Assembly (NCBI RefSeq): GCF_000987835.1
Contig: NZ_CP011308.1
Span: 1-64,000, forward strand
Source: Sulfurovum lithotrophicum
GTDB taxonomy: Bacteria > Campylobacterota > Campylobacteria > Campylobacterales > Sulfurovaceae
Length of the DNA: 64,000 nucleotides
Direction of reading: 5' to 3'
Made by a program: the position numbers and the translations under genes
Shown: in pieces, positions 1-64,000 of the stretch
Layout: every line of letters starts with the position of its first letter
Numbering within the stretch: position 1 is the first letter of the stretch
The notes under the pieces: generated by a model
Databases searched by the model: none
Told to the model about the DNA's origin: nothing
What the model saw: only the letters and a program-made list of their open reading frames with translations

Positions 1-7
1 CCGAAAG

Positions 8-16
8 TTATTCACA
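8..16 (+). promoter_or_regulatory. DnaA box upstream of dnaA
   Basis: TTATTCACA is a perfect match to the general bacterial DnaA-box consensus TTATNCACA. It lies about 50 bases before the dnaA start. It may be the edge of an origin extending left of the window, or an autoregulatory site for dnaA. Only one box is visible before the window edge. Confidence 0.6.
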
Positions 17-63
17 TATTGGAAAGAAACAATATATACAATGTGAAAAGAAGGATACCTGGA

Positions 64-1392
64 ATGAATATTGGACAAAAAGTACTCTTTGAACTTAAAA
101 AAGAGATCACTGAAACGGAATATGAACGCTATATCAAGAAACTGGTCTATGATACACGCCGTTCCAGAAGCAATATCATCTACTTTAATGCGCCTAATAT
201 GCTCGTTGCCAAATGGATAAAGACTAAATACAGTGAGAAACTGGCACACCTTTTTGAGTTGCAGAACGAAGTCAAACCGGACATAGAGATCACCGTGGGA
301 AAACAGACGGAAAAAACAGTCAAAACCACTGCCAAGCAGAGTAGTGAAAAACAGCAGAGCAAAAGTACATACCTGAACCCTTCACTCACTTTTGAGAGTT
401 TCATCGTAGGGCCTTCCAACCAGTTCGCCTATACCACGGCTAAATCGGTAGCGGAAAAACCGGGACAGCTCTACAACCCGCTTTTCCTCTATGGCGGCGT
501 CGGCCTTGGGAAGACCCACCTACTGCAGGCTATAGGAAATTATCACATTGCACTGGGAAAAACCGTTATCTATACCACGCTCGAACAGTTCATGAACTCC
601 TTTACCTCACATCTGCGCTCTCAAACGATGGACCGCTTCAGAGAAAAGTTCAGAGAGTGCGACCTGCTGCTGATAGACGACATACAGTTCCTCAGCAGAA
701 AGGAGCAGACCCAGGAAGAATTCTTCCACACTTTTAACGAACTCTACAATGCCAACAAACAGATCGTTATCACTTCCGACCGCCAGCCCAACAAGATCGC
801 CGGTCTTGTTGACAGACTGAGAAGCCGTTTTGAATGGGGACTTATGGCGGATATTCAGCCTCCGGGACTGGAGACGAAGATCGCCATCATACAGAAAAAA
901 TGTGAACTCGACGGAATAGACCTCAATCATGAGATCATCAACTTCATCGCCACACATATGGGAGACAACATCCGCGAAATAGAAGGGACTATCATCAAAC
1001 TTAATGCTCTTTCCTCCATGTTGAACCAGGAAATCACGCTTGATTTTGCACAAAATGCCATCAAAGACCAGCTCAAAGAGAAAAAAGAAAATGTCACAAT
1101 CGACGATATCGTCAAGATCGTCTCAAGAGAACTGAACATAAAACCTTCCGATATCAAATCAAAAAAACGAACAAAGAATGTCGTCAATGCAAGAAGAACC
1201 GCCATCTATCTGGCCAGAAACCTCACCCCCAATTCCATGCCTCAGATCGCACTTTATTTTGGAATGAAAGACCATACTGCCATTTCACACGCCATGAAAA
1301 AGATCAACGAGATCATCGACAATGACGAGAATTTCAAAGTCCTTCTCGAAGAACTCTCCAACAAAATCAATACCGACACGAACAAAGAGTAG
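64..1392 (+). CDS. dnaA: Chromosomal replication initiator protein DnaA
   Basis: DnaA binds DnaA boxes and opens the origin to load the DnaB helicase. The N-terminal helicase-interaction domain (about residues 1-80) is followed by a polar linker, then the AAA+ domain with Walker A GGVGLGKTH and Walker B LLLIDDIQFL. The C-terminal helix-turn-helix has the DnaA signature around DHTAISHAM. The reading frame is open upstream to base 19, but the ATG at 64 is preferred: AAGGA at 51-55 is well spaced from it, and the protein then begins MNIGQKVLFELKK like other Campylobacterota DnaA proteins. It would be 442 residues, a normal length. dnaN follows after 189 bases. Identity is certain; only the start is a choice. 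Confidence 0.97.
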   Translation: MNIGQKVLFELKKEITETEYERYIKKLVYDTRRSRSNIIYFNAPNMLVAKWIKTKYSEKLAHLFELQNEVKPDIEITVGKQTEKTVKTTAKQSSEKQQSKSTYLNPSLTFESFIVGPSNQFAYTTAKSVAEKPGQLYNPLFLYGGVGLGKTHLLQAIGNYHIALGKTVIYTTLEQFMNSFTSHLRSQTMDRFREKFRECDLLLIDDIQFLSRKEQTQEEFFHTFNELYNANKQIVITSDRQPNKIAGLVDRLRSRFEWGLMADIQPPGLETKIAIIQKKCELDGIDLNHEIINFIATHMGDNIREIEGTIIKLNALSSMLNQEITLDFAQNAIKDQLKEKKENVTIDDIVKIVSRELNIKPSDIKSKKRTKNVVNARRTAIYLARNLTPNSMPQIALYFGMKDHTAISHAMKKINEIIDNDENFKVLLEELSNKINTDTNKE

Positions 1393-1581
1393 AAAGCGCA
1401 GTAAATAGGTAATAAAACTTGAATAAAAAAAAGATATAATTTTATAAGTGAAAAAATGTGAATGTTCCCCGAAGGAGCTACACAGTAAAAAACAACGTTC
1501 AGACAGGCAGTACAGCGGTTTTTCACATATTCATGTCAAACTACTACTACGTACTAAATTTATTAAAAATAAGGGAAATCT
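1393..1581. other. dnaA-dnaN intergenic region, possible origin element
   Basis: This AT-rich 189-base gap contains two near-matches to a DnaA box: TGTGAATGT at 1457-1465 (reverse ACATTCACA) and TTTTTCACA at 1519-1527. A TATAAT at 1435-1440 may be the -10 box of a dnaN promoter. Helicobacter has a bipartite origin flanking dnaA, so a second origin segment here is possible. The boxes are imperfect and only two are seen, so the origin role is an inference. Confidence 0.35.
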
Positions 1582-2649
1582 ATGAAGATAAGAGCTCAAA
1601 AACAGATTATCGAATCGATCCTCATCAACCTACAGCCTTTTTTGGAAAAAAAAGATGCAAGTCAAATCACCTCACACATACTGTTCTCTTCTCAGAATGA
1701 CAAATGTATCATCAAAGCGACTGACAGCGAAATAGGTCTTCAAATAATAACCGATCATATACTGATCGAATCGGAAGGTTCTTTTACCGCCAATGGTAAA
1801 AAACTGCTCGATATTATCAGAATATTAAAAGATGACGAAATTACCATGGAGATACTTGACAATACACTCATTGTCAAACAGAAGCATTCAAAATTCAAAC
1901 TGCCAACCTTTGATCCCAGTGCTTACCCTACTTTTCCATCTGTTGATGAAAAACCACAGATCACGCTTGATTCACTCAGTCTGATCCAAAACCTCAAAAA
2001 AATATCACCCGCTATTGATACGAACAACCCTAAATTTGAGCTCAACGGTGCCCTTATCAATATCAAACATGACTCTACAGATCTTGTCGGTACCGATACA
2101 AGAAGACTGGCTATTGCAAGCATCCCCGGGAATAACAGTGAAGAACTTTCCCTGATCGTACCTAAAAAAGCGATCTTGGAAATTCAGAAACTTTTCCTTG
2201 ACCAGATAGATATCTATTATGACGAAACCAATCTGATCATCACCAATGAGAACTACTTCTTCTATACAAGGCTGATCAACGGGAAATTCCCTGATTACCA
2301 AAGAATTATCCCCACAACGGTCAAACACTCTATTACACTGCCTAAAAAAGAGATGATCGATTCGATCAAAATGATCACGACAATCTCCCAGGAGATCAAA
2401 ATGACACTGCTTTCGGATGCGATCATCTTCAATTCACTCAGTGCTGACAATGTGGAAGCCAAAACGGAGATCGAGATCGAGACCGGACTGAATGAAAAAT
2501 ACGAACTCTCTTTTAACAGTAGATATATACTTGATTTCATTTCACAAATCGATAAAAATGAGTTTCTGCTTGAATTTAATGAACCTTCCCTACCTTTCAT
2601 TGTGAAAGACGAAAATTTCATTACGATCATCATGCCGATCGTTGCATAA
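1582..2649 (+). CDS. dnaN: DNA polymerase III sliding clamp (beta subunit)
   Basis: DnaN forms the ring-shaped processivity clamp of the replicative polymerase. At 355 residues it has the usual length and shows three clamp-fold repeats, for example around 'LNGALINI' and 'TDTRRLAIA' in the middle domain. It ends in '[10 protein letters not shown]', resembling the conserved clamp C-terminus (IMPMRL in E. coli). The ATG is preceded by AGGGAAA at a good distance. Its position directly after dnaA is the ancestral bacterial order. pyrG starts 11 bases after the stop, so the two may be co-transcribed. Confidence 0.95.
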
Positions 2650-2660
2650 GGAAAATATGG

Positions 2661-4292
2661 ATGAGTGATAAAACAACAAAATATATTTTTGTAACAGGCG
2701 GTGTACTGAGTTCTCTGGGTAAAGGGATCACAGCAGCAAGTATAGGAACATTGCTCAAACATACCGGACAGAGAGTAGGTGTACTCAAACTCGATCCCTA
2801 TATCAATGTGGATCCCGGAACAATGTCACCCCTTGAGCACGGTGAAGTTTTTGTAACCAAAGATGGTGCGGAAACAGACCTTGACCTTGGACATTATGAA
2901 AGATTCCTCGATACCTCTTTGACACAGAACAACAACTTTACAACGGGTCTTGTCTACAAAACGGTCATCGAAAATGAGCGTAAAGGTAAATATCTCGGTA
3001 AAACGATCCAGGTCGTACCCCATATTGTCAATGAGATCAAAGAACGTATCGTACGCGCAGGCGAAGGGAAAGATATCCTCATCGTAGAGCTTGGCGGTAC
3101 GACAGGGGATATCGAAGGGCTTCCTTTTCTTGAGACAATCCGCCAGATGAAACATGAATTGGGTAAAAAGACCGTAATCAATGTGCATGTAACACTTCTT
3201 CCCTACATCAAAGCGGCAGGTGAGCTCAAGACCAAGCCGACACAGCACTCGGTACAGGAACTCAGACGTATCGGTATTGCACCGCATATGCTGGTGCTGC
3301 GTGCAGAAGTACCGGTCAGCAGCGATATCAAGAGGAAGATTGCCTACAGTTGTGATGTGGATGAAGATTCCGTCATTGTAGCGGAGGATGCGGCAACTAT
3401 TTACCAGGTACCGTTGAATTTCCTACGTCAGGATATTTTGACACCGATCTGCAAACAGCTGGAGCTTGAAAACTGTCAGCCGAAGATGGATGAGTGGACT
3501 GATCTGGTACATAAAATCATCATGCCTTCAGAGGAAGTGAAGATTGCTTTTGTAGGTAAATACCTTGACCTCAAAGAATCCTACAAATCATTGACAGAGG
3601 CCCTGATCCATGCGGGTGCACATCTCGACAGTCGTGTGAACATCAAATGGGTGGACAGTGAAAAGGTCGAGGAAGATGGTGCGGCGAAGTACCTGAACGA
3701 TTGTGACGGTATATTGGTCGCCGGTGGCTTCGGTGAGCGTGGCGTGGAAGGAAAGATCCTTTCCATTCAGTATGCACGTGAAGAGAAAATACCATTTTTG
3801 GGTATCTGTCTTGGTATGCAGCTTTCCATGGTGGAATTTGCCAGAAACGTACTGGGACTCAAAGAGGCGAATTCGGTCGAGTTCAATGAAGAGACACCGG
3901 ATCCTGTGATCTATCTGATCGATGAGTTCATCGATGCTGCGGGTGCCAAGCAGATTCGAACGACCACTTCGCCGATGGGCGGTACGCTCAGACTGGGCGA
4001 ATACGAGTGCGAAACCAAAGAGGGATCGAACCTCAGAAAAGCTTATGACGCACCGGTGATCTATGAGAGACACAGACACCGCTACGAAGCCAATCCGAAA
4101 TACAGAGAGGCACTCGAAGCCAACGGTATGGATATTACCGGTGAATCGCACGGTCTTATCGAAGCGGTGGAAGTCGTGGACCATCCCTGGTTCCTCGGTG
4201 TACAGTTCCACCCTGAATTCACGTCAAGACTGCAGAATGTCAACCCTTCCATTCTAGCATTTGTGCAGGCTTCCATGCAAAACAGAAAATAG
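2661..4292 (+). CDS. pyrG: CTP synthase
   Basis: PyrG converts UTP to CTP using ATP and glutamine. The 543-residue protein has the N-terminal amidoligase domain (starting around [16 protein letters not shown], with the P-loop) and a C-terminal class I glutamine amidotransferase domain carrying the nucleophile motif FLGICLGMQ and the His-Glu pair in QFHPEFTSR. All key motifs are intact and the length is normal. The stop codon is followed immediately by the recJ ATG with no gap, so these two genes are very likely translated from one message. Confidence 0.97.
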
Positions 4293-5876
4293 ATGTATCC
4301 ATCTGTAACGCTTGAAGCGTTGGATGCAGTTTTGCAAAAACGTTTTAAAGAGGGATTCCTCTCTTTAAAAGACCTCCCCCATCCTTCCACCTTCAAAGAT
4401 ATGGACAGAGCGACGGAGCGCATCGTCAGGGCCATAGAAAACAGAGAGAAGATCACCATCATCGGTGACTATGACGTGGACGGTGTGACTTCCACGACGC
4501 TGATGAAACTTTTTTTCGACGAGATCGATTACCCTGTGGAATGGATCATACCCAACCGTTTCAGGGACGGCTACGGCCTCTCGGCCAATATTATTCCCCG
4601 TATCAAAGGTACGGACCTCGCCATTACGGTGGACAACGGTATTTCTGCGGTCTATGCGGCACAGCTCTGCAAAGAAGAGGGGATAGAACTGATCATTACC
4701 GATCACCATATGCTCGCACCCGAAGTGCCCGAAGCCTATGCTATTATCGACCAGAAGCAGGAAGCATGTTCTTTTCCCTACGAAGAGGTATGCGGTGCAC
4801 AGATCGCCTGGTATCTGATCGCTTCTCTGAAGAATGCGCTGGGTCTGAAGATCAATATGATGCCTTATATGGAACTGGCAGCCATTGCGATCATTGCAGA
4901 TGTCATGCCGCTGTGGCACATCAACAGAGCGATGGTGGAACGTGGTATCAAAGCACTGTCCCAAAGCAGCAGGCCTGCCATAAAGGCTTTTATGGAACAT
5001 ATCCAGAAGGAAGAGCTGAGCTCGGAAGATATTGCTTTTTCTTTTGCACCCATACTCAATGCCGCCGGACGCATGGAGGATGCCTCCCATGCCGTGGACT
5101 TCCTGACCTCTACCAACATTTACGATGCGAAGGTCAGGCTTGAACGTTTGATAGGATTCAATACAGAGCGAAAAGCGACGGAAGAGGATATCACCCGAAA
5201 GGCCCTGCAGAAAGCGGATTGGGAAGATGAGGTGATCATCGTAGCAGGAGAAGGATGGCACGAGGGTGTTGTGGGCATTGTTGCGGCCAGGGTGGCACGT
5301 GTCTGTGAAAAGCCCTCTATCATTCTGAGCAGGAACGAGGAAGGGATACTCAAAGGCAGCGGCAGAAGCTACGGAGAGTGTGACCTCTTTGGCATAGTAA
5401 ACGGCTGCAGGGAAGATCTGGAGAAGTTCGGAGGGCACAAAGCGGCCATTGGTCTCAGTCTGCACGAAACGCATTTTGAAAGCTTCAGAGAGAAGGTCCA
5501 GGAATCCTACCGCCAGGGTAATTATGTGAAAGAGGAGATCGATCCCGAAATTGTCGGGGAGCTGCATTTTTCGGAGATCTCTTTTGCACTGACGGAGATG
5601 ATGCAAAAATATGAACCCTACGGCCACGGAAACACCAGACCCAAGTTCATAAGCAGTGATGTAGAGATACTGCAGGCAGACACGATGGGCAAAGAGGGAG
5701 AGCATCTGCGTTTCTCTTTCTCACAGGAGGGGATCATCATGCCGGGAGTGAAATTCAAGACCAAAGAGCATTTTGAAACGGGAGAGAGGGTGAGCATCAC
5801 CTATACGGTCAATGAGAACCGTTTCAGAGGGAACGTGACCCTGCAGCTGATGATAGACAAAATAAAGAGAAGATAA
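4293..5876 (+). CDS. recJ: Single-stranded-DNA exonuclease RecJ
   Basis: RecJ degrades single-stranded DNA 5' to 3' in recombination and mismatch repair. The DHH-family phosphoesterase motifs are present: IIGDYDVDGVTSTTLMKLF (motif I), LAITVDNGIS (motif II) and LIITDHHM (motif III), followed by the DHHA1 domain with an EGWHEGVVGIVAARV motif and a C-terminal OB-like region. At 527 residues it is on the short side for RecJ, as is usual in Campylobacterota. It begins at the base after the pyrG stop and ends two bases before the next small gene. Confidence 0.93.
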   Translation: MYPSVTLEALDAVLQKRFKEGFLSLKDLPHPSTFKDMDRATERIVRAIENREKITIIGDYDVDGVTSTTLMKLFFDEIDYPVEWIIPNRFRDGYGLSANIIPRIKGTDLAITVDNGISAVYAAQLCKEEGIELIITDHHMLAPEVPEAYAIIDQKQEACSFPYEEVCGAQIAWYLIASLKNALGLKINMMPYMELAAIAIIADVMPLWHINRAMVERGIKALSQSSRPAIKAFMEHIQKEELSSEDIAFSFAPILNAAGRMEDASHAVDFLTSTNIYDAKVRLERLIGFNTERKATEEDITRKALQKADWEDEVIIVAGEGWHEGVVGIVAARVARVCEKPSIILSRNEEGILKGSGRSYGECDLFGIVNGCREDLEKFGGHKAAIGLSLHETHFESFREKVQESYRQGNYVKEEIDPEIVGELHFSEISFALTEMMQKYEPYGHGNTRPKFISSDVEILQADTMGKEGEHLRFSFSQEGIIMPGVKFKTKEHFETGERVSITYTVNENRFRGNVTLQLMIDKIKRR

Positions 5877-5878
5877 AC

Positions 5879-6085
5879 ATGAAAAAAGAGTTGAAGATAT
5901 TTATAGCCATTTTTCTGGTGTTGGCACTGGGTATGCACTTCAAAGAGTGCATAGACCACCCGATGGAACATATTGAATCACTGCTCACACAGGGCTGGTT
6001 CGGTCTGCACCCTCTTGTCATTACACTGGCCGTCTACCTGCTGTTCGTGATTATACGCGGTATTGTGAGGTTCTTGAAAAGGTAG
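5879..6085 (+). CDS. Small two-helix membrane protein, unknown function
   Basis: This 68-residue protein has a hydrophobic N-terminal segment (about residues 5-20), a short polar loop with 'HFKECIDHPMEH', and a second hydrophobic helix (about 43-62) ending in a basic tail (RFLKR). It starts two bases after the recJ stop, so it is translationally linked to recJ. I recognise no family. Position and composition support a real gene in the pyrG-recJ operon; nothing in the sequence shows its job. Confidence 0.7.
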   Translation: MKKELKIFIAIFLVLALGMHFKECIDHPMEHIESLLTQGWFGLHPLVITLAVYLLFVIIRGIVRFLKR

Positions 6086-6171
6086 GTTTTGTCTCACATT
6101 TTGTCCCTCATTGAGCATTGGAACATAGAGTATGATAAGAAAGTATATTTAAACCATGATATTAGAGCATA

Positions 6172-6196
6172 CACTCCCACTTTTAGTATGGGAGTG
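6172..6196. terminator. Hairpin between convergent genes, possible terminator
   Basis: CACTCCCA at 6172-6179 pairs perfectly with TGGGAGTG at 6189-6196 across a 9-base loop. It sits between the small membrane-protein gene and the convergent nifU. Neither transcript would have a U-tract right after the stem, so classic intrinsic termination is doubtful. Confidence 0.35.
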
Positions 6197-6218
6197 AAAG
6201 AAAAAAAAGGGGGAGGGA

Positions 6219-7193
6219 TTAGATAGGAAGTACTCTGATATTTGGATCGAGTTTCTCTTTGAGGATGTTCTCGATGGCAAAAAGTGTACCTGTACTGGCA
6301 CTTGCACATCCATTACAGGCACCAAGGTATCTGATGTAGATGTCGATGTTCTCTCCGTTGTCCTTGATGTCAAGGATTTCCATATCCCCGCCGTCCATAA
6401 TGAGCATCTGGCGGATGTTTTCATCTACGGTCTTATCGACCGCTTTGATCTTCTGGACGATGGTCATATCTTTAAATGTTCCTGTTGCTCCGCCTTCGTT
6501 TCCAAGGGTGGCAGCCGCTGACATTTTTTCTTTTTCATACTCTTCAAGAAGATCCACAAGATAGATATCCTTTTCTTCGTGTCCGCCGGGTCTGATACAT
6601 GATTTACAGAAGGCACCCGCTTTGGTGTAGTCTGTGATCTCTTCGACCGTTGTCAGGTCATTCAGGCGGATCACTTCTCTGAGTGTAGAGAGTGATACGC
6701 GTGCACATTCACACACGATGACCTCCTCTTCGAAGCTCTCCATGTCTACACCTTTATACTGTGCAGCCGCTTTTTTGATGACATCGTAAGCCATGACCGA
6801 ACAGTGCATCTTTTGAGGCGGTACGGCAGGAGTATCGGGTGTGTCACGCATCGCTTTTTCCACATCGATGTTGGTGATCTTTACTGCTTCATCAACGGTC
6901 TTTCCCTTACAGAGTTCTGCCATTGTATCAGAAGAGGCAATTGCTGTACCACAGCCGAAACTCTTGAACTTTGACTTGAGGATCTTGTCTGTTTTTGGGT
7001 CTACAGCCCAGTAGAGACGTACGGCATCACCGCAGCTTTCGGCACCGAAGTCTGCAACGATGAGTTTGGCACCCATCGCTTCAGCCTCTTCTTCCGTGAT
7101 CTCACCCATATTTTGAGGGTTGTTCATAAGATCCGTTACTTTTTGACTGTACTCATCCCAGATGGTACCGCCTATCAAACTATCCATTCCCAT
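6219..7193 (-). CDS. nifU: NifU-type Fe-S cluster scaffold protein
   Basis: This scaffold receives sulfur from NifS and assembles Fe-S clusters for transfer to apo-proteins. It has the full three-domain NifU layout: an IscU-like domain with Cys54, Cys81 and Cys131; a central BFD-like [2Fe-2S] domain with Cys161, Cys163, Cys196 and Cys199; and a C-terminal Nfu domain with GACNGC (Cys293, Cys296). The frame is open further upstream, but the ATG at 7193 is chosen because AAAGGAAA precedes it. It lies 83 bases downstream of nifS on the same strand. Campylobacterota use this NIF-type pair as the housekeeping Fe-S system, so the genes do not imply nitrogen fixation. Confidence 0.95.
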   Translation of the reverse strand: MGMDSLIGGTIWDEYSQKVTDLMNNPQNMGEITEEEAEAMGAKLIVADFGAESCGDAVRLYWAVDPKTDKILKSKFKSFGCGTAIASSDTMAELCKGKTVDEAVKITNIDVEKAMRDTPDTPAVPPQKMHCSVMAYDVIKKAAAQYKGVDMESFEEEVIVCECARVSLSTLREVIRLNDLTTVEEITDYTKAGAFCKSCIRPGGHEEKDIYLVDLLEEYEKEKMSAAATLGNEGGATGTFKDMTIVQKIKAVDKTVDENIRQMLIMDGGDMEILDIKDNGENIDIYIRYLGACNGCASASTGTLFAIENILKEKLDPNIRVLPI

Positions 7194-7256
7194 ATTTTTT
7201 CCTTTATATAATCTTCTTTCTTTTCTTGACAAATGCTGCAAGCTTTGCCATCGTTC

Positions 7257-7276
7257 TTAACTCTTAACTCTTAACT

Positions 7277-7277
<1 letters not shown>
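7257..7277. repeat. Heptamer tandem repeat, 3 copies of TTAACTC
   Basis: Three perfect TTAACTC units run from 7257 to 7277. The last unit overlaps the final base of the nifS stop codon on the minus strand. Read with the gene, the unit is AGTTAAG-like and follows the stop directly. A longer heptamer array in the same position relative to another gene occurs at 45841-45910. Confidence 0.85.
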
Positions 7278-8608
<1,331 letters not shown>

Positions 8609-8616
8609 TCATTTTT

Positions 8617-8644
8617 AATTAGGAGTAATTTAGTCCTAATTAAA
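8617..8644 (-). promoter_or_regulatory. IscR-like (Rrf2-type) palindrome upstream of nifS
   Basis: TTAATTAGGA (8615-8624) and TCCTAATTAA (8634-8643) are perfect inverted arms with a 9-base spacer. The inner part GGAGTAATTTAGTCC resembles IscR type 1 sites (GACT-N5-AGTC core). A 28-base segment is 22/28 identical, without gaps, to 48587-48614 upstream of a [2Fe-2S] protein gene. A possible minus-strand promoter, AT-rich around 8590-8600, lies on the nifS side. The regulator itself is not in the window. Confidence 0.5.
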
Positions 8645-8793
8645 GTTTTCTGCATATTACGTATATTTTCTTAATTTAACATAAAAAAGCAGTTAAAGAG
8701 GAGGATTATACTCCTATTTAGGTAAATTGTGATTGATTTTTGGTAAATGTGAATATGATATAATAAATAATGTACATATTTAAAGGAGAAAAA

Positions 8794-9180
8794 ATGGCAA
8801 CAACGATCAAAGAACACGGTATATCGGTTGCGATCAAACGAAGCAAGAAAAGACTTTTCATAGAACTGGCCATGATCGGCAAACTGACACATGAAGATTA
8901 CAAGGTATTTGTACCTATGATAGACAAAGCACTCAAAGAGGCCAAAGGGTTAGAAATAGACCTTCTGGTTGATATGAGAAAATTCAAAGGCTGGGAAATG
9001 CTGGCTGCCTGGGATGATTTCAAATTCGGTATCAAGCATCGTAACAAATTTGACAAAATGGCTATTGTAGGGAACAAAAAATGGGAAGAGCAGTCAACGG
9101 CAATGATGAGCCATATGATGAAAGGAAAATCAAAATTCTTCCTGAAGCGAGGTGAAGCGCTCACCTGGCTGATGAAGTAG
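8794..9180 (+). CDS. SpoIIAA-like (STAS fold) protein
   Basis: The 128-residue soluble protein resembles the SpoIIAA-like family (PF11964 type): a beta strand 'RLFIELAMIGKLTHEDY', a middle 'LEIDLLVDMRKFKGWE' and an amphipathic 'AAWDDFKFGIKHRNKFDKMAIVG'. Members have an anti-sigma-antagonist-like fold but mostly no known partner. The ATG at 8794 is chosen over the upstream one because AAGGAG precedes it at normal spacing. It is divergent from nifS and ends one base before the end of the convergent folE. No cognate kinase or sigma factor is nearby. Confidence 0.75.
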   Translation: MATTIKEHGISVAIKRSKKRLFIELAMIGKLTHEDYKVFVPMIDKALKEAKGLEIDLLVDMRKFKGWEMLAAWDDFKFGIKHRNKFDKMAIVGNKKWEEQSTAMMSHMMKGKSKFFLKRGEALTWLMK

Positions 9181-9181
9181 A

Positions 9182-9760
9182 TCAGAAATTGGAAGGTGTG
9201 GGCGTGTTGATGAGGTTGTAGAACTCGTTACGGGTACGTTCATCACTTTTAAAGAGGCCGCGTAGCGCAGAGCTGACGGTAGTAGAGTTGATCTTCTGTA
9301 CGCCACGCATCTCCATGCACATATGGCGGGCATGGACCACGACGGCCACACCTTTGGGTTTGATGGTACTAAGAATGGCATCGGCGATCTGTTCTGTCAT
9401 CTGCTCCTGTATCTGCAGGCGTCTGGCATAGACATTGACGATACGGGGGATCTTCGAAAGGCCGACCACCTTGCCGTCAGGGATGTAAGCTACATGGGCC
9501 CGCCCGATAATAGGCAACATATGGTGCTCGCACATAGAGTAGAACTCGATGTCACGCACAAGGACCATTTCATCGTTGCTGGTACTGAAAAGTGCCTGGT
9601 TGAGGATCTCTTCAGGGTCTTGCTGATACCCTTCGGTCAGGAATTTCAGGGCTTTTGCCACACGGGCGGGTGTTTTGAGCAGACCCTCGCGCTGTGGGTC
9701 CTCCCCCAAAAGTTCCAGTACCTTAGTGACAGCCTCTTCAAATTCTTTTTCTTTGTTCAT
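9182..9760 (-). CDS. folE: GTP cyclohydrolase I
   Basis: FolE converts GTP to dihydroneopterin triphosphate, the first step of folate synthesis. The zinc-site and active-site motifs are intact: [12 protein letters not shown] with the Cys-His-His cluster, and [13 protein letters not shown] with the second cysteine. The protein is 192 residues from the ATG at 9760, which has GGAA upstream at good spacing; an in-frame ATG four codons earlier (9772) lacks a ribosome site. It lies downstream of mutY with about 40 bases between them and probably has its own promoter (ATATAAT on the minus strand near 9770). Confidence 0.95.
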
Positions 9761-9803
9761 TATGTATTCCATTATATTTTTTGGGATAGGGTAGATTTAT
9801 TTT

Positions 9804-10766
9804 TTATTTTACAATTGTATCCAAATACAAGTTAACAATCTTCTCATCCACCTTCGAGATCGCCAGTTTTCCTATCTTCTCCGGTGTGAAATAATATTCC
9901 TGTTCAGGGCTGCTTTCAAAGTAGAGATAAACTCTGCACTTTAGTTTGAAATGGGTATAGGCATGAGATACCTCTCCAATGTATTCGGCTGCGCAGGGAG
10001 GTATTTCGACACTTTCAAATCCCCAGAGCCCGTGCAGGAACTTTCCGCTTCTCTGCTGCAGGGAAAGCCTATCGTCGTCGAGGTAGATGACAATGTTCTC
10101 TTCCCGTACCGGTACAGTTTTCTTCTTCTTGAGTGGATAGTACTCAGGATTGTTTTTTCCTTTGCAGATATTTTCAAGAGGACAGCGATTGCATTTGGGA
10201 TCTTTGGGCAGGCAGAGCGTCGCACCGATATCCATCATCGCCTGATTGTAATCAAAAGGATTTTCTTTATCGACCATAGAATAGGCGATTTTCCAGAGTC
10301 TCTTCTCATCAGGAGTACGAAGCCTGTGCAGACGGCAGAGAATACGTTTGACGTTGGCTTCCATGACGGGTACAGGCTGGCCAAAAGCAAAAGCGGCAAT
10401 GGCATGTGCCGTATTTTTTCCTATACCTGGCAGTGCCATGAGTCTGTCGATACTGTCAGGAATTTCCTCTATAAGTCCGGCAGTTTTGTGCAGGTTCTTA
10501 GCCCGGTTGTAATAGCCAAGCCCCTCCCACTGTTTCAGTACATCATCCAGAGCTGCACTGCCCAGTGAATGCATGGTGGGAAACGCTTCAAGAAAAGGAA
10601 AATAATAGCGCTCAAGCACGGTTTTCACCTGGGTCTGCTGCAGCATGACCTCACTGAGGTAAATGTGGTAGGGATCGGAGGTGGAACGCCAGGGAAGATC
10701 GGTTCTTCCTTTTGTTTTATACCATTCTTGTATCTTTGTGTGAGTGCTTTTTAGAGTCGGATTCAT
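9804..10766 (-). CDS. mutY: A/G-specific adenine glycosylase MutY
   Basis: MutY removes adenine mispaired with 8-oxoguanine. The 320-residue protein has the conserved LSEVMLQQTQV helix with the catalytic Glu, the HhH motif LPGIGKNTAHAI, a [4Fe-4S] site with spacing C-X6-C-X2-C-X5-C (CLPKDPKCNRCPLENIC) and a C-terminal NUDIX-like domain for 8-oxoG recognition. Oddly, where E. coli has Asp138 in ILDGNVKR, this protein reads VMEANVKR, so the catalytic Asp is replaced by Glu; the codon is GAA. The start is ATG at 10766, divergent from tig. Confidence 0.92.
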   Translation of the reverse strand: MNPTLKSTHTKIQEWYKTKGRTDLPWRSTSDPYHIYLSEVMLQQTQVKTVLERYYFPFLEAFPTMHSLGSAALDDVLKQWEGLGYYNRAKNLHKTAGLIEEIPDSIDRLMALPGIGKNTAHAIAAFAFGQPVPVMEANVKRILCRLHRLRTPDEKRLWKIAYSMVDKENPFDYNQAMMDIGATLCLPKDPKCNRCPLENICKGKNNPEYYPLKKKKTVPVREENIVIYLDDDRLSLQQRSGKFLHGLWGFESVEIPPCAAEYIGEVSHAYTHFKLKCRVYLYFESSPEQEYYFTPEKIGKLAISKVDEKIVNLYLDTIVK

Positions 10767-10842
10767 GGGCGGATTATAGCCTATATTCGTTTTTTATCAA
10801 ATTTTAGATAAAATCACGCAATTTATATACTAAAGGATTGTA

Positions 10843-12135
10843 GTGAAAGTGACAGCAAAGAAGATTGACGATGCCAATGTGGCGGTTCAGGGCAACATTG
10901 AGAACAAGGTAGTTGAAGCGAATATCGACAGACTTGCAAAAGAAGCCGGAAAGCAAATGAAAGTCGACGGTTTCAGAAAAGGAAAGGTACCTCCGCATGT
11001 TGTAAAAAAGCTGCATGGAGAGAAGCTTCAGCAGGATGCCGAGGGTGATGCGCTCAGATCACTTATTGATCTTGGGGTGAAAGAAGCCGGCATCAATGCA
11101 GCAGATATTCTCGGTGAACCGATCTTCAAGAAGTATGATAAAAATGATAACGGTATCGAAGTGGAAATGGAGATCTCTTTGAGACCGACTGTTGAAGCTG
11201 AAGGGTATGAGAAGGCGGTGCCTGCTTTTGAAAAACCGGAAGTCACGGAGCAAGAGATAGAAGAGAAACTCGAAGAGGTCGCTGCACAGCAGGCGCCTTA
11301 CGAGAAGATCAAAAGAAAGAGAATGGTAAGAGACGGCGACATGGTGGTCATCGATTTTGAAGGATTCATTGACGATGAGCCATTCGAAGGCGGCAAAGCG
11401 GAGAAGTTCAGCCTCAAGATCGGTTCGGGACAGTTCATCCCGGGCTTTGAAGAGCAGATCATTGGTATGAAGTATGATGAAGAAAAAGATATCGTTGTGA
11501 CTTTCCCGGAAGAATACCAGTCAGCAGACCTGGCAGGAAAAGAAGCTACATTCAAAGTCAAGCTTCACGAAATTCAGGAGCAGGTACCTGCCGAGCTGAA
11601 TGATGAACTGGCGCAGAAACTGCTTCAGGATGAAAAAGCGACACTCGATACACTCAAAGAGAAGCTCAAAGAGCAGATTGAAAGAGAAAAAGTCTCTAAA
11701 CTTTATAATGAAGAACTCAAGCCAAAGCTCATTGAAGCACTGGTAGCACACTTTGATTTCGCGCTTCCGAACAACATCGTTGAGCAGGAGATCGATGCGA
11801 AGATCAATGCCAAAGCAAGAGAGATGAGTGAAGAGGAAATCAATGAATTCAAAGAGAATCCTGAAAAAGTTGAAGCACTCCGTGAAGAGGTAAGAAAAGA
11901 GGCTGAAAACTCAGTCAAAGCGACATTTATCGTGGATGCTCTTGCAAAAAAAGAGGAAGTAAATGTGGATGACCAGGAAGTATCACAGGCGATCTACTAC
12001 GAAGCGATGATGAGCGGACAGGATCCACAGCAGGTCATCAAGTACTACCAGGAGAATAATCTTCTTCCGGCAGTGAAAATGGGAATGATCGAAGACAAAC
12101 TCTTTGGCAAGCTTTTGGGCTTGGAAGAAAAATAA
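10843..12135 (+). CDS. tig: Trigger factor, ribosome-bound chaperone
   Basis: Trigger factor binds the ribosome exit tunnel and helps nascent proteins fold; it also has peptidyl-prolyl isomerase activity. The 430-residue protein has the N-terminal ribosome-binding domain with the GFRKGKVPPHVV signature, an FKBP domain (about 150-240, 'VIDFEGFIDDEPFEGG', 'SGQFIPGFEEQIIGM') and a long helical C-terminal domain. The start is GTG at 10843 with AAAGGA at 10832-10837. tig followed by clpP is a classic order. A REP-like palindrome follows four bases after the stop. Confidence 0.96.
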   Translation: MKVTAKKIDDANVAVQGNIENKVVEANIDRLAKEAGKQMKVDGFRKGKVPPHVVKKLHGEKLQQDAEGDALRSLIDLGVKEAGINAADILGEPIFKKYDKNDNGIEVEMEISLRPTVEAEGYEKAVPAFEKPEVTEQEIEEKLEEVAAQQAPYEKIKRKRMVRDGDMVVIDFEGFIDDEPFEGGKAEKFSLKIGSGQFIPGFEEQIIGMKYDEEKDIVVTFPEEYQSADLAGKEATFKVKLHEIQEQVPAELNDELAQKLLQDEKATLDTLKEKLKEQIEREKVSKLYNEELKPKLIEALVAHFDFALPNNIVEQEIDAKINAKAREMSEEEINEFKENPEKVEALREEVRKEAENSVKATFIVDALAKKEEVNVDDQEVSQAIYYEAMMSGQDPQQVIKYYQENNLLPAVKMGMIEDKLFGKLLGLEEK

Positions 12136-12139
12136 TCCT

Positions 12140-12161
12140 GTAGGGTGCGTAGATACGCACC
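12140..12161 (+). repeat. REP-like palindrome (GTAG head), copy a
   Basis: GTAG at 12140-12143 leads into the perfect stem GGTGCGTA (12144-12151) and TACGCACC (12154-12161). It lies four bases after the tig stop. The GTAG tetranucleotide in front of a GC-rich palindrome is the signature of REP elements linked to RAYT transposases. Five further copies occur in the window. Confidence 0.7.
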
Positions 12162-12254
12162 TTATATCCATTAACTTTTTTAATGTATATTTGAGTTGAG
12201 TAGACCGGGTAAACAATCCATTTAACTATATATTAAAATACTAAAAGGTAAAAA

Positions 12255-12842
12255 ATGAGCTATATTCCATATGTTGTAGAACAGACCGGCAGGGGTGAAA
12301 GATCGTACGATATCTATTCACGTCTCCTGAAAGACCGTATTATTATGCTGAGCGGCGAGGTAAATGATCAGGTTGCTTCTTCCATTGTGGCGCAGCTGCT
12401 TTTCCTTGAAGCACAGGATCCTGATAAAGATATCTACTTCTATATCAACTCTCCGGGCGGTGTGATCACATCTGGACTTAGTATGTTTGATACGATGAAC
12501 TATATCAAACCCGATATCGTTACGATCTGTATAGGGCAGGCAGCTTCCATGGGTGCTTTTCTGCTTGCGTCCGGGACCAAAGGGAAGCGTTATGCCCTGC
12601 CGCATGCACGTATCATGATCCACCAGCCTTCAGGCGGAGCGCAGGGACAATCGACAGACATCCAGATCCAGGCGCAAGAGATACAGAGACTCAAAGATAC
12701 GCTCAATGAGATTATGGCGGAGAAGACAGGCAAAACAGCCAAAAGAATAGAAAAAGATACCGAAAGGGATAACTTTATGTCATCCAAAGAAGCGGTTGAG
12801 TACGGGCTCATTGACAAAGTGCTTACCAAATCGTTCAATTAG
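12255..12842 (+). CDS. clpP: ATP-dependent Clp protease proteolytic subunit
   Basis: ClpP is the barrel-shaped serine protease that degrades substrates fed by ClpX or ClpA. The catalytic triad is complete: Ser98 in QAASMGAF, His123 in [10 protein letters not shown] and Asp172 in ERDNFMS. At 195 residues the length is normal, and AAAAGGT precedes the ATG. It sits between tig and def, with the def ATG only eight bases after its stop, so the genes form a protein-maturation and quality-control cluster. Confidence 0.97.
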
Positions 12843-12850
12843 GGTCTTTC

Positions 12851-13372
12851 ATGATCAGAGAGATAGTCATTTATCCGGACAAACGTCTGAAAAAGGTATC
12901 CAGAGAGGTTGAGACTTTCGATGCTTCCCTGCATGAACTGCTGGACGATATGTACGATACGATGGTTGCCAGAAACGGTGTAGGACTGGCTGCCATTCAG
13001 GTAGGGGTCGATCTGCGTGCGCTCATTATCAATGTACCTCTGGAAAAAGAGGAGGGGGAACATGACCAGCCTAAAGAGAATACACTTGAAATGATCAATC
13101 CCGTTATCATTGAGATAGATGGAAAAGAGAAGTTCCAGGAGGGTTGCCTCTCCGTCCCAGGTGTCTATGAAGATGTGGAACGTGCTAAACATGTCAGAGT
13201 AGAGTACTATGACAGACACGGCGAAAAACATATTATAGAAGATGACGATTTTCTCGCCATTGCGATGCAGCATGAGATCGACCATCTCGACGGGAAAGTG
13301 TTTATAGAAAAACTTTCTTTCCTGAAAAGAAAGAAATTTGAAAAAGAGTGGGCTAAAAGACAGAAGGCATAA
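12851..13372 (+). CDS. def: Peptide deformylase
   Basis: Def removes the formyl group from the initiator methionine of new proteins. The three deformylase motifs are intact: NGVGLAAIQVG, EGCLSVPG with the metal-binding Cys, and MQHEIDHLDG with the two metal His residues and the catalytic Glu. At 173 residues the length is typical. AGGG at 12841-12844 serves as the ribosome site. It is placed directly after clpP and probably co-transcribed with it; comM downstream has its own conserved upstream element. Confidence 0.97.
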   Translation: MIREIVIYPDKRLKKVSREVETFDASLHELLDDMYDTMVARNGVGLAAIQVGVDLRALIINVPLEKEEGEHDQPKENTLEMINPVIIEIDGKEKFQEGCLSVPGVYEDVERAKHVRVEYYDRHGEKHIIEDDDFLAIAMQHEIDHLDGKVFIEKLSFLKRKKFEKEWAKRQKA

Positions 13373-13396
13373 TAGCCCCTGGTCAACATAAAATCA

Positions 13397-13421
13397 AAAA
13401 TATGACAATATGACATATTTT
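13397..13421 (+). promoter_or_regulatory. 25-base palindrome upstream of comM, shared with recQ
   Basis: AAAATATG (13397-13404) and CATATTTT (13414-13421) are perfect inverted arms around a 9-base spacer. The centre follows TATGNCANTNTGNCATA. The same palindrome with the same spacer length stands 36 bases before recQ (55993-56017); here it is 35 bases before comM. It is a candidate operator for an unidentified dimeric regulator. Confidence 0.65.
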
Positions 13422-13442
13422 AAATCTCCAGTGCCTCTTTAT

Positions 13443-13454
13443 GTCACACTGTCA
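13443..13454 (+). promoter_or_regulatory. GTYACACTGYCA element two bases before the comM ATG
   Basis: GTCACACTGTCA ends two bases before the comM start. recQ has GTTACACTGCCA in exactly the same position. Neither gene has a Shine-Dalgarno sequence there. It may be a start-site or translation-initiation element belonging to the same control unit as the upstream palindrome. Confidence 0.5.
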
Positions 13455-13456
13455 CT

Positions 13457-15043
13457 ATGAATGCAAAAACGCATAGTGGTAATCTTCCACCAAAAACGGG
13501 AAAAGTCAAAGTTAAAGAGAAACAGCCGGCCATTGTCAATCACCTGACTTGTGCTACACTGGAGGGTGTGAATGCAAAGGTGATAGAAGTTGAAGCTACA
13601 TTTACAAAGGGATTGCCCGGTTTTTCCGTGGTCGGTCTGGCTTCCAGTGATATTCAGGAGGCGAAAGAGCGTGTCAAGTCCGCACTGCTTACCAACGAAT
13701 TTGTGTTTCCTCCTTTAAAAATAACGATCAATCTTTCACCAAGCGATATCAAGAAGAACGGCACCCATTTTGATCTCTCTCTTGCCCTGCTTGTCGCACT
13801 GAACAAAAAGGCTTTTGAGGAAGAGGGGCTTTTTGTCTTTGGAGAGCTGGGACTGGACGGCCGTGTGAAGAGTTCTTCCATGCTCTTCCCTCTGATTCTT
13901 TCACTCAAAGAGCAGGGGCTTATCAAAAGGGCGATCGTTCCCAAAGAATCCATAAGCTATCTGTGCCATATTTCCGGAGTAGATTTCATCGCTGTAGAAA
14001 CACTTTCCGAAGCTATTTCTCTGCTGAAAATGGGTGAGTTCAAAGCCAATGTCGAACAGTTCTCCTATGATGCCAAAAGTATTGAGATAGCCGGTATAGA
14101 CTATTTTTACGAAGAGCGATACGAGAGTGATTTTGCCGAAGTCAAAGGGCAGATGGTTGCCAAGCGGGCTGCGATGATCGCGGCTGCAGGCATGCACAAC
14201 TTCTTTATGGAAGGTAATCCCGGCTGCGGTAAAAGTATGATCGCCAAACGATTGAAAGACATACTGCCTCCACTGTATGAAGAAGAATTGCTTTCCATCG
14301 CAAAACATCAGTTCCTCGACGGACAGACCCCCAACTTTAAAGCGATACGCCCTATGCGATCTCCGCACCATACTGCTACCTCTGCTTCTATTTTTGGAGG
14401 CGGTTCCGGACAGGCAAAGATCGGTGAAGTGGCCTTGGCCAATTACGGTATACTTTTTTTCGATGAGATCCCCCACTTTTCCAAAAACGTACTTGAAGCG
14501 ATGAGGGAACCCCTGCAGGACAAGAAGGTACACATAGCCAGAGTCAATGCAAAGATAGAGTACCAGGCGGATATCATGTTTGTTGCGGCACAGAATCCCT
14601 GCCCCTGTGGGAACCTGCTTTCCAAGACAAAAGCCTGTCGATGTTCCGAGGTGGAGATCAAACGCTACCAGAACAGACTCTCCGATCCTTTTCTTGACCG
14701 TATCGATCTCTTTGTGGTAATGCAGGAGGTTGATGCTGATGACAAAGGTGATGTTACTTCCAAAGCGATGCATGAAGTGGTCATTGAGGCATTCAAGAAG
14801 CAGAAGGAGCGGGGACAGCAGAGATTGAATGGAAAACTGGCTGAGGATGAGATAGAACGTTATTGTCTGCTGAACGAGGCGGCAGGAAAGATACTTGAAG
14901 GTGCTATCAGTAAATTTGGGCTCTCGCATAGAAGTATTGCATCAGTAAAAAAAATAGGACGCACCATAGCCGATATCAATGGGCATGAGAAGATAGAGAA
15001 GAAAGATATACTTGAAGCGCTGAGTTACAGACGCCGGAAATAG
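13457..15043 (+). CDS. comM: ComM/YifB family Mg-chelatase-like AAA+ ATPase
   Basis: ComM is a hexameric helicase that promotes branch migration when donor DNA is integrated during natural transformation. The 528-residue protein has an N-terminal Lon-protease-like domain ('LPGFSVVGLASSDIQEAKERV'), then the AAA+ core with Walker A EGNPGCGKSM and Walker B 'GILFFDEIPHF', a cysteine cluster 'NPCPCGNLLSKTKACRC', and a C-terminal lid. It carries about 25 extra residues before the usual family start; no clear alternative start has a ribosome site, and the ATG used here is supported by the element shared with recQ. A REP-like palindrome follows the stop. Confidence 0.93.
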   Translation: MNAKTHSGNLPPKTGKVKVKEKQPAIVNHLTCATLEGVNAKVIEVEATFTKGLPGFSVVGLASSDIQEAKERVKSALLTNEFVFPPLKITINLSPSDIKKNGTHFDLSLALLVALNKKAFEEEGLFVFGELGLDGRVKSSSMLFPLILSLKEQGLIKRAIVPKESISYLCHISGVDFIAVETLSEAISLLKMGEFKANVEQFSYDAKSIEIAGIDYFYEERYESDFAEVKGQMVAKRAAMIAAAGMHNFFMEGNPGCGKSMIAKRLKDILPPLYEEELLSIAKHQFLDGQTPNFKAIRPMRSPHHTATSASIFGGGSGQAKIGEVALANYGILFFDEIPHFSKNVLEAMREPLQDKKVHIARVNAKIEYQADIMFVAAQNPCPCGNLLSKTKACRCSEVEIKRYQNRLSDPFLDRIDLFVVMQEVDADDKGDVTSKAMHEVVIEAFKKQKERGQQRLNGKLAEDEIERYCLLNEAAGKILEGAISKFGLSHRSIASVKKIGRTIADINGHEKIEKKDILEALSYRRRK

Positions 15044-15058
15044 GATGATGTAGCAGGT

Positions 15059-15084
15059 GTAGGGTGCGTGATTACGCACCCTAC
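15059..15084. repeat. REP-like palindrome, copy b, between convergent genes
   Basis: GTAGGGTGCGT (15059-15069) and ACGCACCCTAC (15074-15084) form a perfect 11-base-pair stem with a 4-base loop. It starts 15 bases after the comM stop and ends five bases before the end of the convergent yeiH. It is the longest perfect stem of the family here and may also act as a bidirectional terminator, although it has no strong T-tract. Confidence 0.7.
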
Positions 15085-15089
15085 GTGTT

Positions 15090-16157
15090 TTAGAACACTT
15101 CTACGATCACTTTAGTGACGACAAATCCGCCAATCACGAGCCAGGCGAACATGCCCAGTGCTGTATAGACCGGTGCTAGCCCAAGCCCTTTGAACTTGGC
15201 AAAGATCGTCCCCATACCGAGTGCAGTCATTGCCATGGTAAGCAGGAAGGTATCGATCTGGTTGATGATGTCAACAAGGTTTTGTGGAAGCAGGTGTAGC
15301 GAGTTGAAACCGGCGACCATAATGAAGTAGACTGCAAACCATGGAATGACAAGTTTTGTTTTTCCGCTGTGCTCTCCGCCGCTTCTTTTCGCATCCCAGG
15401 CAAGATAGAGACCAAGTATGATGAGCATAGGTGCGATCATAATGACACGGGTCATTTTGACGATCACGGCTGCATCGGCCATCTCTTTTGGAGAGCCGGG
15501 CACAGAGGCGGGGACCGCGACTACCTGTGCCACTTCATGGATAGTACCGCCTGTATAGATACCGAATTCTCTTGCCGTCATATGCAGGAAACCTGTCGCA
15601 TGTTCGATAATACCGGTATAGAGCACTGGGTAGAGGAACATGGAGATCGTACCGAAGAGCACGACCATGGATACCGCAACGGCAGTTTTATATTCTTCAG
15701 CTTTCAGTACAGGTTCTGTTGCCAGAACGGCAGCAGCTCCACATACGGCAGCTCCGGATGCTGTCAGGATGGAAGTATCTTTTTCCATACCAAAGACCTT
15801 GTATCCCAGCCAGGAACCAAAAATAAGGGTAGTCGTCAGCATGGTCAGGGAGACGAAGAATCCATCCGGGCCGACGGCAATGATCTCCTGGAAAGTCAGA
15901 CGGAAACCGTAAAGCACGATGGCAAAACGAAGGATCTTTTTTGCCGAGAATGTAATGCCGCCATGCCATTCGACAGGTGTCTGGTTATGCAGGGTATTGG
16001 CATAAAAGATACCCATGACGATACCGATAACGAGAGGGGAAAGTCCCAGTGCCTTGACCGGTCCGAGACTGGCGATGTAGGTTGCTGCCGCAGCGAATAT
16101 GGCGACAAACAGGATACCGCTCAGGGTACCCTTACGATTTTCAGGAGAAAAAGCCAT
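15090..16157 (-). CDS. YeiH/UPF0324 family inner-membrane protein
   Basis: The family (PF03601) is annotated as putative sulfate exporters, but the transport substrate is not firmly established. The protein is 355 residues with about ten membrane segments and the conserved motifs 'LRFAIVLYGFRLTFQEI', 'ASGAAVCGAAAVLATEPV' and 'GGTIHEVAQVVA'. The ATG at 16157 is preferred because AAAGGATC precedes it; the frame also opens at a TTG at 16178. It is divergent from a LysR regulator, the same pairing as yeiH-yeiE in E. coli, which points to regulation by that neighbour. Confidence 0.85.
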   Translation of the reverse strand: MAFSPENRKGTLSGILFVAIFAAAATYIASLGPVKALGLSPLVIGIVMGIFYANTLHNQTPVEWHGGITFSAKKILRFAIVLYGFRLTFQEIIAVGPDGFFVSLTMLTTTLIFGSWLGYKVFGMEKDTSILTASGAAVCGAAAVLATEPVLKAEEYKTAVAVSMVVLFGTISMFLYPVLYTGIIEHATGFLHMTAREFGIYTGGTIHEVAQVVAVPASVPGSPKEMADAAVIVKMTRVIMIAPMLIILGLYLAWDAKRSGGEHSGKTKLVIPWFAVYFIMVAGFNSLHLLPQNLVDIINQIDTFLLTMAMTALGMGTIFAKFKGLGLAPVYTALGMFAWLVIGGFVVTKVIVEVF

Positions 16158-16280
16158 TTTGATCCTTTTTTTGTTCAAAAATATTGATAACTATTTTGGA
16201 ATTCTACTATAATTCTGATACAATATGCAAATCAATATAATACAGAAAGATAATAAATCTTTTAGAACAAAAGAGAGAAG
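16158..16280. promoter_or_regulatory. Divergent promoter region yeiH / lysR
   Basis: ATATTGAT at 16181-16188 and ATCAATAT at 16231-16238 are perfect inverted 8-mers that flank an AT-rich core with ACTATAAT. Such a region between a LysR gene and its divergent target is where the regulator normally binds. The exact operator cannot be assigned from one sequence. Confidence 0.4.
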
Positions 16281-17186
16281 ATGAAATTAACACTCAGACA
16301 GATGGAAATATTTCTCAATGTGGTCGCTTCCGGGCATCTGACCAATGTTGCCAAAGAAATGAACCTGAGCCAGTCGGCTATTTCTATGTCTATCAAGGAG
16401 ATGGAGAACATATTGGGACGTCCTGTTTTTGACAGGATCAACAAAAAGCTCGTGCTCAACGAAGTGGGGCGTGCATTGTACAAAGAGATCGATCCGATCT
16501 TCAAAAAACTCTCGGATATCGAGTATGAGTTCAAGAATTCGGAGAACAAAGGAATGATCCGTGTCGGAGCGAGTACCACGATCGTGGATTATTTGATGCC
16601 TTCGATCATCTGCAGCTATATGAGCTCCTATCCTGATGTCAAGATCACGCTCAAAGAAGGAAATACCAAAGAGATCGTTGAAATGATCAAGACTGGAACG
16701 ATCGATGTCGCTTTTGTGGAAGGGTTGGTGGATGGCCCGGAGATCATTAAAGAGAAGATCGGTGTGGATGAACTGGTAGTGGTCACCGCAAATAAAGAGC
16801 TGGCAAAACCCTGTTATATCGATGAACTTGCCGATATGCGATGGGTACTCAGGGAAGAGGGCTCAGGGACCAGAGAGGTTTTTCTCAACTACATCAAAGA
16901 CAAGGTCGACAACCTGAATATCTTCTTTGAACTTGGACATACGGAGTCAATTAAGAGTATTCTGATGAACCGGGAATGTTTTACCTGTATCTCCAAGATC
17001 TCGGTAAGGAATGAGATCCGCGAAGGAAAACTATTCCCTGTGCCGATCAAGAACTTTGACTGTAAACGGGATTTTCTTATGATATACCACAAGGACAAGT
17101 ACCACAGTACACTGTTCGAGAAATTCCTTTTCTTTTCCAGAAAGCTGATGATGCAGATGCTCGATGAGGAGCAGCGGCTTAAGTGA
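16281..17186 (+). CDS. LysR-family transcriptional regulator (YeiE-like by context)
   Basis: The 301-residue protein has an N-terminal winged helix-turn-helix ('LRQMEIFLNVVASGHLTNVA', 'LSQSAISMSIKEME', residues 3-45) and a C-terminal two-lobed effector-binding domain starting around 'GMIRVGASTTIVDYLMP'. The ATG follows AGAGAGAAG. It is divergent from yeiH with 123 bases between them, and most likely controls that gene and itself. The effector cannot be read from sequence; sulfur compounds are a guess from the partner gene. It meets the convergent mobA end to end with no gap. Confidence 0.9.
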   Translation: MKLTLRQMEIFLNVVASGHLTNVAKEMNLSQSAISMSIKEMENILGRPVFDRINKKLVLNEVGRALYKEIDPIFKKLSDIEYEFKNSENKGMIRVGASTTIVDYLMPSIICSYMSSYPDVKITLKEGNTKEIVEMIKTGTIDVAFVEGLVDGPEIIKEKIGVDELVVVTANKELAKPCYIDELADMRWVLREEGSGTREVFLNYIKDKVDNLNIFFELGHTESIKSILMNRECFTCISKISVRNEIREGKLFPVPIKNFDCKRDFLMIYHKDKYHSTLFEKFLFFSRKLMMQMLDEEQRLK

Positions 17187-17753
17187 TCAAATCTCCTTGA
17201 GCGCCTTTTCATATTCATGGGGATGGTTCAGGTTGGTAAATGGATCATTATCTTTAAATGCTACGAATTTACTCTTTGCTTCTTTCAGTAACTGTGTAAG
17301 CCGGTGCCTATTCTCTTGAAAATGCGTCTTGGCCAAAGGAAGCAGGGACCGTTTGTAAACACCGCAGAGAGGCTGCAGGCCGTCAGGACTCTGAGCGATC
17401 ACAGCATCTGTACCTTCTTTATTCTCTTCGAATAATTTTTCGATTACATTTTCGTCTACAAAAGGTGCATCGACACTCAATATAAATATCTCATCTGCAT
17501 CAAGTGTCTCGAAAATGGAAAGGATACCGGCAAGAGGGGAACTTACGTCATATCTGTCATAGATCAGTTCCGCCCTGAAGTCGAATTTGTCCTCTTTGGT
17601 AGAAATATAGACTTTTTCAAAGAGACCCTGCAGGCGTACGTACTGGTATTGTGCCAGCGAATTGTAATCGGCAAAGGGAAGCAGGGCTTTGTCCCGACCC
17701 ATACGCGAACTTTTACCTCCTGCAAAGATTACGGCGGGGATTTTGCATTTCAT
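17187..17753 (-). CDS. mobA: Molybdenum cofactor guanylyltransferase MobA
   Basis: MobA attaches GMP to molybdopterin to make the guanine dinucleotide cofactor used by periplasmic reductases and formate dehydrogenases. The 188-residue protein has the signature 'AVIFAGGKSSRMGRDKALLPF' broken across the N-terminus, the 'SPLAGILSIFE' loop, and 'FILSVDAPFVDENVI' with the metal Asp. The ATG at 17753 overlaps the stop codon of the upstream MFS gene (ATGA overlap), which supports this start over the longer frame. The context shows a co-transcribed string of unrelated inner- and outer-membrane genes. Confidence 0.92.
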   Translation of the reverse strand: MKCKIPAVIFAGGKSSRMGRDKALLPFADYNSLAQYQYVRLQGLFEKVYISTKEDKFDFRAELIYDRYDVSSPLAGILSIFETLDADEIFILSVDAPFVDENVIEKLFEENKEGTDAVIAQSPDGLQPLCGVYKRSLLPLAKTHFQENRHRLTQLLKEAKSKFVAFKDNDPFTNLNHPHEYEKALKEI

Positions 17754-18871
17754 ACGATCGACTCTTTTCGTTTTTGGTGGATCCATAATACAATAAATGC
17801 CATAAAAGTGATCAGTGCTTCGATGAGGAACATCTTTTCCCCGTAAATTTGTCCGGAAAGGACCGCACCTACCGAGCCACCAAGTCCAAAAGCGATGCCA
17901 AGGAAGAACTGCTGTGCCAGTTTTTTCTGGCTATAGAGTGAAAAGACATAGGTGATTGAGGCAGTATGGTAGAGTGCGAATGACACTGCATGCAAAGATT
18001 GTGAGGCGAAGGTCCATACAACAGATTCGGGGAAGAGGTAGAGGATCAGCCAGCGCAGGGAAGTGACGAGGATGGCGAACTGCAGGATATTGAGCAGGTT
18101 CCTCTGCAGCAGTGGTCCCTGAAAATAGAGCATAATGATTTCACAGACCACCCCGAAACTCCACATCCAGCTGGTCATTTCAAGTGAGATGCCATGAGAG
18201 GTTTCATAGATAGTGAAGAAATTGTAAAATCCGCCAAAGCCCATCTGCATCAGAAAAACAGAGACCCAGAATGCCCAGTATCTGGAGAGTGAAAAGGAGG
18301 CATCATCATCTGCCTGATCATGGGAAGTGCTGTCGTATTTGGCCAGTATCAGTCCGAAAACGAGTGTTAAAAAAGTCATGATGCTGAGATAATAGAGTGC
18401 TTCGAAAGGGGCTTCCAGTACTTTTCCCAGCCAGAGTGCGATAGCCATGAAACCGATAGATCCCCAGAGACGGACCTTTCCATAGGAGGTTTTGGTCAAT
18501 GAAGCCAGAGCGATAGTCTCTACATAAGGAAGGGAAACACCCATAGCGGCACCAAAAAGAAGATTGGCAATCAGGTAGAGCTCAAAGTTTCTGACCGTTC
18601 CCAGAAAGATCAGTGTGGCAACAAATGAGAAAAACAGAGAAAAAAGATAGACTTTTGGTGTCAGTTTCAGGTAATGTTTGAAGATAAAAGGAAGCAGGAA
18701 TCTCATGAAAGGTGCAGCAGCATAAACAATACCGACCTGCATGGCGGTGTAACCGAGATCCACAAGCACTTTGGGCATGAAGATCACATAGACGCCGACC
18801 AGCGCAAAGTAGAAAAAGTAGTAGGCGCCAAGAAAGGGAGGGAGCATACCGAAGTGTTTGATCTGGATCAT
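17750..18871 (-). CDS. MFS transporter, MFS_1-like / phenylpropionate-permease type
   Basis: The 373-residue protein has about 12 hydrophobic segments and begins 'MLPPFLGAYYFFYFALVGVY', a pattern typical of the MFS_1-like family (PF12832) that includes HcaT and nucleoside/sugar symporters. An internal symmetry is visible, with a second half starting near 'YWAFWVSVFLMQMGFGGFYN'. The substrate cannot be told. Its ATG lies inside the 3' end of the RDD gene (4-base overlap), and its own stop overlaps mobA. Confidence 0.8.
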   Translation of the reverse strand: MIQIKHFGMLPPFLGAYYFFYFALVGVYVIFMPKVLVDLGYTAMQVGIVYAAAPFMRFLLPFIFKHYLKLTPKVYLFSLFFSFVATLIFLGTVRNFELYLIANLLFGAAMGVSLPYVETIALASLTKTSYGKVRLWGSIGFMAIALWLGKVLEAPFEALYYLSIMTFLTLVFGLILAKYDSTSHDQADDDASFSLSRYWAFWVSVFLMQMGFGGFYNFFTIYETSHGISLEMTSWMWSFGVVCEIIMLYFQGPLLQRNLLNILQFAILVTSLRWLILYLFPESVVWTFASQSLHAVSFALYHTASITYVFSLYSQKKLAQQFFLGIAFGLGGSVGAVLSGQIYGEKMFLIEALITFMAFIVLWIHQKRKESIV

Positions 18872-19365
18872 TTGTCTGCAGGTTTGATGATCACCGCGGT
18901 ATGGCTTAGAAGGTCATGCAGGGTCTTGCTGTCTTTTCTAAAGAACATCATGACCCAGCCAAAGATAGTGAAGAGTGAAAGTATCGCTGCCGCGTTCCTG
19001 AAGAATATGATGAAGAGAGAGGGTTTCTCTCCCGTACTCTCATCGATGAGCGTCAGGTCGTAAGCACGGTAGCCGGGAGTTTGTCCTGTCTTGTACATGA
19101 AAGCAGTCTGCACGATGACCAACGGCACCAGAATATAGAGCCAGCCCAAAGCTTTATGCTCTGCAAAACCTTCACGTCCTCCCATAACCAGGTAGAATAC
19201 AATATACATGAGAGGCATGACCAGCATGAAAGCATCTGTCAGGAAAGCTTTGAGTTTACTGGTTTTCGAGGCATAGTTACGCTTTAATTTTGGTATGGAG
19301 TCTTTTTTGACAGGAGACATCGCCGCTTTGCCCTGCTTGATGTCACGAAAGCGTTTTTTTGCCAT
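18868..19365 (-). CDS. RDD family membrane protein
   Basis: The 165-residue protein has a basic N-terminal tail (about 1-40) followed by three to four membrane helices and the RDD-family pattern: 'KLKAFLTDAFMLVMPL' with an Asp in the first helix and 'GQTPGYRAYDLTLID' before the third. The family is of uncertain function; some members are Na+/H+ antiporters. The start ATG at 19365 shares its A with the stop TAA of the upstream outer-membrane gene, giving TAATG coupling. Confidence 0.8.
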   Translation of the reverse strand: MAKKRFRDIKQGKAAMSPVKKDSIPKLKRNYASKTSKLKAFLTDAFMLVMPLMYIVFYLVMGGREGFAEHKALGWLYILVPLVIVQTAFMYKTGQTPGYRAYDLTLIDESTGEKPSLFIIFFRNAAAILSLFTIFGWVMMFFRKDSKTLHDLLSHTAVIIKPADK

Positions 19366-20147
19366 TAGAAATCCCACACAACAGCGGCATAGGGACCATT
19401 GAAGTCCATGTCTACGACAAGTCCATCTATCAGGTCACTGCTGTCAAGATGCTGGGCCTTGTATCCTGCTTCGATACCCAGTCCCATGCTGAATGTGTAT
19501 CGGGCGCTGAGTTCATAGTTGTAATAGGTCGTATCATCATAGCTGAAAATATCGCCCTCAAATTGCAGGCTCAGGTCCGTATTGGGGATGTTGAATCTGG
19601 CTTTACCGTAGAGTGTAGGCATAAAGAAGGAAAAATCTGTATTTTCAGTAGTAGAAATAGACGTAGGCCCGATTCCTGTCAGAGCGGTTACAGCAATATT
19701 CCCGTCAATGTAACCCAAAGTGACACCTATATCAGCTTCTACCCAGTTGTCGAGAAGCTCATAATAGAGTGTAAGATCGTATTTGCTGATATCGAGGTTG
19801 TTTTCAATGGTCCCGAGTGTTGGAATATTGATACCGCCCCAGGTGAAATCACCGACTTCCCCTTTTCCTTCATGGGAGAGTTGTGTATAGGCAAGTTTGA
19901 TATTAGGGAGTATCGGCACAGGATGCTCTATATAAGCTTTGAGAAAAACATTCTCATTACTGTCCCAGTGCAAAGTATCTTCCACGTCAGCTGATGTGCC
20001 CAGTCCCAAGCCTGTATATGGCTCAGTATAGGAGGCGTATCCGCTTGGAGAGTGGCTGTACATACCGATAGATATCTCTCCTCCGGCCATATCAGCATAG
20101 AGTACAGTTGAAGCAAGTAGAGAGGCAAGTACAAATTTTTTTATCAT
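19365..20147 (-). CDS. Outer-membrane beta-barrel protein (TIGR04219-like)
   Basis: The 260-residue protein begins with a signal peptide, MIKKFVLASLLASTVLYADM, cleaved near Ala18. The rest alternates polar and aromatic residues in beta-strand fashion ('KYDLTLYYELLDNWVEADIG', 'YYNYELSARYTFSMGLGIEA') and ends in an aromatic residue (VVWDF), the hallmark of Bam-assembled barrels. It looks like the TIGR04219 outer-membrane family found in Campylobacterota; the function of that family is unknown. AAGGGAACC precedes the ATG. First gene of the string leading to mobA. Confidence 0.75.
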   Translation of the reverse strand: MIKKFVLASLLASTVLYADMAGGEISIGMYSHSPSGYASYTEPYTGLGLGTSADVEDTLHWDSNENVFLKAYIEHPVPILPNIKLAYTQLSHEGKGEVGDFTWGGINIPTLGTIENNLDISKYDLTLYYELLDNWVEADIGVTLGYIDGNIAVTALTGIGPTSISTTENTDFSFFMPTLYGKARFNIPNTDLSLQFEGDIFSYDDTTYYNYELSARYTFSMGLGIEAGYKAQHLDSSDLIDGLVVDMDFNGPYAAVVWDF

Positions 20148-20183
20148 CAGGTTCCCTTATTATTTTTATTTGATGGAATCATA

Positions 20184-21398
20184 CTATTTTATACCTTGGG
20201 TCATTGTAAATATAGGCAGAAGCATCGCTGAAACGATTACCCCGACAATGGCACCGATCAAAAGCATCATCAGTGGTTCGAGCAGTCCGAGAAGCAGTTT
20301 GAGCCTCTCCTCATTCTCTTCGGCATAGAGTTTTGAAATGTTATTCAGAATGTTGGCGACCTCACTCGACTCTTCCCCCAGTGCCAAAGACTGTAGGAAG
20401 TTCCGTTTGAGTTTCACTCCTTTTGACATTTGCAGCGCATTGGAGAGTTTGTTTCCTTCCAGTACCTTGACCGAAGCAGTTTCAAAAAGTTCCTTGAGCT
20501 TGTAGTTTGCAAATGAGGCGGTTGCCAGTTTAACTGCCTGTGCATAGGCAACACCCGAATCGAGCATCAACGAGAGGATGTATGAGAAACGTCCGAGTTC
20601 ATGGTTTTGGATCAGTGAGCCCAAGACAGGTACTTTCAGCAGCAGCCCATCCCAAAAACGGTGAAACGAGTACAGTTTGCTGTAAGCGAGCTTGAAGAGT
20701 GCAATGACGAGTACGATGCTTATGACAAGATGGATATAGTAGTGGGTAAGAAAATCACTGATGTTCAGTACGAACTGTGTAATGGGTGGAAGTTTCTGGT
20801 CTGTATCTTCAAAGATACCAGTGATCTTGGGGACAACGAATGCGATGAGGAAAGAGGTCATCGCAATGGCCACCGTGAAGATAACCGTAGGGTAGACCAT
20901 GGCTCCTTTGACCTGTTTTTTGACCTTGTTCTGTGCAGAAAAGAAGTTTCCCATATTGGTGAGGACTTCCACCATCTTTCCACTCTGTCCCGCAATGTTG
21001 AGACTTTGCACGAAGAATTCAGGCATGGCATAGACCTTCTGCGTGTTGAGGGCATGATAGAGGGATTTACCCTCGTCGATCATCGTTCTGACAGAGTTGA
21101 GGAAAGAAACGTATTTTTTCTCATTTTCGTGTTGATTCTCCAGTAGGCGAATAGCGGTCAGAATGGTCATACCGGAGTTGAGGTAGGAGGAGAGTTCTCT
21201 CGAAAAGGTGGCCAGCATTTCTCCGGGCATCTCTCTTTTGGCAAAGGCGTCAAGAGAAAACTCCTTGGTAGGCGTGAGGGATTCATAATAGATGTTCTGT
21301 GTACGAAGCTTCTGTCCCGCTTCTTCGGTGGTGCCGGCAGTTACTGTTCCTTTGACCCGCTTCCCCGACTTGTCGAAACCTTTGTACTTGAAGAGCAT
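20184..21398 (-). CDS. gspF: Type II secretion inner-membrane protein GspF
   Basis: GspF is the polytopic platform protein of the secretion machine, acting between the ATPase GspE and the pseudopilus. The 404-residue protein has two GspF repeats (about 65-190 and 270-395), each with the helix pattern 'FSRELSSYLNSGMTILTAIRLL' and 'YILSLMLDSGVAYAQAVKLA', and three membrane helices. The N-terminal 'MLFKYKGFDKSGKRVKGTV' is the family start. It faces away from the rest of the locus and is separated from the pseudopilins by the exosortase-like gene, so it likely has its own promoter (TATAAT on the minus strand near 21436). Confidence 0.93.
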   Translation of the reverse strand: MLFKYKGFDKSGKRVKGTVTAGTTEEAGQKLRTQNIYYESLTPTKEFSLDAFAKREMPGEMLATFSRELSSYLNSGMTILTAIRLLENQHENEKKYVSFLNSVRTMIDEGKSLYHALNTQKVYAMPEFFVQSLNIAGQSGKMVEVLTNMGNFFSAQNKVKKQVKGAMVYPTVIFTVAIAMTSFLIAFVVPKITGIFEDTDQKLPPITQFVLNISDFLTHYYIHLVISIVLVIALFKLAYSKLYSFHRFWDGLLLKVPVLGSLIQNHELGRFSYILSLMLDSGVAYAQAVKLATASFANYKLKELFETASVKVLEGNKLSNALQMSKGVKLKRNFLQSLALGEESSEVANILNNISKLYAEENEERLKLLLGLLEPLMMLLIGAIVGVIVSAMLLPIFTMTQGIK

Positions 21399-21473
21399 TT
21401 CTCTGCCTGTCCTTGCCTGTTTTTATAATGGTTGTATTATAACTTTTTTAGCTGTATGTTGCTATAGTTAGGG

Positions 21474-21956
21474 ATGAAACGATTTATAGCACTCTATTTC
21501 CTTTTTCTGGCACTGCTGTTCGTTTTTCTCTATCTTCCTACTTTACCTGTTTCGCTTTATCTCAATCAGATGCAGAGTGGTTTGACGCTCAAGCTGCTCT
21601 CACTTTTTTTGAAAGCTGGGCAGCTTCAGGGTATTGATATCATGATCAACCCGCACTACAAGATTATCATCAACCAGGCCTGTAACGGGCTTATCCCTTT
21701 CTTTTTCCTTGCCGCATCCATTTTGGCGTATCCTACCGGGCTGCGGCACAAAACCCTATGGCTGATTATCGGCTATCTGGTCTATTTACCGGTGAATGTG
21801 GCACGTATTCTAATGGTGGTATATTTTGTCGAGTCTGAGGGTGGAAGAGGCAATTTTCATTGGTCTCACGATATTGTGGGCAACGCTATTCTGCTCATTG
21901 TGGGACTGGGACTTTTCATAACGTTTATCAGGACCGACCGGCTTAAAAGGTACTGA
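21474..21956 (+). CDS. Exosortase/archaeosortase family protein, small form
   Basis: Exosortases are membrane transpeptidase-like proteins that process C-terminal sorting signals. This 160-residue protein is almost all membrane helices and carries the family's three catalytic residues in order: Cys70 in INQACNGLIPF, Arg111 in VNVARILMV and His132 in WSHDIVGN. The size fits the small exosortase subfamilies (XrtF/XrtH type). No protein with a PEP-CTERM-like tail is visible in the window. It lies alone on the plus strand inside the secretion locus and its 3' end overlaps the convergent pseudopilin by 14 bases. The start has only GGG directly before ATG, a weak ribosome site. Confidence 0.8.
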   Translation: MKRFIALYFLFLALLFVFLYLPTLPVSLYLNQMQSGLTLKLLSLFLKAGQLQGIDIMINPHYKIIINQACNGLIPFFFLAASILAYPTGLRHKTLWLIIGYLVYLPVNVARILMVVYFVESEGGRGNFHWSHDIVGNAILLIVGLGLFITFIRTDRLKRY

Positions 21957-22371
21957 TCTTGAATCGGAAATAGGCAGAAGAATATTTGTCTTTGAGCTTG
22001 ATCTCTTGTACGGTCGCGGCAGGACCGAAACCCTCTTTTGGTGTCAGGTTGAGCACTTCGGGAATGAAATACTCTCTCTGGGCTTTTTTGAGTATCTCCC
22101 TGCTTTTAAAATCATCGATCTTGAAATAGGGCCGCAGCACTTCATAGGCATCTTTTTTTTCTTTGTGGTAACGCAGTGCGTTATCTGCAAGAAAGAGAGA
22201 GTCCTGTAGCGAGAGTTTGTTCCTTTCTGTGATATAAACGATCTGCTCATGGTTCTGGCTGTGCACTTTAAGTACATAGACGATGGAAATAGAAATAATG
22301 ATCACGGAGACAAGTATCTCTATAATGGTAAAAGCCGGACGCAAAGTCCTTGCAGGGGATAAAGTTTTCAA
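21943..22371 (-). CDS. Minor pseudopilin (GspI/J-like)
   Basis: The prepilin signature reads RPA-FTIIEILVSVIIISIS: a basic leader, cleavage before Phe, Glu at +5 and a hydrophobic helix. The cleavage residue is Ala rather than Gly. A TTG start at 22371 is preferred: it overlaps the stop of the upstream pseudopilin (TTGA), giving 142 residues. A longer frame from ATG at 22416 would overlap the neighbour by 49 bases. The C-terminal part is a soluble domain of unclear class ('YFIPEVLNLTPKEGFGPAA'), so assignment to I, J or H is open. Confidence 0.75.
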   Translation of the reverse strand: MKTLSPARTLRPAFTIIEILVSVIIISISIVYVLKVHSQNHEQIVYITERNKLSLQDSLFLADNALRYHKEKKDAYEVLRPYFKIDDFKSREILKKAQREYFIPEVLNLTPKEGFGPAATVQEIKLKDKYSSAYFRFKISTF

Positions 22372-22916
22372 TAGAAGTCTCCACTTCCCGCAGCCAGCCT
22401 GCTGTTTTTGAGCCAAAGCTCTCTGGCTTCTTCCAGCGAGTCAACTTTTTGGGGCTCACCGAAAAATGCAGGAAGGAAATAGATACCGTGTCGGTTCTCC
22501 AGTATCAACTGTGTGGAGCTGCCATTCCTGTAAAAGTTCATCTCAAGACAGATCTTCTTGTCCTGGTATCGCCTGTCTTCAAGCTGTAGCAGCGACTCCT
22601 GTGAATCCAGAGTATAGGTTTTGGTCCCTGCAAGATCGACTTTGTTCTCGTAGGCTTCAAAAGGAGAGGAGATATTTGTACGCAGGTAACAGTTCTTGCA
22701 GCGGTTAACACAGATCAGTGTTGCTTCACCGCTGAAAAGTTCAGAGTTCTGAATGGTCGTTTTCAGATTGAGCACGGTCAATGCTTTGGGTTTGCTCTTA
22801 TTCATCTCTATGCCGTTGAATCCAAGAAAATAGACAATGGAGATGATCATAATAACCACAAGTAGTTCAATCAGGGAGAAAGCGCTTCGTATGATTTTGC
22901 GTGAAGAGAAGAGCAT
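22368..22916 (-). CDS. Minor pseudopilin (GspH/I/J-like)
   Basis: The 182-residue protein starts with MLFSSRKIIRSA and the signature FSLIELLVVIMIISIVYFL, with Ala at the cleavage position and Glu at +5. The soluble part has four clustered cysteines ('CVNRCKNC' and a later 'KKICLEM'), which may form disulfides or bind metal; this is unusual for a pseudopilin. It begins eight bases after gspG and is translationally linked to the next pseudopilin through a TTGA overlap. No clear ribosome site precedes the ATG. Confidence 0.78.
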   Translation of the reverse strand: MLFSSRKIIRSAFSLIELLVVIMIISIVYFLGFNGIEMNKSKPKALTVLNLKTTIQNSELFSGEATLICVNRCKNCYLRTNISSPFEAYENKVDLAGTKTYTLDSQESLLQLEDRRYQDKKICLEMNFYRNGSSTQLILENRHGIYFLPAFFGEPQKVDSLEEARELWLKNSRLAAGSGDFY

Positions 22917-22924
22917 GTGTCGGA

Positions 22925-23368
22925 TTATTTGTTACACTCTGAAAAGCGAATATCTTTGTTATTTTCTTCTCCTCCCTCTTTCCTGTCTGCAGCAAAGCTG
23001 ACTAGTTCGAATTCATCCCCTTTTTTAATGTAGACGAATGGTGTTTTCCATGAATCTTTCGGTAATTTTTTCAGATAGGGTTTTGCCCGGTAGTTGGGAT
23101 ACTTTTCTGCATCAGGGTTGCTCAAGAGCGCTTCAAGACCCTCTTCTGTATCAGGGTAGACACCGTTGTCGAGTTTGAACATATCTAGCCTTTTGCCTAT
23201 GTCGTTCATCTTGAGGCATACGGTATCTCTTTTGGCCTGATCGGCAGAATCCATTAGCCCAGGGGCCACAACGGCCACAAGCCCGCCGAGTATTACAATG
23301 ACAATGAGAAGTTCGATCAGAGAGAAACCGGCTCTGAGTGTAGGGTTTAATGATGGTTCTGTATGCAT
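22925..23368 (-). CDS. gspG: Major pseudopilin GspG
   Basis: GspG polymerises into the pseudopilus of type II secretion. The 147-residue protein has a short leader, a Gly-Phe cleavage site in RAGFSLIELLIVIVILGG with Glu at +5, and the typical GspG body: 'LDNGVYPDTEEGLEALLSNP', 'PYLKKLPKDSWKTPFVYI'. AAGGAAAG precedes the ATG. It is the first gene of a three-pseudopilin minus-strand operon and is divergent from gspK, with 60 bases between the starts. Confidence 0.93.
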   Translation of the reverse strand: MHTEPSLNPTLRAGFSLIELLIVIVILGGLVAVVAPGLMDSADQAKRDTVCLKMNDIGKRLDMFKLDNGVYPDTEEGLEALLSNPDAEKYPNYRAKPYLKKLPKDSWKTPFVYIKKGDEFELVSFAADRKEGGEENNKDIRFSECNK

Positions 23369-23390
23369 ATCTTTCCTTAGTTTGCTTTGG

Positions 23391-23396
23391 TATAAT
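23391..23396 (+). promoter_or_regulatory. -10 box of the gspK-to-pseudopilin operon
   Basis: TATAAT in the context TTTGGTATAATATC stands 33 bases before the gspK start. The TTTGGTATAAT form recurs before several genes of this window (for example panD near 49207), consistent with a Campylobacterota housekeeping promoter, where the -35 box is weak. Confidence 0.55.
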
Positions 23397-23428
23397 ATCT
23401 GATAATTTTACTTTAATAGAGCTTTTAG

Positions 23429-24343
23429 ATGGATAAACCCAAGTATCACAGTACCAGCAACACAGCAGAGAGGAAAGGCTTTGCTCTGCTCATCACCCTC
23501 TCGGTACTGGCAGTACTCATCGCACTGACAGGGGTACTTCTCTCCTACTTTGACACGGTAAGGAAAGATGCTGCAGCCACCAAGGCCCTGGTCCAGGCTG
23601 ATCTCTACTATATGGATATCAGGAAGATCATTGGGGATTTCAAAGAGAAGAAAGTGCTCTACACCACCCTCTATCAGATGCCTGTACCGCTGCGATCCCC
23701 GGACGGCAGGTTTGATGTACAGCTGCAGTGCCGTCCCAGAGCGAATGGTATTAATATTAACTGGCTGGGTAAAGAGGATGATCCGAAGATGAGGGTGCAT
23801 TATGACGCGGCCCGAAAGCTCTTTGAGAATATTGTCCAAGACTATGACCTTGAAGATGCGGGCAGGCTTGAGGAAATGTTGCTCGAAGAGATGCAGGGTA
23901 AAAAGTCCTTCATTGCCAAAGAAAACAACAGACTTTTGCAAAAAAATGGTATTATATCGTCTAAACAGTTTAGACATATTCTGCAGCAGTATCAGTTTGA
24001 AACGGATGACCGGAAAGTTGCACTGGTCCCTTGGGAGAAATATTTTGTATTTGGTGACAGTGGTGAGCTGGTGGATGGGAACTATTTGTCTGCTGAGCTT
24101 ATTGCGATATTGTTCGATATCGATCTTGAAAGCGTAAAAGACGAATGGGTCGAAGGTGGCATGAATCTGAAGGATTTTGTCTCCAATATGGGCGAGGAGT
24201 ATAACGACAAACTCTATGCACAGAAGTTTGTTGAAGAGGCAAAGTGCAGCGTACAGTATGCTTATGAGGACGGGCGCTTCGCATTTACGTTCATAGACAG
24301 TGAGGGAGAGGTGAAAGATTTTGAATTTAACGGGAAGCAATAA
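23429..24343 (+). CDS. gspK: Type II secretion minor pseudopilin GspK
   Basis: GspK caps the tip of the pseudopilus. The leader ends in ERKG and the mature protein starts FALLITLSVLAVLIALTG; as in all GspK proteins, the Glu at +5 is absent. At 304 residues the protein is the largest pseudopilin, also as expected, with a long soluble domain containing helix-rich repeats ('DAGRLEEMLLEEMQGKK'). It starts the plus-strand operon K-L-M-N-C-D-E-pilin. Assignment rests on signature, size and position. Confidence 0.82.
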   Translation: MDKPKYHSTSNTAERKGFALLITLSVLAVLIALTGVLLSYFDTVRKDAAATKALVQADLYYMDIRKIIGDFKEKKVLYTTLYQMPVPLRSPDGRFDVQLQCRPRANGININWLGKEDDPKMRVHYDAARKLFENIVQDYDLEDAGRLEEMLLEEMQGKKSFIAKENNRLLQKNGIISSKQFRHILQQYQFETDDRKVALVPWEKYFVFGDSGELVDGNYLSAELIAILFDIDLESVKDEWVEGGMNLKDFVSNMGEEYNDKLYAQKFVEEAKCSVQYAYEDGRFAFTFIDSEGEVKDFEFNGKQ

Positions 24344-24347
24344 AGAG

Positions 24348-25253
24348 ATGTTACTGGTACACAGGGGGATGAAACCTCTCTCTCTCGACCACAGCGTAAA
24401 TGTCATGCTCACGCCGCAGTTCTACACGATGAGAAAAGAGGCGTTACCCGTCAAGTATCTCTACCAGGCCAGAAAGATCGCACCTTCGCTTTTCGATGGA
24501 TTGCTGGACGAGAAGGGAAGCTACGAGTATTTTGTTTTCAAAGAGAAGGAAAACTGGGTGTTCATCGCCTATGATCCCGAAGAGATCAGGGAATTTCTTC
24601 TTTCCAAAGGCATCTCTGCTGAGCATCTCTCCAAGGTTTTTTTCGCACAACAAGCTGCAGAAGCCCTTGAGAAACCTGTGATCCTGAGCGATAAAGAGGC
24701 CCTGATGACGATTGATGGAACGGTTACGCTTGTCCCCAAAGGGATACTTGCCGCAGATTTGCAAACCACTCAGTTCGATATGAGTTTCACTCCATCGTCC
24801 GGTGTAACACTAGAGGGTGCCCATACTTCGTTGATCGGTAAAAAAGAGGCGATTGTTCTGACGGTCGTCTTCTCTATCTTTGCAGTGGTCTTCTTCATAG
24901 AGGGATGGCAGTACAGCCGCAGTCTTGAATCCCAGAAGCAGGAGATGCAGGAGCTTCTCGAATCCTACCCGGCACTGCAGAGTCAAATGCAAAGAGAGAG
25001 TATTGCTCTCAAATACAGAACGATCGATAGTAAGGAACGCAAAAAGAGAGAGACAGTTAAAATGCTTTCCTCCATGATCTTCAAGGGTGTGACGCTGACC
25101 TCCTACCACATGGACGAGAAGCGGTTTAAAGCGCTCTTCTCCTGCGTGGACGACAAGGTGGCCAACAAGGTAAAAGAGATGGCTAAAAAGTCCCGTCTCA
25201 ACGTAACAAGTACCAAAGGCAGTAATATCGTGACTGTTGAGGGGAAGGTATGA
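24348..25253 (+). CDS. GspL-like type II secretion inner-membrane protein
   Basis: GspL links the ATPase to the inner-membrane platform. The 301-residue protein has a cytoplasmic half, one membrane helix (around 'AIVLTVVFSIFAVVFFIEGW'), a coiled-coil stretch after it and a small C-terminal periplasmic domain, the bitopic layout of GspL (or of PilM-N fusions). Sequence similarity is weak, so the call is by topology and gene order. The ATG at 24348 follows the gspK stop by four bases; the frame opens earlier at a TTG (24321) inside gspK. Confidence 0.6.
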   Translation: MLLVHRGMKPLSLDHSVNVMLTPQFYTMRKEALPVKYLYQARKIAPSLFDGLLDEKGSYEYFVFKEKENWVFIAYDPEEIREFLLSKGISAEHLSKVFFAQQAAEALEKPVILSDKEALMTIDGTVTLVPKGILAADLQTTQFDMSFTPSSGVTLEGAHTSLIGKKEAIVLTVVFSIFAVVFFIEGWQYSRSLESQKQEMQELLESYPALQSQMQRESIALKYRTIDSKERKKRETVKMLSSMIFKGVTLTSYHMDEKRFKALFSCVDDKVANKVKEMAKKSRLNVTSTKGSNIVTVEGKV

Positions 25254-25651
25254 ACCTGAGAATATACAGATATGAACTGATCGTGGGCATTTCTCTCTTT
25301 GTAATGCTGATAGCTTTTTTCTATAAAAATACCCAGATCTCTTCACAGGCGGAACAGCTCTTTGCGATGCAGCAGGAAATAAGAGAATTCAAGGAGATCA
25401 TCGCACTGAAAAGAATATGGGGTGACAAGGGACTCTCCAAAAAGACCGACAAACTGAAAAGCATCGTACCTCAGCCAAAAGTGACTTGGAGCAAAAAAGG
25501 CAAGAAATTGACCGCCAGATACAAAGATCTCAGTGCCAAAGAGCTGAACAGGCTGATGACAAAGATGACGAGCCTTGCTGTACAGATTACAGAACTGGAT
25601 ATTGCCAGGTCGGGTGAAAACTATAATGTGGAGTGCAAATGCAAGTGGTAA
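25250..25651 (+). CDS. GspM-like type II secretion protein
   Basis: The 133-residue protein has one N-terminal membrane helix ('LIVGISLFVMLIAFFY'), a coiled-coil stretch and a small periplasmic domain ending in 'YNVECKCKW'. This is the layout of GspM, the partner of GspL. Its ATG overlaps the upstream stop in an ATGA pair, so the two are made together. Direct sequence recognition is weak; the call depends on size, topology and position between the L-like and C genes. Confidence 0.6.
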   Translation: MNLRIYRYELIVGISLFVMLIAFFYKNTQISSQAEQLFAMQQEIREFKEIIALKRIWGDKGLSKKTDKLKSIVPQPKVTWSKKGKKLTARYKDLSAKELNRLMTKMTSLAVQITELDIARSGENYNVECKCKW

Positions 25652-26154
25652 AAAAAACAGGGATGATCCTCTTTGTCATCTGGTTCGCCTTTGTCCTCTT
25701 CATGCCCAAGCGAAATCTCTATTACAAGGTCGAACAGGAGCTTGCAATGCAGGGAATTAAGGTGAATGAAGGCAGACTTAATGAAGGCCTTTTCACGCTG
25801 AATATCGATGATGCCATCGTTTATGTCAAGGGGATAGACCTGATCCATATCAAACATGCCAGCTTCTTCTCTCTGTTCTTTTACAGCAGTGTGACGCTGG
25901 AGGAGATTGTAGTGGATGATTCCCTAAAAAGTATACTGCCTACCAGACTGGATGAAGCCAGACTCTCCCACGCCATCTGGAAGCCCGGACATATGGAGGT
26001 TGCCGGTAAGGGTGCTTTTGGAGATTTTTCGGGTGATGTAGACCTGATACAGCGAAAGGTCCATCTTGATTTCATGGAGATTAATGGTACCGGTATATGG
26101 AAGCGTCAGCTTAGAAAGGGAGAGAAGGGATGGTATTATGAAACGTCTTTTTAA
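25639..26154 (+). CDS. GspN-like type II secretion protein
   Basis: The 171-residue protein has an N-terminal membrane helix ('GMILFVIWFAFVLFMP') and a periplasmic beta-rich region with repeating 'LNIDDAIVYVKGIDLI' and 'GDVDLIQRKVHLDF' strands, compatible with the GspN fold. GspN is an optional, poorly understood subunit. The ATG at 25639 has GGAG six bases upstream; a GTG two codons earlier is also in frame. It overlaps the GspM-like gene by 13 bases and gspC by 17 bases. Confidence 0.55.
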   Translation: MQVVKKTGMILFVIWFAFVLFMPKRNLYYKVEQELAMQGIKVNEGRLNEGLFTLNIDDAIVYVKGIDLIHIKHASFFSLFFYSSVTLEEIVVDDSLKSILPTRLDEARLSHAIWKPGHMEVAGKGAFGDFSGDVDLIQRKVHLDFMEINGTGIWKRQLRKGEKGWYYETSF

Positions 26155-26980
26155 ACCCCAGACAATGCAATGGCTGCTCAAACTTCTTGTCGCAGTACTT
26201 ATAGTCAAACTGATGTGGCTGGCGGTGGAGATGAAGTTCCTTCCGACTGCAGGGGTCAATCAGGCTGAAGAGGCAGGGATTAAACCCCTATACTACAGGG
26301 TTGGACTCTCTTCTAACAAAGCACCCGCTCCCAAAAAGGTGGTAAAGAAAATACCGGTGGGAAATATCAAAGATATCAAGCTTCTTGCTGTCTACAATGC
26401 TCCCGATGCTACTGTGGTCACGGTTATGTACAAGCGGAAGACAAAAGTGCTTGAACGAGGGGAAAGGATCAATGGCTTTACGCTTGAAGGAGCGGGAAGT
26501 ACCTATGCTATGTTCAGCAAGAACGGTAAAAATTACAGGATCGACCTGACTAAAGGCAAAAAGGGTTCCGGCTCGGGAAGCATAAGGCCGACATATAAAC
26601 CGGCTACTCCCAGACAGAGCAGCAGCGGGAATGCCCCCCAGGGTGAGATCGTCGATGCGGGTGACCACAAGATCGTCGACAAATCTCTGTTAGAGCACTA
26701 CGCAAAAAATATGGATGACATCTACAAGAACATCGGTATTACGGAGGTCAAAAAAGGCAATACCCTTAAAGGCTTCAAGATCACCTTTGTGAGACGAGGC
26801 TCACCTTTTGCCAAGCTTGGGGTACGGCGCGGAGATATCATCAAATCTATCAACGGACAGGAGATAAGCAGCTACAATGCCGCATTCAATGTCTATAAAA
26901 ATATCGGTGATGCCGAAAACCTTACGCTGGTCATTCAGCGAGGAAAAGAAGAAATGGAGTTGGAATATGAAATTAACTAA
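26138..26980 (+). CDS. gspC: Type II secretion protein GspC with PDZ domain
   Basis: GspC bridges the inner-membrane platform to the secretin. The 280-residue protein has one N-terminal membrane helix ('LLKLLVAVLIVKLMWLAV'), an HR domain (about 60-150: 'IKDIKLLAVYNAPDATVVTV'), a Gly/Ser-rich linker and a C-terminal PDZ domain (about 205-278) with 'GSPFAKLGVRRGDIIKSING'. The ATG at 26138, preceded by AAGGGA, is chosen over the longer frame that would lie inside the GspN-like gene. It overlaps gspD by 14 bases. Confidence 0.85.
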   Translation: MKRLFKPQTMQWLLKLLVAVLIVKLMWLAVEMKFLPTAGVNQAEEAGIKPLYYRVGLSSNKAPAPKKVVKKIPVGNIKDIKLLAVYNAPDATVVTVMYKRKTKVLERGERINGFTLEGAGSTYAMFSKNGKNYRIDLTKGKKGSGSGSIRPTYKPATPRQSSSGNAPQGEIVDAGDHKIVDKSLLEHYAKNMDDIYKNIGITEVKKGNTLKGFKITFVRRGSPFAKLGVRRGDIIKSINGQEISSYNAAFNVYKNIGDAENLTLVIQRGKEEMELEYEIN

Positions 26981-29003
26981 AATACTTTTGGGAATGCTGC
27001 TGGTCTTTACGATTGCTCTGCAGGCGTCAGACGAGGAGACGGTCAATGTCAACTTCCGTGATCTTTCGGTCAAGGATTTCATTGAAATGGTTTCGAAGAT
27101 CACACACAAGAATATCCTTATCGATACCGATCTGAAGGGCAAGATCAATTTTGTAACGACCAAGCCGATCAAAAAGTCCTCGCTGATCCCTTTGGCGAAC
27201 TCCATTCTGGGCAGTAAAGGGCTGACACTGATCGATCAGGGAGACTTCTACAAAGTAGTCAAGGGTTCCACTGCGGCCGGTGAGGGGCTCGATGTGAGTT
27301 CTTCCATAGAAGGGGAGACGATGAAAACAGTCATGTTCCCCCTGAAGAACTCCAATGCGGCAGTCATCCGCGCCAAGATAAAACCTTTACTGCACAAGAA
27401 CGATAAGGTGATCTCCTTTAAGGAGAACAATGTCCTTGCCATTACTTCTACTCCCCGAACACTGCAGTCGATCTCGAAGATCATCAAAGCGATTGAGAAA
27501 AGAGGCATCAAACGTTCCGTGGTCATTAAGTTGAAGAATGCCAGCGTCAAAGAGGTATTTTCCAATGCTCAGAATATGGCTAAAAAGATCTTCCCCCAGA
27601 CCATCGAGAGCGAGAAGGTGGACATCTTCAAGGATGAGGCGACCAACTCTCTCATTCTTGTAGGAAAAGAAGACAATAACCGGCGTATGATCAAGTACAT
27701 CAAGCAGCTTGACCGTAAGGGAGATGACCAGATGCAGAAGATGTATGTGCTCCGCCTGAAGAACTCCAACGTCGAGGAGATGGAGAAGATCATGAGTAAG
27801 TTGATCTCCCAGATGAACAATATGTCAATGAAAAAGCCCCAAAAGGGAGGCAAGCCACCTAGCAAGGCGATGGTGGTCTCTGATGTTGAACGAAATGCCC
27901 TCATTGTCCTTGCTACGGGAGAGCAGATGCGTAATATTCGTGAAACGGTACGCAAGATCGATATTCCCAAAGTACAGGTCTATGTCAAGGCAAAGATCGT
28001 GGAGATCAACAAGGATATGGCTGAGCAGATCGGTATGAAATACGGAATGAATGGAGGGACGATTACCTCTTCAGGGCTCTTCACGCTTGCGGGAAATATG
28101 GGTGCCGGCGCATTGCAGATGTCTCCGTCACTTTTGGGGTTCCTGAACACAAACAATACAACAACCTATACAGATGCCAACGGAAATGTAATACAGGAAA
28201 ACAATCCTGCCTTCAAATTTGATTCAACGGATAAGGCTTTCGCTTTGGGTGCAGCGCTTGATCTTTTGGAAAAAAATGGAGCGGCACGTCTTTTAAGTGA
28301 ACCCTCGATACTCTGTACGAACAATAAAGAAGCTGAGATCTATGTAGGACAGACAAGGTCCATCCTCACTCAGGCACAGCAGTCCACTACGGCAGTTTCC
28401 AATGTTATCAATAATTATTCACGTGAAGATATTGGACTGACGCTCAAAGTCAAACCGAGACTCTCCAGCAACAACCAGGTAACACTGGAAGTAGAAACAA
28501 TACTTGAAGATATTGACCCTTCTTCAGAGCAGGCGGCAGACAGACCTACCACAACAAAAAGAACAGTCAAGACCAATGCCATAGTCAAAAACGGAGAAAT
28601 GATCATTCTTGGAGGGCTTATTAAAAGGACGGGAGGTAAAAGCATCAGTAAAGTACCTTTTCTTGGAGATATCCCCATACTTGGAGAAGCACTTTTTACC
28701 CATACAAATAATGTTGAGCGGGAGCAGAATGTTGTGATCTACCTGACACCTTACATTGTGAGAAAAAGCGGTGATTTACAAAAGCTCAAGGAGATGCTCT
28801 CAGAGCTTGAAGAGGTGCAGATACGCTACAACAGGCTGGTAGAATCGGCATTGGAAAAAAACAAAGGTAAGCAGCGCAGCGACAGTACAAAAACATTTGC
28901 AGCAGAACCTCGGCAGATTCCTGAAGTATCTGCTTCAAGCCATTCAAACAGTGGGCATGTCAGTAACCTTTATATTCTCAACCAGGCCGAGGAGGAGTTC
29001 TGA
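26967..29003 (+). CDS. gspD: Type II secretion outer-membrane secretin GspD
   Basis: GspD forms the outer-membrane channel. The 678-residue protein has a signal peptide (MKLTKILLGMLLVFTIALQA), an N0 domain ('VNVNFRDLSVKDFIEMV'), N1-N3 repeats ('VIKLKNASVKEVFSNAQ', 'VLRLKNSNVEEMEKI') and the secretin domain with 'LLSEPSILCTNNKEAEIYVG', 'VKNGEMIILGGLI' and 'VPFLGDIPILGEALF'. The ATG at 26967 gives the signal peptide; the upstream open frame runs through gspC. No pilotin gene is seen. The stop overlaps the gspE start as TGATG. Confidence 0.95.
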   Translation: MKLTKILLGMLLVFTIALQASDEETVNVNFRDLSVKDFIEMVSKITHKNILIDTDLKGKINFVTTKPIKKSSLIPLANSILGSKGLTLIDQGDFYKVVKGSTAAGEGLDVSSSIEGETMKTVMFPLKNSNAAVIRAKIKPLLHKNDKVISFKENNVLAITSTPRTLQSISKIIKAIEKRGIKRSVVIKLKNASVKEVFSNAQNMAKKIFPQTIESEKVDIFKDEATNSLILVGKEDNNRRMIKYIKQLDRKGDDQMQKMYVLRLKNSNVEEMEKIMSKLISQMNNMSMKKPQKGGKPPSKAMVVSDVERNALIVLATGEQMRNIRETVRKIDIPKVQVYVKAKIVEINKDMAEQIGMKYGMNGGTITSSGLFTLAGNMGAGALQMSPSLLGFLNTNNTTTYTDANGNVIQENNPAFKFDSTDKAFALGAALDLLEKNGAARLLSEPSILCTNNKEAEIYVGQTRSILTQAQQSTTAVSNVINNYSREDIGLTLKVKPRLSSNNQVTLEVETILEDIDPSSEQAADRPTTTKRTVKTNAIVKNGEMIILGGLIKRTGGKSISKVPFLGDIPILGEALFTHTNNVEREQNVVIYLTPYIVRKSGDLQKLKEMLSELEEVQIRYNRLVESALEKNKGKQRSDSTKTFAAEPRQIPEVSASSHSNSGHVSNLYILNQAEEEF

Positions 29004-30514
29004 TGCAATTCCCTAAACTGCAGGATGTCAATCTTGAGCCGTTATGGGAAGAGTGCATCAACCACAAGCTTGCACTGAAGCACTCTTTGCTTTTCAGTAC
29101 AATCGAAGGTGTTGACAGTTGCGTAGTTCAGCAGGAGACAGTGGCCGATGCCCTGAACTACCTTGCCAAGCTGCCAGTCGACTATCCGGTTATTATGGTA
29201 GATACCGAGAGTTTTGTCCGTCTCAAAAATAAATTTCTCGAGATCCAGACCGGTTCGGACTTCGAAGAGATGTCCACGACTTCCGAAGAGCTCATCGAGG
29301 CGGAGAGCGATCTTCTCGATTTCATCCGAAATTCCCAGGATCTTCTTTCAAGTGAAGAGTCCGCTCCCATCATTAAGCTGGTTAACTCGCTTTTCTTTCA
29401 GGCCATCAAGAAGGGTGCGAGTGATATCCACATAGAGAGCGGTGAGAGAAAAGGAGACGTACGTCTGCGTATTGACGGAGCGCTTAAAAAGCATTTGGAC
29501 CTGGACAAAAGCATTATAGGGCTGGTGATCAACCGTATCAAAGTTATCTCAAGTCTTGATATCTCCGAGAAACGTGTCCCACAGGATGGGCGTACACAGA
29601 TTTCTATTTCGGGAAAAACACTTGACGTCAGGGTCTCCATTCTCCCTACCTATTATGGTGAACGGGTCGTAATGCGTATTTTGGCACAAAGTGAACATAT
29701 TCCGACGCTTGAATCTCTGGGCTTTCAGGAAGAAGTGACAAAAAATCTCTATAAACTGCTCAATCATGCCCATGGAATGATACTGGTGACCGGTCCTACG
29801 GGTTCGGGTAAATCGACAACGCTTCATGCATGTTTACAGCATATTTCCACCCCGGATAAGAATATTATTACCGTAGAAGACCCGGTAGAGTACAATGCAA
29901 ACAATATCAGCCAGATACAGGTCAACACCAAAGTAGGGCTGACCTTTGCAGCAGGCCTGCGTTCAATTCTGAGACAGGACCCCGACATCATCATGGTAGG
30001 AGAGATCCGTGATTCGGAAACGGCAGATATTGCACTGCGTTCGGCACTGACGGGACACCTGCTTCTTTCTACACTGCATACGAACGACTCTACCTCTTCT
30101 CTGAGCCGTCTGATGGATATGGGGATAGAGAATTTCCTGATCTCGGCAACACTCCTCGGTGTGCTGGCACAGAGGCTGACACGAAAGCTTTGTGTCCACT
30201 GCAAGGAAGAAGCGCTGCTGCCTCCTGCCATAGCCGAAGAGATCGATGTTCCTGCGGATAAACTCTATTTCAGGGCCGTAGGCTGCAAAGAGTGTGACTT
30301 TACCGGTTACAAAGGCAGGCAGGCGATCGGAGAACTCTTTATCATTGACGACACGGTCAAAGAGATGATGAAGGACGGCTTCAATGACCATCAGGTGCGT
30401 GAAGTGATGAAGCAGAACGGTATGAAGACCATTTCAGACAAGCTCAAAGAGATGCTGCTTGCCGGTGAGACCAGTTATGAAGAAGCGATCCGTGTCGGAC
30501 TCATGGATGGGTAG
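29003..30514 (+). CDS. gspE: Type II secretion ATPase GspE
   Basis: GspE is the cytoplasmic motor of the system. The 503-residue protein has the N-terminal docking domain, the N2 domain ('SDIHIESGERKGDVRLRID'), Walker A GPTGSGKST, Asp box 'ITVEDPVEY', Walker B 'ILRQDPDIIMVGEIRD', His box 'LLLSTLHTNDS', and the tetracysteine zinc motif C-X2-C...C-X2-C (CVHC, CKEC). All functional motifs are intact, so the enzyme should be active. Coupled to gspD by a TGATG overlap and to the next pseudopilin by an 8-base overlap. Confidence 0.95.
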   Translation: MQFPKLQDVNLEPLWEECINHKLALKHSLLFSTIEGVDSCVVQQETVADALNYLAKLPVDYPVIMVDTESFVRLKNKFLEIQTGSDFEEMSTTSEELIEAESDLLDFIRNSQDLLSSEESAPIIKLVNSLFFQAIKKGASDIHIESGERKGDVRLRIDGALKKHLDLDKSIIGLVINRIKVISSLDISEKRVPQDGRTQISISGKTLDVRVSILPTYYGERVVMRILAQSEHIPTLESLGFQEEVTKNLYKLLNHAHGMILVTGPTGSGKSTTLHACLQHISTPDKNIITVEDPVEYNANNISQIQVNTKVGLTFAAGLRSILRQDPDIIMVGEIRDSETADIALRSALTGHLLLSTLHTNDSTSSLSRLMDMGIENFLISATLLGVLAQRLTRKLCVHCKEEALLPPAIAEEIDVPADKLYFRAVGCKECDFTGYKGRQAIGELFIIDDTVKEMMKDGFNDHQVREVMKQNGMKTISDKLKEMLLAGETSYEEAIRVGLMDG

Positions 30515-31118
30515 AAGAAGCGCCTTTACCCTTTTGGAGGTACTTATCTCCATTGCGCTTCTTGGGCTTATACTTCCTGCACTCTACCAGAGTGTTGAAC
30601 TCCTCAAAGACTCCAACAAGCATCTTTTCGACTATGTGGAGAAGGCCAAAAAGATCAGCAAAGCTACGGAAATACTTTATCTTGATATTTTGAGTTCGGA
30701 TGGAAACCTGAGCATTAAAAAAGATGACTTCAGCAGGTTGTGTATAGAGCAGACCCGTAATTCGCTCTATGAACTGCCCAGTGCCAAAGTATGCTGGATC
30801 GTGATGAAAAAGGACCATGCGCTTCTCAGGGTGGAGGGTAACGGCTATCTTTTGCCTCTACGGGTGGATGATAGGGTGGAAGCTGACCTAGTCATGAAAG
30901 ACCTTGAAGTTTTCGATGTCTATCACAGTATGGACAAAGTGCTTGTACTGATCCAACAGGCAAAAAAAGAGCCTATCTCTTTTATGGTGCAGGGTGTCAC
31001 AAAGCCTCAGAAAAAAAAGAAAATGGCCGCCAAGAAAGCGGTTAAGAAAAAGCGTCCACCCGGAAATCAGGAAACCAACGGAACAAAGTCTCCCGGTAAG
31101 ACTCCACCGCCGATATAA
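30507..31118 (+). CDS. Minor pseudopilin (GspJ-like) with basic C-terminal tail
   Basis: MGRRSA-FTLLEVLISIALLGLILP is a prepilin signature with Ala before the cleavage site and Glu at +5. The soluble domain (about 30-170) is followed by a strongly basic, low-complexity tail of about 35 residues rich in Lys and Pro ('KKKKMAAKKAVKKK' and 'TKSPGKTPPPI'), which is unusual for a pseudopilin. The start at 30507 overlaps the gspE stop by eight bases. It ends the plus-strand operon. Confidence 0.75.
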   Translation: MGRRSAFTLLEVLISIALLGLILPALYQSVELLKDSNKHLFDYVEKAKKISKATEILYLDILSSDGNLSIKKDDFSRLCIEQTRNSLYELPSAKVCWIVMKKDHALLRVEGNGYLLPLRVDDRVEADLVMKDLEVFDVYHSMDKVLVLIQQAKKEPISFMVQGVTKPQKKKKMAAKKAVKKKRPPGNQETNGTKSPGKTPPPI

Positions 31119-31171
31119 TTTTTTAAGTAAATCTGTTACAATAATCCTCATATCACACAAGAGGATGATGC

Positions 31172-33505
31172 ATGAAAGAGATCTATGAGAAACTGGGACT
31201 GTTCTACCTGGGAAAAGATGTTGACAAAGAGACGATGGAGCCTGTTGAGGCACTGACGCTTCTGAAGAACAAGAACTTCACGACACATGCCGCGATCATC
31301 GGTATGACCGGTTCCGGTAAAACGGGACTGGGTGTGGGTATCATTGAAGAAGCGGCTATTGACAATATCCCTTCGATCATCATAGATCCCAAAGGGGATA
31401 TGGGAGACCTCTGTCTGAGCGACCCCTCCTTTTCTGTCAAAACCTTTGAACCCTGGGTAAGGGATGAAGCACTTTCCAAGGAAGCGGACCCTGCCGAATA
31501 TGCACAGAAGATCGCAACGATGTGGAAAGAGGGAATTCAGAGTTTTGGGCAGGATGTCTCGCGTGTCGAAAGATTTCATGCTGTACCGAAGACCATCTAT
31601 ACCCCCGGTTCCTCGGCCGGTGTAGCCATCAATATTATGTCATCCCTTGAGGCCCCGCCTGCCCAGATCATGGAGGAGAGTGATAGCTTCACTGCCTACC
31701 TCAAGAGTACTACGACTTCACTGCTCTCCCTCATCGGAATCACTGCCGATCCGCTTGACTCCAAAGAGTATATCCTTCTGACACAGATCATTACACAGGC
31801 CTGGTTAAGCAAAGAGGACCTGGGTATCGAGACTATCATCGGCAGGATACTTAAGCCTCCATTTAAAAAGATCGGTGTTCTGCTGCTTGATGATTACTAC
31901 CCGCAGGAGACACGTTTCAAACTGGCAACCAAGTTCAATGCGCTTCTGGCAAGTCCCAGTTTCTCTCTCTGGCTGCAGGGGGATGATCTCGATATCCAGA
32001 AACTGCTGTATGATGAGAACGGTAAAGCAAAGATTGCCATATTCTCCATTGCACATCTTAACGATGATGAGCGTATGTTCTTCGTAACACTGTTCCTGAA
32101 CAAATACATTGCCTGGATGCGCAGACAGAGTGGGACTTCAACACTAAAAACACTCCTTTACATGGATGAGATATTCGGTTACTTTCCTCCGACCAAGAAC
32201 CCGCCAAGCAAGGAGCCCATGCTACTGATGCTCAAACAGGCACGTGCCTTTGGTGTGGGCGTGGTACTCAGTACACAGAACCCTGTTGACCTTGATTATA
32301 AAGGACTCTCCAATATCGGAACCTGGTTCATTGGCAGGCTGCAGACCACGCAGGATATTGAACGTGTCATAGACGGACTGGGAGGGAAGATCGGTTCGCG
32401 TTTTGAGAAAGGTGAGATCAAAACATTGCTGGCGAACCTGAAAAAAAGGACTTTTTTCCTTAAAAGTGCGCATCTTGACGACATTCGCCTCTTCACAACA
32501 CGATGGGTGCTGAGCTATCTCAAAGGACCGCTCAAGAGAGATGAGATTGCTGCATTGATGGAAAGACAGAAAGCCGGGCAGGAGATTCAAAAACAGAGCT
32601 TTGAGAGGCTGGGAAGAAAGAATGATACTCTGGGCTCTTTTCAAAACGTAAATGCTTCCATACCTCAGTATTATGAGCCGGACCCCTCCGGGCAGAATAT
32701 TTTTATTCCTACCCTTGCTGCAAAAGCCAAAGTACACTTTTTCAACCAGAGTAGAGGTATTGACGAAGAGAGGGAGTGTATGCTTAGTCTGGAGCTCGAT
32801 GCCAAACAGCAGCAGATTTCCTGGGAAGAGGCCAGAGAAGAAGAAGTGGATTTTACGCGTCTGCCGCATATCGCACCCAAAAATGCACAGTATTATGACC
32901 TGCCGAAAATGATACTTGAGGACAAAGGGCTTAAGTATGCCATTCGGGAGCTGAAAGCGTACCTCTATCAGGAAGAGGGGCTGGATCTTTATCGCTGCAG
33001 ATCACCGAAGCTCGAATCCAGACCTGGAGAATCGCGCTCGGACTTTATTGTCAGGGTACAGGATCTGCTACAGCAGAAAAAAGAGGAGGAGATTGAAAAA
33101 CTAAAGACACGCTATGCCTCCAAAGAAAAAGTACTGCAAGAGAGACTGCTCCGTGCACAGGAGAGGGTGGCTAAGGAGTCCTCTGACTCTACTTCATCGA
33201 TGATTGATATGGGTATTGCTGTACTGGGTGCACTCTTTGGGAAGACAAGCCCGACCAAAATAGGGCGCACCATCAGCAAGGGAGGGCGTATACTCAAAGA
33301 GCGTGGAGAGATGAGCCGTGCAGAAGAGAGAGTTGCTAAAGTTCAGGATGATATCGATACGCTCAATGATGAGCTTGAAGAGAAGATCGAGAAGCTCAGT
33401 GAAAAATATGATATAGGCAACTGTGAAGTTGAAACATTTAAGATCAAACCGAGACGAACGGATATTGATGTAGAGAGATGTGCTGTTGTTTGGAGAGTAT
33501 CGTAA
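31172..33505 (+). CDS. HerA/DUF853-like ATP-binding protein
   Basis: The 777-residue protein has a HerA/FtsK-type ATPase core: Walker A IGMTGSGKTG (about residue 45), 'SIIIDPKGDMGDL', and a Walker B region 'LLYMDEIFGYFPPTKNPPSK' followed by 'ARAFGVGVVLSTQNPVDLDY'. The C-terminal third holds two coiled-coil stretches (about 620-690 and 725-760). Relatives (YjgR, HerA-like DUF87/853 proteins) are hexameric DNA or protein translocases, many without a known role. It begins 53 bases after the secretion operon, so it may be co-transcribed, but no nuclease partner such as NurA is present. Confidence 0.8.
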   Translation: MKEIYEKLGLFYLGKDVDKETMEPVEALTLLKNKNFTTHAAIIGMTGSGKTGLGVGIIEEAAIDNIPSIIIDPKGDMGDLCLSDPSFSVKTFEPWVRDEALSKEADPAEYAQKIATMWKEGIQSFGQDVSRVERFHAVPKTIYTPGSSAGVAINIMSSLEAPPAQIMEESDSFTAYLKSTTTSLLSLIGITADPLDSKEYILLTQIITQAWLSKEDLGIETIIGRILKPPFKKIGVLLLDDYYPQETRFKLATKFNALLASPSFSLWLQGDDLDIQKLLYDENGKAKIAIFSIAHLNDDERMFFVTLFLNKYIAWMRRQSGTSTLKTLLYMDEIFGYFPPTKNPPSKEPMLLMLKQARAFGVGVVLSTQNPVDLDYKGLSNIGTWFIGRLQTTQDIERVIDGLGGKIGSRFEKGEIKTLLANLKKRTFFLKSAHLDDIRLFTTRWVLSYLKGPLKRDEIAALMERQKAGQEIQKQSFERLGRKNDTLGSFQNVNASIPQYYEPDPSGQNIFIPTLAAKAKVHFFNQSRGIDEERECMLSLELDAKQQQISWEEAREEEVDFTRLPHIAPKNAQYYDLPKMILEDKGLKYAIRELKAYLYQEEGLDLYRCRSPKLESRPGESRSDFIVRVQDLLQQKKEEEIEKLKTRYASKEKVLQERLLRAQERVAKESSDSTSSMIDMGIAVLGALFGKTSPTKIGRTISKGGRILKERGEMSRAEERVAKVQDDIDTLNDELEEKIEKLSEKYDIGNCEVETFKIKPRRTDIDVERCAVVWRVS

Positions 33506-33592
33506 ATTTAGAATAAAGAGAAATTTAACAAAATTTTGTATATAATCAAAATTAATCAATGGATATAGTCAATAATAAATAAGGAATGACCG

Positions 33593-34102
33593 GTGTCAGT
33601 ATATATAAACAGTAAAACAGGAGAAGCAATAGAGAGGGAAGAGCCTCAAAATGAAGAGTATATCTATACTGGGAAAGCGCTCGTTTTGGAAACGGACAGC
33701 GACAGGATCATTACCTATGCCAACAGAAGATTTGTGGAAACAAGTGGCTACAGCAAAGAAGAGATGATTGGTTCGCCCCACTGTATGCATTTACATCCCG
33801 ATATGCCTGCAGGCATTTTCAAGGATGCCTGCAGGCTGACTGATGAAGGCAAGACCTGGAGCGGCTTGGTGCAGAATGTAAATAAAAAGGGGATTTCCTA
33901 CTGGACAGAGCTTCTCATACAGCCGAAGATTAACGAGATGGGTAAGATAATTGGTTATATGGCAACACGAAGAGAGATGGATACTTCCAAGCTTGGAGAG
34001 GTAAAAAAAGAGTATGAAATGATGAGGGCTGCGGGAGAAGAGACCGTGAAAGGCCAATTCTGCGGTGAAGTCTATCTTGGAGAAAGTGCCTGCGCTTTCT
34101 AA
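33593..34102 (+). CDS. Stand-alone PAS-domain protein (Aer/CetB-like)
   Basis: The 169-residue protein is essentially one PAS domain (about 28-135) with the Aer-type features 'IITYANRRFVETSGYSKEEMIG' and 'KGISYWTELLIQPKINEMGKIIGY'. In Campylobacter, CetB is a similar single-PAS protein that binds FAD and signals redox state to a separate membrane receptor. No such receptor, kinase or cyclase is adjacent here. The start is GTG at 33593 with AAGGA upstream; an ATG seven bases earlier is out of frame. Confidence 0.75.
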   Translation: MSVYINSKTGEAIEREEPQNEEYIYTGKALVLETDSDRIITYANRRFVETSGYSKEEMIGSPHCMHLHPDMPAGIFKDACRLTDEGKTWSGLVQNVNKKGISYWTELLIQPKINEMGKIIGYMATRREMDTSKLGEVKKEYEMMRAAGEETVKGQFCGEVYLGESACAF

Positions 34103-34123
34103 GAAGTGCAGACAGAAAACATA

Positions 34124-34729
34124 TTACCCTTTACTGCCCGGTTTAATAGCAGTGCTTCCTTCTTTGCACATAGGGCACTCTTCGGGAGCGTACATTTCAA
34201 AAGTAAAATCCTCCAGAGCGAAAAACGGTACATCTTTGGGAAGCTTACATTCACTTTTGGCTTCGTTTTTCCCGCCGACACGTTTACAGAACCCTCTGTT
34301 CGCAAGGGAAGCGAAAGCGACCACTTTGGCACCCAGTGCTTCAATGGCTTCTGCTGCCTTGAGTGCAGAACCGCCTGTGGTGATGATATCTTCGCAGATG
34401 ATGATCTTTTCACCCGGGGATACCTCAAATCCGCGCCGGAGTTCCATCCCGCCCTCTTTCTTCTCAACGAAGATGGAACGGACACCCAGAGAGCGTGCCA
34501 GTTCATAGCCGGCGATCACTCCGCCCAGAGCGGGAGCACAGACCGTATCGACTTCGATCCCGTTCTCTCGAATCATTTTTGCAAGTGCATCAGTGAGTAG
34601 TGATGCTTTTTGAGGATATTCCAGTACCTTCGCACTCTGAAGATAACGGCTGGAATGGTTACCGCTGGCAAGAAGAAAGTGCCCTTCCAGAAGAGCATTG
34701 GCATCTTTGTATACCTGTTCGACATTCAT
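34124..34729 (-). CDS. pyrE: Orotate phosphoribosyltransferase
   Basis: PyrE joins orotate and PRPP to make OMP in pyrimidine synthesis. The 201-residue protein has the PRPP-binding motif '[18 protein letters not shown]' and the upstream '[15 protein letters not shown]'. The C-terminal extension has several cysteines ('ECPMCKEG'), seen in the longer bacterial form of PyrE. Start is either ATG 34729 or the adjacent GTG 34732, which overlaps the frr stop. Immediately downstream of frr, so probably one operon. Confidence 0.93.
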
Positions 34730-34731
34730 CA

Positions 34732-35289
34732 CTATACCTTTAGGATATCTGCTTCTTTTGCTTTGAAGAGCTCATCGACCATACCAATGTGGTCATCTGT
34801 GATCTTCTGGATCTCATCATGTGCTCTTTTGGACTCATCCTCGGAGATCTCTTTGTCCTTTTCAAGTTTTTTGATCTTGTTGTTCGCATCTTTACGAATG
34901 TTTCTAATAGCCACTCTGGCATTTTCCGCCATGGCCTTTGCCTGCTTGACGATCTCCTGTCTCTGTTCGCTTGTCATTGGCGGGAAGAAAAGTTTGATGA
35001 AGTCACCGTCGTTATTCGGGTTCACACCGATATTTGCTTCCTGAATGGCTCTTTCAATGTCACTGAGGAGGTTCTTTTCCCATGGTGTGATGCTGATAGT
35101 TGTTGCATCCGTAGCGATGACACTTCCCACCTGGTTCAGCGGTGTAGGTGTTCCATAGTAATCGACCTTGATATTGTCGACGATATTGGTAGTGACCTTC
35201 CCTGTTCGCAATGATGCGAAGTCACGTTTCAGTGCTTCGAGACTTTTATTCATATGTTCTTTGGTGTGTTCAAAAATTTCATTGACCAT
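34732..35289 (-). CDS. frr: Ribosome recycling factor
   Basis: RRF splits post-termination ribosomes together with EF-G. The 185-residue protein has the normal length and family motifs: '[17 protein letters not shown]' near the N-terminus, '[14 protein letters not shown]', '[20 protein letters not shown]', '[17 protein letters not shown]' and 'VRNIRKDAN'-like '[14 protein letters not shown]'. AGGAGAG precedes the ATG. It follows secG on the same strand with about 147 bases between and is coupled to pyrE. Confidence 0.96.
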
Positions 35290-35436
35290 GATTCTCTCCT
35301 GGAGGATTATTTGAATGAATTTTACCTTTTTTTACCTTTGAAGGTGAATGTGTGTTTTAAGGGAGGGGGAGGTGAAGAAATAATATGTGAAGATATAAGT
35401 CGGGATATCTTTATCTCGACCTATTCATGCTGGATA

Positions 35437-35787
35437 CTATTTTGTATCTGCTGCTTTCGGTGCCGCAGGCGCAGAAGATTTTTCCGGTGCTGTGGCGGCA
35501 GGTGCTGCAGGAACAACGGCATTGTTCTTCGGTGTGATCTTGTCTACGACAGAAGCGCTGTTCTGTGAAGTGTAAAGATAGCCGAGTGCCAATGTGTTGA
35601 TGATGAAAAGGAAAGCAAGGGAGAAAGTCAGCTTCGCAAGGAAACCTGTTGGTCCTTTCGCTCCAAATACAGATTCGTTACTTCCACTGTATGCACCCAG
35701 TCCGATACTTGAACTTTTTTGTAGAAGTATAGCGATCGTAATAGCGATCGCCAGTACAATTTGTACGATTAATAGTGTTGATGTCAT
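35437..35787 (-). CDS. secG: Preprotein translocase subunit SecG
   Basis: SecG is the small accessory subunit of the SecYEG channel. The 116-residue protein has two membrane helices ('LLIVQIVLAIAITIAILLQK' region and 'KLTFSLAFLFIINTLALGYL') joined by the family loop 'SSSIGLGAYSGSNESVFGAKG'. The C-terminal tail is Ala/Pro-rich ('PAAPAATAPEKSSAPAAPK'), low-complexity and probably cytoplasmic or disordered. AGAGG precedes the ATG. Its promoter is one arm of the palindromic divergent promoter at 35826-35856. Confidence 0.92.
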   Translation of the reverse strand: MTSTLLIVQIVLAIAITIAILLQKSSSIGLGAYSGSNESVFGAKGPTGFLAKLTFSLAFLFIINTLALGYLYTSQNSASVVDKITPKNNAVVPAAPAATAPEKSSAPAAPKAADTK

Positions 35788-35825
35788 TGATGCCTCTTTA
35801 CTGTTTATGAGTAGCCCAAATCAAA

Positions 35826-35856
35826 TTTGGGTATAATTTCGGCGATTATACCCAAA
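35826..35856. promoter_or_regulatory. Palindromic divergent promoter, secG / methyltransferase
   Basis: TTTGGGTATAAT (35826-35837) and ATTATACCCAAA (35845-35856) form a perfect 12-base inverted repeat with a 7-base centre. Each arm holds a consensus TATAAT in TTGGGTATAAT context, one reading right toward the methyltransferase and one reading left toward secG. The two start sites would fall inside the centre or opposite arm, so the two promoters should compete for polymerase. Confidence 0.6.
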
Positions 35857-35869
35857 CTATATTGAAATA

Positions 35870-36622
35870 GTGATAAATAGTAACATTGGAGCAGTTTTGG
35901 AGAGAAAAGAGACAGGGATATCAGGCGCGATCAAAGAGTTTTCGCGTTTTGCCAAAGCGTATGACCGGTACAATATCATACAGTCTGAAGTAGCAAAGAC
36001 CCTAGTCTCAAAACTGTCTGAAAAGAATTATGGAACGATCATCGATATCGGTGCGGGAAGTGGTAAAGTCTACCATAACCTTCTCTCTGAACATATTTCT
36101 TTTGAACGTTTTATTGCACTGGACTCCTCTTTGGAAATGTTAAATATTCATCCGAATGAACAGTCTGTAGAAAAAGTCTGTGCAGATTTCAACTCTCTAG
36201 AGACCTTGGATCCTTTGGAGAAAAATGAAGATACACTTCTGCTTTCTTCTTCCGCGCTTCAGTGGAGCACAGATCCGGAAGCTACTTTCTCCAAGCTCTC
36301 CCAACTTGCCCCCCGGGCATATTTCGCCATCTTTACATCCAATACATTCAAGACACTGCATCAGAGTGCAGGTATTGATTCCCCGATACATAGTACGGAA
36401 CGGCTCAAAGCGCTGATGGAAAAGTATTATGATGCCAAATATGAACTGCGCCAGTACAAACTGCATTTCGATTCTGTGCATGAGATGTTTCGTTACATTA
36501 AAAAAAGTGGTGTCAGCGGGGGAGAAAAGAAGTTGGGATACAAAGAGACAAAAGCGCTGATGAAAAATTATCCGCTGGATTATCTCGAGTTTGAAGTCTT
36601 GTTTGTGGAAGCAAAGAGGTAG
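35870..36622 (+). CDS. BioC-like SAM-dependent methyltransferase
   Basis: The 250-residue protein has the class I methyltransferase glycine motif 'IIDIGAGSGKVYHNL', an acidic residue after strand 2 ('FIALDSSLEML') and a BioC-like frame: N-terminal 'FSRFAKAYDRYNIIQSEVA', central 'LLLSSSALQWSTDPEATF' and C-terminal 'EMFRYIKKSGVSGGEKK'. BioC methylates malonyl-ACP to start biotin synthesis. No other bio gene is near, so BioC is likely but not proven. The start is a GTG at 35870 with a weak ribosome site; the stop TAG lies inside a REP-like element. Confidence 0.75.
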   Translation: MINSNIGAVLERKETGISGAIKEFSRFAKAYDRYNIIQSEVAKTLVSKLSEKNYGTIIDIGAGSGKVYHNLLSEHISFERFIALDSSLEMLNIHPNEQSVEKVCADFNSLETLDPLEKNEDTLLLSSSALQWSTDPEATFSKLSQLAPRAYFAIFTSNTFKTLHQSAGIDSPIHSTERLKALMEKYYDAKYELRQYKLHFDSVHEMFRYIKKSGVSGGEKKLGYKETKALMKNYPLDYLEFEVLFVEAKR

Positions 36623-36644
36623 GGTGCTGTGTCCTCACAGCACC
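36619..36644 (+). repeat. REP-like palindrome, copy e, overlapping a stop codon
   Basis: GTAG at 36619-36622 contains the TAG stop codon of the methyltransferase gene. The stem is GGTGCTGTG (36623-36631) with CACAGCACC (36636-36644), loop TCCT. The stem sequence differs from copies a-d by compensated changes but keeps the GTAGGGTG head. Confidence 0.7.
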
Positions 36645-36665
36645 AAAGAGAAAGAGAATGAAACC

Positions 36666-37352
36666 CTAGTCGTCATTCCCGAATATGCCAAGCAGCTGTA
36701 AAAGTGTTACGAACATATTCAGGAAGTCAATGTAAAGCGATACCGCTGCATCGACCGGCGAATCATATGCGCCGTTCGCAATGTTCTGCGTATCATAGAT
36801 CGTGAACAGTGAGAACAGAAGCAGGATCCCCGCAGTGATAACAATGTGCATCATAGGGCTCTGAAGTAGGAAGTAGTTCACCAGTGACGCGATGATCACG
36901 ACGATCAGTGTAATGAACAATGGTTTACCCCAGCTTGAGTAGTCGGACTTGCTGTTGATCGCAAAGAGACTGAGCGCTCCGAAGAGAACAGATGTCATAA
37001 GGAATGCATTCCCAATGACCGCACCGTTACCCATACCGATGAGCGAAGCCAAAAGTGGCACCAAAGATACCCCTGTGAGAAAGGTGAAGAGGAAGAGCAT
37101 TGCAAGGTTAAGGCCTGGCTTGCTTCTTGTCATGCTCAGTCCGAAAAAGAGGACAAGCAGTTCCGCTCCAAAGATGAACCATTTGAACTGCATGATTGCC
37201 TCTGCATAAGGCATTGTCACATAGGCACCAGCTGCCGCCGCGATCATACTTGCTGCCAAGAGCTGATAGGTCTTCTTCATAAAGCTGACCGATGCACCTT
37301 CCTGTACATATCCAGCCTGTGCGGAGGCATAATCTCTGTCATATAAAGCCAT
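36666..37352 (-). CDS. Bax inhibitor-1 / YccA family membrane protein
   Basis: The 228-residue protein has seven hydrophobic helices and the family C-terminus 'YDTQNIANGAYDSPVDAAVSLYIDFLNMFVTLLQLLGIF' (given here only as a landmark in two parts, Asp-rich helix then loop). The family (YccA, YbhL, TMBIM) includes pH-dependent Ca2+ leak channels; YccA also modulates FtsH. The ATG at 37352, preceded by AAGGAA, fits the usual N-terminus 'MALYDRDYASAQAGYVQEG'. It is divergent from the rRNA operon. Confidence 0.88.
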   Translation of the reverse strand: MALYDRDYASAQAGYVQEGASVSFMKKTYQLLAASMIAAAAGAYVTMPYAEAIMQFKWFIFGAELLVLFFGLSMTRSKPGLNLAMLFLFTFLTGVSLVPLLASLIGMGNGAVIGNAFLMTSVLFGALSLFAINSKSDYSSWGKPLFITLIVVIIASLVNYFLLQSPMMHIVITAGILLLFSLFTIYDTQNIANGAYDSPVDAAVSLYIDFLNMFVTLLQLLGIFGNDD

Positions 37353-37767
37353 ATTGTTTCCTTTTATTAAATGTGATTTATAAATGTGTTGCAAGTATAG
37401 TCGCAGGAGATTAATCTAAGGTTAATCAGTTTGTTTTTACGTCAACCCCAAATATAACTGCTGAAAAGAGTGATTCTAATATATAATAATGTAAGCTATA
37501 TAAAAAAACCGATAAATTTCAAAATATTTCGCAAAAACCCTTGACAAGGAAGGGATTCGGTGCTATAATACGCGTCCAACAACACATGGAGAGCTAGCGA
37601 GTTGCTAGAAAGAGTGTTATTGAGTGATCTTTGACAACCAAATATAAGTAAACAAATCAACGTCTATTTGAGATTTAATTTTTGCACTTTTTAACAAAAA
37701 AGTGATATGAATTAACTTAAGTAGAAATAACTTAAGTGATTCTGACAATGGTTCAAACCATTCTATT
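37353..37767 (+). promoter_or_regulatory. rRNA operon promoter and leader
   Basis: This 415-base gap holds the rrn promoter: TTGACA at 37541-37546 and TATAAT at 37564-37569 with the ideal 17-base spacing and an extended TGC before the -10 box. An A/T-rich stretch with short A and T tracts (37500-37538) fits an UP element. The leader (about 37577-37767) contains a second TTGACA-like box and a small perfect hairpin AATGGTT/AACCATT at 37747-37762 just before 16S, probably part of rRNA processing. No gene is visible. Confidence 0.85.
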
Positions 37768-39279
<1,512 letters not shown>

Positions 39280-39405
39280 CAAGAGTATAGATGATATTTC
39301 CTCACAGAGTATCATCACAATCGATAAGACGATGGTTTGTTTGCACTGTTTGTTCAGTAGCTTATGTTTGGTTGATAAAGATCATTGGGATCTTTGACTT
39401 AATTT

Positions 39406-39481
39406 GGGGAATTAGCTCAGCTGGGAGAGCGCCTGCTTTGCACGCAGGAGGTCATCGGTTCGATCCCGTTATTCTCCACCA
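39406..39481 (+). tRNA. tRNA-Ala (anticodon TGC)
   Basis: The 76-base cloverleaf starts GGGGAATTAGCTCAG, has the anticodon stem CCTGC/GCAGG with loop TTTGCAC (anticodon TGC at 39439-39441), T-loop GGTTCGATCC and an encoded CCA end. The acceptor stem GGGGAAT pairs with ATTCTCC with one G-U pair. It is the only tRNA seen in the 16S-23S spacer. Confidence 0.97.
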
Positions 39482-39918
39482 TTTCGGCGTAAAGCACTTT
39501 GATAGCTTACACACGTACTTTAGTACGCTTCGTAAACTACCAAAGCACTTTCCACTCGAAATCATGTGGAAGAAAAAACTTAATATAAATATTCATTTCA
39601 AGAGTATTTATATTAGGTTTTACACCTAAAGTTATTTAACTTATTATTGTTAAGAGTCTAACGTAATGTTGCAAAACGAGACGCGATTGATTATTTATTT
39701 AAGAGATCAAGTCAAATTTTACAGAACAATTACAATTTAACATAAACATATTGTTTGAAAAGAATTTATTCTTTGATAATGATATCTTTCATGTGCAAGA
39801 AACTCAATAAAAAAGAAGATGTAAGAATCTTCAAACTTATTAAACAACCAAAAACGAACCAAAGTGGTAAGACACAAACAGTTCATTTTGCATTTAATAA
39901 GGTAGTACCTTAGAATTA
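39482..39918 (+). other. tRNA-Ala to 23S spacer with processing stems, no tRNA-Ile
   Basis: I see no second tRNA in these 437 bases. They hold a perfect inverted repeat AATATAAATA (39582-39591) / TATTTATATT (39605-39614), a small CGTAC/GTACG hairpin near 39515, a direct repeat AAAGCACTTT (near 39488 and 39542), and near the end the left arm of the 23S processing stem (39887-39910), which is complementary to 42808-42831 beyond the 23S 3' end. Confidence 0.7.
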
Positions 39919-42800
<2,882 letters not shown>

Positions 42801-42807
42801 CTTCAAT

Positions 42808-42831
42808 AGGTACTACCTTGCTAAGTGCAAA
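42808..42831 (+). other. Right arm of the 23S processing stem
   Basis: AGGTACTACCTT (42808-42819) is the reverse complement of AAGGTAGTACCT before 23S, and the match continues with a few mismatches through the TGCAAA end. Such leader-trailer stems are cut by RNase III; rnc is in this window at 60943-61614. Confidence 0.65.
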
Positions 42832-42962
42832 CTTACAAGATGTATTTCTTAAAGTTGTAATTACCAAAAACAACATTCGATAGGCTCTTAACAATACTAA
42901 GCTTCTCAAGCTTTCCATAAGCAAAGAGAATTAAGTACACAAATCAGTGTATTTACTTCTCT

Positions 42963-43079
42963 TAGTGGTGGGGCTAGAGGGAGGGTCATACCCAGCTCCA
43001 TTCCGAACCTGGAAGTCAAGCCTCCCATCGCCGATAATACTGCAGGCTACGTCTGTGGGAATGTAGGTCGCTGCCACTT
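42963..43079 (+). rRNA. rrf: 5S ribosomal RNA
   Basis: The sequence has the 5S features TACCCAGCTCCATTCCGAACC and GAAGTCAAGCCTCC, the loop E region 'CGCCGATAATACTG' and terminal pairing of AGTGG with CCACT. Length is about 117 bases; ends are estimated. A partly complementary flank (about 42920-42960) probably forms a processing hairpin. It completes a standard 16S-23S-5S operon. Confidence 0.93.
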
Positions 43080-43516
43080 TGAGTTTTTCAATGACTTCTT
43101 CTCTTCAGTTTCATAAATATTAATCAACTATCAATAGAAATTTTACTATTCATTTACTCTAATGCACTATCATACTATTTAGAAAAGGTAGTCAATCCTT
43201 TCAAGAGATTTTTGTTTTACTCCTTGTCCGAAATATGGTAGAGCTTCCTTGTTTTTATCTCTTGATCCTCCCCTTGGCTGTCTTTTGAAGAGCCCACCTC
43301 CTCTTTTACTTCATTGTAAATTCCTTGTTTTTTATTTCGGGCTCTTATATTTTATGAAAATGTGTGAAAACCCTCTAAATACATTGACAAAACAACACTT
43401 TTAGTGTATAAACTTTAGCAGATAGTAAGGCCAAAAGCCTTTTACTATGATTTTGTTATAATAACTATAATAATAGAAGCATGCTAAAGCAGGCCGATAG
43501 AATATAAGGAGAAACA
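43080..43516 (+). promoter_or_regulatory. Gap after 5S with nfu promoter and attenuator-like hairpin
   Basis: No gene is seen. Inverted 6-mers GAGCCC (43290-43295) and GGGCTC (43339-43344) may end the rRNA transcript. TTGACA at 43384-43389 and TATAAA at 43407-43412, 17 bases apart, form a good promoter. Downstream, ATAGTAAGGC (43422-43431) pairs with GCC-TT-TTACTAT (43437-43448), a strong hairpin inside the leader, followed by TTTTG and a second -10 box TATAAT at 43457-43462. Confidence 0.6.
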
Positions 43517-43795
43517 TTGATCCCTTTTACAGATGAAGAGTTGGAACCGGCTGTTAAAGATGTTATTGAGAAGGTAAGGCCTTCCATAAAACTTGATGGC
43601 GGTGATATTGAATTGATCGCTATTAAAGACGGTGTGGTATATGTGCAGCTGCAGGGAGCCTGTGTAGGCTGCGGCAGTGCCGGGACCACCATCAAGTTCG
43701 GTGTAGAAAGACAGCTGAAGACATTGATACATCCCGAGATCACTGTGATGAGTGTACCTCAGGGATGGGAAGATAAACTGGATCAATTAGGATAA
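43517..43795 (+). CDS. Nfu-type Fe-S carrier (NifU C-terminal domain protein)
   Basis: The 92-residue protein is a single Nfu domain with 'RPSIKLDGGDIELIAIKDGVV' and the cluster-binding motif GACVGCGSAG (C-X2-C). It carries or transfers Fe-S clusters, complementing NifU. The start is TTG at 43517 with AAGGAG five bases upstream; no ATG is available near the domain start. It is followed one base later by a TPR-like gene and then murE, a gene order that recurs in this phylum to my recollection. Confidence 0.9.
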   Translation: MIPFTDEELEPAVKDVIEKVRPSIKLDGGDIELIAIKDGVVYVQLQGACVGCGSAGTTIKFGVERQLKTLIHPEITVMSVPQGWEDKLDQLG

Positions 43796-43796
43796 A

Positions 43797-44378
43797 ATGA
43801 GCAAAGTAAGTCAAGAAATATTATTACAACGTGCCGAGAAGGAATTCCTTCAGGGGAACTATGCAAAAGCTTTGAGATCATACGGTCTGATCCTGAAGGA
43901 TTACCCTTCTCTGGATGAAGCAAAAGTCGGTGCCTACCTGAGCGATCTCGGAGACGAGAGTGGAGAAGAGGCACAGGCACTGTTCGATTATTATCAGATG
44001 ATCAAAGAAGAAAAGAAGAATGCAGTAGAGATCATACACTCGCTCATCAACTCTCTGGATACAACGAAAGAAAGTATTTACGAATTGCTTGATGTACCAG
44101 AAGAAGAACAGATCGAGTATGGTGATGGTATCAGATATAGTGATTTCCTCAGATTGGTTGAGAGCAGAGGCAATTTTAGACAGGCCTTTGAAGATATTAT
44201 GTTCTCTACAAAAGTGGTGATCACGGATAAAGATGAGTTCATCGATTTTGTGACTAAGCTTGCTGATGAAGGATTTGATGAAATGGCATTGGGATACCTT
44301 GATGCGACTGCAAGCCTTTTTGGTAATGACCAGGAAGTGCTGGCACTCTATAATGTTGTGCAGGGAATGAAAAAGTGA
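43797..44378 (+). CDS. TPR-like protein upstream of murE
   Basis: The 193-residue soluble, acidic protein begins with a TPR-like helix pair ('AEKEFLQGNYAKALRSYGLILKDYP', residues 12-36, given as a landmark in parts) and continues helical throughout. No catalytic motif is visible. It lies between nfu and murE, with its stop overlapping the murE GTG (GTGA), so it is made with MurE. I do not know its function; a scaffold role is only a guess from the TPR motif. Confidence 0.72.
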   Translation: MSKVSQEILLQRAEKEFLQGNYAKALRSYGLILKDYPSLDEAKVGAYLSDLGDESGEEAQALFDYYQMIKEEKKNAVEIIHSLINSLDTTKESIYELLDVPEEEQIEYGDGIRYSDFLRLVESRGNFRQAFEDIMFSTKVVITDKDEFIDFVTKLADEGFDEMALGYLDATASLFGNDQEVLALYNVVQGMKK

Positions 44379-45673
44379 AAATTGACTTTGACAAAGAAGG
44401 GTACAGTTACCTCACTGATAATACGATGTTGTTGGATGAAGAGACTCTTTTTCTCCTGACCTCCCAAAATAGACCCTATTGTGAAAAACTTGAGAGTAAA
44501 CCTGCTTCCATTACCCCGGATGAATTAATGGCTTTCTGGGGACTGGATGCTATGAAAGTGGTGGGTGTAACCGGAACGAACGGAAAGACGACAGTTACTG
44601 CAGCGATCTACTCTTTTCTACTTGATCTTGATAAGAAACCTGCCCTCCAGGGAACACGGGGGCTTTTCGCCGAAGAGAAGCGTATAGAAGAGAAAAGTAT
44701 GACAACGCCGTCCATTCTTGAAACACTGTACAACATGAAACAGACAATGGATATGGGATGTAACTATTTCATTATGGAAGTAAGCTCTCATGCGATTGAT
44801 CAGAAGCGTATAGAAGGGATCACTTTTGCGCTGAAAGTGCATACGAATGTCACCAGTGACCATTTGGATTATCATGGAACAGTGGAGGAATACAGACGTG
44901 TCAAAAGTCTTTTCTTTGCTGATGACACGATGAAATTGCTCAATAAGGATGATATCAATAATATCACCTATAACCCGAAGAATGCTTACAGTTACGGTGT
45001 CGATGAACCGGCAACCTATAAAGTGCAGGCATTTTCCCTGCTGCACGGTATTACAGCGGGGATCAAGTATATGCAGGAAGAAGCAACCTTCCATTCACCG
45101 ATGATGGGGCTTTTCAACCTCTTCAACCTTATGGCGGCGATCGGTTCAGTACACCTGCTTACCAAGAGGCCTATTCAGGAGATATGTGATGTGGTTGAGA
45201 ACTTCGCTGGTGTAGCGGGGCGGATGGAAGTGGTCAGCCGTGATCCTCTTGTCATTGTTGATTTTGCCCATACACATGACGGTATCCATGCAGTACTGGA
45301 GTCCATGAAAGACAGAGATATTTCGGTGGTATTTGGTGCAGGCGGGAACCGTGACAAAGAGAAACGTCCTCTCATGGGTGCCGCAGCCGGAAGATACGCC
45401 AATAAGATCTATGTGACATCCGATAATCCGCGTGATGAAGTCCCTGAAATGATATTGGAAGATATTCTGGTAGGCCTACATGGTAAAGAGAATGTCACCG
45501 CCACACCGGACAGACGGCTAGCGATAAAAATGGCCCTGGAGGCTCTTGAGCCTAATGAAGTACTTTTGATCCTTGGCAAGGGTGATGAGGATTATCAGGA
45601 GATCAAAGGGGTAAAGCATCATTTCGATGACAGAGAAGTCGTTCGGGAACTGCTTGCTGAACGACAAGGGTAA
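44375..45673 (+). CDS. murE: UDP-MurNAc-tripeptide synthetase MurE
   Basis: MurE adds meso-diaminopimelate to the cell-wall precursor. The 432-residue protein has the Mur ligase P-loop GVTGTNGKTTV, the central 'HTNVTSDHLDYHG' motif and the C-terminal 'TSDNPRDE' motif that selects meso-DAP. It is somewhat short for MurE, mainly in the N-terminal domain. The start is a GTG overlapping the upstream stop. A REP-like element lies 17 bases after its stop. Confidence 0.93.
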   Translation: MKIDFDKEGYSYLTDNTMLLDEETLFLLTSQNRPYCEKLESKPASITPDELMAFWGLDAMKVVGVTGTNGKTTVTAAIYSFLLDLDKKPALQGTRGLFAEEKRIEEKSMTTPSILETLYNMKQTMDMGCNYFIMEVSSHAIDQKRIEGITFALKVHTNVTSDHLDYHGTVEEYRRVKSLFFADDTMKLLNKDDINNITYNPKNAYSYGVDEPATYKVQAFSLLHGITAGIKYMQEEATFHSPMMGLFNLFNLMAAIGSVHLLTKRPIQEICDVVENFAGVAGRMEVVSRDPLVIVDFAHTHDGIHAVLESMKDRDISVVFGAGGNRDKEKRPLMGAAAGRYANKIYVTSDNPRDEVPEMILEDILVGLHGKENVTATPDRRLAIKMALEALEPNEVLLILGKGDEDYQEIKGVKHHFDDREVVRELLAERQG

Positions 45674-45690
45674 TTTTTCAGGTTTGCCGC

Positions 45691-45786
45691 GTAGGGTGCG
45701 TAATTACGCACCTCACAATAAAATTAGCATATGGTAAAATTTTCCGCCTAAAGGCTTTACAAAAGGTGTGTGACTACGCACCCTAC
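45691..45786. repeat. Inverted pair of REP-like palindromes (REPIN-like), copies c and d
   Basis: Copy c (45691-45712) is GTAG plus the perfect palindrome GGTGCGTAATTACGCACC. Copy d (45765-45786) is the same element in the opposite orientation with a slightly degenerate stem. The outer 12 bases GTAGGGTGCGTA and TACGCACCCTAC are perfect inverted repeats, so the whole 96-base unit can fold as one long hairpin, like REP doublets (REPINs/BIMEs) in other bacteria. Confidence 0.7.
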
Positions 45787-45840
45787 ACGCTGCAAAATAG
45801 ATTGACAAAGCATATAGAAATGTGTCAAAATTTTGCGTAT

Positions 45841-45910
45841 AAACGCTAAACGCTAAACGCTAAACGCTAAACGCTAAACGCTAAACGCTAAACGCTAAAC
45901 GCTAAACGCT
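45841..45910. repeat. Heptamer tandem repeat, 10 perfect copies of AAACGCT
   Basis: Ten identical AAACGCT units occupy exactly 70 bases. The array ends at the base before the stop codon (TTA on this strand, 45911-45913) of the minus-strand membrane-protein gene. Seven is not a multiple of three, so copy-number change would not keep frame, but the array lies outside the coding sequence. Confidence 0.97.
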
Positions 45911-47197
45911 TTATCCCTCTGCTATTTTCATCTCAAACTTCTCCCCAGTCTCCTGCGTATGTCTGTAAAGTTTCCATGCATGAATGATCTGGTAGCTCAT
46001 CCATCCGAAGGAGAGTATGGTCAATAGCCCGGCAAAATAGATGAAGGGTGTAAGGAAGGTTGACAACAGAAAGGTGACAAGTGTTGCCAAATGGATGTAG
46101 AGATGCTTATTGGCAGTTTTTGGGTGTATGACCTCGTGCATCATGGGTGCAGTAAAGTAGCCCTGTGAATTGAGGTGGAACCATGTCAGGAAGGGGATGA
46201 TCTTGTAGAACATGGCAAAGACGATACTGAGGGCAAAAAAAGTAAAGAAGAGATAGCTGGCTGTTTGAAGCAGGCTGATTGTCGTAAACAGTGTTATGAT
46301 CATAAGGAACATAGAAACGATGAGCGAAGTCAGTCCGATCCTCCAGAACCAGACAGTGGCATCGGAGAGAGGGCGTTTTTTCTGTGTCAACCGTTTCAGC
46401 GTCAATAGGGCGTAGCTGCTTAACAGTATGGCAAGCAGAATATCTGTTATGATCCATGTTGCAGGGATGAAAAGCCCAACGATGAATGTGACAACAAGCA
46501 GGCTAAAAAGTACTGTAGGCAGATAATAACTGACCACTTTCGGATAGGATGGGGTAACATAGAACATTTCTATGACCTGGAAGGAGATGGAAATGATCAG
46601 CAGGGTGATCCATCCGAAAAGTCCAAAGGAGTAGTGTCCCTCTTTCATTTGACTAAAGTAGGTACCGTTGATAGTTCCGGAGAGTGTGGCGGTCATATAG
46701 AGAGCCAAGATCACGACAACAGCAAGCGCAAGAAGTGCTATGACCATACCTTTGGATGAAGCACTGTGATGTACCAGCTCAAAGAGATTCTTTAGCATGA
46801 CAGCAACGATATAAAAGATGCTTCCGCCCAGGAAAAGCGATGCAAGTCCGTAAAGCCAGGACAGAGAAGTCTGAAATGCTAAAAGAAGGGTGATGACACC
46901 GATCGTGAAAGGATATTGAAGCCAGTTGGCTTTTTGTACAGGAGAAGTGAGTTTGACTCCTGCGATGACGGGGAGCATTTGGAAAAGGGCTGCAAACATG
47001 AAAGAGAGCATCACCCCAAGTGTCAAGGTGTGCGTGAGGATGACAGCCTGGGTAGTATGTGCATCAAATATGGAAGTCCCGAAGATCAGTATCAGGATAC
47101 CTGCGAGGATACCAAACAGTGCACCTGAAAAGAAAAAACGGAATACAACCGAGATCGGGGGTGCCTGATCGAGGGAGAGTCCGTTCTGGTTAAACAC
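45911..47197 (-). CDS. Polytopic membrane protein, NnrS/heme-copper-like, unknown
   Basis: The 428-residue protein has about twelve membrane helices. Histidines occur in or near helices ('VILTHTLTLGVMLSFMF', 'LTWFHLNSQGYF', 'MMHEVIHPKTANKHLYIHLA'), suggesting possible heme or metal binding as in NnrS or cytochrome-oxidase subunit I relatives, but no signature is exact. It overlaps the DUF2249 gene by eight bases and ends a four-gene operon with a hemerythrin, consistent with a role in gas or stress physiology. Function is unassigned. A heptamer array abuts its stop codon. Confidence 0.6.
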   Translation of the reverse strand: MFNQNGLSLDQAPPISVVFRFFFSGALFGILAGILILIFGTSIFDAHTTQAVILTHTLTLGVMLSFMFAALFQMLPVIAGVKLTSPVQKANWLQYPFTIGVITLLLAFQTSLSWLYGLASLFLGGSIFYIVAVMLKNLFELVHHSASSKGMVIALLALAVVVILALYMTATLSGTINGTYFSQMKEGHYSFGLFGWITLLIISISFQVIEMFYVTPSYPKVVSYYLPTVLFSLLVVTFIVGLFIPATWIITDILLAILLSSYALLTLKRLTQKKRPLSDATVWFWRIGLTSLIVSMFLMIITLFTTISLLQTASYLFFTFFALSIVFAMFYKIIPFLTWFHLNSQGYFTAPMMHEVIHPKTANKHLYIHLATLVTFLLSTFLTPFIYFAGLLTILSFGWMSYQIIHAWKLYRHTQETGEKFEMKIAEG

Positions 47198-47450
47198 GCA
47201 GCAGCTCCTCCAGTGTAACGGAAGGGTTTTTGGCTACCAGAATATGCCAGTTCCCTGTTTCATCTTCTCTGCTGAGTGTCTGGAACCCCTGTTCGCTGGC
47301 AAGGTCTATGAAAGGAATGGGGTTTTTGCGATGAAGCATGTAAAGGTAATTTTCATCATTAAGTTCTCTGAGTGCCCTGATAGCCTGTTCCAACGGTTTT
47401 GGGTGCTCCAGTGCTCTGGCATCCAGGTCGATCTTTGTGAATTCGGACAT
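47190..47450 (-). CDS. DUF2249 domain protein
   Basis: The 86-residue protein matches the DUF2249 pattern: 'IDLDARALEHPKPLEQAI' at the N-terminus, 'NPIPFIDLASEQGFQTL' in the middle and 'TGNWHILVAKN' near the end. DUF2249 proteins have a TusA-like (SirA) fold and often lie beside hemerythrins and nitrogen-oxide genes; their activity is unknown. It starts one base before the end of the hemerythrin gene region (one-base gap) and overlaps the membrane-protein gene. Confidence 0.85.
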   Translation of the reverse strand: MSEFTKIDLDARALEHPKPLEQAIRALRELNDENYLYMLHRKNPIPFIDLASEQGFQTLSREDETGNWHILVAKNPSVTLEELLRV

Positions 47451-47451
47451 T

Positions 47452-47892
47452 TTAGAGCTCTACCGCTTTCATCTTGTCGAGTGTCTCGGTTTTAAGTTCC
47501 GGAGGCAGGACCCTGTCACACATGGCATAGAGCATCTGCTCTTCTTTCATGTTGTGCTGTTGCAAAAGGATCATCATAGATTCACACAGAGAGAGATAGG
47601 TATCTTTATCTTGGGACTCCACTGCTTCCGCCAGCTTCCCAATGAGTCCCTTAACTTGTTCATGTTCGTAACGCATTACCTGTGTCGGTCCTTCAGAGCT
47701 TCCGGTCTGTGCTTCAAAAGCAGGAAAAAGTTCCTCTTCCTCTCTCTTGAAATGTCGGAGGGTATCATTGGCGAATACCATGAACTTCTCTTCGGCTTCC
47801 GCCCAATTCCCGTTTGCTGCTGCCTGCTCGGCTGCAGCAAATTCTGTATCGCAGTCTCTATGTTCCTGTGTCATGAATTGTGAAATAATCAT
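47452..47892 (-). CDS. Hemerythrin HHE domain protein
   Basis: The 146-residue four-helix protein carries the di-iron ligand pattern: His11 (TQEHRD), His in 'TLRHFKREEEELFPAF' with Glu, His in 'MRYEHEQVKGLIG' and 'LQQHNMKEEQMLYAMCD'. Such proteins bind or sense O2 or NO, or help repair Fe-S clusters (YtfE/Ric). It lacks the N-terminal ScdA domain of YtfE. AAAGGA precedes the ATG. It sits between the FmdE-like and DUF2249 genes with gaps of four bases and one base. Confidence 0.9.
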   Translation of the reverse strand: MIISQFMTQEHRDCDTEFAAAEQAAANGNWAEAEEKFMVFANDTLRHFKREEEELFPAFEAQTGSSEGPTQVMRYEHEQVKGLIGKLAEAVESQDKDTYLSLCESMMILLQQHNMKEEQMLYAMCDRVLPPELKTETLDKMKAVEL

Positions 47893-47896
47893 TGTT

Positions 47897-48505
47897 TTAT
47901 CCTTTCGTGATGGTGATCATCTGATCCCAGAGTTCTTTGTTGAGAAGGATCTTCTCTACGCGGGTCTGCCAGAGTCTTCCAAACTCTTTTCTCTCACCAG
48001 CGGAAGCCAGCCCCTGAAGAGATTTCCCCATAAGCGGCTGCATGTTTGGATCTGCCGGTACCATAGAGGCACTATAGGTAAGTGTAATACTTGAGTCATT
48101 GTTCAGTCGTGTCAGCTTGACTTCGCCTTCCATTGGTACATTATAACTTACAAGATTGTCTCTGGAAAAATGTCCGCCGATACCTTTGAAACCGCCAACA
48201 CCGTTCGCTCCTGCAATAAATGAGATGACATTGCAGATCACACCGGTCACTCCTTCGGCTTCCCCGTCCCTCATGGAGACATGGATGGACCCTCTCTGTG
48301 GGAGGCTGTCTCCATAAAGTGCTTCCAGCCCCTTTTTTGCTATGAGATAGGCACCGGCGACCGTTGGGCATGAGTGCCCTGCAAGTTTGACGCAGTCCAG
48401 ATAGGTGATCTCCATCTCGCCATTCTCAAAGGCACCGAGAAAATCACTCAGTGGGTCCTGCAGCTGTATCGGTTCTACTTTGTCAAAAAAATCAGGATAT
48501 TTCAT
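47897..48505 (-). CDS. FmdE-like domain protein
   Basis: The 202-residue protein has the FmdE-type motif 'CVKLAGHSCPTVAGAYLIAKKG' (as landmark: Cys, then GHSCPT), where Cys and His may bind metal, followed by a Gly-rich 'ANGVGGFKGIGGHFSRDN'. FmdE domains occur in formylmethanofuran dehydrogenase and in many stand-alone proteins of unknown role. The ATG at 48505 follows AAAGGGGAC; an upstream frame extension lacks a ribosome site. It is first in the operon with hemerythrin, DUF2249 and the membrane protein, and is divergent from a [2Fe-2S] protein gene. Confidence 0.75.
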   Translation of the reverse strand: MKYPDFFDKVEPIQLQDPLSDFLGAFENGEMEITYLDCVKLAGHSCPTVAGAYLIAKKGLEALYGDSLPQRGSIHVSMRDGEAEGVTGVICNVISFIAGANGVGGFKGIGGHFSRDNLVSYNVPMEGEVKLTRLNNDSSITLTYSASMVPADPNMQPLMGKSLQGLASAGERKEFGRLWQTRVEKILLNKELWDQMITITKG

Positions 48506-48586
48506 TGGTTTTTGTCCCCTTTGTATATTGATTGTATTATAGGAAAAAAAGAGTTTGCTTCTATTGATATTTATCAAGAATTAAGT

Positions 48587-48614
48587 AAATCAGAGTAAAA
48601 TACTCCTAATTAAA
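48587..48614. promoter_or_regulatory. IscR-like site between FmdE-like and [2Fe-2S] genes
   Basis: This 28-base segment is 22/28 identical to the palindrome upstream of nifS (8617-8644); the right half TCCTAATTAAA is fully conserved and GAGTA/TACTC form a perfect inner inverted repeat. It lies between the two divergent start codons, so it could control both the [2Fe-2S] protein and the FmdE-hemerythrin operon. Confidence 0.5.
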
Positions 48615-48710
48615 CTAATTCTGAGCCCCAAAGGCAAAGCTTTAGTGAAAGGAATTGGGTAGGAGCTTCGCTTCTGCACAAGGAGAAAAATTATATAAAA
48701 AGGATCCACT

Positions 48711-49088
48711 ATGATGCAAGGTGTACCACAACCAGCGTTCTATATATTCAAATGTCAGCAGTCGGCACCTCCGGGGATGCCGAAACCAAGCTGTGTCAGC
48801 CAGAACGACCCTGAGTCTCAGCAGCTTTTCCAGCATTTGGCACAGCAGCTGATGATGAAAGGTATCATCGGGACTGTTCAGCCGATCCAGACAGGCTGTC
48901 TGAATCGCTGCCAGCAGGGGCCGGTCATGCTTGTAGAGCCGGGGCATACGATGTATGTCGGCTTGACAAAAGAGAAGATAGACAGGATCATCGATGAGCA
49001 TATCATCGGCGGGAATGTTGTAGAAGAATATGTGATCCCTGACGAGTTTTGGGGTGAGCCGATACCTCCGTCACAGATGGCCCGTTAA
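48711..49088 (+). CDS. Thioredoxin-like [2Fe-2S] ferredoxin
   Basis: The 125-residue protein fits the thioredoxin-fold [2Fe-2S] ferredoxin family (also the NuoE-type fold): cysteines in 'YIFKCQQSAPPGMPKPSC' and 'TGCLNRCQQGPVMLVEPG' give the four cluster ligands, followed by 'MYVGLTKEKIDRIIDEHI', typical of this family's C-terminus. It probably carries electrons or senses redox state in the cytoplasm. Two ATG codons stand in tandem; AAAAGGATCC precedes them. An IscR-like site lies about 100 bases upstream. A hairpin at 49105-49136 follows the gene. Confidence 0.87.
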   Translation: MMQGVPQPAFYIFKCQQSAPPGMPKPSCVSQNDPESQQLFQHLAQQLMMKGIIGTVQPIQTGCLNRCQQGPVMLVEPGHTMYVGLTKEKIDRIIDEHIIGGNVVEEYVIPDEFWGEPIPPSQMAR

Positions 49089-49104
49089 TACGCGACTTTT
49101 ATGT

Positions 49105-49136
49105 ACTCCTTCCGGTGTGATACAGCGGAAGGGAGT
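49105..49136 (+). terminator. Hairpin after the [2Fe-2S] gene, probable terminator
   Basis: ACTCCTTCCG (49105-49114) pairs with CGGAAGGGAGT (49126-49136) with one bulged G. It is followed by GTTT. It lies 16 bases after the stop codon and before the promoter of panD (GGTATAAT near 49208). Confidence 0.55.
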
Positions 49137-49244
49137 GTTTCCCCATATCGCTTCTCGATTTCTTCACAATTACTGTATAATATATTTAGAGATATGCGTA
49201 GGATTTTGGTATAATCCCAACAATTTAATTAGACAGGAATGATT

Positions 49245-49613
49245 ATGAACATTACAATGCTTTATTCTAAACTACATAGAGCGACTGTAACAGATGCAAA
49301 TCTTAATTATGTCGGTTCCATTACCATTGACCAGAATCTGCTGGATGCAGCGAGTATGCGTGTCGGGCAGAAGATCGATATCGTCAATATCAACAATGGA
49401 GAGAGATTCTCCACCTATATCATCTCGGGAGAGAGAGGCAAAGGCGATATCTGTCTTAACGGGGCAGCGGCAAGAAAAGTACATAAAGGCGACAAGATCA
49501 TCATTATCGCCTATGCGACAATGACTGAAGAAGAGGCGGACAGTCACAGTCCCAAGATCGTGATCCTGGATGAGGACAATGGCATTGCCCAGGAATTTGA
49601 GGGATTGGAGTAG
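49245..49613 (+). CDS. panD: Aspartate 1-decarboxylase (pyruvoyl enzyme)
   Basis: PanD makes beta-alanine for pantothenate and coenzyme A. The 122-residue proenzyme is cut between Gly and Ser of 'NYVGSITID' to form the pyruvoyl group; the supporting motifs '[10 protein letters not shown]' and '[12 protein letters not shown]' are intact. The ATG at 49245 is preferred: AGGA lies six bases upstream and the protein then starts MNITMLYSK, close to the Helicobacter PanD start. An ATG two codons earlier is directly against the AGGA. A TATAAT-type promoter is at about 49210. Confidence 0.95.
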
Positions 49614-49616
49614 CAG

Positions 49617-49928
49617 ATGTTTGAAGGAATGGATCTCGGTAAAATGGGAAAGATGATGGAGCAGATGCAGGAGAAAGCAAAAGAGCTCCAGGAGCAGGCG
49701 AAGAATATTGAGTTCACTGCGAAAGCCGGGGGTGGTCTTATCGAAGTGACTGCGAACGGTGCAGGTGAAGTGATCGATATGAATATAGATGATTCTCTTT
49801 TGGAAGACAAAGAGTCATTACAGATACTTCTGATCTCAGCGATGAATGATGTGAACAAGATGATAGAGGATAACAAGAAATCTCAGGCGATGGGGATGAT
49901 GGGTGGGATGAACCCTTTCGGTTCATAG
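49617..49928 (+). CDS. YbaB/EbfC family nucleoid-associated protein
   Basis: The 103-residue protein has the YbaB layout: an N-terminal amphipathic helix with 'MGKMMEQMQEKAKELQEQ', a beta region 'GGLIEVTANGAGEVIDMNID' and a C-terminal helix 'DVNKMIEDNKKSQAMGMMGG' (landmarks in parts). These small dimers bind DNA and often lie beside dnaX-recR; here the neighbour is panD, which starts the two-gene unit with a 3-base gap. GGAG precedes the ATG. Confidence 0.9.
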   Translation: MFEGMDLGKMGKMMEQMQEKAKELQEQAKNIEFTAKAGGGLIEVTANGAGEVIDMNIDDSLLEDKESLQILLISAMNDVNKMIEDNKKSQAMGMMGGMNPFGS

Positions 49929-49941
49929 TTGACAGTTTGAT

Positions 49942-50070
49942 TTATGCCCGCTTTATGTCTACAAGATAGCTGAACTCTTTTGAAGATTTCAGTTTGTTTA
50001 CTGTTCTGCTGCTCAATGAGTGGCCGCCATCTTTTTTGATGATCTTTTTCAATGTTTTACTTATGTGCAT
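49942..50070 (-). CDS. Small basic protein, 42 residues, unknown
   Basis: An ATG at 50070 is preceded by AGGGAGCG, a strong Shine-Dalgarno sequence, and a possible -10 box TATACT (minus strand, 50127-50122). The product begins MHISKTLKKIIKKDGG, contains many Lys and Ser and ends 'FSYLVDIKRA'. It is too short for automated calling at common cut-offs. No family is recognised; it could be a small nucleic-acid-binding or stress protein, but that is only composition-based. It is convergent with ybaB (13-base gap). Confidence 0.5.
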   Translation of the reverse strand: MHISKTLKKIIKKDGGHSLSSRTVNKLKSSKEFSYLVDIKRA

Positions 50071-50159
50071 CTGTCGCTCCCTATGATGAATTTGTCTCTT
50101 TTGTGAAACATAGAATCATAGAGTATAGTGGTTACCAAAAGGTAACAAAGGAATAAGAT

Positions 50160-50693
50160 ATGAATAAAGTAACGCAGGCGATCGAAAATGATTCCATCGC
50201 TACACTTAAAAGTCTGCTTGAAGAAGGCGTAGATCTCAATAAACCGATCCTGATAGGAGAAGAGTACGATCTGGAGGAGTATGACGAGATCAGTCCATTG
50301 TTCTATGCCATCAGAAAATATGCTTCTCTGGAGCTGATAGAGTTTCTGCTTGAGAACGGTGTCGATATCCACAGTACAGACAGTGACGGCATCTCGGCTC
50401 TGGATATGGCGATTAAATTCAAACGCAAAGACCTTGTAAAGTTCTGTATGGACCAAGGGATAGATATCAACACTACTGCAAGGCGAAGTGGGATACTTCC
50501 TCTACAGTTGGCAGCCTGTTTCAATGATACAGAAATGATACAGATGCTTCTGGATGAGGGGGCAGACATTAATGCAACTGATGCCTCCGGGATGAGCGCA
50601 AAAGACTATGCCCGCAAACTCGGACAGAAAGGCGTGGTCGAATACCTTACCAAAAGAGGTGGCAGACATAATCTCTATCCTGAAGAGGGATGA
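50160..50693 (+). CDS. Ankyrin-repeat protein
   Basis: The 177-residue protein has about four ankyrin repeats: 'ISPLFYAIRKYASLELIEFLLENG', 'ISALDMAIKFKRKDLVKFCMDQG', 'ILPLQLAACFNDTEMIQMLLDEG' and 'MSAKDYARKLGQKGVVEYLTKRG' (each given by its landmark helices). It has no signal peptide or membrane segment, so it is probably cytoplasmic. AAAGGA precedes the ATG. A palindrome GTTACC-AAAA-GGTAAC (50131-50146) stands just upstream. The partner is unknown. Confidence 0.85.
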   Translation: MNKVTQAIENDSIATLKSLLEEGVDLNKPILIGEEYDLEEYDEISPLFYAIRKYASLELIEFLLENGVDIHSTDSDGISALDMAIKFKRKDLVKFCMDQGIDINTTARRSGILPLQLAACFNDTEMIQMLLDEGADINATDASGMSAKDYARKLGQKGVVEYLTKRGGRHNLYPEEG

Positions 50694-50747
50694 CCGTCTT
50701 CCCTTAGATGAGTAACGCTTTTTTCCTATTATTTTCCCTTCTCTCCC

Positions 50748-50781
50748 CTGTAACCATTCTGTAACTATTTTTTTCTATACT
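50748..50781 (+). promoter_or_regulatory. Pho-box promoter of the first porin
   Basis: CTGTAAC-CATT-CTGTAAC (50748-50765) is a direct repeat with 11-base period, the PhoB-box design. After exactly 10 bases comes TATACT (50776-50781). No -35 box is visible, as expected when PhoB replaces it. The same 34-base design stands before the next two transport genes. Confidence 0.75.
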
Positions 50782-50815
50782 TCCGCCATCTTAAACTAAA
50801 CAAGGAAGATAAACT

Positions 50816-52153
50816 ATGAAAAAAACCATACTTTCACTGGTGACTATTTCTGCTATTGCGACTACTGGTGCATTGGCGGACAGTGCAACAGATATTACTG
50901 AACTTAAAGCAATGATGACACAGATGAACAAGCGTCTTGCCAAACTCGAGGCTGAGAATAAACAGCTTAAATCTGAAGTCAAAAAGAAGTCCACTAAAAA
51001 GAAAACTTCTATGGCCAAAGCAACGCCATCCGAGAAACAGGAGAGAACGGATGCTGTTGTAGAGAAGTTTGAAAAGTCTACACCTGTATTTGCCAAGGCA
51101 TCCAAGCTCAAGTTTTCTGGTAGGCATTATCTTGGATTTGTACATGGTAAAAATGAAAACCACTTGACAGGAGAATCAAATAGTTACGATGACTTCGAAA
51201 CAAGAAGAAACTATATCCAGGTCAAGGCATATTTGTTCGATGATCCGAAGAGCTATATGAGAGTAACACTTGATACACATCAGGTAGGCAACGGCAAAGA
51301 TGTCAATAATGGGGATATTGTAAAAGGCGGTAATACCGGAGACTGGGAAGTACGTCTGAAGTATGCATATCTTTACATCAATGATATTCTTCCTTACACC
51401 GGCGTAGAGCTTGGACAGGCACACAGACCGTGGATCGACTATGAAGAACACCACGGATGGTTGTACAGATCTATTTCAAAAACGTTCGTTGAGAAAAAAC
51501 AGGATGCCGACTTTACCAACTCCTCCGACCTTGGTGTGAACTTCAAGACAAAAACGGAATACTTCTCATCTGAAATCGGCCTATTTAATGGAGAAGGGTA
51601 TCATGGGCTTCTGGATAAAGACGATACCAGTGGTTTAAGTTTTGAGTGGAGACTGACAGCAAATCTGCTTGGGACAGGGGAAAAACACGTACATAAGCAC
51701 AACCAGTATGCAGATGTTTCTTTTTATGGACAGTACAATAGTGATTTGATGAAAAAGGGTGAATTCAATCCCGATACAGGAGAGTTTGATGGTGATTTCG
51801 TCTGGTACGGCTTTAATGCCGTGTACAACCAGCCTGAATTCCTCATAGCAGGAAACTACTTGAAGTCAACCAAAGCAAGCCCGGCATTCAAGGGTGATGG
51901 TTTTTCTGTGAACGGCGAGTTGAGAATGTTGACCTTTGATGAGAGCCTTGATGATTGGAATATCATTGGTAGATATGATAAATGGGATCTCGACAGTGGT
52001 GAAGAGAGAGAAACATGGATTACCGGTCTCGCCTACACATGGAACAAAAATGTAGAGTTCATTCTGAACTACGAGGATGATACTGATACGCGAACAGTGG
52101 CTATAGACAATGAAACACAAAGAGTCCTTTTTACTGCTGATGTAAAGTGGTAA
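50816..52153 (+). CDS. Phosphate-selective porin-like outer-membrane protein (OprO/P type)
   Basis: The 445-residue protein has a signal peptide (MKKTILSLVTISAIATTGALA), a short coiled coil (about 25-60: 'ELKAMMTQMNKRLAKLEAEN') and a beta-barrel with 'FETRRNYIQVKAYLFDDPK' and 'VRLKYAYLYINDILPYTGVE', as in OprO/OprP-type porins. The C-terminus VLFTADVKW ends in an aromatic residue for barrel insertion. The Pho-box promoter supports a role in phosphate or polyphosphate uptake. AAGGAAG precedes the ATG. Confidence 0.8.
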   Translation: MKKTILSLVTISAIATTGALADSATDITELKAMMTQMNKRLAKLEAENKQLKSEVKKKSTKKKTSMAKATPSEKQERTDAVVEKFEKSTPVFAKASKLKFSGRHYLGFVHGKNENHLTGESNSYDDFETRRNYIQVKAYLFDDPKSYMRVTLDTHQVGNGKDVNNGDIVKGGNTGDWEVRLKYAYLYINDILPYTGVELGQAHRPWIDYEEHHGWLYRSISKTFVEKKQDADFTNSSDLGVNFKTKTEYFSSEIGLFNGEGYHGLLDKDDTSGLSFEWRLTANLLGTGEKHVHKHNQYADVSFYGQYNSDLMKKGEFNPDTGEFDGDFVWYGFNAVYNQPEFLIAGNYLKSTKASPAFKGDGFSVNGELRMLTFDESLDDWNIIGRYDKWDLDSGEERETWITGLAYTWNKNVEFILNYEDDTDTRTVAIDNETQRVLFTADVKW

Positions 52154-52260
52154 TTCCTTTCTTTTCCTATGCTGCCTTAGCATGGGATCCACGAACTTCT
52201 AAAACAGCGTGTACCCACTATCTTTCTGTGGGACATCCTCTCCTTCCAAATCTTATAAAT

Positions 52261-52294
52261 CGGTAACAGTTTTGTAACCATTTTTATCTATACT
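52261..52294 (+). promoter_or_regulatory. Pho-box promoter of the second porin
   Basis: CGGTAAC-AGTT-TTGTAAC (52261-52278), 10 bases, then TATACT (52289-52294). Period and spacing are identical to the first porin promoter; each 7-mer keeps GTAAC. Confidence 0.75.
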
Positions 52295-52325
52295 TCCTCC
52301 ATAATTCAAACCAAGGAAAAAATAG

Positions 52326-53477
52326 ATGAAGAAAATTGTATTATCAATGGCCGCAATGGCGACAGTGTCAATGGCTGCTTCAGATGTTCTGCATCCGCAT
52401 GAACGTATAGCAGAAAAAAAAGCGAATGACACAATAACGCATGCTGAAAAAGAGATTTTAGATAGATTTCATTTCAAAGGTGATCTAAGATTAAGATATG
52501 AGAGTATAGAAAGAGATGACAAAGATAATACGTATAGGAACAGGTATCGTCTAAGAATCGGTGCAGTGGTTGATCTTACAGAGGAACTACATTTTGAAGT
52601 AGGTATGAGATCTGGTTTTGCAAACCCGACTTCAGGAAACCAGACATTTCATGATGACGAGCCTTTGAGTGACTACTTTTTTCAGTCACTTAGATTTAAC
52701 GTTTTAGGTTTGGCTTACAAGTCGGGTAATTCTACTTTCAAAGTAGGGAGACAACCATACATGATGTACAGACCTATCAAGTCACAACTTGTTTGGGATA
52801 ACGATGTTTCAATGAACGGGTTGAACTACCACTATGAAGATGATACAAAGATCATTACTGCAGGTGTGAACCGCCCGACCCTGGAAGAAAAAGCGGTTGC
52901 CGAGGATGATGTTAACCTCTATTTGGCGCAATATGTGCACAAAACAAAATTGGACTTTGCAAAACTTAATTTGGGTGCGGGTATCTATTATTATGATGGA
53001 TTAAAAGGAAACACAACGCTTTTTGGCAAAAGTAAAGGCAATACCGTAGTAGATGGGCGATATGTCAATGATTACCACATTGTAGAGGGATTTGGTGAAC
53101 TGCAGTTTAAAGACCTGTTTGGTATGCCGTTTAAAGTTGCAGCAGGCGTTGTATACAACTTTGGTGCAGACGACAATAACTTTGGGTATGATCTGGGTGT
53201 TCAGTTAGGTAAAGTTAAACATGTCGGTGACTGGCAAGTGAAATACTCGTATACAGATATTGAAGAAGATGCAACATTTGGTGCATACTCTGACTCCGAT
53301 AACTTTGGTGGAGGTACTGCTGCTAAAGGTTCTGCAATTAGAGCAAAGTACAAAATGGGTAAAAACCTGTATCTCGCTGGTAACTTCTTCTTCGATACAC
53401 TTTTTGCAAGCAAAAGCAAAACAGGAGAAGAGGCAGACTATGAGCGCGTACAATTGGACGCCATTATCAAGTTTTAA
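52326..53477 (+). CDS. Putative porin, outer-membrane beta-barrel
   Basis: The 383-residue protein has a signal peptide (MKKIVLSMAAMATVSMAAS) and a beta-barrel body starting 'FHFKGDLRLRYESIERDD', with repeated aromatic-belt strands ('HFEVGMRSGFANPTSGNQTF', 'NSTFKVGRQPYMMYRPI') and the C-terminus 'VQLDAIIKF' ending in Phe. It resembles general 'putative porins' of Campylobacterota and is unlike the first porin. The Pho-box promoter places it in phosphate uptake. AAGGAAA precedes the ATG. Confidence 0.78.
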   Translation: MKKIVLSMAAMATVSMAASDVLHPHERIAEKKANDTITHAEKEILDRFHFKGDLRLRYESIERDDKDNTYRNRYRLRIGAVVDLTEELHFEVGMRSGFANPTSGNQTFHDDEPLSDYFFQSLRFNVLGLAYKSGNSTFKVGRQPYMMYRPIKSQLVWDNDVSMNGLNYHYEDDTKIITAGVNRPTLEEKAVAEDDVNLYLAQYVHKTKLDFAKLNLGAGIYYYDGLKGNTTLFGKSKGNTVVDGRYVNDYHIVEGFGELQFKDLFGMPFKVAAGVVYNFGADDNNFGYDLGVQLGKVKHVGDWQVKYSYTDIEEDATFGAYSDSDNFGGGTAAKGSAIRAKYKMGKNLYLAGNFFFDTLFASKSKTGEEADYERVQLDAIIKF

Positions 53478-53507
53478 AAATATCACTCAATTTATTTGAT
53501 TACATTT

Positions 53508-53541
53508 TGGTAACAAAATTGTAATACTTTTTTACTATACT
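53508..53541 (+). promoter_or_regulatory. Pho-box promoter of the Pit transporter
   Basis: TGGTAAC-AAAA-TTGTAAT (53508-53525), 10 bases, then TATACT (53536-53541). It matches the two porin promoters in geometry, with one base changed in the second 7-mer. Confidence 0.72.
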
Positions 53542-53571
53542 CCCGAAAATTTTATATTTCAGGGGATAACA

Positions 53572-55116
53572 ATGAACAATACGATCAGACTTCTGCTTGG
53601 TGTAGGTTTTGCTGTTGCAGTGGCTTACTATGCCAGCAGTATCATGGGGCATGGTGGGAATGCAGGATTTATGGTACTTGCAGCAGTATTTGGTGCCTAT
53701 ATGGCAATGAATATCGGTGCGAATGACGTAGCGAACAATGTTGGGCCGGCTTTCGGTTCGGGTGCGATCACCATGGGCGGCGTCATTATCATCGCGGCGA
53801 TCTTCGAAGCAATGGGTGCGCTGGTCGCAGGCGGTGACGTCGTCGGTACCATCAAAAAGGGGATCATCGATCCGGCGGCATTCGGTGGTGACCCCATGCT
53901 GTTTGTATATGCTATGTCTGCAGCACTGCTTGCTGCAGCACTCTGGCTGAATCTTGCAACATGGCTCAAGGCACCGGTCTCTACGACACACTCCATTGTT
54001 GGTGGTGTGCTTGGTGGTGGTATCGCAGCGGGTGGTTTTGCGATCGTCTCATGGGGAACCATGGGCAAGATCGCGGTATCATGGGTTATTTCACCTGTAC
54101 TTGGCGGTGTGATCGCCGCGATCTTCCTCTATATTATCAAGTCACAGATCCTTTATCAGAAAGATATGCGTACTGCAGCTAAAAAAGTGGTACCTGTCCT
54201 TGTAGCTATCATGGCTGGAGCATTTCTGACCTATTTGACACTCAAAGGGCTTAAACATGTATGGAGAGACCTTACGGATATGTTGAGCTTTTTGCCTCAG
54301 ACAAAAAAACCGACATTTATGGCGGCATTGATCATTGGCCTTATTGGTGGGTTCATCACCTATGTAATGGTTAAACCAAGAGTACTTAAAAAAGTAGAGA
54401 ACGGACTGGGTGAGAACAGAGCCGATATAAACATTTTGTTTGGTATTCCGCTTGTCTTCTCTGCGATCTTCCTCAGTTTTGCACACGGTGCGAACGACGT
54501 TGCCAATGCTGTTGGACCGCTGGCAGCAGTGTATGATGCATTGACACATGCAGCGATAGCAACAAAAGCAGCCATTCCGTTGTGGGTCATGGTCGTAGGT
54601 GGTGTGGGTATCTCGATCGGTCTGGCACTTTACGGTCCGAGACTGATTAGAACAGTCGGTTCGGAGATCACCGAACTTGACGAGATGAGAGCCTTTTCCA
54701 TTATGATGGCCGCAGCGATCACAGTCATTATCGCATCACAACTTGGATTGCCGGTCTCCTCTACCCATATTGCAGTAGGTGCAGTGTTTGGCGTAGGTTT
54801 CCTTCGCGAATGGCTTGATAGCAAGAATATGGACGAAAAGCAGAAAAAATTGCAAATAGAAGTAGAAAAGCTCGATGCAATCAAGGCAGAGCTCGATGCC
54901 CTGAAAAGTGAAGAGGATTACAAAAAACAGGTTGAGCTCATTGAGGCACAGAAAAGACAGAAGAAAAAAGTAAAAAGTATTAAACGTTCTCTTCGTGAGA
55001 CTTACGTCAAGCGAGGTATGGTCAAGAAGATCATTGCCGCATGGGTCATTACCGTGCCTGCGGCTGCCTTCCTCTCTGCGATCATCTTTTATGTGATAAA
55101 AGGGTTTGCGGCCTGA
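53572..55116 (+). CDS. pit: Inorganic phosphate transporter, Pit family
   Basis: Pit proteins are metal-phosphate/proton symporters of the inner membrane. The 514-residue protein has about ten helices and two copies of the family signature: 'NIGANDVANNVGPAFGSGA' in the first half and 'FAHGANDVANAVGPLAAVY' in the second, plus 'PVSTTHSIVGGVLGG' and 'PVSSTHIAVGAVFGVG'. A charged coiled-coil cytoplasmic loop (about 425-480) precedes the last helix. GGGGATAAC precedes the ATG. A strong hairpin follows the gene. Pit under a Pho box is less usual than Pst under a Pho box. Confidence 0.95.
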   Translation: MNNTIRLLLGVGFAVAVAYYASSIMGHGGNAGFMVLAAVFGAYMAMNIGANDVANNVGPAFGSGAITMGGVIIIAAIFEAMGALVAGGDVVGTIKKGIIDPAAFGGDPMLFVYAMSAALLAAALWLNLATWLKAPVSTTHSIVGGVLGGGIAAGGFAIVSWGTMGKIAVSWVISPVLGGVIAAIFLYIIKSQILYQKDMRTAAKKVVPVLVAIMAGAFLTYLTLKGLKHVWRDLTDMLSFLPQTKKPTFMAALIIGLIGGFITYVMVKPRVLKKVENGLGENRADINILFGIPLVFSAIFLSFAHGANDVANAVGPLAAVYDALTHAAIATKAAIPLWVMVVGGVGISIGLALYGPRLIRTVGSEITELDEMRAFSIMMAAAITVIIASQLGLPVSSTHIAVGAVFGVGFLREWLDSKNMDEKQKKLQIEVEKLDAIKAELDALKSEEDYKKQVELIEAQKRQKKKVKSIKRSLRETYVKRGMVKKIIAAWVITVPAAAFLSAIIFYVIKGFAA

Positions 55117-55134
55117 CCTGCCTTGTATCGCAAT

Positions 55135-55165
55135 GGTGTTTTTACACTTTTCCTGTAAAAACACC
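55135..55165 (+). terminator. Hairpin terminator after pit
   Basis: GGTGTTTTTACA (55135-55146) and TGTAAAAACACC (55154-55165) form a perfect 12-base-pair stem with a 7-base loop, followed by a pyrimidine-rich run (ATTTTCTCTTTCTTTTT). It begins 18 bases after the pit stop and separates it from the response-regulator gene. Confidence 0.75.
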
Positions 55166-55295
55166 GCATGATTTTCTCTTTCTTTTTCAAACTCCTAATA
55201 CTTTTTGACTATAATTAGATAAATGGATCACAATGATCCTTTTACAGGTCATTGCGTGCAAATAAGCATGGACAAACGAGGGGTTGGAGCAGCCA

Positions 55296-55982
55296 ATGGA
55301 TGAAGAACGCATAGAGATCGTTGTGATCGAAGATGAAGAGGATATTCTGGAACTCATAGAGTATCACCTTGCCAAAGAGGGATATGCAGTGACGGGTTTT
55401 CTCTCAACGGACAATGTAGAGCAGTTTCTCGAAGAAGAGACACCTGCATTGATGCTGGTGGACCGGAATCTTCCCGGAATGGAGGGAAGCGAGTTTGTTG
55501 CCCATCTCCGGAGTACAGGCTATGATATACCGGTTATCTTCCTTACCGCAAAAGACCAGGAGTTCGAGCTGGAAGAGGGCTTTATGGCCGGGGGGGATGA
55601 CTATATCTGTAAACCGTTCAAGCCCAGAGAGTTGGTATTGCGCATCAAAGCTTTGCTCCGTCGTACCGGTGCACTGCAGCGGCAGGATCGCATCAAATAC
55701 AAAACGTTGACCATGGACTTTACACAGAAGAAACTGTTTGTTAATAAAGCAGCCGTAGCATTGACCAATCTTGAGTTTAATCTTCTGCATACATTTTTGA
55801 AATATATAGACAAGCCTCTGACGCGTGATTTCCTCAGAGAGGAAGCCTGGGGTCAGGAGGGGGAAGGTGTCAATGACAATGCGGTCAATGTCGCCATCAA
55901 TCGGCTGAAGAACAAGATAGACCCTGAGAATGAAGAGAACTATTTTCATCCGGTATGGGGTGTGGGATACAAATTTTATTAG
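55296..55982 (+). CDS. OmpR/PhoB-family response regulator
   Basis: The 228-residue protein has a receiver domain with acidic pocket (IEDEED), phospho-acceptor Asp56 in 'LMLVDRNLPGMEG', and Lys86 in 'IFLTAKD', then a winged-helix DNA-binding domain ('LTNLEFNLLHTFLKYIDKPLTRDFL', 'DNAVNVAINRLKNKI'). The ATG at 55296 with GGAG upstream is preferred over a TTG four codons earlier. Its position after Pho-box genes suggests it is the PhoB-type activator, but no histidine kinase is adjacent; recQ follows. A TATAAT at 55210-55215 is its likely promoter, with only a degenerate Pho-like half site. Confidence 0.85.
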   Translation: MDEERIEIVVIEDEEDILELIEYHLAKEGYAVTGFLSTDNVEQFLEEETPALMLVDRNLPGMEGSEFVAHLRSTGYDIPVIFLTAKDQEFELEEGFMAGGDDYICKPFKPRELVLRIKALLRRTGALQRQDRIKYKTLTMDFTQKKLFVNKAAVALTNLEFNLLHTFLKYIDKPLTRDFLREEAWGQEGEGVNDNAVNVAINRLKNKIDPENEENYFHPVWGVGYKFY

Positions 55983-55992
55983 AATGATACAA

Positions 55993-56017
55993 AAAATATG
56001 TCATTTTGCCATATTTT
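55993..56017 (+). promoter_or_regulatory. 25-base palindrome upstream of recQ, shared with comM
   Basis: AAAATATG (55993-56000) and CATATTTT (56010-56017) with a 9-base spacer, the same arms and spacer length as at comM (13397-13421). A second shared element, GTTACACTGCCA (56040-56051), ends two bases before the recQ ATG, again exactly as at comM. Confidence 0.65.
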
Positions 56018-56053
56018 CTACTTCACTGAAAAGGAAGACGTTACACTGCCATC

Positions 56054-57832
56054 ATGAATAAACTGAAAACACTCGAAGACTATTTTGGACACAAGGCTTT
56101 CAGGCCGCTGCAGGAAGAGGTAGTGGATGCTATTTTGAACAGAGAGGATGTGCTGATGATCCTTCCCACGGGAGGGGGAAAATCACTCTGCTACCAGCTT
56201 CCCACACTTCTTATGGAGGGTGTGACGGTCGTGGTCTCTCCTCTTTTGGCGCTGATGCATGACCAGGTGGTCGCGTTGCGTGCCAACGGCATTCCCGCTG
56301 CCATGCTCTCAAGTATGCAGGACATGGAAGAAAGCCGGCAGATAGAGGGACAGCTGCATCGTGGAAAGATAAAACTGCTTTATGTCGCGCCGGAACGTTT
56401 GACCAATGCCTATTTCCTCAATATGCTGCATCAGCTTGACATCAACTTTTTTGTCATCGACGAAGCGCATTGCGTGAGTGAATGGGGGCATGAGTTCAGG
56501 GAGAATTACCGGCGGCTTTCGCTGCTCAAAGAGCAGTTTGCTACGACACCTATTGCTGCATTCACAGCTACAGCGACCAAGGCGGTGGAAGAGGATATAG
56601 CATCAAATCTTGGTTTGCAGAACCCCAAGCGTGTCAGAGGTTCTCTCTTTCGTGAAAACCTGACCATCCACTCCAGACACCGAATCAAAGACGGGCGTGA
56701 ACAGCTGCTGGAATTCCTGAAGTCGCATGAAGGGGAGTCCGGGATCATTTATACCCTCTCAAGAAAATCGACCGAATCGGTGGCCCATTTCCTGCAGAAT
56801 AAGGGTATAGAGGCAAGGGCGTACCATGCCGGTCTACCCACAGAGGAAAAGCATGCGACCTATAGTGATTTTGTGGCTGACAGGGTGCAGGTCGTCGTTG
56901 CGACCATTGCATTCGGTATGGGGATTGACAAAAGCAACATCCGTTTCGTGGTGCATATGACACTGCCTAAAACACTGGAGAATTTCTACCAGGAGATCGG
57001 ACGTGCAGGCAGGGACGGTCTTGAAGCGGAAACCCTGCTGCTGTTCTCCGCACAGGATATCGTACAGCAGAAGATGTTCATAGAGGACCTTCCCGAAACA
57101 CCCTACAAGCAGCATGCTTTCAACAAACTTGACAGTATGGTACGTTTTGCCAATTCGGAGAACTGCCGTCACCAGAGTATCGCCGCCTATTTTGACGATC
57201 GTATCGAAGTCTGCGGAACGAAATGTGACAACTGTACGACAACACAGAGTGAAAAGATTGACATTACGACGGCTGCACGGATGCTGCTTTCGACTATCCT
57301 GCGTACCGAACAGAAGTTTGGACTGCATTATGTGATCGATGTGCTCAGAGGAAGCAGGGAACAGCGAGTGCTTCAGAACGGGCACGATACTCTTTCGGTC
57401 TATGGCATAGGAGAGGAATACAGCAAGGCACAGTGGATGACCATCGGAGACAAGCTTCTGGAGCTCGGTGCGGTAGAAATAGGTGAGTTCAAGGTTTACA
57501 GATTGACGAACTTTGGTGTTGAGGTCATCAAGGGTGCACACAGCATCGAGTTGAAAAAAGAACGCCTGGCAGTCCAAAAGGCCAAGCCAAAACGCAAGGT
57601 CACCTATTTTGACGACTATGATGCCGAAGTGTATGACAGGCTCAGAGAACTGCGTACACAGATCGCATCGGAGAAGGGTATACCTCCCTACATCGTCTTT
57701 TCGGACAAAACACTCAAAGACCTTAGCAATAAACAACCGCAAACGAAAGGTGAGATGCTGGAGGTGCATGGCATAGGAGAAGTGAAGTTCGAGAGGTACG
57801 GAGAGGCATTTTTGGAGTTATTGACAGTGTAG
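56054..57832 (+). CDS. recQ: ATP-dependent DNA helicase RecQ
   Basis: RecQ unwinds recombination intermediates 3' to 5'. The 592-residue protein has Walker A 'LPTGGGKSLCYQLP', the DEAH box 'FVIDEAHCVSEWGHEFR', motif VI 'QEIGRAGRDG', a RecQ-C zinc site (Cys in 'ENCRHQSI', 'VCGTKCDNC') with winged helix, and a C-terminal HRDC domain ('YDRLRELRTQIASEKGIPPY', 'LEVHGIGEVKFERYG'). There is no Shine-Dalgarno sequence; the start is supported by the element shared with comM. The stop TAG lies inside a REP-like palindrome. Confidence 0.95.
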   Translation: MNKLKTLEDYFGHKAFRPLQEEVVDAILNREDVLMILPTGGGKSLCYQLPTLLMEGVTVVVSPLLALMHDQVVALRANGIPAAMLSSMQDMEESRQIEGQLHRGKIKLLYVAPERLTNAYFLNMLHQLDINFFVIDEAHCVSEWGHEFRENYRRLSLLKEQFATTPIAAFTATATKAVEEDIASNLGLQNPKRVRGSLFRENLTIHSRHRIKDGREQLLEFLKSHEGESGIIYTLSRKSTESVAHFLQNKGIEARAYHAGLPTEEKHATYSDFVADRVQVVVATIAFGMGIDKSNIRFVVHMTLPKTLENFYQEIGRAGRDGLEAETLLLFSAQDIVQQKMFIEDLPETPYKQHAFNKLDSMVRFANSENCRHQSIAAYFDDRIEVCGTKCDNCTTTQSEKIDITTAARMLLSTILRTEQKFGLHYVIDVLRGSREQRVLQNGHDTLSVYGIGEEYSKAQWMTIGDKLLELGAVEIGEFKVYRLTNFGVEVIKGAHSIELKKERLAVQKAKPKRKVTYFDDYDAEVYDRLRELRTQIASEKGIPPYIVFSDKTLKDLSNKQPQTKGEMLEVHGIGEVKFERYGEAFLELLTV

Positions 57833-57854
57833 GGTGTTGTGCCCTCACAACACC
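57829..57854 (+). repeat. REP-like palindrome, copy f, overlapping the recQ stop
   Basis: GTAG at 57829-57832 includes the TAG stop of recQ. The stem is GGTGTTGTG (57833-57841) with CACAACACC (57846-57854), loop CCCT. A weaker related hairpin GGTGTT/AACACC at 57909-57930 lacks the GTAG head. Confidence 0.68.
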
Positions 57855-57959
57855 AAAAACCTTGAATTGGCATACGATTATGAAATGTCTTTTAATGTTT
57901 GGATAATCGGTGTTGTCATGGGAGAACACCAATAATATAAACACAAATTTGGAGATAAA

Positions 57960-58526
57960 ATGCAAAATGAAACAAAACCCCTCTGCGGCATTGATGAAGC
58001 AGGCAGAGGACCGCTTGCTGGTTCACTTGTGATAGCCGGTGTGGTGTTGACAGGTGAGGTAGAGGGGTTGATGGATTCAAAGAAACTGACTGAAAAGAGA
58101 CGTGAGGTACTTTACATGCTTGTGATCGAAAATGCCGAGTATCACATTGTTTCATTTTCGGCAAAGGAAGTGGACGGCTTTGGCATCTCGAAGTGTTTAC
58201 AAAAGGGTTTACAGTCCATACAGAAAGCACTTGACGGATGTGAATATCTCTTCGATGGCAACAGCACTTTCGGCGTGGATAATGTTAGTACGATGGTCAA
58301 GGCGGACGACAAGGTCCCTGAAGTTTCGGCTGCAAGTATTCTGGCAAAGGTAACACGCGACAGAGAGATGATAGAAATGGCTAGAGTCTATCCCGAGTAT
58401 GGGTTTGAGAAGCACAAAGGTTACGGTACCCGATCGCATATCGAGGCTTTAGTGAAGTATGGCAGGTGTGAAATACACCGAAAGACCTTTCGGGTGAAAG
58501 GACTGGACGAACCGACACTCTTTTAG
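57960..58526 (+). CDS. rnhB: Ribonuclease HII
   Basis: RNase HII removes ribonucleotides from DNA and RNA primers. The 188-residue protein starts with the catalytic motif 'CGIDEAGRGPLAGSLVIAG' (Asp-Glu pair) and has 'VSAASILAKVTRDREM' and the later Asp/Glu positions of the family. GGAGAT precedes the ATG. It is convergent with the DUF945-like gene, with a 4-base overlap of the ends. With rnhA and rnc nearby, three ribonuclease genes lie within 4 kb. Confidence 0.95.
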   Translation: MQNETKPLCGIDEAGRGPLAGSLVIAGVVLTGEVEGLMDSKKLTEKRREVLYMLVIENAEYHIVSFSAKEVDGFGISKCLQKGLQSIQKALDGCEYLFDGNSTFGVDNVSTMVKADDKVPEVSAASILAKVTRDREMIEMARVYPEYGFEKHKGYGTRSHIEALVKYGRCEIHRKTFRVKGLDEPTLF

Positions 58527-59851
58527 AAAGAGATTCCGTTCACAGTTATTTTTCCTTTCACAAAAACGATATCGTATATTTTCTTTCCCTCTTTGGTCGC
58601 AGGCGGAACCATCATCATCATGATCATCGCTCTTGGGTCCTGGATAATGAGGGCATAGAGTTCGTCGGAGACGGAAATATGTGTCCTGATATCGATCGCA
58701 TCGAGTGCAAGAAGAGGGTTTTGGGAGACGGCATTCATATCGAATGATTTGGCAATACTGACTGTACCGTTCATATCGAAGCCGTTCAGGTTTTTTCCAT
58801 TCTCTGTGATCTTTTTGGCAGAAAATTTGTTCAATGTCAGGACAATGCCTTTTGAAAGCAGATGCTGGGTGAGTTGATTGATATGTGCTTCATCTTCAGG
58901 CTCGGTCTTCTGTAATGCTTCAAGCGCAGCAACATCGAGGTTCTCAGCGGTAAAGTCAAACCGGCTCTTCTCGATCGTATATTTTTTTTGTGCCTGATTG
59001 ATCTCCACCGTTTCGGCTTTGGTGGTCACAATGCTTTTGAGCAAGCCCTGGTTGACGCTGTTTTTTGTTTCATTCTCAATATTTTTGATCTGTAGTGAAA
59101 GTTGCGGTTCCATATGAACGGCAATGGACCCGGTGCGGTAGCGTGAAGTGATATCGTAGGGTGTGGTACCTGTACGGATATAGCCACCGTCGATGTCAGA
59201 GACTTTGACCTGAAGCGCTTTGCCGGCATCAAGAGAGAGCAACGCGATCTTCTGGGAAAACTGACTGATCTTCTCCTCTTTGCTCTCTCCTTCAAAAGTC
59301 ATCCCTTTGGCTGCAATAGTTGCTTTTTCACCATCCTCTTCAATGGTTTCATTGATATCTTTGATATAGCCTTTGAAACCCGAGAGCATTTTGTTGAAAT
59401 CAATATGAAGCAGCAGTGCCTTTTTGGCAAGCATACCTCTGAGATGATTGACCAGCTTTTTGTCTTCCTCTCCCAGCTCTTTCCTCATGCTTTCGGGCAG
59501 AGTAACGGGGTAGAGGTCAAGAGAGACTGCGCTGTAACTGTCCGGGAGGTATGCGGCATCTACGCCAACTTGCAGGCCTTTGATGGCCTTGGCATCTTCT
59601 ATGCGCATCTGGGCACCCTGTGCGTTCAGGTACTGTACGATCTTTTCGGGGTTATCGAAAGAGACGATGAAGTGATCTTTTTTCTTTTCACTTTTTCTCT
59701 CTTTGACGGAGAAACCGCTCTGCTGCAGTGTGCTCAATTCGTTGTTGAGCTGCTGCTTTGCCTGCCTGATGATCTGTGCAGATCCGTTCGTAAAATAATA
59801 GACCACTGCGATCAGAACGAGTCCGACAAGACCAAAAGCGAGTTTTTTCAT
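58523..59851 (-). CDS. DUF945/YdgA-like membrane-anchored protein
   Basis: The 442-residue protein has one N-terminal membrane helix ('AFGLVGLVLIAVVYYFTNG') and a long periplasmic region of beta-rich repeats with Ser/Thr-rich strands, like the YdgA/DUF945 family of E. coli. The family's role is unknown; YdgA-like proteins are linked to swarming and to asymmetric outer-membrane lipid handling only loosely. It is the last gene of the minus-strand run lapB-rnhA-rnc-aroC, overlapping aroC by four bases. Confidence 0.65.
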   Translation of the reverse strand: MKKLAFGLVGLVLIAVVYYFTNGSAQIIRQAKQQLNNELSTLQQSGFSVKERKSEKKKDHFIVSFDNPEKIVQYLNAQGAQMRIEDAKAIKGLQVGVDAAYLPDSYSAVSLDLYPVTLPESMRKELGEEDKKLVNHLRGMLAKKALLLHIDFNKMLSGFKGYIKDINETIEEDGEKATIAAKGMTFEGESKEEKISQFSQKIALLSLDAGKALQVKVSDIDGGYIRTGTTPYDITSRYRTGSIAVHMEPQLSLQIKNIENETKNSVNQGLLKSIVTTKAETVEINQAQKKYTIEKSRFDFTAENLDVAALEALQKTEPEDEAHINQLTQHLLSKGIVLTLNKFSAKKITENGKNLNGFDMNGTVSIAKSFDMNAVSQNPLLALDAIDIRTHISVSDELYALIIQDPRAMIMMMMVPPATKEGKKIYDIVFVKGKITVNGISF

Positions 59852-60939
59852 ACTGATTTCTTTGTTTCGGGATAGATCGCTTTAAGGTGATCCATCTTCC
59901 TGCCCATGTTGAGCAGGGCCATATCGGCAAGGGTAAGTGCCATCATCGCTTCGCAGACCACGGCACCGCGTATGGCGACACAGGGGTCATGCCGCCCTTT
60001 GAGATTGCAGGTCACCTCTTCATTGTGTGTCGTGATGGTCTGCTGTTCCCGGAAAATGGAAGGGGTCGGTTTGAAATGGGTCTTGACGATGAGTGTATCA
60101 CCGTTGCTGATACCGCCGAGCGTACCGCCGGAATGGTTGCTCTTGAATCCCTGAAGCGTGATCTCGTCATTATTCTGTGAACCTTTGAGATGGGTACTGG
60201 CAATACCGTCACCGATCTCAACGGCTTTGGCGGCATTGATCCCCATCATCGCCTCTGCCAACACGGCATCGAGTTTGTAGTAGAGCGGTTCGCCAAGGCC
60301 GACAGGCACACCGGTTGCCGTGGTCAGTACCACACCGCCTACAGAATCATGGTTCTCTTTGGCTGTCAGTATCGCTTTCTCCTGTGCTGCTTCAACAGCA
60401 GGGTCAAGCGCATAGAGTTTGGAACTTTTGGCATACTCAAAATCCTGTACATTCCCTTTGATACCGTCCACTTCACACAGTCCGCTCTGTATCTCCACAC
60501 CCAGCTCTTTGAGCATCAGTTTTGCGATTGCTCCTCCTGCCACACGTGCAGCAGTCTCTCTGGCCGAACTTCTCCCGCCGCCGCGATAGTCTCTCAGTCC
60601 GTATTTGTGAAAATAGGTGAAATCGGCATGTCCGGGGCGGAACAGGTCTTTGACATTGTCATAATCTTTGGATTTCTGATTGGTGTTGAAGATGATCATC
60701 GCAATAGGCGTACCGGTACTCAGGCCTTCGAAGACACCGGAGAGTATTTCGATCTTGTCGTCTTCCTTGCGTCCGGTCTCCAGTTTGCTTTTCCCCGGTT
60801 TGCGTCTGTCGAGGTCAGACTGGATGAAGGCTTCATCTATATGGAGCCCGGCAGGCACACCGTCAAGTATGCATCCGATCGCTTTCCCGTGGGACTCGCC
60901 AAAGGTGGTGAGTGTCAGTCTCTTTCCAAAGGTATTCAC
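59848..60939 (-). CDS. aroC: Chorismate synthase
   Basis: AroC makes chorismate from EPSP with reduced FMN, the last shikimate step. The 363-residue protein has all three family signatures: 'TFGESHGKAIGCILDGVPAG' near the N-terminus, 'GRSSARETAARVAGGAIAK' in the middle and 'KGRHDPCVAIRGAVVCEAM' in the C-terminal part. Length is typical. It starts three bases after the rnc stop and overlaps the next gene by four bases, so it belongs to the same operon. Confidence 0.97.
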   Translation of the reverse strand: MNTFGKRLTLTTFGESHGKAIGCILDGVPAGLHIDEAFIQSDLDRRKPGKSKLETGRKEDDKIEILSGVFEGLSTGTPIAMIIFNTNQKSKDYDNVKDLFRPGHADFTYFHKYGLRDYRGGGRSSARETAARVAGGAIAKLMLKELGVEIQSGLCEVDGIKGNVQDFEYAKSSKLYALDPAVEAAQEKAILTAKENHDSVGGVVLTTATGVPVGLGEPLYYKLDAVLAEAMMGINAAKAVEIGDGIASTHLKGSQNNDEITLQGFKSNHSGGTLGGISNGDTLIVKTHFKPTPSIFREQQTITTHNEEVTCNLKGRHDPCVAIRGAVVCEAMMALTLADMALLNMGRKMDHLKAIYPETKKSV

Positions 60940-60942
60940 TGT

Positions 60943-61614
60943 CTATCCTTTCAGTTTCTCTAAGGCAATTTTCGCCGCTTTCTGCTGCGCGTCTTTTTTG
61001 CTTTTGCCTTTGGCTGACGCGATGGTTTCATTGTCAAGGATGACAGCGATCTCGAACTCTTTTTTGTGGTCGGGGCCCGAAGAACCGAGCATCTCATAAC
61101 TTGGTGTCACGCCGTGTGTCGCCTGTGTCAACTCCTGTAAAGCAGTCTTGTAGTCTTTTGACAGGCTTTGCAGGTCTATTTTGGGATGACACTCTTCCAG
61201 CAGTTTGATGGAAATCGTTTTAGCCGTATCGAGGCCGGCTTCCAGATAGACGGCTCCTATAACCGCTTCAAAGGCATTGGAGAGCAGCGACGGCTTGTCT
61301 CTTCCATTGTTGTTCTCTTCCGCGAGAGAAAGGAAAATGTAAGAGCCCAGGTCGATCTTTCGTGCCAGAAGTGTAAACCCGCTTTCATTGACAAGTGAAG
61401 CTCTGATCTTGGAGAGAATTCCTTCATCCGACTTGGGAAATTTTTTGAAAAGGTACTCGCCTACGATGAGGTCGAGGACTGCATCTCCCAAAAATTCAAG
61501 CCGCTCATTATTGTAAGGCTTCTTGTAACTTTTGTGTGTCAAAGCCTCAATAATCAACTGCTTGTCCCTGAATGTATAGTTCAGTCTTTTTTCAAGCTGA
61601 CTGTAGTCGTTCAT
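60943..61614 (-). CDS. rnc: Ribonuclease III
   Basis: RNase III cuts double-stranded RNA, including the rRNA precursor. The 223-residue protein has the catalytic signature '[20 protein letters not shown]', a second acidic site '[18 protein letters not shown]', and a C-terminal double-stranded RNA-binding domain ('[15 protein letters not shown]', '[19 protein letters not shown]'). It overlaps rnhA by four bases and is followed by aroC, a gene order known in Helicobacter and Campylobacter (rnhA-rnc-aroC). Confidence 0.97.
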
Positions 61615-62075
61615 TGTTTCGTTCCTTTTTTGAGTTTTGTAGCCTTGATGCGTTCCGCTTCGTTCCGTGCCAGTTCATCACAGCGTTCATTTTCGGGATG
61701 CCCGTCATGCCCCCGTACCCAGGTACCATGAACATGGTGGGGTGCGGCAGCTTCAATATACGCTTTCCAGAGATCAACGTTTTTGACTTTCTTGAAGTCC
61801 CTTCTTATCCAGCTCTCCAGCCATTCATTGATAGCTTTGACCACATAAGAGCTGTCGGAGACCACCTCCACATCACAGGGCTCCTTGAGCAGTTTCAGTC
61901 CTTCGATGACCCCGCGAAGTTCCATACGGTTGTTCGTTGTCTCTTCTTCTCCGCCAAAGTACTCTTTGCGTGAGCCTTTGTACTCCAGTATGCCGCCATA
62001 CCCGCCCGGTCCCGGGTTGCCGAGGCTCGAACCGTCAGAGTAGAGAGTAATCTGTTTTCGGGCTTGCTTTTGCAA
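61611..62075 (-). CDS. rnhA: Ribonuclease HI
   Basis: RNase HI degrades RNA in RNA-DNA hybrids. The 154-residue protein has the catalytic carboxylates in '[20 protein letters not shown]' (Asp), '[13 protein letters not shown]' (Glu), '[17 protein letters not shown]' (Asp) and the late '[15 protein letters not shown]' (His, Asp). The ATG at 62075 makes a 41-base overlap with the upstream TPR gene; no other start codon fits the domain. It overlaps rnc by four bases. Confidence 0.95.
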
Positions 62076-63078
62076 TCTTTTCCTCCACTTCCACAGAGTT
62101 TATCGCCATACAGTTTGGACATCTTTTGAACGATACGGGGAAGCTCTGTTTACATTTTTTGCAGAGATAGGAGAAAAGAAGGTCCCCCTCCTCAAATCCG
62201 TTCTCTCTTGCCGTTGCCAGCATATCCACTGCGAAGATACCGCTATGGAGCAAGGGCTTCTGCAGATATCCTTTGGCGTAGTAGAGAGTACTGAGCCTCT
62301 CATCGGATGTGATTATATCCAAATCGACTTGTGAATTCGGTAAGAACCAAAGGATGTCTATCGTCTCCTTGATCCGTTCAGGATCGATGATCTTCCAGGC
62401 TTCGGTCGTGTCAAGTTTCAGGAGAGTATCTACGATCTGACGGTAGAGTTTTGGCTCCTCAGCAAGGATCTTTTTCAGCGCTGCTACCTTCTCGTCGGTA
62501 CCGAGCATCTTGTTAGACGTCAGTGCGGAAAGTTCAAGAAATTTGCTGAGCGTATGCGTATCTTTCCCCAGGGTATTGAGTGGCTCGATGATCTCCTGTG
62601 CCTTGTCGTATTTGTGCATCATTTCATAGACAACCCCGAGTTCGTAAAGCACTTTGGTGTTGCGGGGACGTTTGCGGAGTATTTCCGTATAGATCGACCT
62701 GGCGCGCTCGAGGAAACCGGCATGCAGGTAAGTATTCCCCAGTCTCTCCATCAGTTCCATTTTGGTAAAGTCATCGTCGATATGCCTCGTGACGTAGAGA
62801 TAGATGCTGATCGCCTTGTGGTATTCACCCGAATTTTCAAAGGCTTTGGCAAGAAGCGTAAGCGGCTTGAGCATATGTCCCTCGAAAGGCATATCGTCCG
62901 TATCGAGAGCACATTCGGAACTGTCGAACTTGTCAAGGAATTTCAGGAGGTTCCCCTCCTCCTTCTGCTGCTTGTAGAGCCCCCAGGCATAGGTGACAAC
63001 AGAGATGATCAGTGCGATGACAATGATTAGCAGAATGCTGAACAGCGGATCGTTGTATGCCGGCAATATCGTTTCCAA
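62035..63078 (-). CDS. LapB/YciM-like TPR protein with zinc-ribbon end
   Basis: The 347-residue protein has an N-terminal membrane anchor ('PLFSILLIIVIALIISVVTYAWG'), at least four TPR units (about 75-210: 'AFENSGEYHKAISIYLYVTRH', 'LGNTYLHAGFLERARSIYTEI', 'LGVVYEMMHKYDKAQEII') and a C-terminal rubredoxin-like knuckle pair CKKC...CPNC. This is the domain order of LapB/YciM, which controls LPS synthesis through FtsH in E. coli. The start is TTG at 63078 with AAAGGA upstream. The end overlaps rnhA by 41 bases. Confidence 0.72.
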   Translation of the reverse strand: METILPAYNDPLFSILLIIVIALIISVVTYAWGLYKQQKEEGNLLKFLDKFDSSECALDTDDMPFEGHMLKPLTLLAKAFENSGEYHKAISIYLYVTRHIDDDFTKMELMERLGNTYLHAGFLERARSIYTEILRKRPRNTKVLYELGVVYEMMHKYDKAQEIIEPLNTLGKDTHTLSKFLELSALTSNKMLGTDEKVAALKKILAEEPKLYRQIVDTLLKLDTTEAWKIIDPERIKETIDILWFLPNSQVDLDIITSDERLSTLYYAKGYLQKPLLHSGIFAVDMLATARENGFEEGDLLFSYLCKKCKQSFPVSFKRCPNCMAINSVEVEEKIAKASPKTDYSLL

Positions 63079-63107
63079 GAAGTTCCTTTAGCCTGTTTAG
63101 TCCTTGG

Positions 63108-63129
63108 ATTATATCAAATTAGATATAAT
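63108..63129. promoter_or_regulatory. Back-to-back divergent -10 boxes, lapB-like / dnaG
   Basis: ATTATATC (63108-63115) and GATATAAT (63122-63129) are a perfect 8-base inverted repeat. The right arm contains TATAAT for dnaG and the left arm TATAAT (minus strand) for the LapB-like gene, whose starts lie 74 and 30 bases away. Confidence 0.5.
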
Positions 63130-63202
63130 ACCACTATGATAGATAACGCTTACCTTTTTTTCCTCTCACTGAAGCTTCGTCCTTGGCAAGAATGGATGCA
63201 TT

Positions 63203-64000
63203 ATGATCGATAATGCCTCCATAGAATCCCTCAAGAACAGTATCGATATCGTTGATGTGATAGGGAACTTCATTGAATTGAAAAAAGCCGGGGCTAACTA
63301 TAAAGCGAACTGCCCTTTTCATGGTGAGAAGACCCCCTCTTTTGTCGTGAGCCCCAGCAAGCAGATATACCACTGTTTTGGCTGCGGCGTAGGCGGAGAC
63401 AGCATCAAGTTCGTGATGGAACTGGAGAAGCTTTCCTACCCCGAAGCAATCGAAAAACTGGCATCGATGTACAATTTTTCGCTCAACTATACCAAGGGGT
63501 CTTCGGACTACTCCGATGCCAAACGAGTACTCGAGACCATACAGGCCTGGTATGTCAAGAATCTGGAAAACAACCCCACGGCTAAACAATATCTTCTCGA
63601 CAGGGGGATCGCACAGAGTTCCATAGAGCGTTTCGGTATCGGGTATGTCCCCGACGGCAACTCCGTGATCCATTTTCTAAACTCTGCACTGTTGCCGCTT
63701 CCCAAAGCGGTGGAAGCGGGCATTCTGGCACAGGGTGAGGGCGGAAGGTATTATGCGCGTCTGGTGGAACGTATCACTTTTCCCATATACTCTACCAGCG
63801 GCGGGGCTGTCGGTTTTGGAGGACGTACTATTACCAACCATCCGGCAAAGTATATCAATTCACCGCAGACCAAACTCTTCAACAAATCCAGACTGCTTTA
63901 CGGCTACGACCTGGCAAAAGAGAGCATTTACAAAAATAAAAAGCTGATCGTCTGTGAGGGCTACCTCGATGTCGTGATGTTCCATCAGGCAGGTTTTACC
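63203..64000 (+). CDS. dnaG: DNA primase DnaG, 5' part (runs off the window)
   Basis: DnaG makes RNA primers for replication. The 266 visible residues start MIDNASIESLKNSIDIVDVI and contain the CHC2 zinc finger (CPFH near residue 40, CFGC near 61), then 'SIKFVMELEKLSYPEAIEKL' and the catalytic-core start 'RLVERITFPIYSTSGGAVGFGGR' and 'LIVCEGYLDVVM' with the Toprim Glu. The reading frame is open to the last base of the window. The ATG at 63203 is the first in frame after stops; GGATG upstream is a weak ribosome site. A copy of a dispersed leader motif lies at 63163-63188. Confidence 0.95.
   Translation, partial: MIDNASIESLKNSIDIVDVIGNFIELKKAGANYKANCPFHGEKTPSFVVSPSKQIYHCFGCGVGGDSIKFVMELEKLSYPEAIEKLASMYNFSLNYTKGSSDYSDAKRVLETIQAWYVKNLENNPTAKQYLLDRGIAQSSIERFGIGYVPDGNSVIHFLNSALLPLPKAVEAGILAQGEGGRYYARLVERITFPIYSTSGGAVGFGGRTITNHPAKYINSPQTKLFNKSRLLYGYDLAKESIYKNKKLIVCEGYLDVVMFHQAGFT

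Follow-up and report, generated by a model that had tools for sequence, protein, structure and literature searches.

We propose that the palindromes in front of comM and recQ of Sulfurovum lithotrophicum are operators of an SOS regulon of a non-canonical kind: LexA is replaced by a CI/S24-type repressor, which also controls transformation genes. A second element in both promoters is interpreted as the -10 box of leaderless transcripts. We consider this explanation likely; binding, cleavage, induction by DNA damage and the transcription start are inferred. An autoregulated repressor and a common operator at recA and at repair and translesion genes, which together serve as the criterion for an SOS system, are both present as far as sequence evidence can tell. 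It is therefore probable by layout, not by experiment, that the network works like an SOS regulon, and no binding, cleavage or induction data are at hand.

The window, i.e. the whole stretch of 64,000 nucleotides that was analysed, comprises positions 1-64000 of a genome consisting of a single contig of 2,217,891 bases. A preliminary description had reported the two palindromes, their distances to the start codons and a second element directly before each gene, and all of this held exactly on direct reading. Both palindromes are exact. 35 bases lie between AAAATATGACAATATGACATATTTT and the comM ATG at 13457, and 36 bases separate AAAATATGTCATTTTGCCATATTTT from the recQ ATG at 56054. The identification of both genes as helicases, comM and recQ, also held, with matches to TIGR00368 (YifB/ComM) and TIGR01389 (RecQ) that are each above cut-off. 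ComM acts in branch migration during natural transformation. The inner pattern is better written as TATGNCA-N3-TGNCATA, a symmetric motif with A/T-rich arms, because the fixed T's of the earlier version cost one mismatch on the reverse strand. With up to three mismatches the comM and recQ sites are the sole two matches in the window, and 100 dinucleotide shuffles of the window yielded none. About 30 residues of ComM (window 13457-13560) precede its conserved part and the alignment begins later in several relatives, hence the start of this protein deserves checking.

Table 1. Positions of the palindromes, promoter elements and genes discussed in the text.
Feature	Position	Strand	Basis or remarks
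Putative operator ('SOS box') of comM, AAAATATGACAATATGACATATTTT	13397..13421	.	direct reading; genome motif family; relatives
Putative extended -10 element of comM, TGT-CACACT	13442..13450	+	sequence; relatives; hexamer 13445-13450 is -12..-7 if transcription starts at the ATG
comM/yifB, Mg-chelatase-like AAA ATPase	13457..15043	+	TIGR00368 (1.3e-127); PF01078, PF13541, PF13335
Putative operator ('SOS box') of recQ, AAAATATGTCATTTTGCCATATTTT	55993..56017	.	direct reading; genome motif family; relatives
Putative -10 element of recQ, G-T-TACACT	56040..56047	+	relatives; hexamer 56042-56047 is -12..-7 if transcription starts at the ATG
recQ helicase (DEAD, Helicase_C, RecQ_Zn_bind, RQC, HRDC)	56054..57832	+	TIGR01389 (1.1e-209)
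Candidate repressor gene, 217 aa	about 222873-223526, same chromosome, outside the window (L021:2874-3527)		PF07022 and PF00717
HTH-only paralog, 82 aa	match 251720-251956 (G000:C1; L275:715-963)	minus	33% identical to the HTH region of the repressor

Allowing three mismatches, the 25-mer was found at 19 sites in the 2.2-Mb genome versus one for a reversed-pattern control. The 17-bp core occurs in 11 perfect copies, and with at most one mismatch 24 times versus 12 times in the control. Nine of the 19 sites precede recA, ruvA, recG, recQ, radA, radC, comM, a Pol IV-like gene and the gene of a 217-residue repressor. The Pol IV-like (Y-family) gene remains below cut-off in the NCBIfam Pol IV models and is above that of PF00817. 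A weaker match with a one-mismatch core precedes dprA, which is identified by PF02481 (above cut-off) and TIGR00732 (just below). The other ten sites lack an obvious repair target; they neighbour a Y1 transposase, DUF2130, ORF6N-yraN, KTSC or unnamed genes, or have nothing within 150 bp, and uvrA is 400 bp away from one of them. Among the neighbours of the sites in this genome, not all of which could be named, no DNA-uptake gene was recognised. The neighbours of the 19 sites rule out a regulon of comM and recQ alone. Thus, where the preliminary description had seen an operator of two helicase genes, the regulon is wider, has an SOS-like make-up and includes a candidate repressor gene with the same box.

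A large gene 40 bp after the site at 2054901 (L435:2-1561, minus strand; one-mismatch core) looks like an epsilon AddB gene. Searches against Pfam, NCBIfam and PDB did not support this identity, and the site was consequently left out of the target count. One-mismatch cores near secA (900646) and inside genes (400135, 735528) are likely noise.

An 82-residue, HTH-only paralog of the 217-residue protein is also encoded in this genome, and its gene has a perfect copy of the core about 54 bp upstream. Lacking the cleavage domain, it is conceivable as a non-cleavable partner or competitor of the repressor. The arrangement of paralog and box is similar in G022 and G038 (L213, L227).

In 42 genomes of the same genus (our own included) 687 sites were detected versus 23 in the control, and in the 73 genomes of the family (f1) 910 versus 28. 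Together with the shuffles and the reversed-pattern control, these counts rule out a chance origin of the palindromes. Sites were annotated in three relatives of one or two contigs (G011, G038 and G022) and in one genome of another family (G109). In all three relatives a site is found at recA, the repressor gene, recQ, comM, recG, radA and dprA, and in two of the three at ruvA, the Pol IV-like gene, radC, the DUF2130 gene and nadK followed by recN (recN by eye). comM of G038 is broken by a stop, and its site was assigned from coordinates. An upstream box with at most three mismatches is present at 29/30 repressor, 29/30 recA, 27/30 recQ and 28/29 comM loci; L151, with too little upstream sequence, was left out of the comM scoring. 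The same test inside the genes gave no match in any of the four sets. Because each set consists of the best-matching loci, close relatives are favoured, with 27 (repressor), 28 (recA), 30 (recQ) and 28 (comM) loci from the same genus. The distance between box and ATG is 35–38 bp for recQ. For comM it is 34–36 in 24 of 28 loci, and the remaining values (32, 38, 47 and 59) stem from matches beginning later in the protein. The boxes, the genes behind them and their conservation are thereby shown directly.

The boxes that failed are those of the repressor gene in G001 and of recA in G026 (four mismatches each), of recQ in G021, G029 and G026 (six, four and seven mismatches, all three at the usual distance) and of comM in G021. 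Consequently, G021 and G026 seem to be in the process of losing their boxes; both possess the repressor, yet have two sites each and degenerate recQ boxes. Across family f1 the number of sites follows the repressor: the median is 15 in the 61 repressor-bearing genomes, and nine of the 12 genomes without a full-length hit have 0–6 (Mann-Whitney p = 2e-4, relatedness ignored). With these 12 of 73 genomes the co-occurrence is imperfect. G025, G055 and G064, which are drafts of 93–95% completeness, contain 12–20 sites despite the missing full-length hit. In genomes without a repressor hit the recA box is strong in G054 and weak in G051 and G059. No convincing box was seen in G004, G047 and G048, of the same family or genus and without a full repressor hit, at recA or at the comM and recQ starts that were read (best p = 0.02, comM of G047).

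The candidate repressor combines a phage-CI-type HTH (Phage_CI_repr, PF07022) with a Peptidase_S24 domain (PF00717, 2.2e-21). In 20 diverse members, 44–100% identical to it, PF00717 was found in all and PF07022 in 18, and the cleavage residues A97-G98, S138 and K175 are invariant in 20/20. A homologue with 94% identity was modelled with AlphaFold2; the model is of moderate quality (mean pLDDT 71), and its fold matches are the lambda and 186 repressors, LexA and UmuD'. Because its DNA-binding domain differs, the protein is not a LexA. The LexA winged-HTH domain PF01726 has no match in our genome, and of 200 Campylobacterota genomes four match at E <= 0.001, one of them over the cut-off. As a control, the same search was run on 14 genomes and recovered the domain in 10, including E. 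coli and B. subtilis. Domains, invariant residues and the absence of the canonical LexA domain are observed, and the function of the protein is inferred.

The best 80 of 404 named repressor relatives found are mostly labelled Sulfurovum or Sulfurovaceae. In GenBank, the phage proteins most similar to the repressor are those of phages infecting Campylobacter and Helicobacter, likewise repressors, with 31–38% identity. moeA is part of the repressor locus in 30/30 loci of the main set (27 of the same genus, three of other f1 genera), in 5/11 further f1 loci and in 0/24 of other families; a dksA-like gene is present in 25/30 loci of the main set. In a repressor tree, from which GenBank phage repressors were left out, the members of f1, f3, f5, f7, f14, f15 and f17 each group with good support. 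The four viral homologues fall into a separate clade together with one additional copy, from G078, and G105 (f19) and the second copy of G090 are long unplaced branches. The moeA/dksA-like neighbourhood and a tree that follows the host families, with the viral copies apart, rule out a recent prophage gene.

The second elements, GTCACACTGTCA (13443-13454) at comM and GTTACACTGCCA (56040-56051) at recQ, each end two bases before the ATG. With up to two mismatches the element alone has two matches in the window versus 1.44 expected, which is not unusual. Hence, its weight derives from conservation in relatives and not from rarity in the window. Counted from the A of the ATG, positions -12..-7 of recQ read TACACT in 29/30 loci and TAGACT in one, and G at -14 is found in 30/30. 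In comM the hexamer varies more, with A at -11 in 23/26, T at -7 in 22/26 and TG at -15/-14 in 15/26. The GNCA part was rejected as a signal since it is not conserved; just the hexamer and G(-14) are kept. SD-like sequences, defined as the tetramers AGGA, GGAG and GAGG, occur in -16..-4 in none of the 30 recQ and none of the 26 comM genes, and in this interval in 29/30 repressor genes. Within 30 nt, 4/30 recQ genes have one. For -16..-4 the previous statement that neither gene has a Shine-Dalgarno sequence held. Most likely, the second element is a -10 box and transcription of comM and recQ starts at the ATG, resulting in leaderless mRNA; this is inferred from sequence alone and the start site is unmapped. 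Of the two interpretations offered earlier, a start-site signal fits such a leaderless promoter, with the start itself inferred, and an unusual translation-initiation signal does not.

The gap between box and hexamer is 23–24 nt in most recQ promoters. Of 29 recA promoters, 14 have a clear TATAAT-like -10 element, and in 12 of these the gap is 23 nt; in 25/29 repressor promoters it is 14–15 nt. The gap classes are about one helical turn apart, with the box either covering the expected -35 region or lying directly before it.

Beyond f1, each family is represented by one to a few genomes. A full-length homologue with at least 39% identity was found in 10 of the 22 families sampled (120 relatives), namely f1, f3, f5, f7, f8, f14, f15, f16, f17 and f19. 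For a PWM, 13 of our 19 sites were used; six without a clear target (881965, 1102745, 1346541, 180841, 1005068 and 1263543) were left out, and the cut-offs of 14 and 12 were set after the scores had been seen. Outside the main genus a recA box scoring at least 14 is present in 14/33 repressor-bearing genomes, in 1/16 without the repressor and in 1/4 with a weak hit. The difference between the first two groups corresponds to a Fisher p = 0.009, with a post hoc cut-off and relatedness ignored. Just 12 of 20 diverse loci reach 12 at the promoter of their own repressor, and one of seven other-family genomes scanned has a comM box (G086).

Variant boxes at both recA and the repressor gene were observed in G076, in G078/G095/G109, in G086/G115 and in G090/G117 (repressor boxes of G078 and G115 by eye). 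The four best sites of G109 precede recA, Pol IV, comM and the repressor gene. By eye, the motif has drifted to ATTTCA-N3-TGAAAT in members of f5 and f19 and to TTAACA-N3-TGTTAA at the repressor gene in members of f14 and f17. TTAACAAATTGTTAA-like sequences were noticed at the repressor promoter in f14 and f17 members (L179, L182, L187, L440-L462). In 13 of 24 other-family genomes, belonging to six families, a Pol IV (Y-family polymerase) gene is divergent to the repressor gene.

According to the proposed mechanism, the 217-residue repressor would bind TATGNCA-N3-TGNCATA next to or over the -35 region. It would thereby keep expression low for its own gene, recA, comM, recQ, recG, ruvA, radA, radC, dprA, the Pol IV-like gene and others. 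Upon DNA damage, RecA filaments are predicted to make the repressor cut itself at Ala97-Gly98 by means of its Ser138/Lys175 dyad, which would release the genes. In this regulon, recombinational repair would be joined to the cytoplasmic part of transformation, represented by comM, dprA and radA. In comM and recQ the -10 box would be placed such that the mRNA begins at the ATG.

Three alternatives have to be considered, all of which we regard as unlikely. The palindrome could be the operator of another regulator, i.e. a stress or competence factor or the HTH-only paralog, with the S24 protein merely being one target. In favour of this, there are no binding data for the S24 protein, the paralog shares 33% identity with the repressor HTH region and has a perfect core box upstream, and three draft genomes hold 12–20 sites without a full-length S24 hit. 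However, the promoter of the repressor itself is boxed in 29/30 loci, and site counts in f1 track its presence (median 15 versus 0–6 in 9/12 genomes; p = 2e-4, relatedness ignored). Furthermore, the recA box drifts together with the repressor-gene box in other families, and the gene set fits a RecA-sensing repressor.

Alternatively, the genes might form a competence regulon instead of an SOS regulon, with the transformation state as the signal and the repair genes processing incoming DNA. The products of comM, dprA, radA and recA act in transformation, and in Helicobacter pylori competence genes are damage-induced in a RecA-dependent manner without LexA (PMC2912397). Against this, repair is the role of the Pol IV-like polymerase, recG, ruvA and recN, the S24 cleavage residues of the regulator are all intact, the regulator pairs with Pol IV in 13/24 other-family genomes, and no uptake gene was recognised beside the own sites (not every neighbour was named).

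Third, the second element could be an unusual ribosome-recruiting sequence and not part of a promoter. Its fixed spacing to the ATG and the missing nearby Shine-Dalgarno sequence would agree with this. However, the conserved part is the recQ hexamer at exactly -12..-7 with G at -14 and not the following GNCA, and an ordinary SD-like sequence precedes the repressor gene, a member of the same regulon, in 29/30 loci.

Very unlikely is an activator site, from which the protein would activate at about -48 and cleavage would turn the genes off. In its favour, the centre of the comM and recQ box is near -48, its end falls directly before the position expected for the -35, and lambda CI is able both to activate and to repress. 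However, the box at the repressor's own promoter is shifted by about one helical turn towards the -10 (gap 14–15 nt) and would overlie the -35, as for a repressor, and switching off recA and recG upon damage makes little biological sense.

The SOS reading has parallels in other phyla. The closest is the non-canonical CI-type S24 LexA of Bacteroidetes (NAR 2021, PMC8565304), which also combines an S24 peptidase with a phage-type HTH, conserves Ala-Gly and Ser-Lys, and shows drift of the operator motif between clades, as observed here. It runs a full SOS regulon of recA, recN and dinB, in some species with recG, recQ and radC, and has no significant BLASTP match outside Bacteroidetes (PMC8565304). 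The motifs differ (CTAA-N5-TTAG and GGA-N5-TCC there (PMC8565304), TATGNCA-N3-TGNCATA here), as does the HTH (PF01381 in Bacteroidetes (PMC8565304), PF07022 in Sulfurovum). Moreover, Sulfurovum belongs to another phylum and comM and dprA are included, and the Bacteroidetes system was tested experimentally whereas the Sulfurovum regulon is inferred. Francisella with FddR (PNAS Nexus 2026, PMC13148647) is likewise a LexA-less lineage with a chromosomal gene for a phage-type S24 repressor. The FddR gene rises on DNA damage and autoregulation was suggested (PMC13148647). In contrast, recA of Francisella is not induced (PMC13148647), whereas recA is a conserved boxed gene in Sulfurovum and the predicted regulon is larger.

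With the canonical LexA systems of E. coli and B. subtilis the proposed regulon shares the S24 domain, autoregulation, recA and repair genes as targets and an operator near -35. The canonical winged-HTH PF01726 is absent here, and the E. coli operator CTGT-N8-ACAG (PMC8565304) differs. HdiR of Streptococcaceae and UmuDAb of Moraxellaceae are S24 repressors that mainly control error-prone polymerases (PMC8565304) and resemble the repressor-Pol IV pair of the other families, but their regulons are minimal in comparison to the full recombination regulon of Sulfurovum. The CI-type repressors of Campylobacter and Helicobacter phages (see above for identities) have the same domain layout by full-length alignment. 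In contrast, the host repressors form a clade to which neither the four viral homologues nor an additional copy from the same order belong, and the host gene lies near moeA in 30/30 loci.

According to the literature, Epsilonproteobacteria do not encode a LexA ortholog, and a typical SOS response is missing in Campylobacter (PMC2390758); in C. jejuni, recA, uvrA and the ruv genes showed no induction by ciprofloxacin (PMC2390758). For Campylobacter lari, in which an S24 protein occurs, the existence of a complete SOS response was left undecided in a 2020 paper (PMC7118207). S24 'LexA-like' proteins of C. fetus were discussed in connection with prophages (PMC11424552). In the open-access literature, searched by titles and abstract openings without subscription papers or preprints, no description of the present regulon was found.

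The previous idea of a common operator and a new regulon is supported: the box is conserved in relatives and non-random genome-wide, and both outcomes that could have refuted it were tested. The accompanying statement that Campylobacterota lack a LexA-type SOS response holds for LexA itself, but in view of the SOS-like gene set and the boxed repressor gene it probably fails for the function. What appears to be new is thus that an S24-repressor SOS response, itself of known type, exists in a group so far considered devoid of it and extends to transformation genes; judged from sequence alone, we deem this likely. The result supplies a candidate repressor, an operator and a gene list. The inferred network probably ties DNA repair to genes handling incoming DNA. 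It also offers a candidate type of regulator for the link between damage and genetic exchange, which in H. pylori is RecA-dependent without LexA (PMC2912397). If true, it would add another example of an SOS response reassembled on the basis of a phage-type S24 repressor, and in this case the trait would be old and shared by several families.

A bolder reading, taken as one joint claim, has a slight edge over its negation in our opinion. An old chromosomal phage-type SOS repressor would exist in about half of the families of the order, with the repressor-Pol IV pair as the older form. In Sulfurovaceae this pair would have expanded into a full regulon, in which a single switch responding to DNA damage governs comM, dprA, radA and recombinational repair. 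The comM and recQ mRNAs would be leaderless, and the HTH-only, non-cleavable paralog may reset the system. That the repressor was overlooked would be explained by its not being LexA and by the drift of its operator, whose forms (ATGNCA, ATTTCA, TTAACA) have a CA-N3-TG core in common.

Further genes were noticed behind boxes. Y1 (IS200-like) transposase genes directly follow a box in our genome, in G011 and in G022 (L017:2610-3080; L166, L188, L193, L195, L205), the transposase of L188 being just 27% alike; damage-induced transposition is a possibility. A DUF2130 gene stands behind a box in our genome, G022 and G038 (L219, L238, L030), and a gene of the phage-integrase family does so in G038 (L226).

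Follow-up and report, generated by a model that had tools for sequence, protein, structure and literature searches.

Three PhoB-type promoters before two porin genes and pit point to a reduced Pho regulon lacking Pst and PhoU in Sulfurovum lithotrophicum

How PhoR senses phosphate is unsettled, and the standard model centres on the Pst transporter and PhoU, while Pit is usually regarded as a housekeeping transporter. A locus of the sulfur-eating vent bacterium Sulfurovum lithotrophicum, in which two porin genes and pit each follow a promoter of the Pho type, could show whether a Pho switch works without Pst and PhoU. The locus lies in the first 64,000 nucleotides of contig NZ_CP011308.1 (the window). 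Taken as a whole, it would be best explained as a reduced Pho regulon with genuine PhoB-type activator promoters, a reading to which we assign a probability of about 0.78. The features discussed are collected in Table 1.

Table 1 Positions of the features considered, numbered from the start of the window (C1 coordinates for the unlinked kinase gene).
Feature	Position	Strand	Basis
Candidate sigma70 promoter (TTGTGA, 17 bases, TATAGT) before the ankyrin gene	50101..50129	+	sequence reading
Fourth tandem site, GTTACCAAAAGGTAAC	50131..50146	+	directly after the ankyrin-gene -10, repressor position
Ankyrin-repeat protein (177 aa), a candidate for repression within the regulon	50160..50693	+	Pfam Ank; synteny
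Pho-box promoter of porin A: CTGTAAC CATT CTGTAAC TATTTTTTTC TATACT	50748..50781	+	exact pattern and sequence model
Porin A, 445 aa, predicted outer-membrane beta-barrel	50816..52153	+	predicted fold; best fold match OprP
Pho-box promoter of porin B: CGGTAAC AGTT TTGTAAC CATTTTTATC TATACT	52261..52294	+	exact pattern and sequence model
Porin B, 383 aa, Porin_5 family	52326..53477	+	Pfam PF16930, E 1.9e-17
Pho-box promoter of pit: TGGTAAC AAAA TTGTAAT ACTTTTTTAC TATACT	53508..53541	+	exact pattern, sequence model, pit promoters of relatives
Pit, PHO4-family phosphate transporter, 514 aa	53572..55116	+	PF01384, E 3.4e-110
Junction without the RR2-pstSCAB-phoU block of relatives	55117..55295	+	flank alignment to the closest relative; locus order
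RR1, OmpR/PhoB-type response regulator, PhoB-like	55296..55982	+	best NCBIfam match TIGR02154 (PhoB)
PhoR-like kinase, 339 residues, unlinked	C1:1785519-1786538	minus	homology; best NCBIfam match PhoR TIGR02966

The three 34-base promoters read exactly as the initial annotation described them and share one geometry, namely two GTAAY half-sites at an 11-base period, then 10 bases and TATACT, whose end lies 30–34 bases from the ATG in each case. This is the layout of PhoB-type promoters, with direct 7-mers at an 11-base period, the box over the -35 position and the -10 element at a fixed distance. The claim that such identity would hardly arise by chance holds up: the three are the only GTAAY-N6-GTAAY pairs on either strand of the window, compared with 0.135 pairs expected per 64 kb in second-order Markov shuffles, and no pair with TATACT at +10 occurred in 200 such shuffles. 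Across the 2,217,891-base genome, the pattern GTAAYN6GTAAYN10TANNNT has exactly three matches, all at this locus (reversed-pattern control: one match). A sequence model of related promoters likewise recovered these sites alone at E < 1e-5; as the model includes the three sites themselves, its informative part is the gap between them (to E = 3e-6) and the next best match in the genome (E = 0.14). Although the three sites fall within 2.8 kb on one strand, chance or recent local duplication as the origin of their likeness can be ruled out by rarity, by the shuffles, in which the chance expectation is far below one, and by conservation in relatives, as the two porin sequences are unrelated to each other and each promoter has been retained in front of its own gene.

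Candidate targets elsewhere in the genome comprised two-mismatch and weak model matches, and the six two-mismatch loci inspected precede genes without a clear phosphate role and are not put forward as targets. GTGACAT repeats before a TATAAT at C1:411110 were rejected as a Pho site as they precede a c-di-GMP riboswitch. This c-di-GMP-I-GGC element (L084:1692-1780; C1:411191-411279) lies within the leader of an open reading frame of 729 residues, the start of which is signal-like, and is divergent from a histidine-kinase-like gene. Autoregulation of RR1 was also set aside, the stretch just upstream of 55220 resembling a decayed box below the matrix threshold. No Rfam elements were found between 48000 and 58000.

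The link to phosphate comes from related loci. About 80 of these (0.91 Mb) were compared, and a 34-base matrix trained on 71 of their exact-pattern sites identified 140 sites, 126 of them before pit (46), porinA (19), porinB (24), pstS (23) or pstC (14), with zero in the dinucleotide-shuffled control. The enrichment before pit and the porin genes is partly circular, the matrix having been trained on exact-pattern sites of the same loci. However, the second half-site before pstS and pstC is mostly GTTTC or GTTAC, so these sites fall outside the training set and are largely independent. Its occurrence before pstS and pstC in relatives ties the promoter to phosphate. The expectation in the initial annotation that a matrix would find further phosphate genes was thus borne out by pstS and pstC in relatives and failed in this genome, where there are no pst genes to be found. 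By the sequence model, the box has matches in all 37 genomes of the genus examined; before pit it is kept in most closer relatives and missing from some Sulfurovum promoters. That GTAAC is a lineage-specific variant of the PhoB half-site, as had been proposed, is supported. In a second lineage (L043, L049, L057-L063, L075 and L076), pit promoters carry GTAAC-N6-GTAAC with different spacing, the -10 element being closer or a third half-site overlapping it.

It is highly improbable that the boxes are occupied by some other OmpR-family regulator or respond to a signal other than phosphate, with phosphate connected by neighbourhood only. The genome encodes about 15 further OmpR-type regulators and porins are common targets of this family, but the box that precedes pstS and pstC in relatives also occurs within the pst-phoU-regulator-kinase locus of other families. 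The reading of the three promoters as a Pho regulon appears well supported by the PhoB-type geometry, the pstS/pstC linkage in relatives and the presence of a PhoB-like regulator next door.

That regulator, RR1, is encoded where the initial annotation placed a PhoB-like protein and consists of a receiver and a winged-helix domain. Its score against TIGR02154 (171 bits) is below the 296-bit cut-off, and it is therefore called PhoB-like only. Aligned with E. coli PhoB, RR1 keeps Trp184, Gly185, Val190 and Asp192 of the activation loop, together with Val197 and Arg201, the last of which contacts guanine in PhoB (PMC3973317), and differs at Thr194, Asp196, His198 and Arg200. The change of Asp196 to Asn in the recognition helix is common to most regulators of the lineage; as a tentative idea, it might account for the replacement of C by A in the half-site, although the sources examined report no base contact by Asp196.

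No kinase gene was found near RR1. In a more distant relative (L054), however, a kinase gene stands beside a PhoB-like regulator and pit, and as a query this kinase has one clear homologue in the S. lithotrophicum genome (42% across the catalytic part, against 30% for the second-best match). The homologue contains HisKA and HATPase domains, and PhoR TIGR02966 is its best model, at a score below the cut-off. Its assignment as PhoR-like is supported by orthologues in other families of the order, which follow PhoU closely (phoU-regulator-kinase at four of five loci, directly after phoU at the fifth). All 37 genomes of the genus examined contain the kinase, as a single copy apart from the two copies in G030. 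Two distant kinases examined have a Cache-like sensor region (one below the Pfam cut-off), which the 339-residue kinase of the genus lacks. A gene for a calcineurin-like phosphoesterase (Metallophos, possible Tat signal; L113:2674-3519, C1:1784673-1785518) converges on the kinase gene and ends just before it.

The putative targets would serve both membranes. Porin A matched no Pfam family, and structure prediction (pLDDT 70) yields a barrel with OprP as the best PDB match (E 5e-12), at 14% identity and a TM of about 0.5, with general porins scoring nearly as well. For porin B, the predicted structure (pLDDT 71) resembles porins generally, and a PDB sequence search with both porins returned no match. 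In Pit, PF01384 spans the full length, and the protein is the sole PHO4 member in the genome (a single genomic match). Residues of about 412-487 form a long, charged, coiled-coil-like stretch with a weak FlbB match. The neighbours of pit are porin B and RR1, and no PitR-like gene adjoins it. In a survey of 926 genomes, Pit was often paired with the PhoU-like PitR, and pitR, when present, adjoined pitA with a sole exception (PMC13170248).

The initial annotation remarked on Pit rather than Pst as the target, which looks like the outcome of history and not like a design. In relatives, the locus runs pit-RR2-(acyltransferase)-pstSCAB-phoU-RR1-recQ, and the closest relative found (G011; PanD 99%, porin A 97% and Pit 93% identical) has the full set, ank-porinA-porinB-pit-RR2-pstS-pstC-pstA-pstB-phoU-RR1-recQ, with six boxes, before porinA, porinB, pit, RR2, pstS and pstC. 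Its porinA promoter 34-mer is nearly the same as that in the window. In the window, RR1 directly follows pit, and the flanks of these two genes correspond to G011 positions that are separated by 5.3 kb. Searches of the genome found no PhoU, no PstC and no PstB above cut-off, so the components of classical Pst/PhoU-coupled signalling (PstSCAB and PhoU) are missing. The three promoters and Pit are probably better explained as the remainder of a larger phosphate locus after deletion of RR2-pstSCAB-phoU, which leaves Pit as the sole recognised inorganic phosphate importer found in the genome. What remains appears to be a PhoR/PhoB system that has neither Pst nor PhoU, and no PitR beside pit.

The loss is not confined to this genome. 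In a Pit tree with 42 rows, the block switches between present and absent at the locus at least 9 times, 8 of these changes being forced by well-supported branches, although gaps in MAGs may inflate the count and 4 of the 13 ‘lost’ labels come from loci that stop shortly beyond RR1. Nine of the 37 genomes of the genus lack PstC (eight without any match, while G014 has only a weak match to another permease), and PhoU gave no match in eight of these nine and one match below cut-off in G018. In one relative without pst genes at its Pho locus (L030), an apparent alkaline phosphatase gene, identified by eye, lies between RR1 and recQ.

From these observations, we infer the following scheme for the reduced regulon. 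Under phosphate limitation, the PhoR-like kinase would phosphorylate RR1, two subunits of which would occupy the pair of GTAAY half-sites in head-to-tail orientation. With the box in place of a -35 element, RR1 would recruit sigma70 RNA polymerase to TATACT; E. coli PhoB also needs strict spacing between box and core promoter (PMC10294691). Activation of this kind, with an RR1 dimer touching sigma70, would be classical for PhoB, whereas the input would not be. The output would be two porins and Pit, a phosphate route from outer to inner membrane, and the switch would have no Pst/PhoU sensor complex to rely on. Enteric PhoR is kept inactive by way of PstSCAB and PhoU, and deletion of pstSCAB-phoU results in constitutive kinase activity (PMC11389368), so that phosphate regulation may have gone with these genes here. 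As there is no Pst or PhoU and no PitR adjoining pit, two possibilities follow: phosphate sensing by the kinase through some other route, or a regulon that is now constitutive.

The second of these possibilities, in which the promoters are of the PhoB type and depend on RR1 but are blind to phosphate, with the kinase locked on and pit and the porins constitutively high, is considered unlikely. It would fit the enteric precedent, the absence of PhoU and PstC from the genome and the lack of a PitR-like gene beside pit, where pitR normally lies. However, the kinase is conserved at 58–92% identity across the 37 genomes of the genus, including the nine without PstC, and the two-half-site boxes remain intact in PstC-less genomes, where plain -35/-10 promoters would do if the kinase were locked on. 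Conservation of kinase and boxes in Pst-less lineages thus favours continued regulation. That PhoR/PhoB still senses phosphate without Pst, PhoU and PitR, the kinase, itself lacking the Cache-like outer domain seen in relatives, reading cell phosphate directly or through Pit, is a tentative proposal that we would not yet put at even odds.

The reduced regulon may also have a repressed member. Directly after the -10 element of the ankyrin gene lies a fourth tandem site, and comparable 11-base tandems at -27 to -32 from the ATG occur in 13 of 25 related ank genes, counting the present one, and in none of about 130 regions upstream of seven non-target genes, the pattern having been chosen after inspection of the same sequences. 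PhoB represses or activates depending on the position of its site (PMC10294691), and as this site follows the -10, RR1 may repress the ankyrin gene when phosphate is limiting. This site, the unlinked kinase and the lack of PhoU went unremarked in the initial annotation.

To a specialist, the promoters themselves would be no surprise, but the repeated loss of the Pst and PhoU sensor complex within this one genus, with kinase, regulator and boxes kept, would be one. Pit also stands under a Pho-type promoter in much of the genus, and the box can serve as a motif when Pho regulons are annotated in Campylobacterota. S. lithotrophicum 42BKT is a cultured sulfur oxidiser (PMC5588614; phosphate and porins are unmentioned in the portion of the text available), and with its complete genome and close relatives that keep Pst it offers a clean comparison.

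Among known systems, E. coli PhoB/PhoR is similar in that two 7-base direct repeats at an 11-base period replace the -35 at a fixed distance from the -10, and in the guanine-contacting Arg201 and activation-loop residues kept by RR1. In contrast, the half-site is GTCAT in E. coli and GTAAC here, and the regulon here comprises pit and porins, without pst or phoU and with an unlinked kinase gene, whereas E. coli pitB has been excluded as a PhoB target (PMC10294691). Similarly, the phosphate porins OprP and OprO of Pseudomonas aeruginosa offer a parallel to porin A, whose gene has a Pho box and whose best fold match is OprP, although at 14% identity, a TM of about 0.5 and no Pfam match its phosphate selectivity, like that of porin B, is putative. 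Closer in taxonomy is Campylobacter jejuni, of the same bacterial order as Sulfurovum, where the PhosR box consists of GTTTC repeats at an 11-base period, a pattern similar to that of the GTTTC half-sites preceding pstS in Sulfurovum relatives. PhosS/PhosR is a phosphate-responsive two-component system controlling pstSCAB and phoX (PMC3197622, PMC9449129) and, unlike the system described here, keeps Pst as its main target, with adjacent kinase and regulator genes. Some Campylobacterales are without PhoP/PhoR in the 926-genome survey (PMC13170248). The promoter family is therefore a known one, of the Pho type, and the S. lithotrophicum locus is a variant of it in its GTAAC half-site and its Pst/PhoU-less state.
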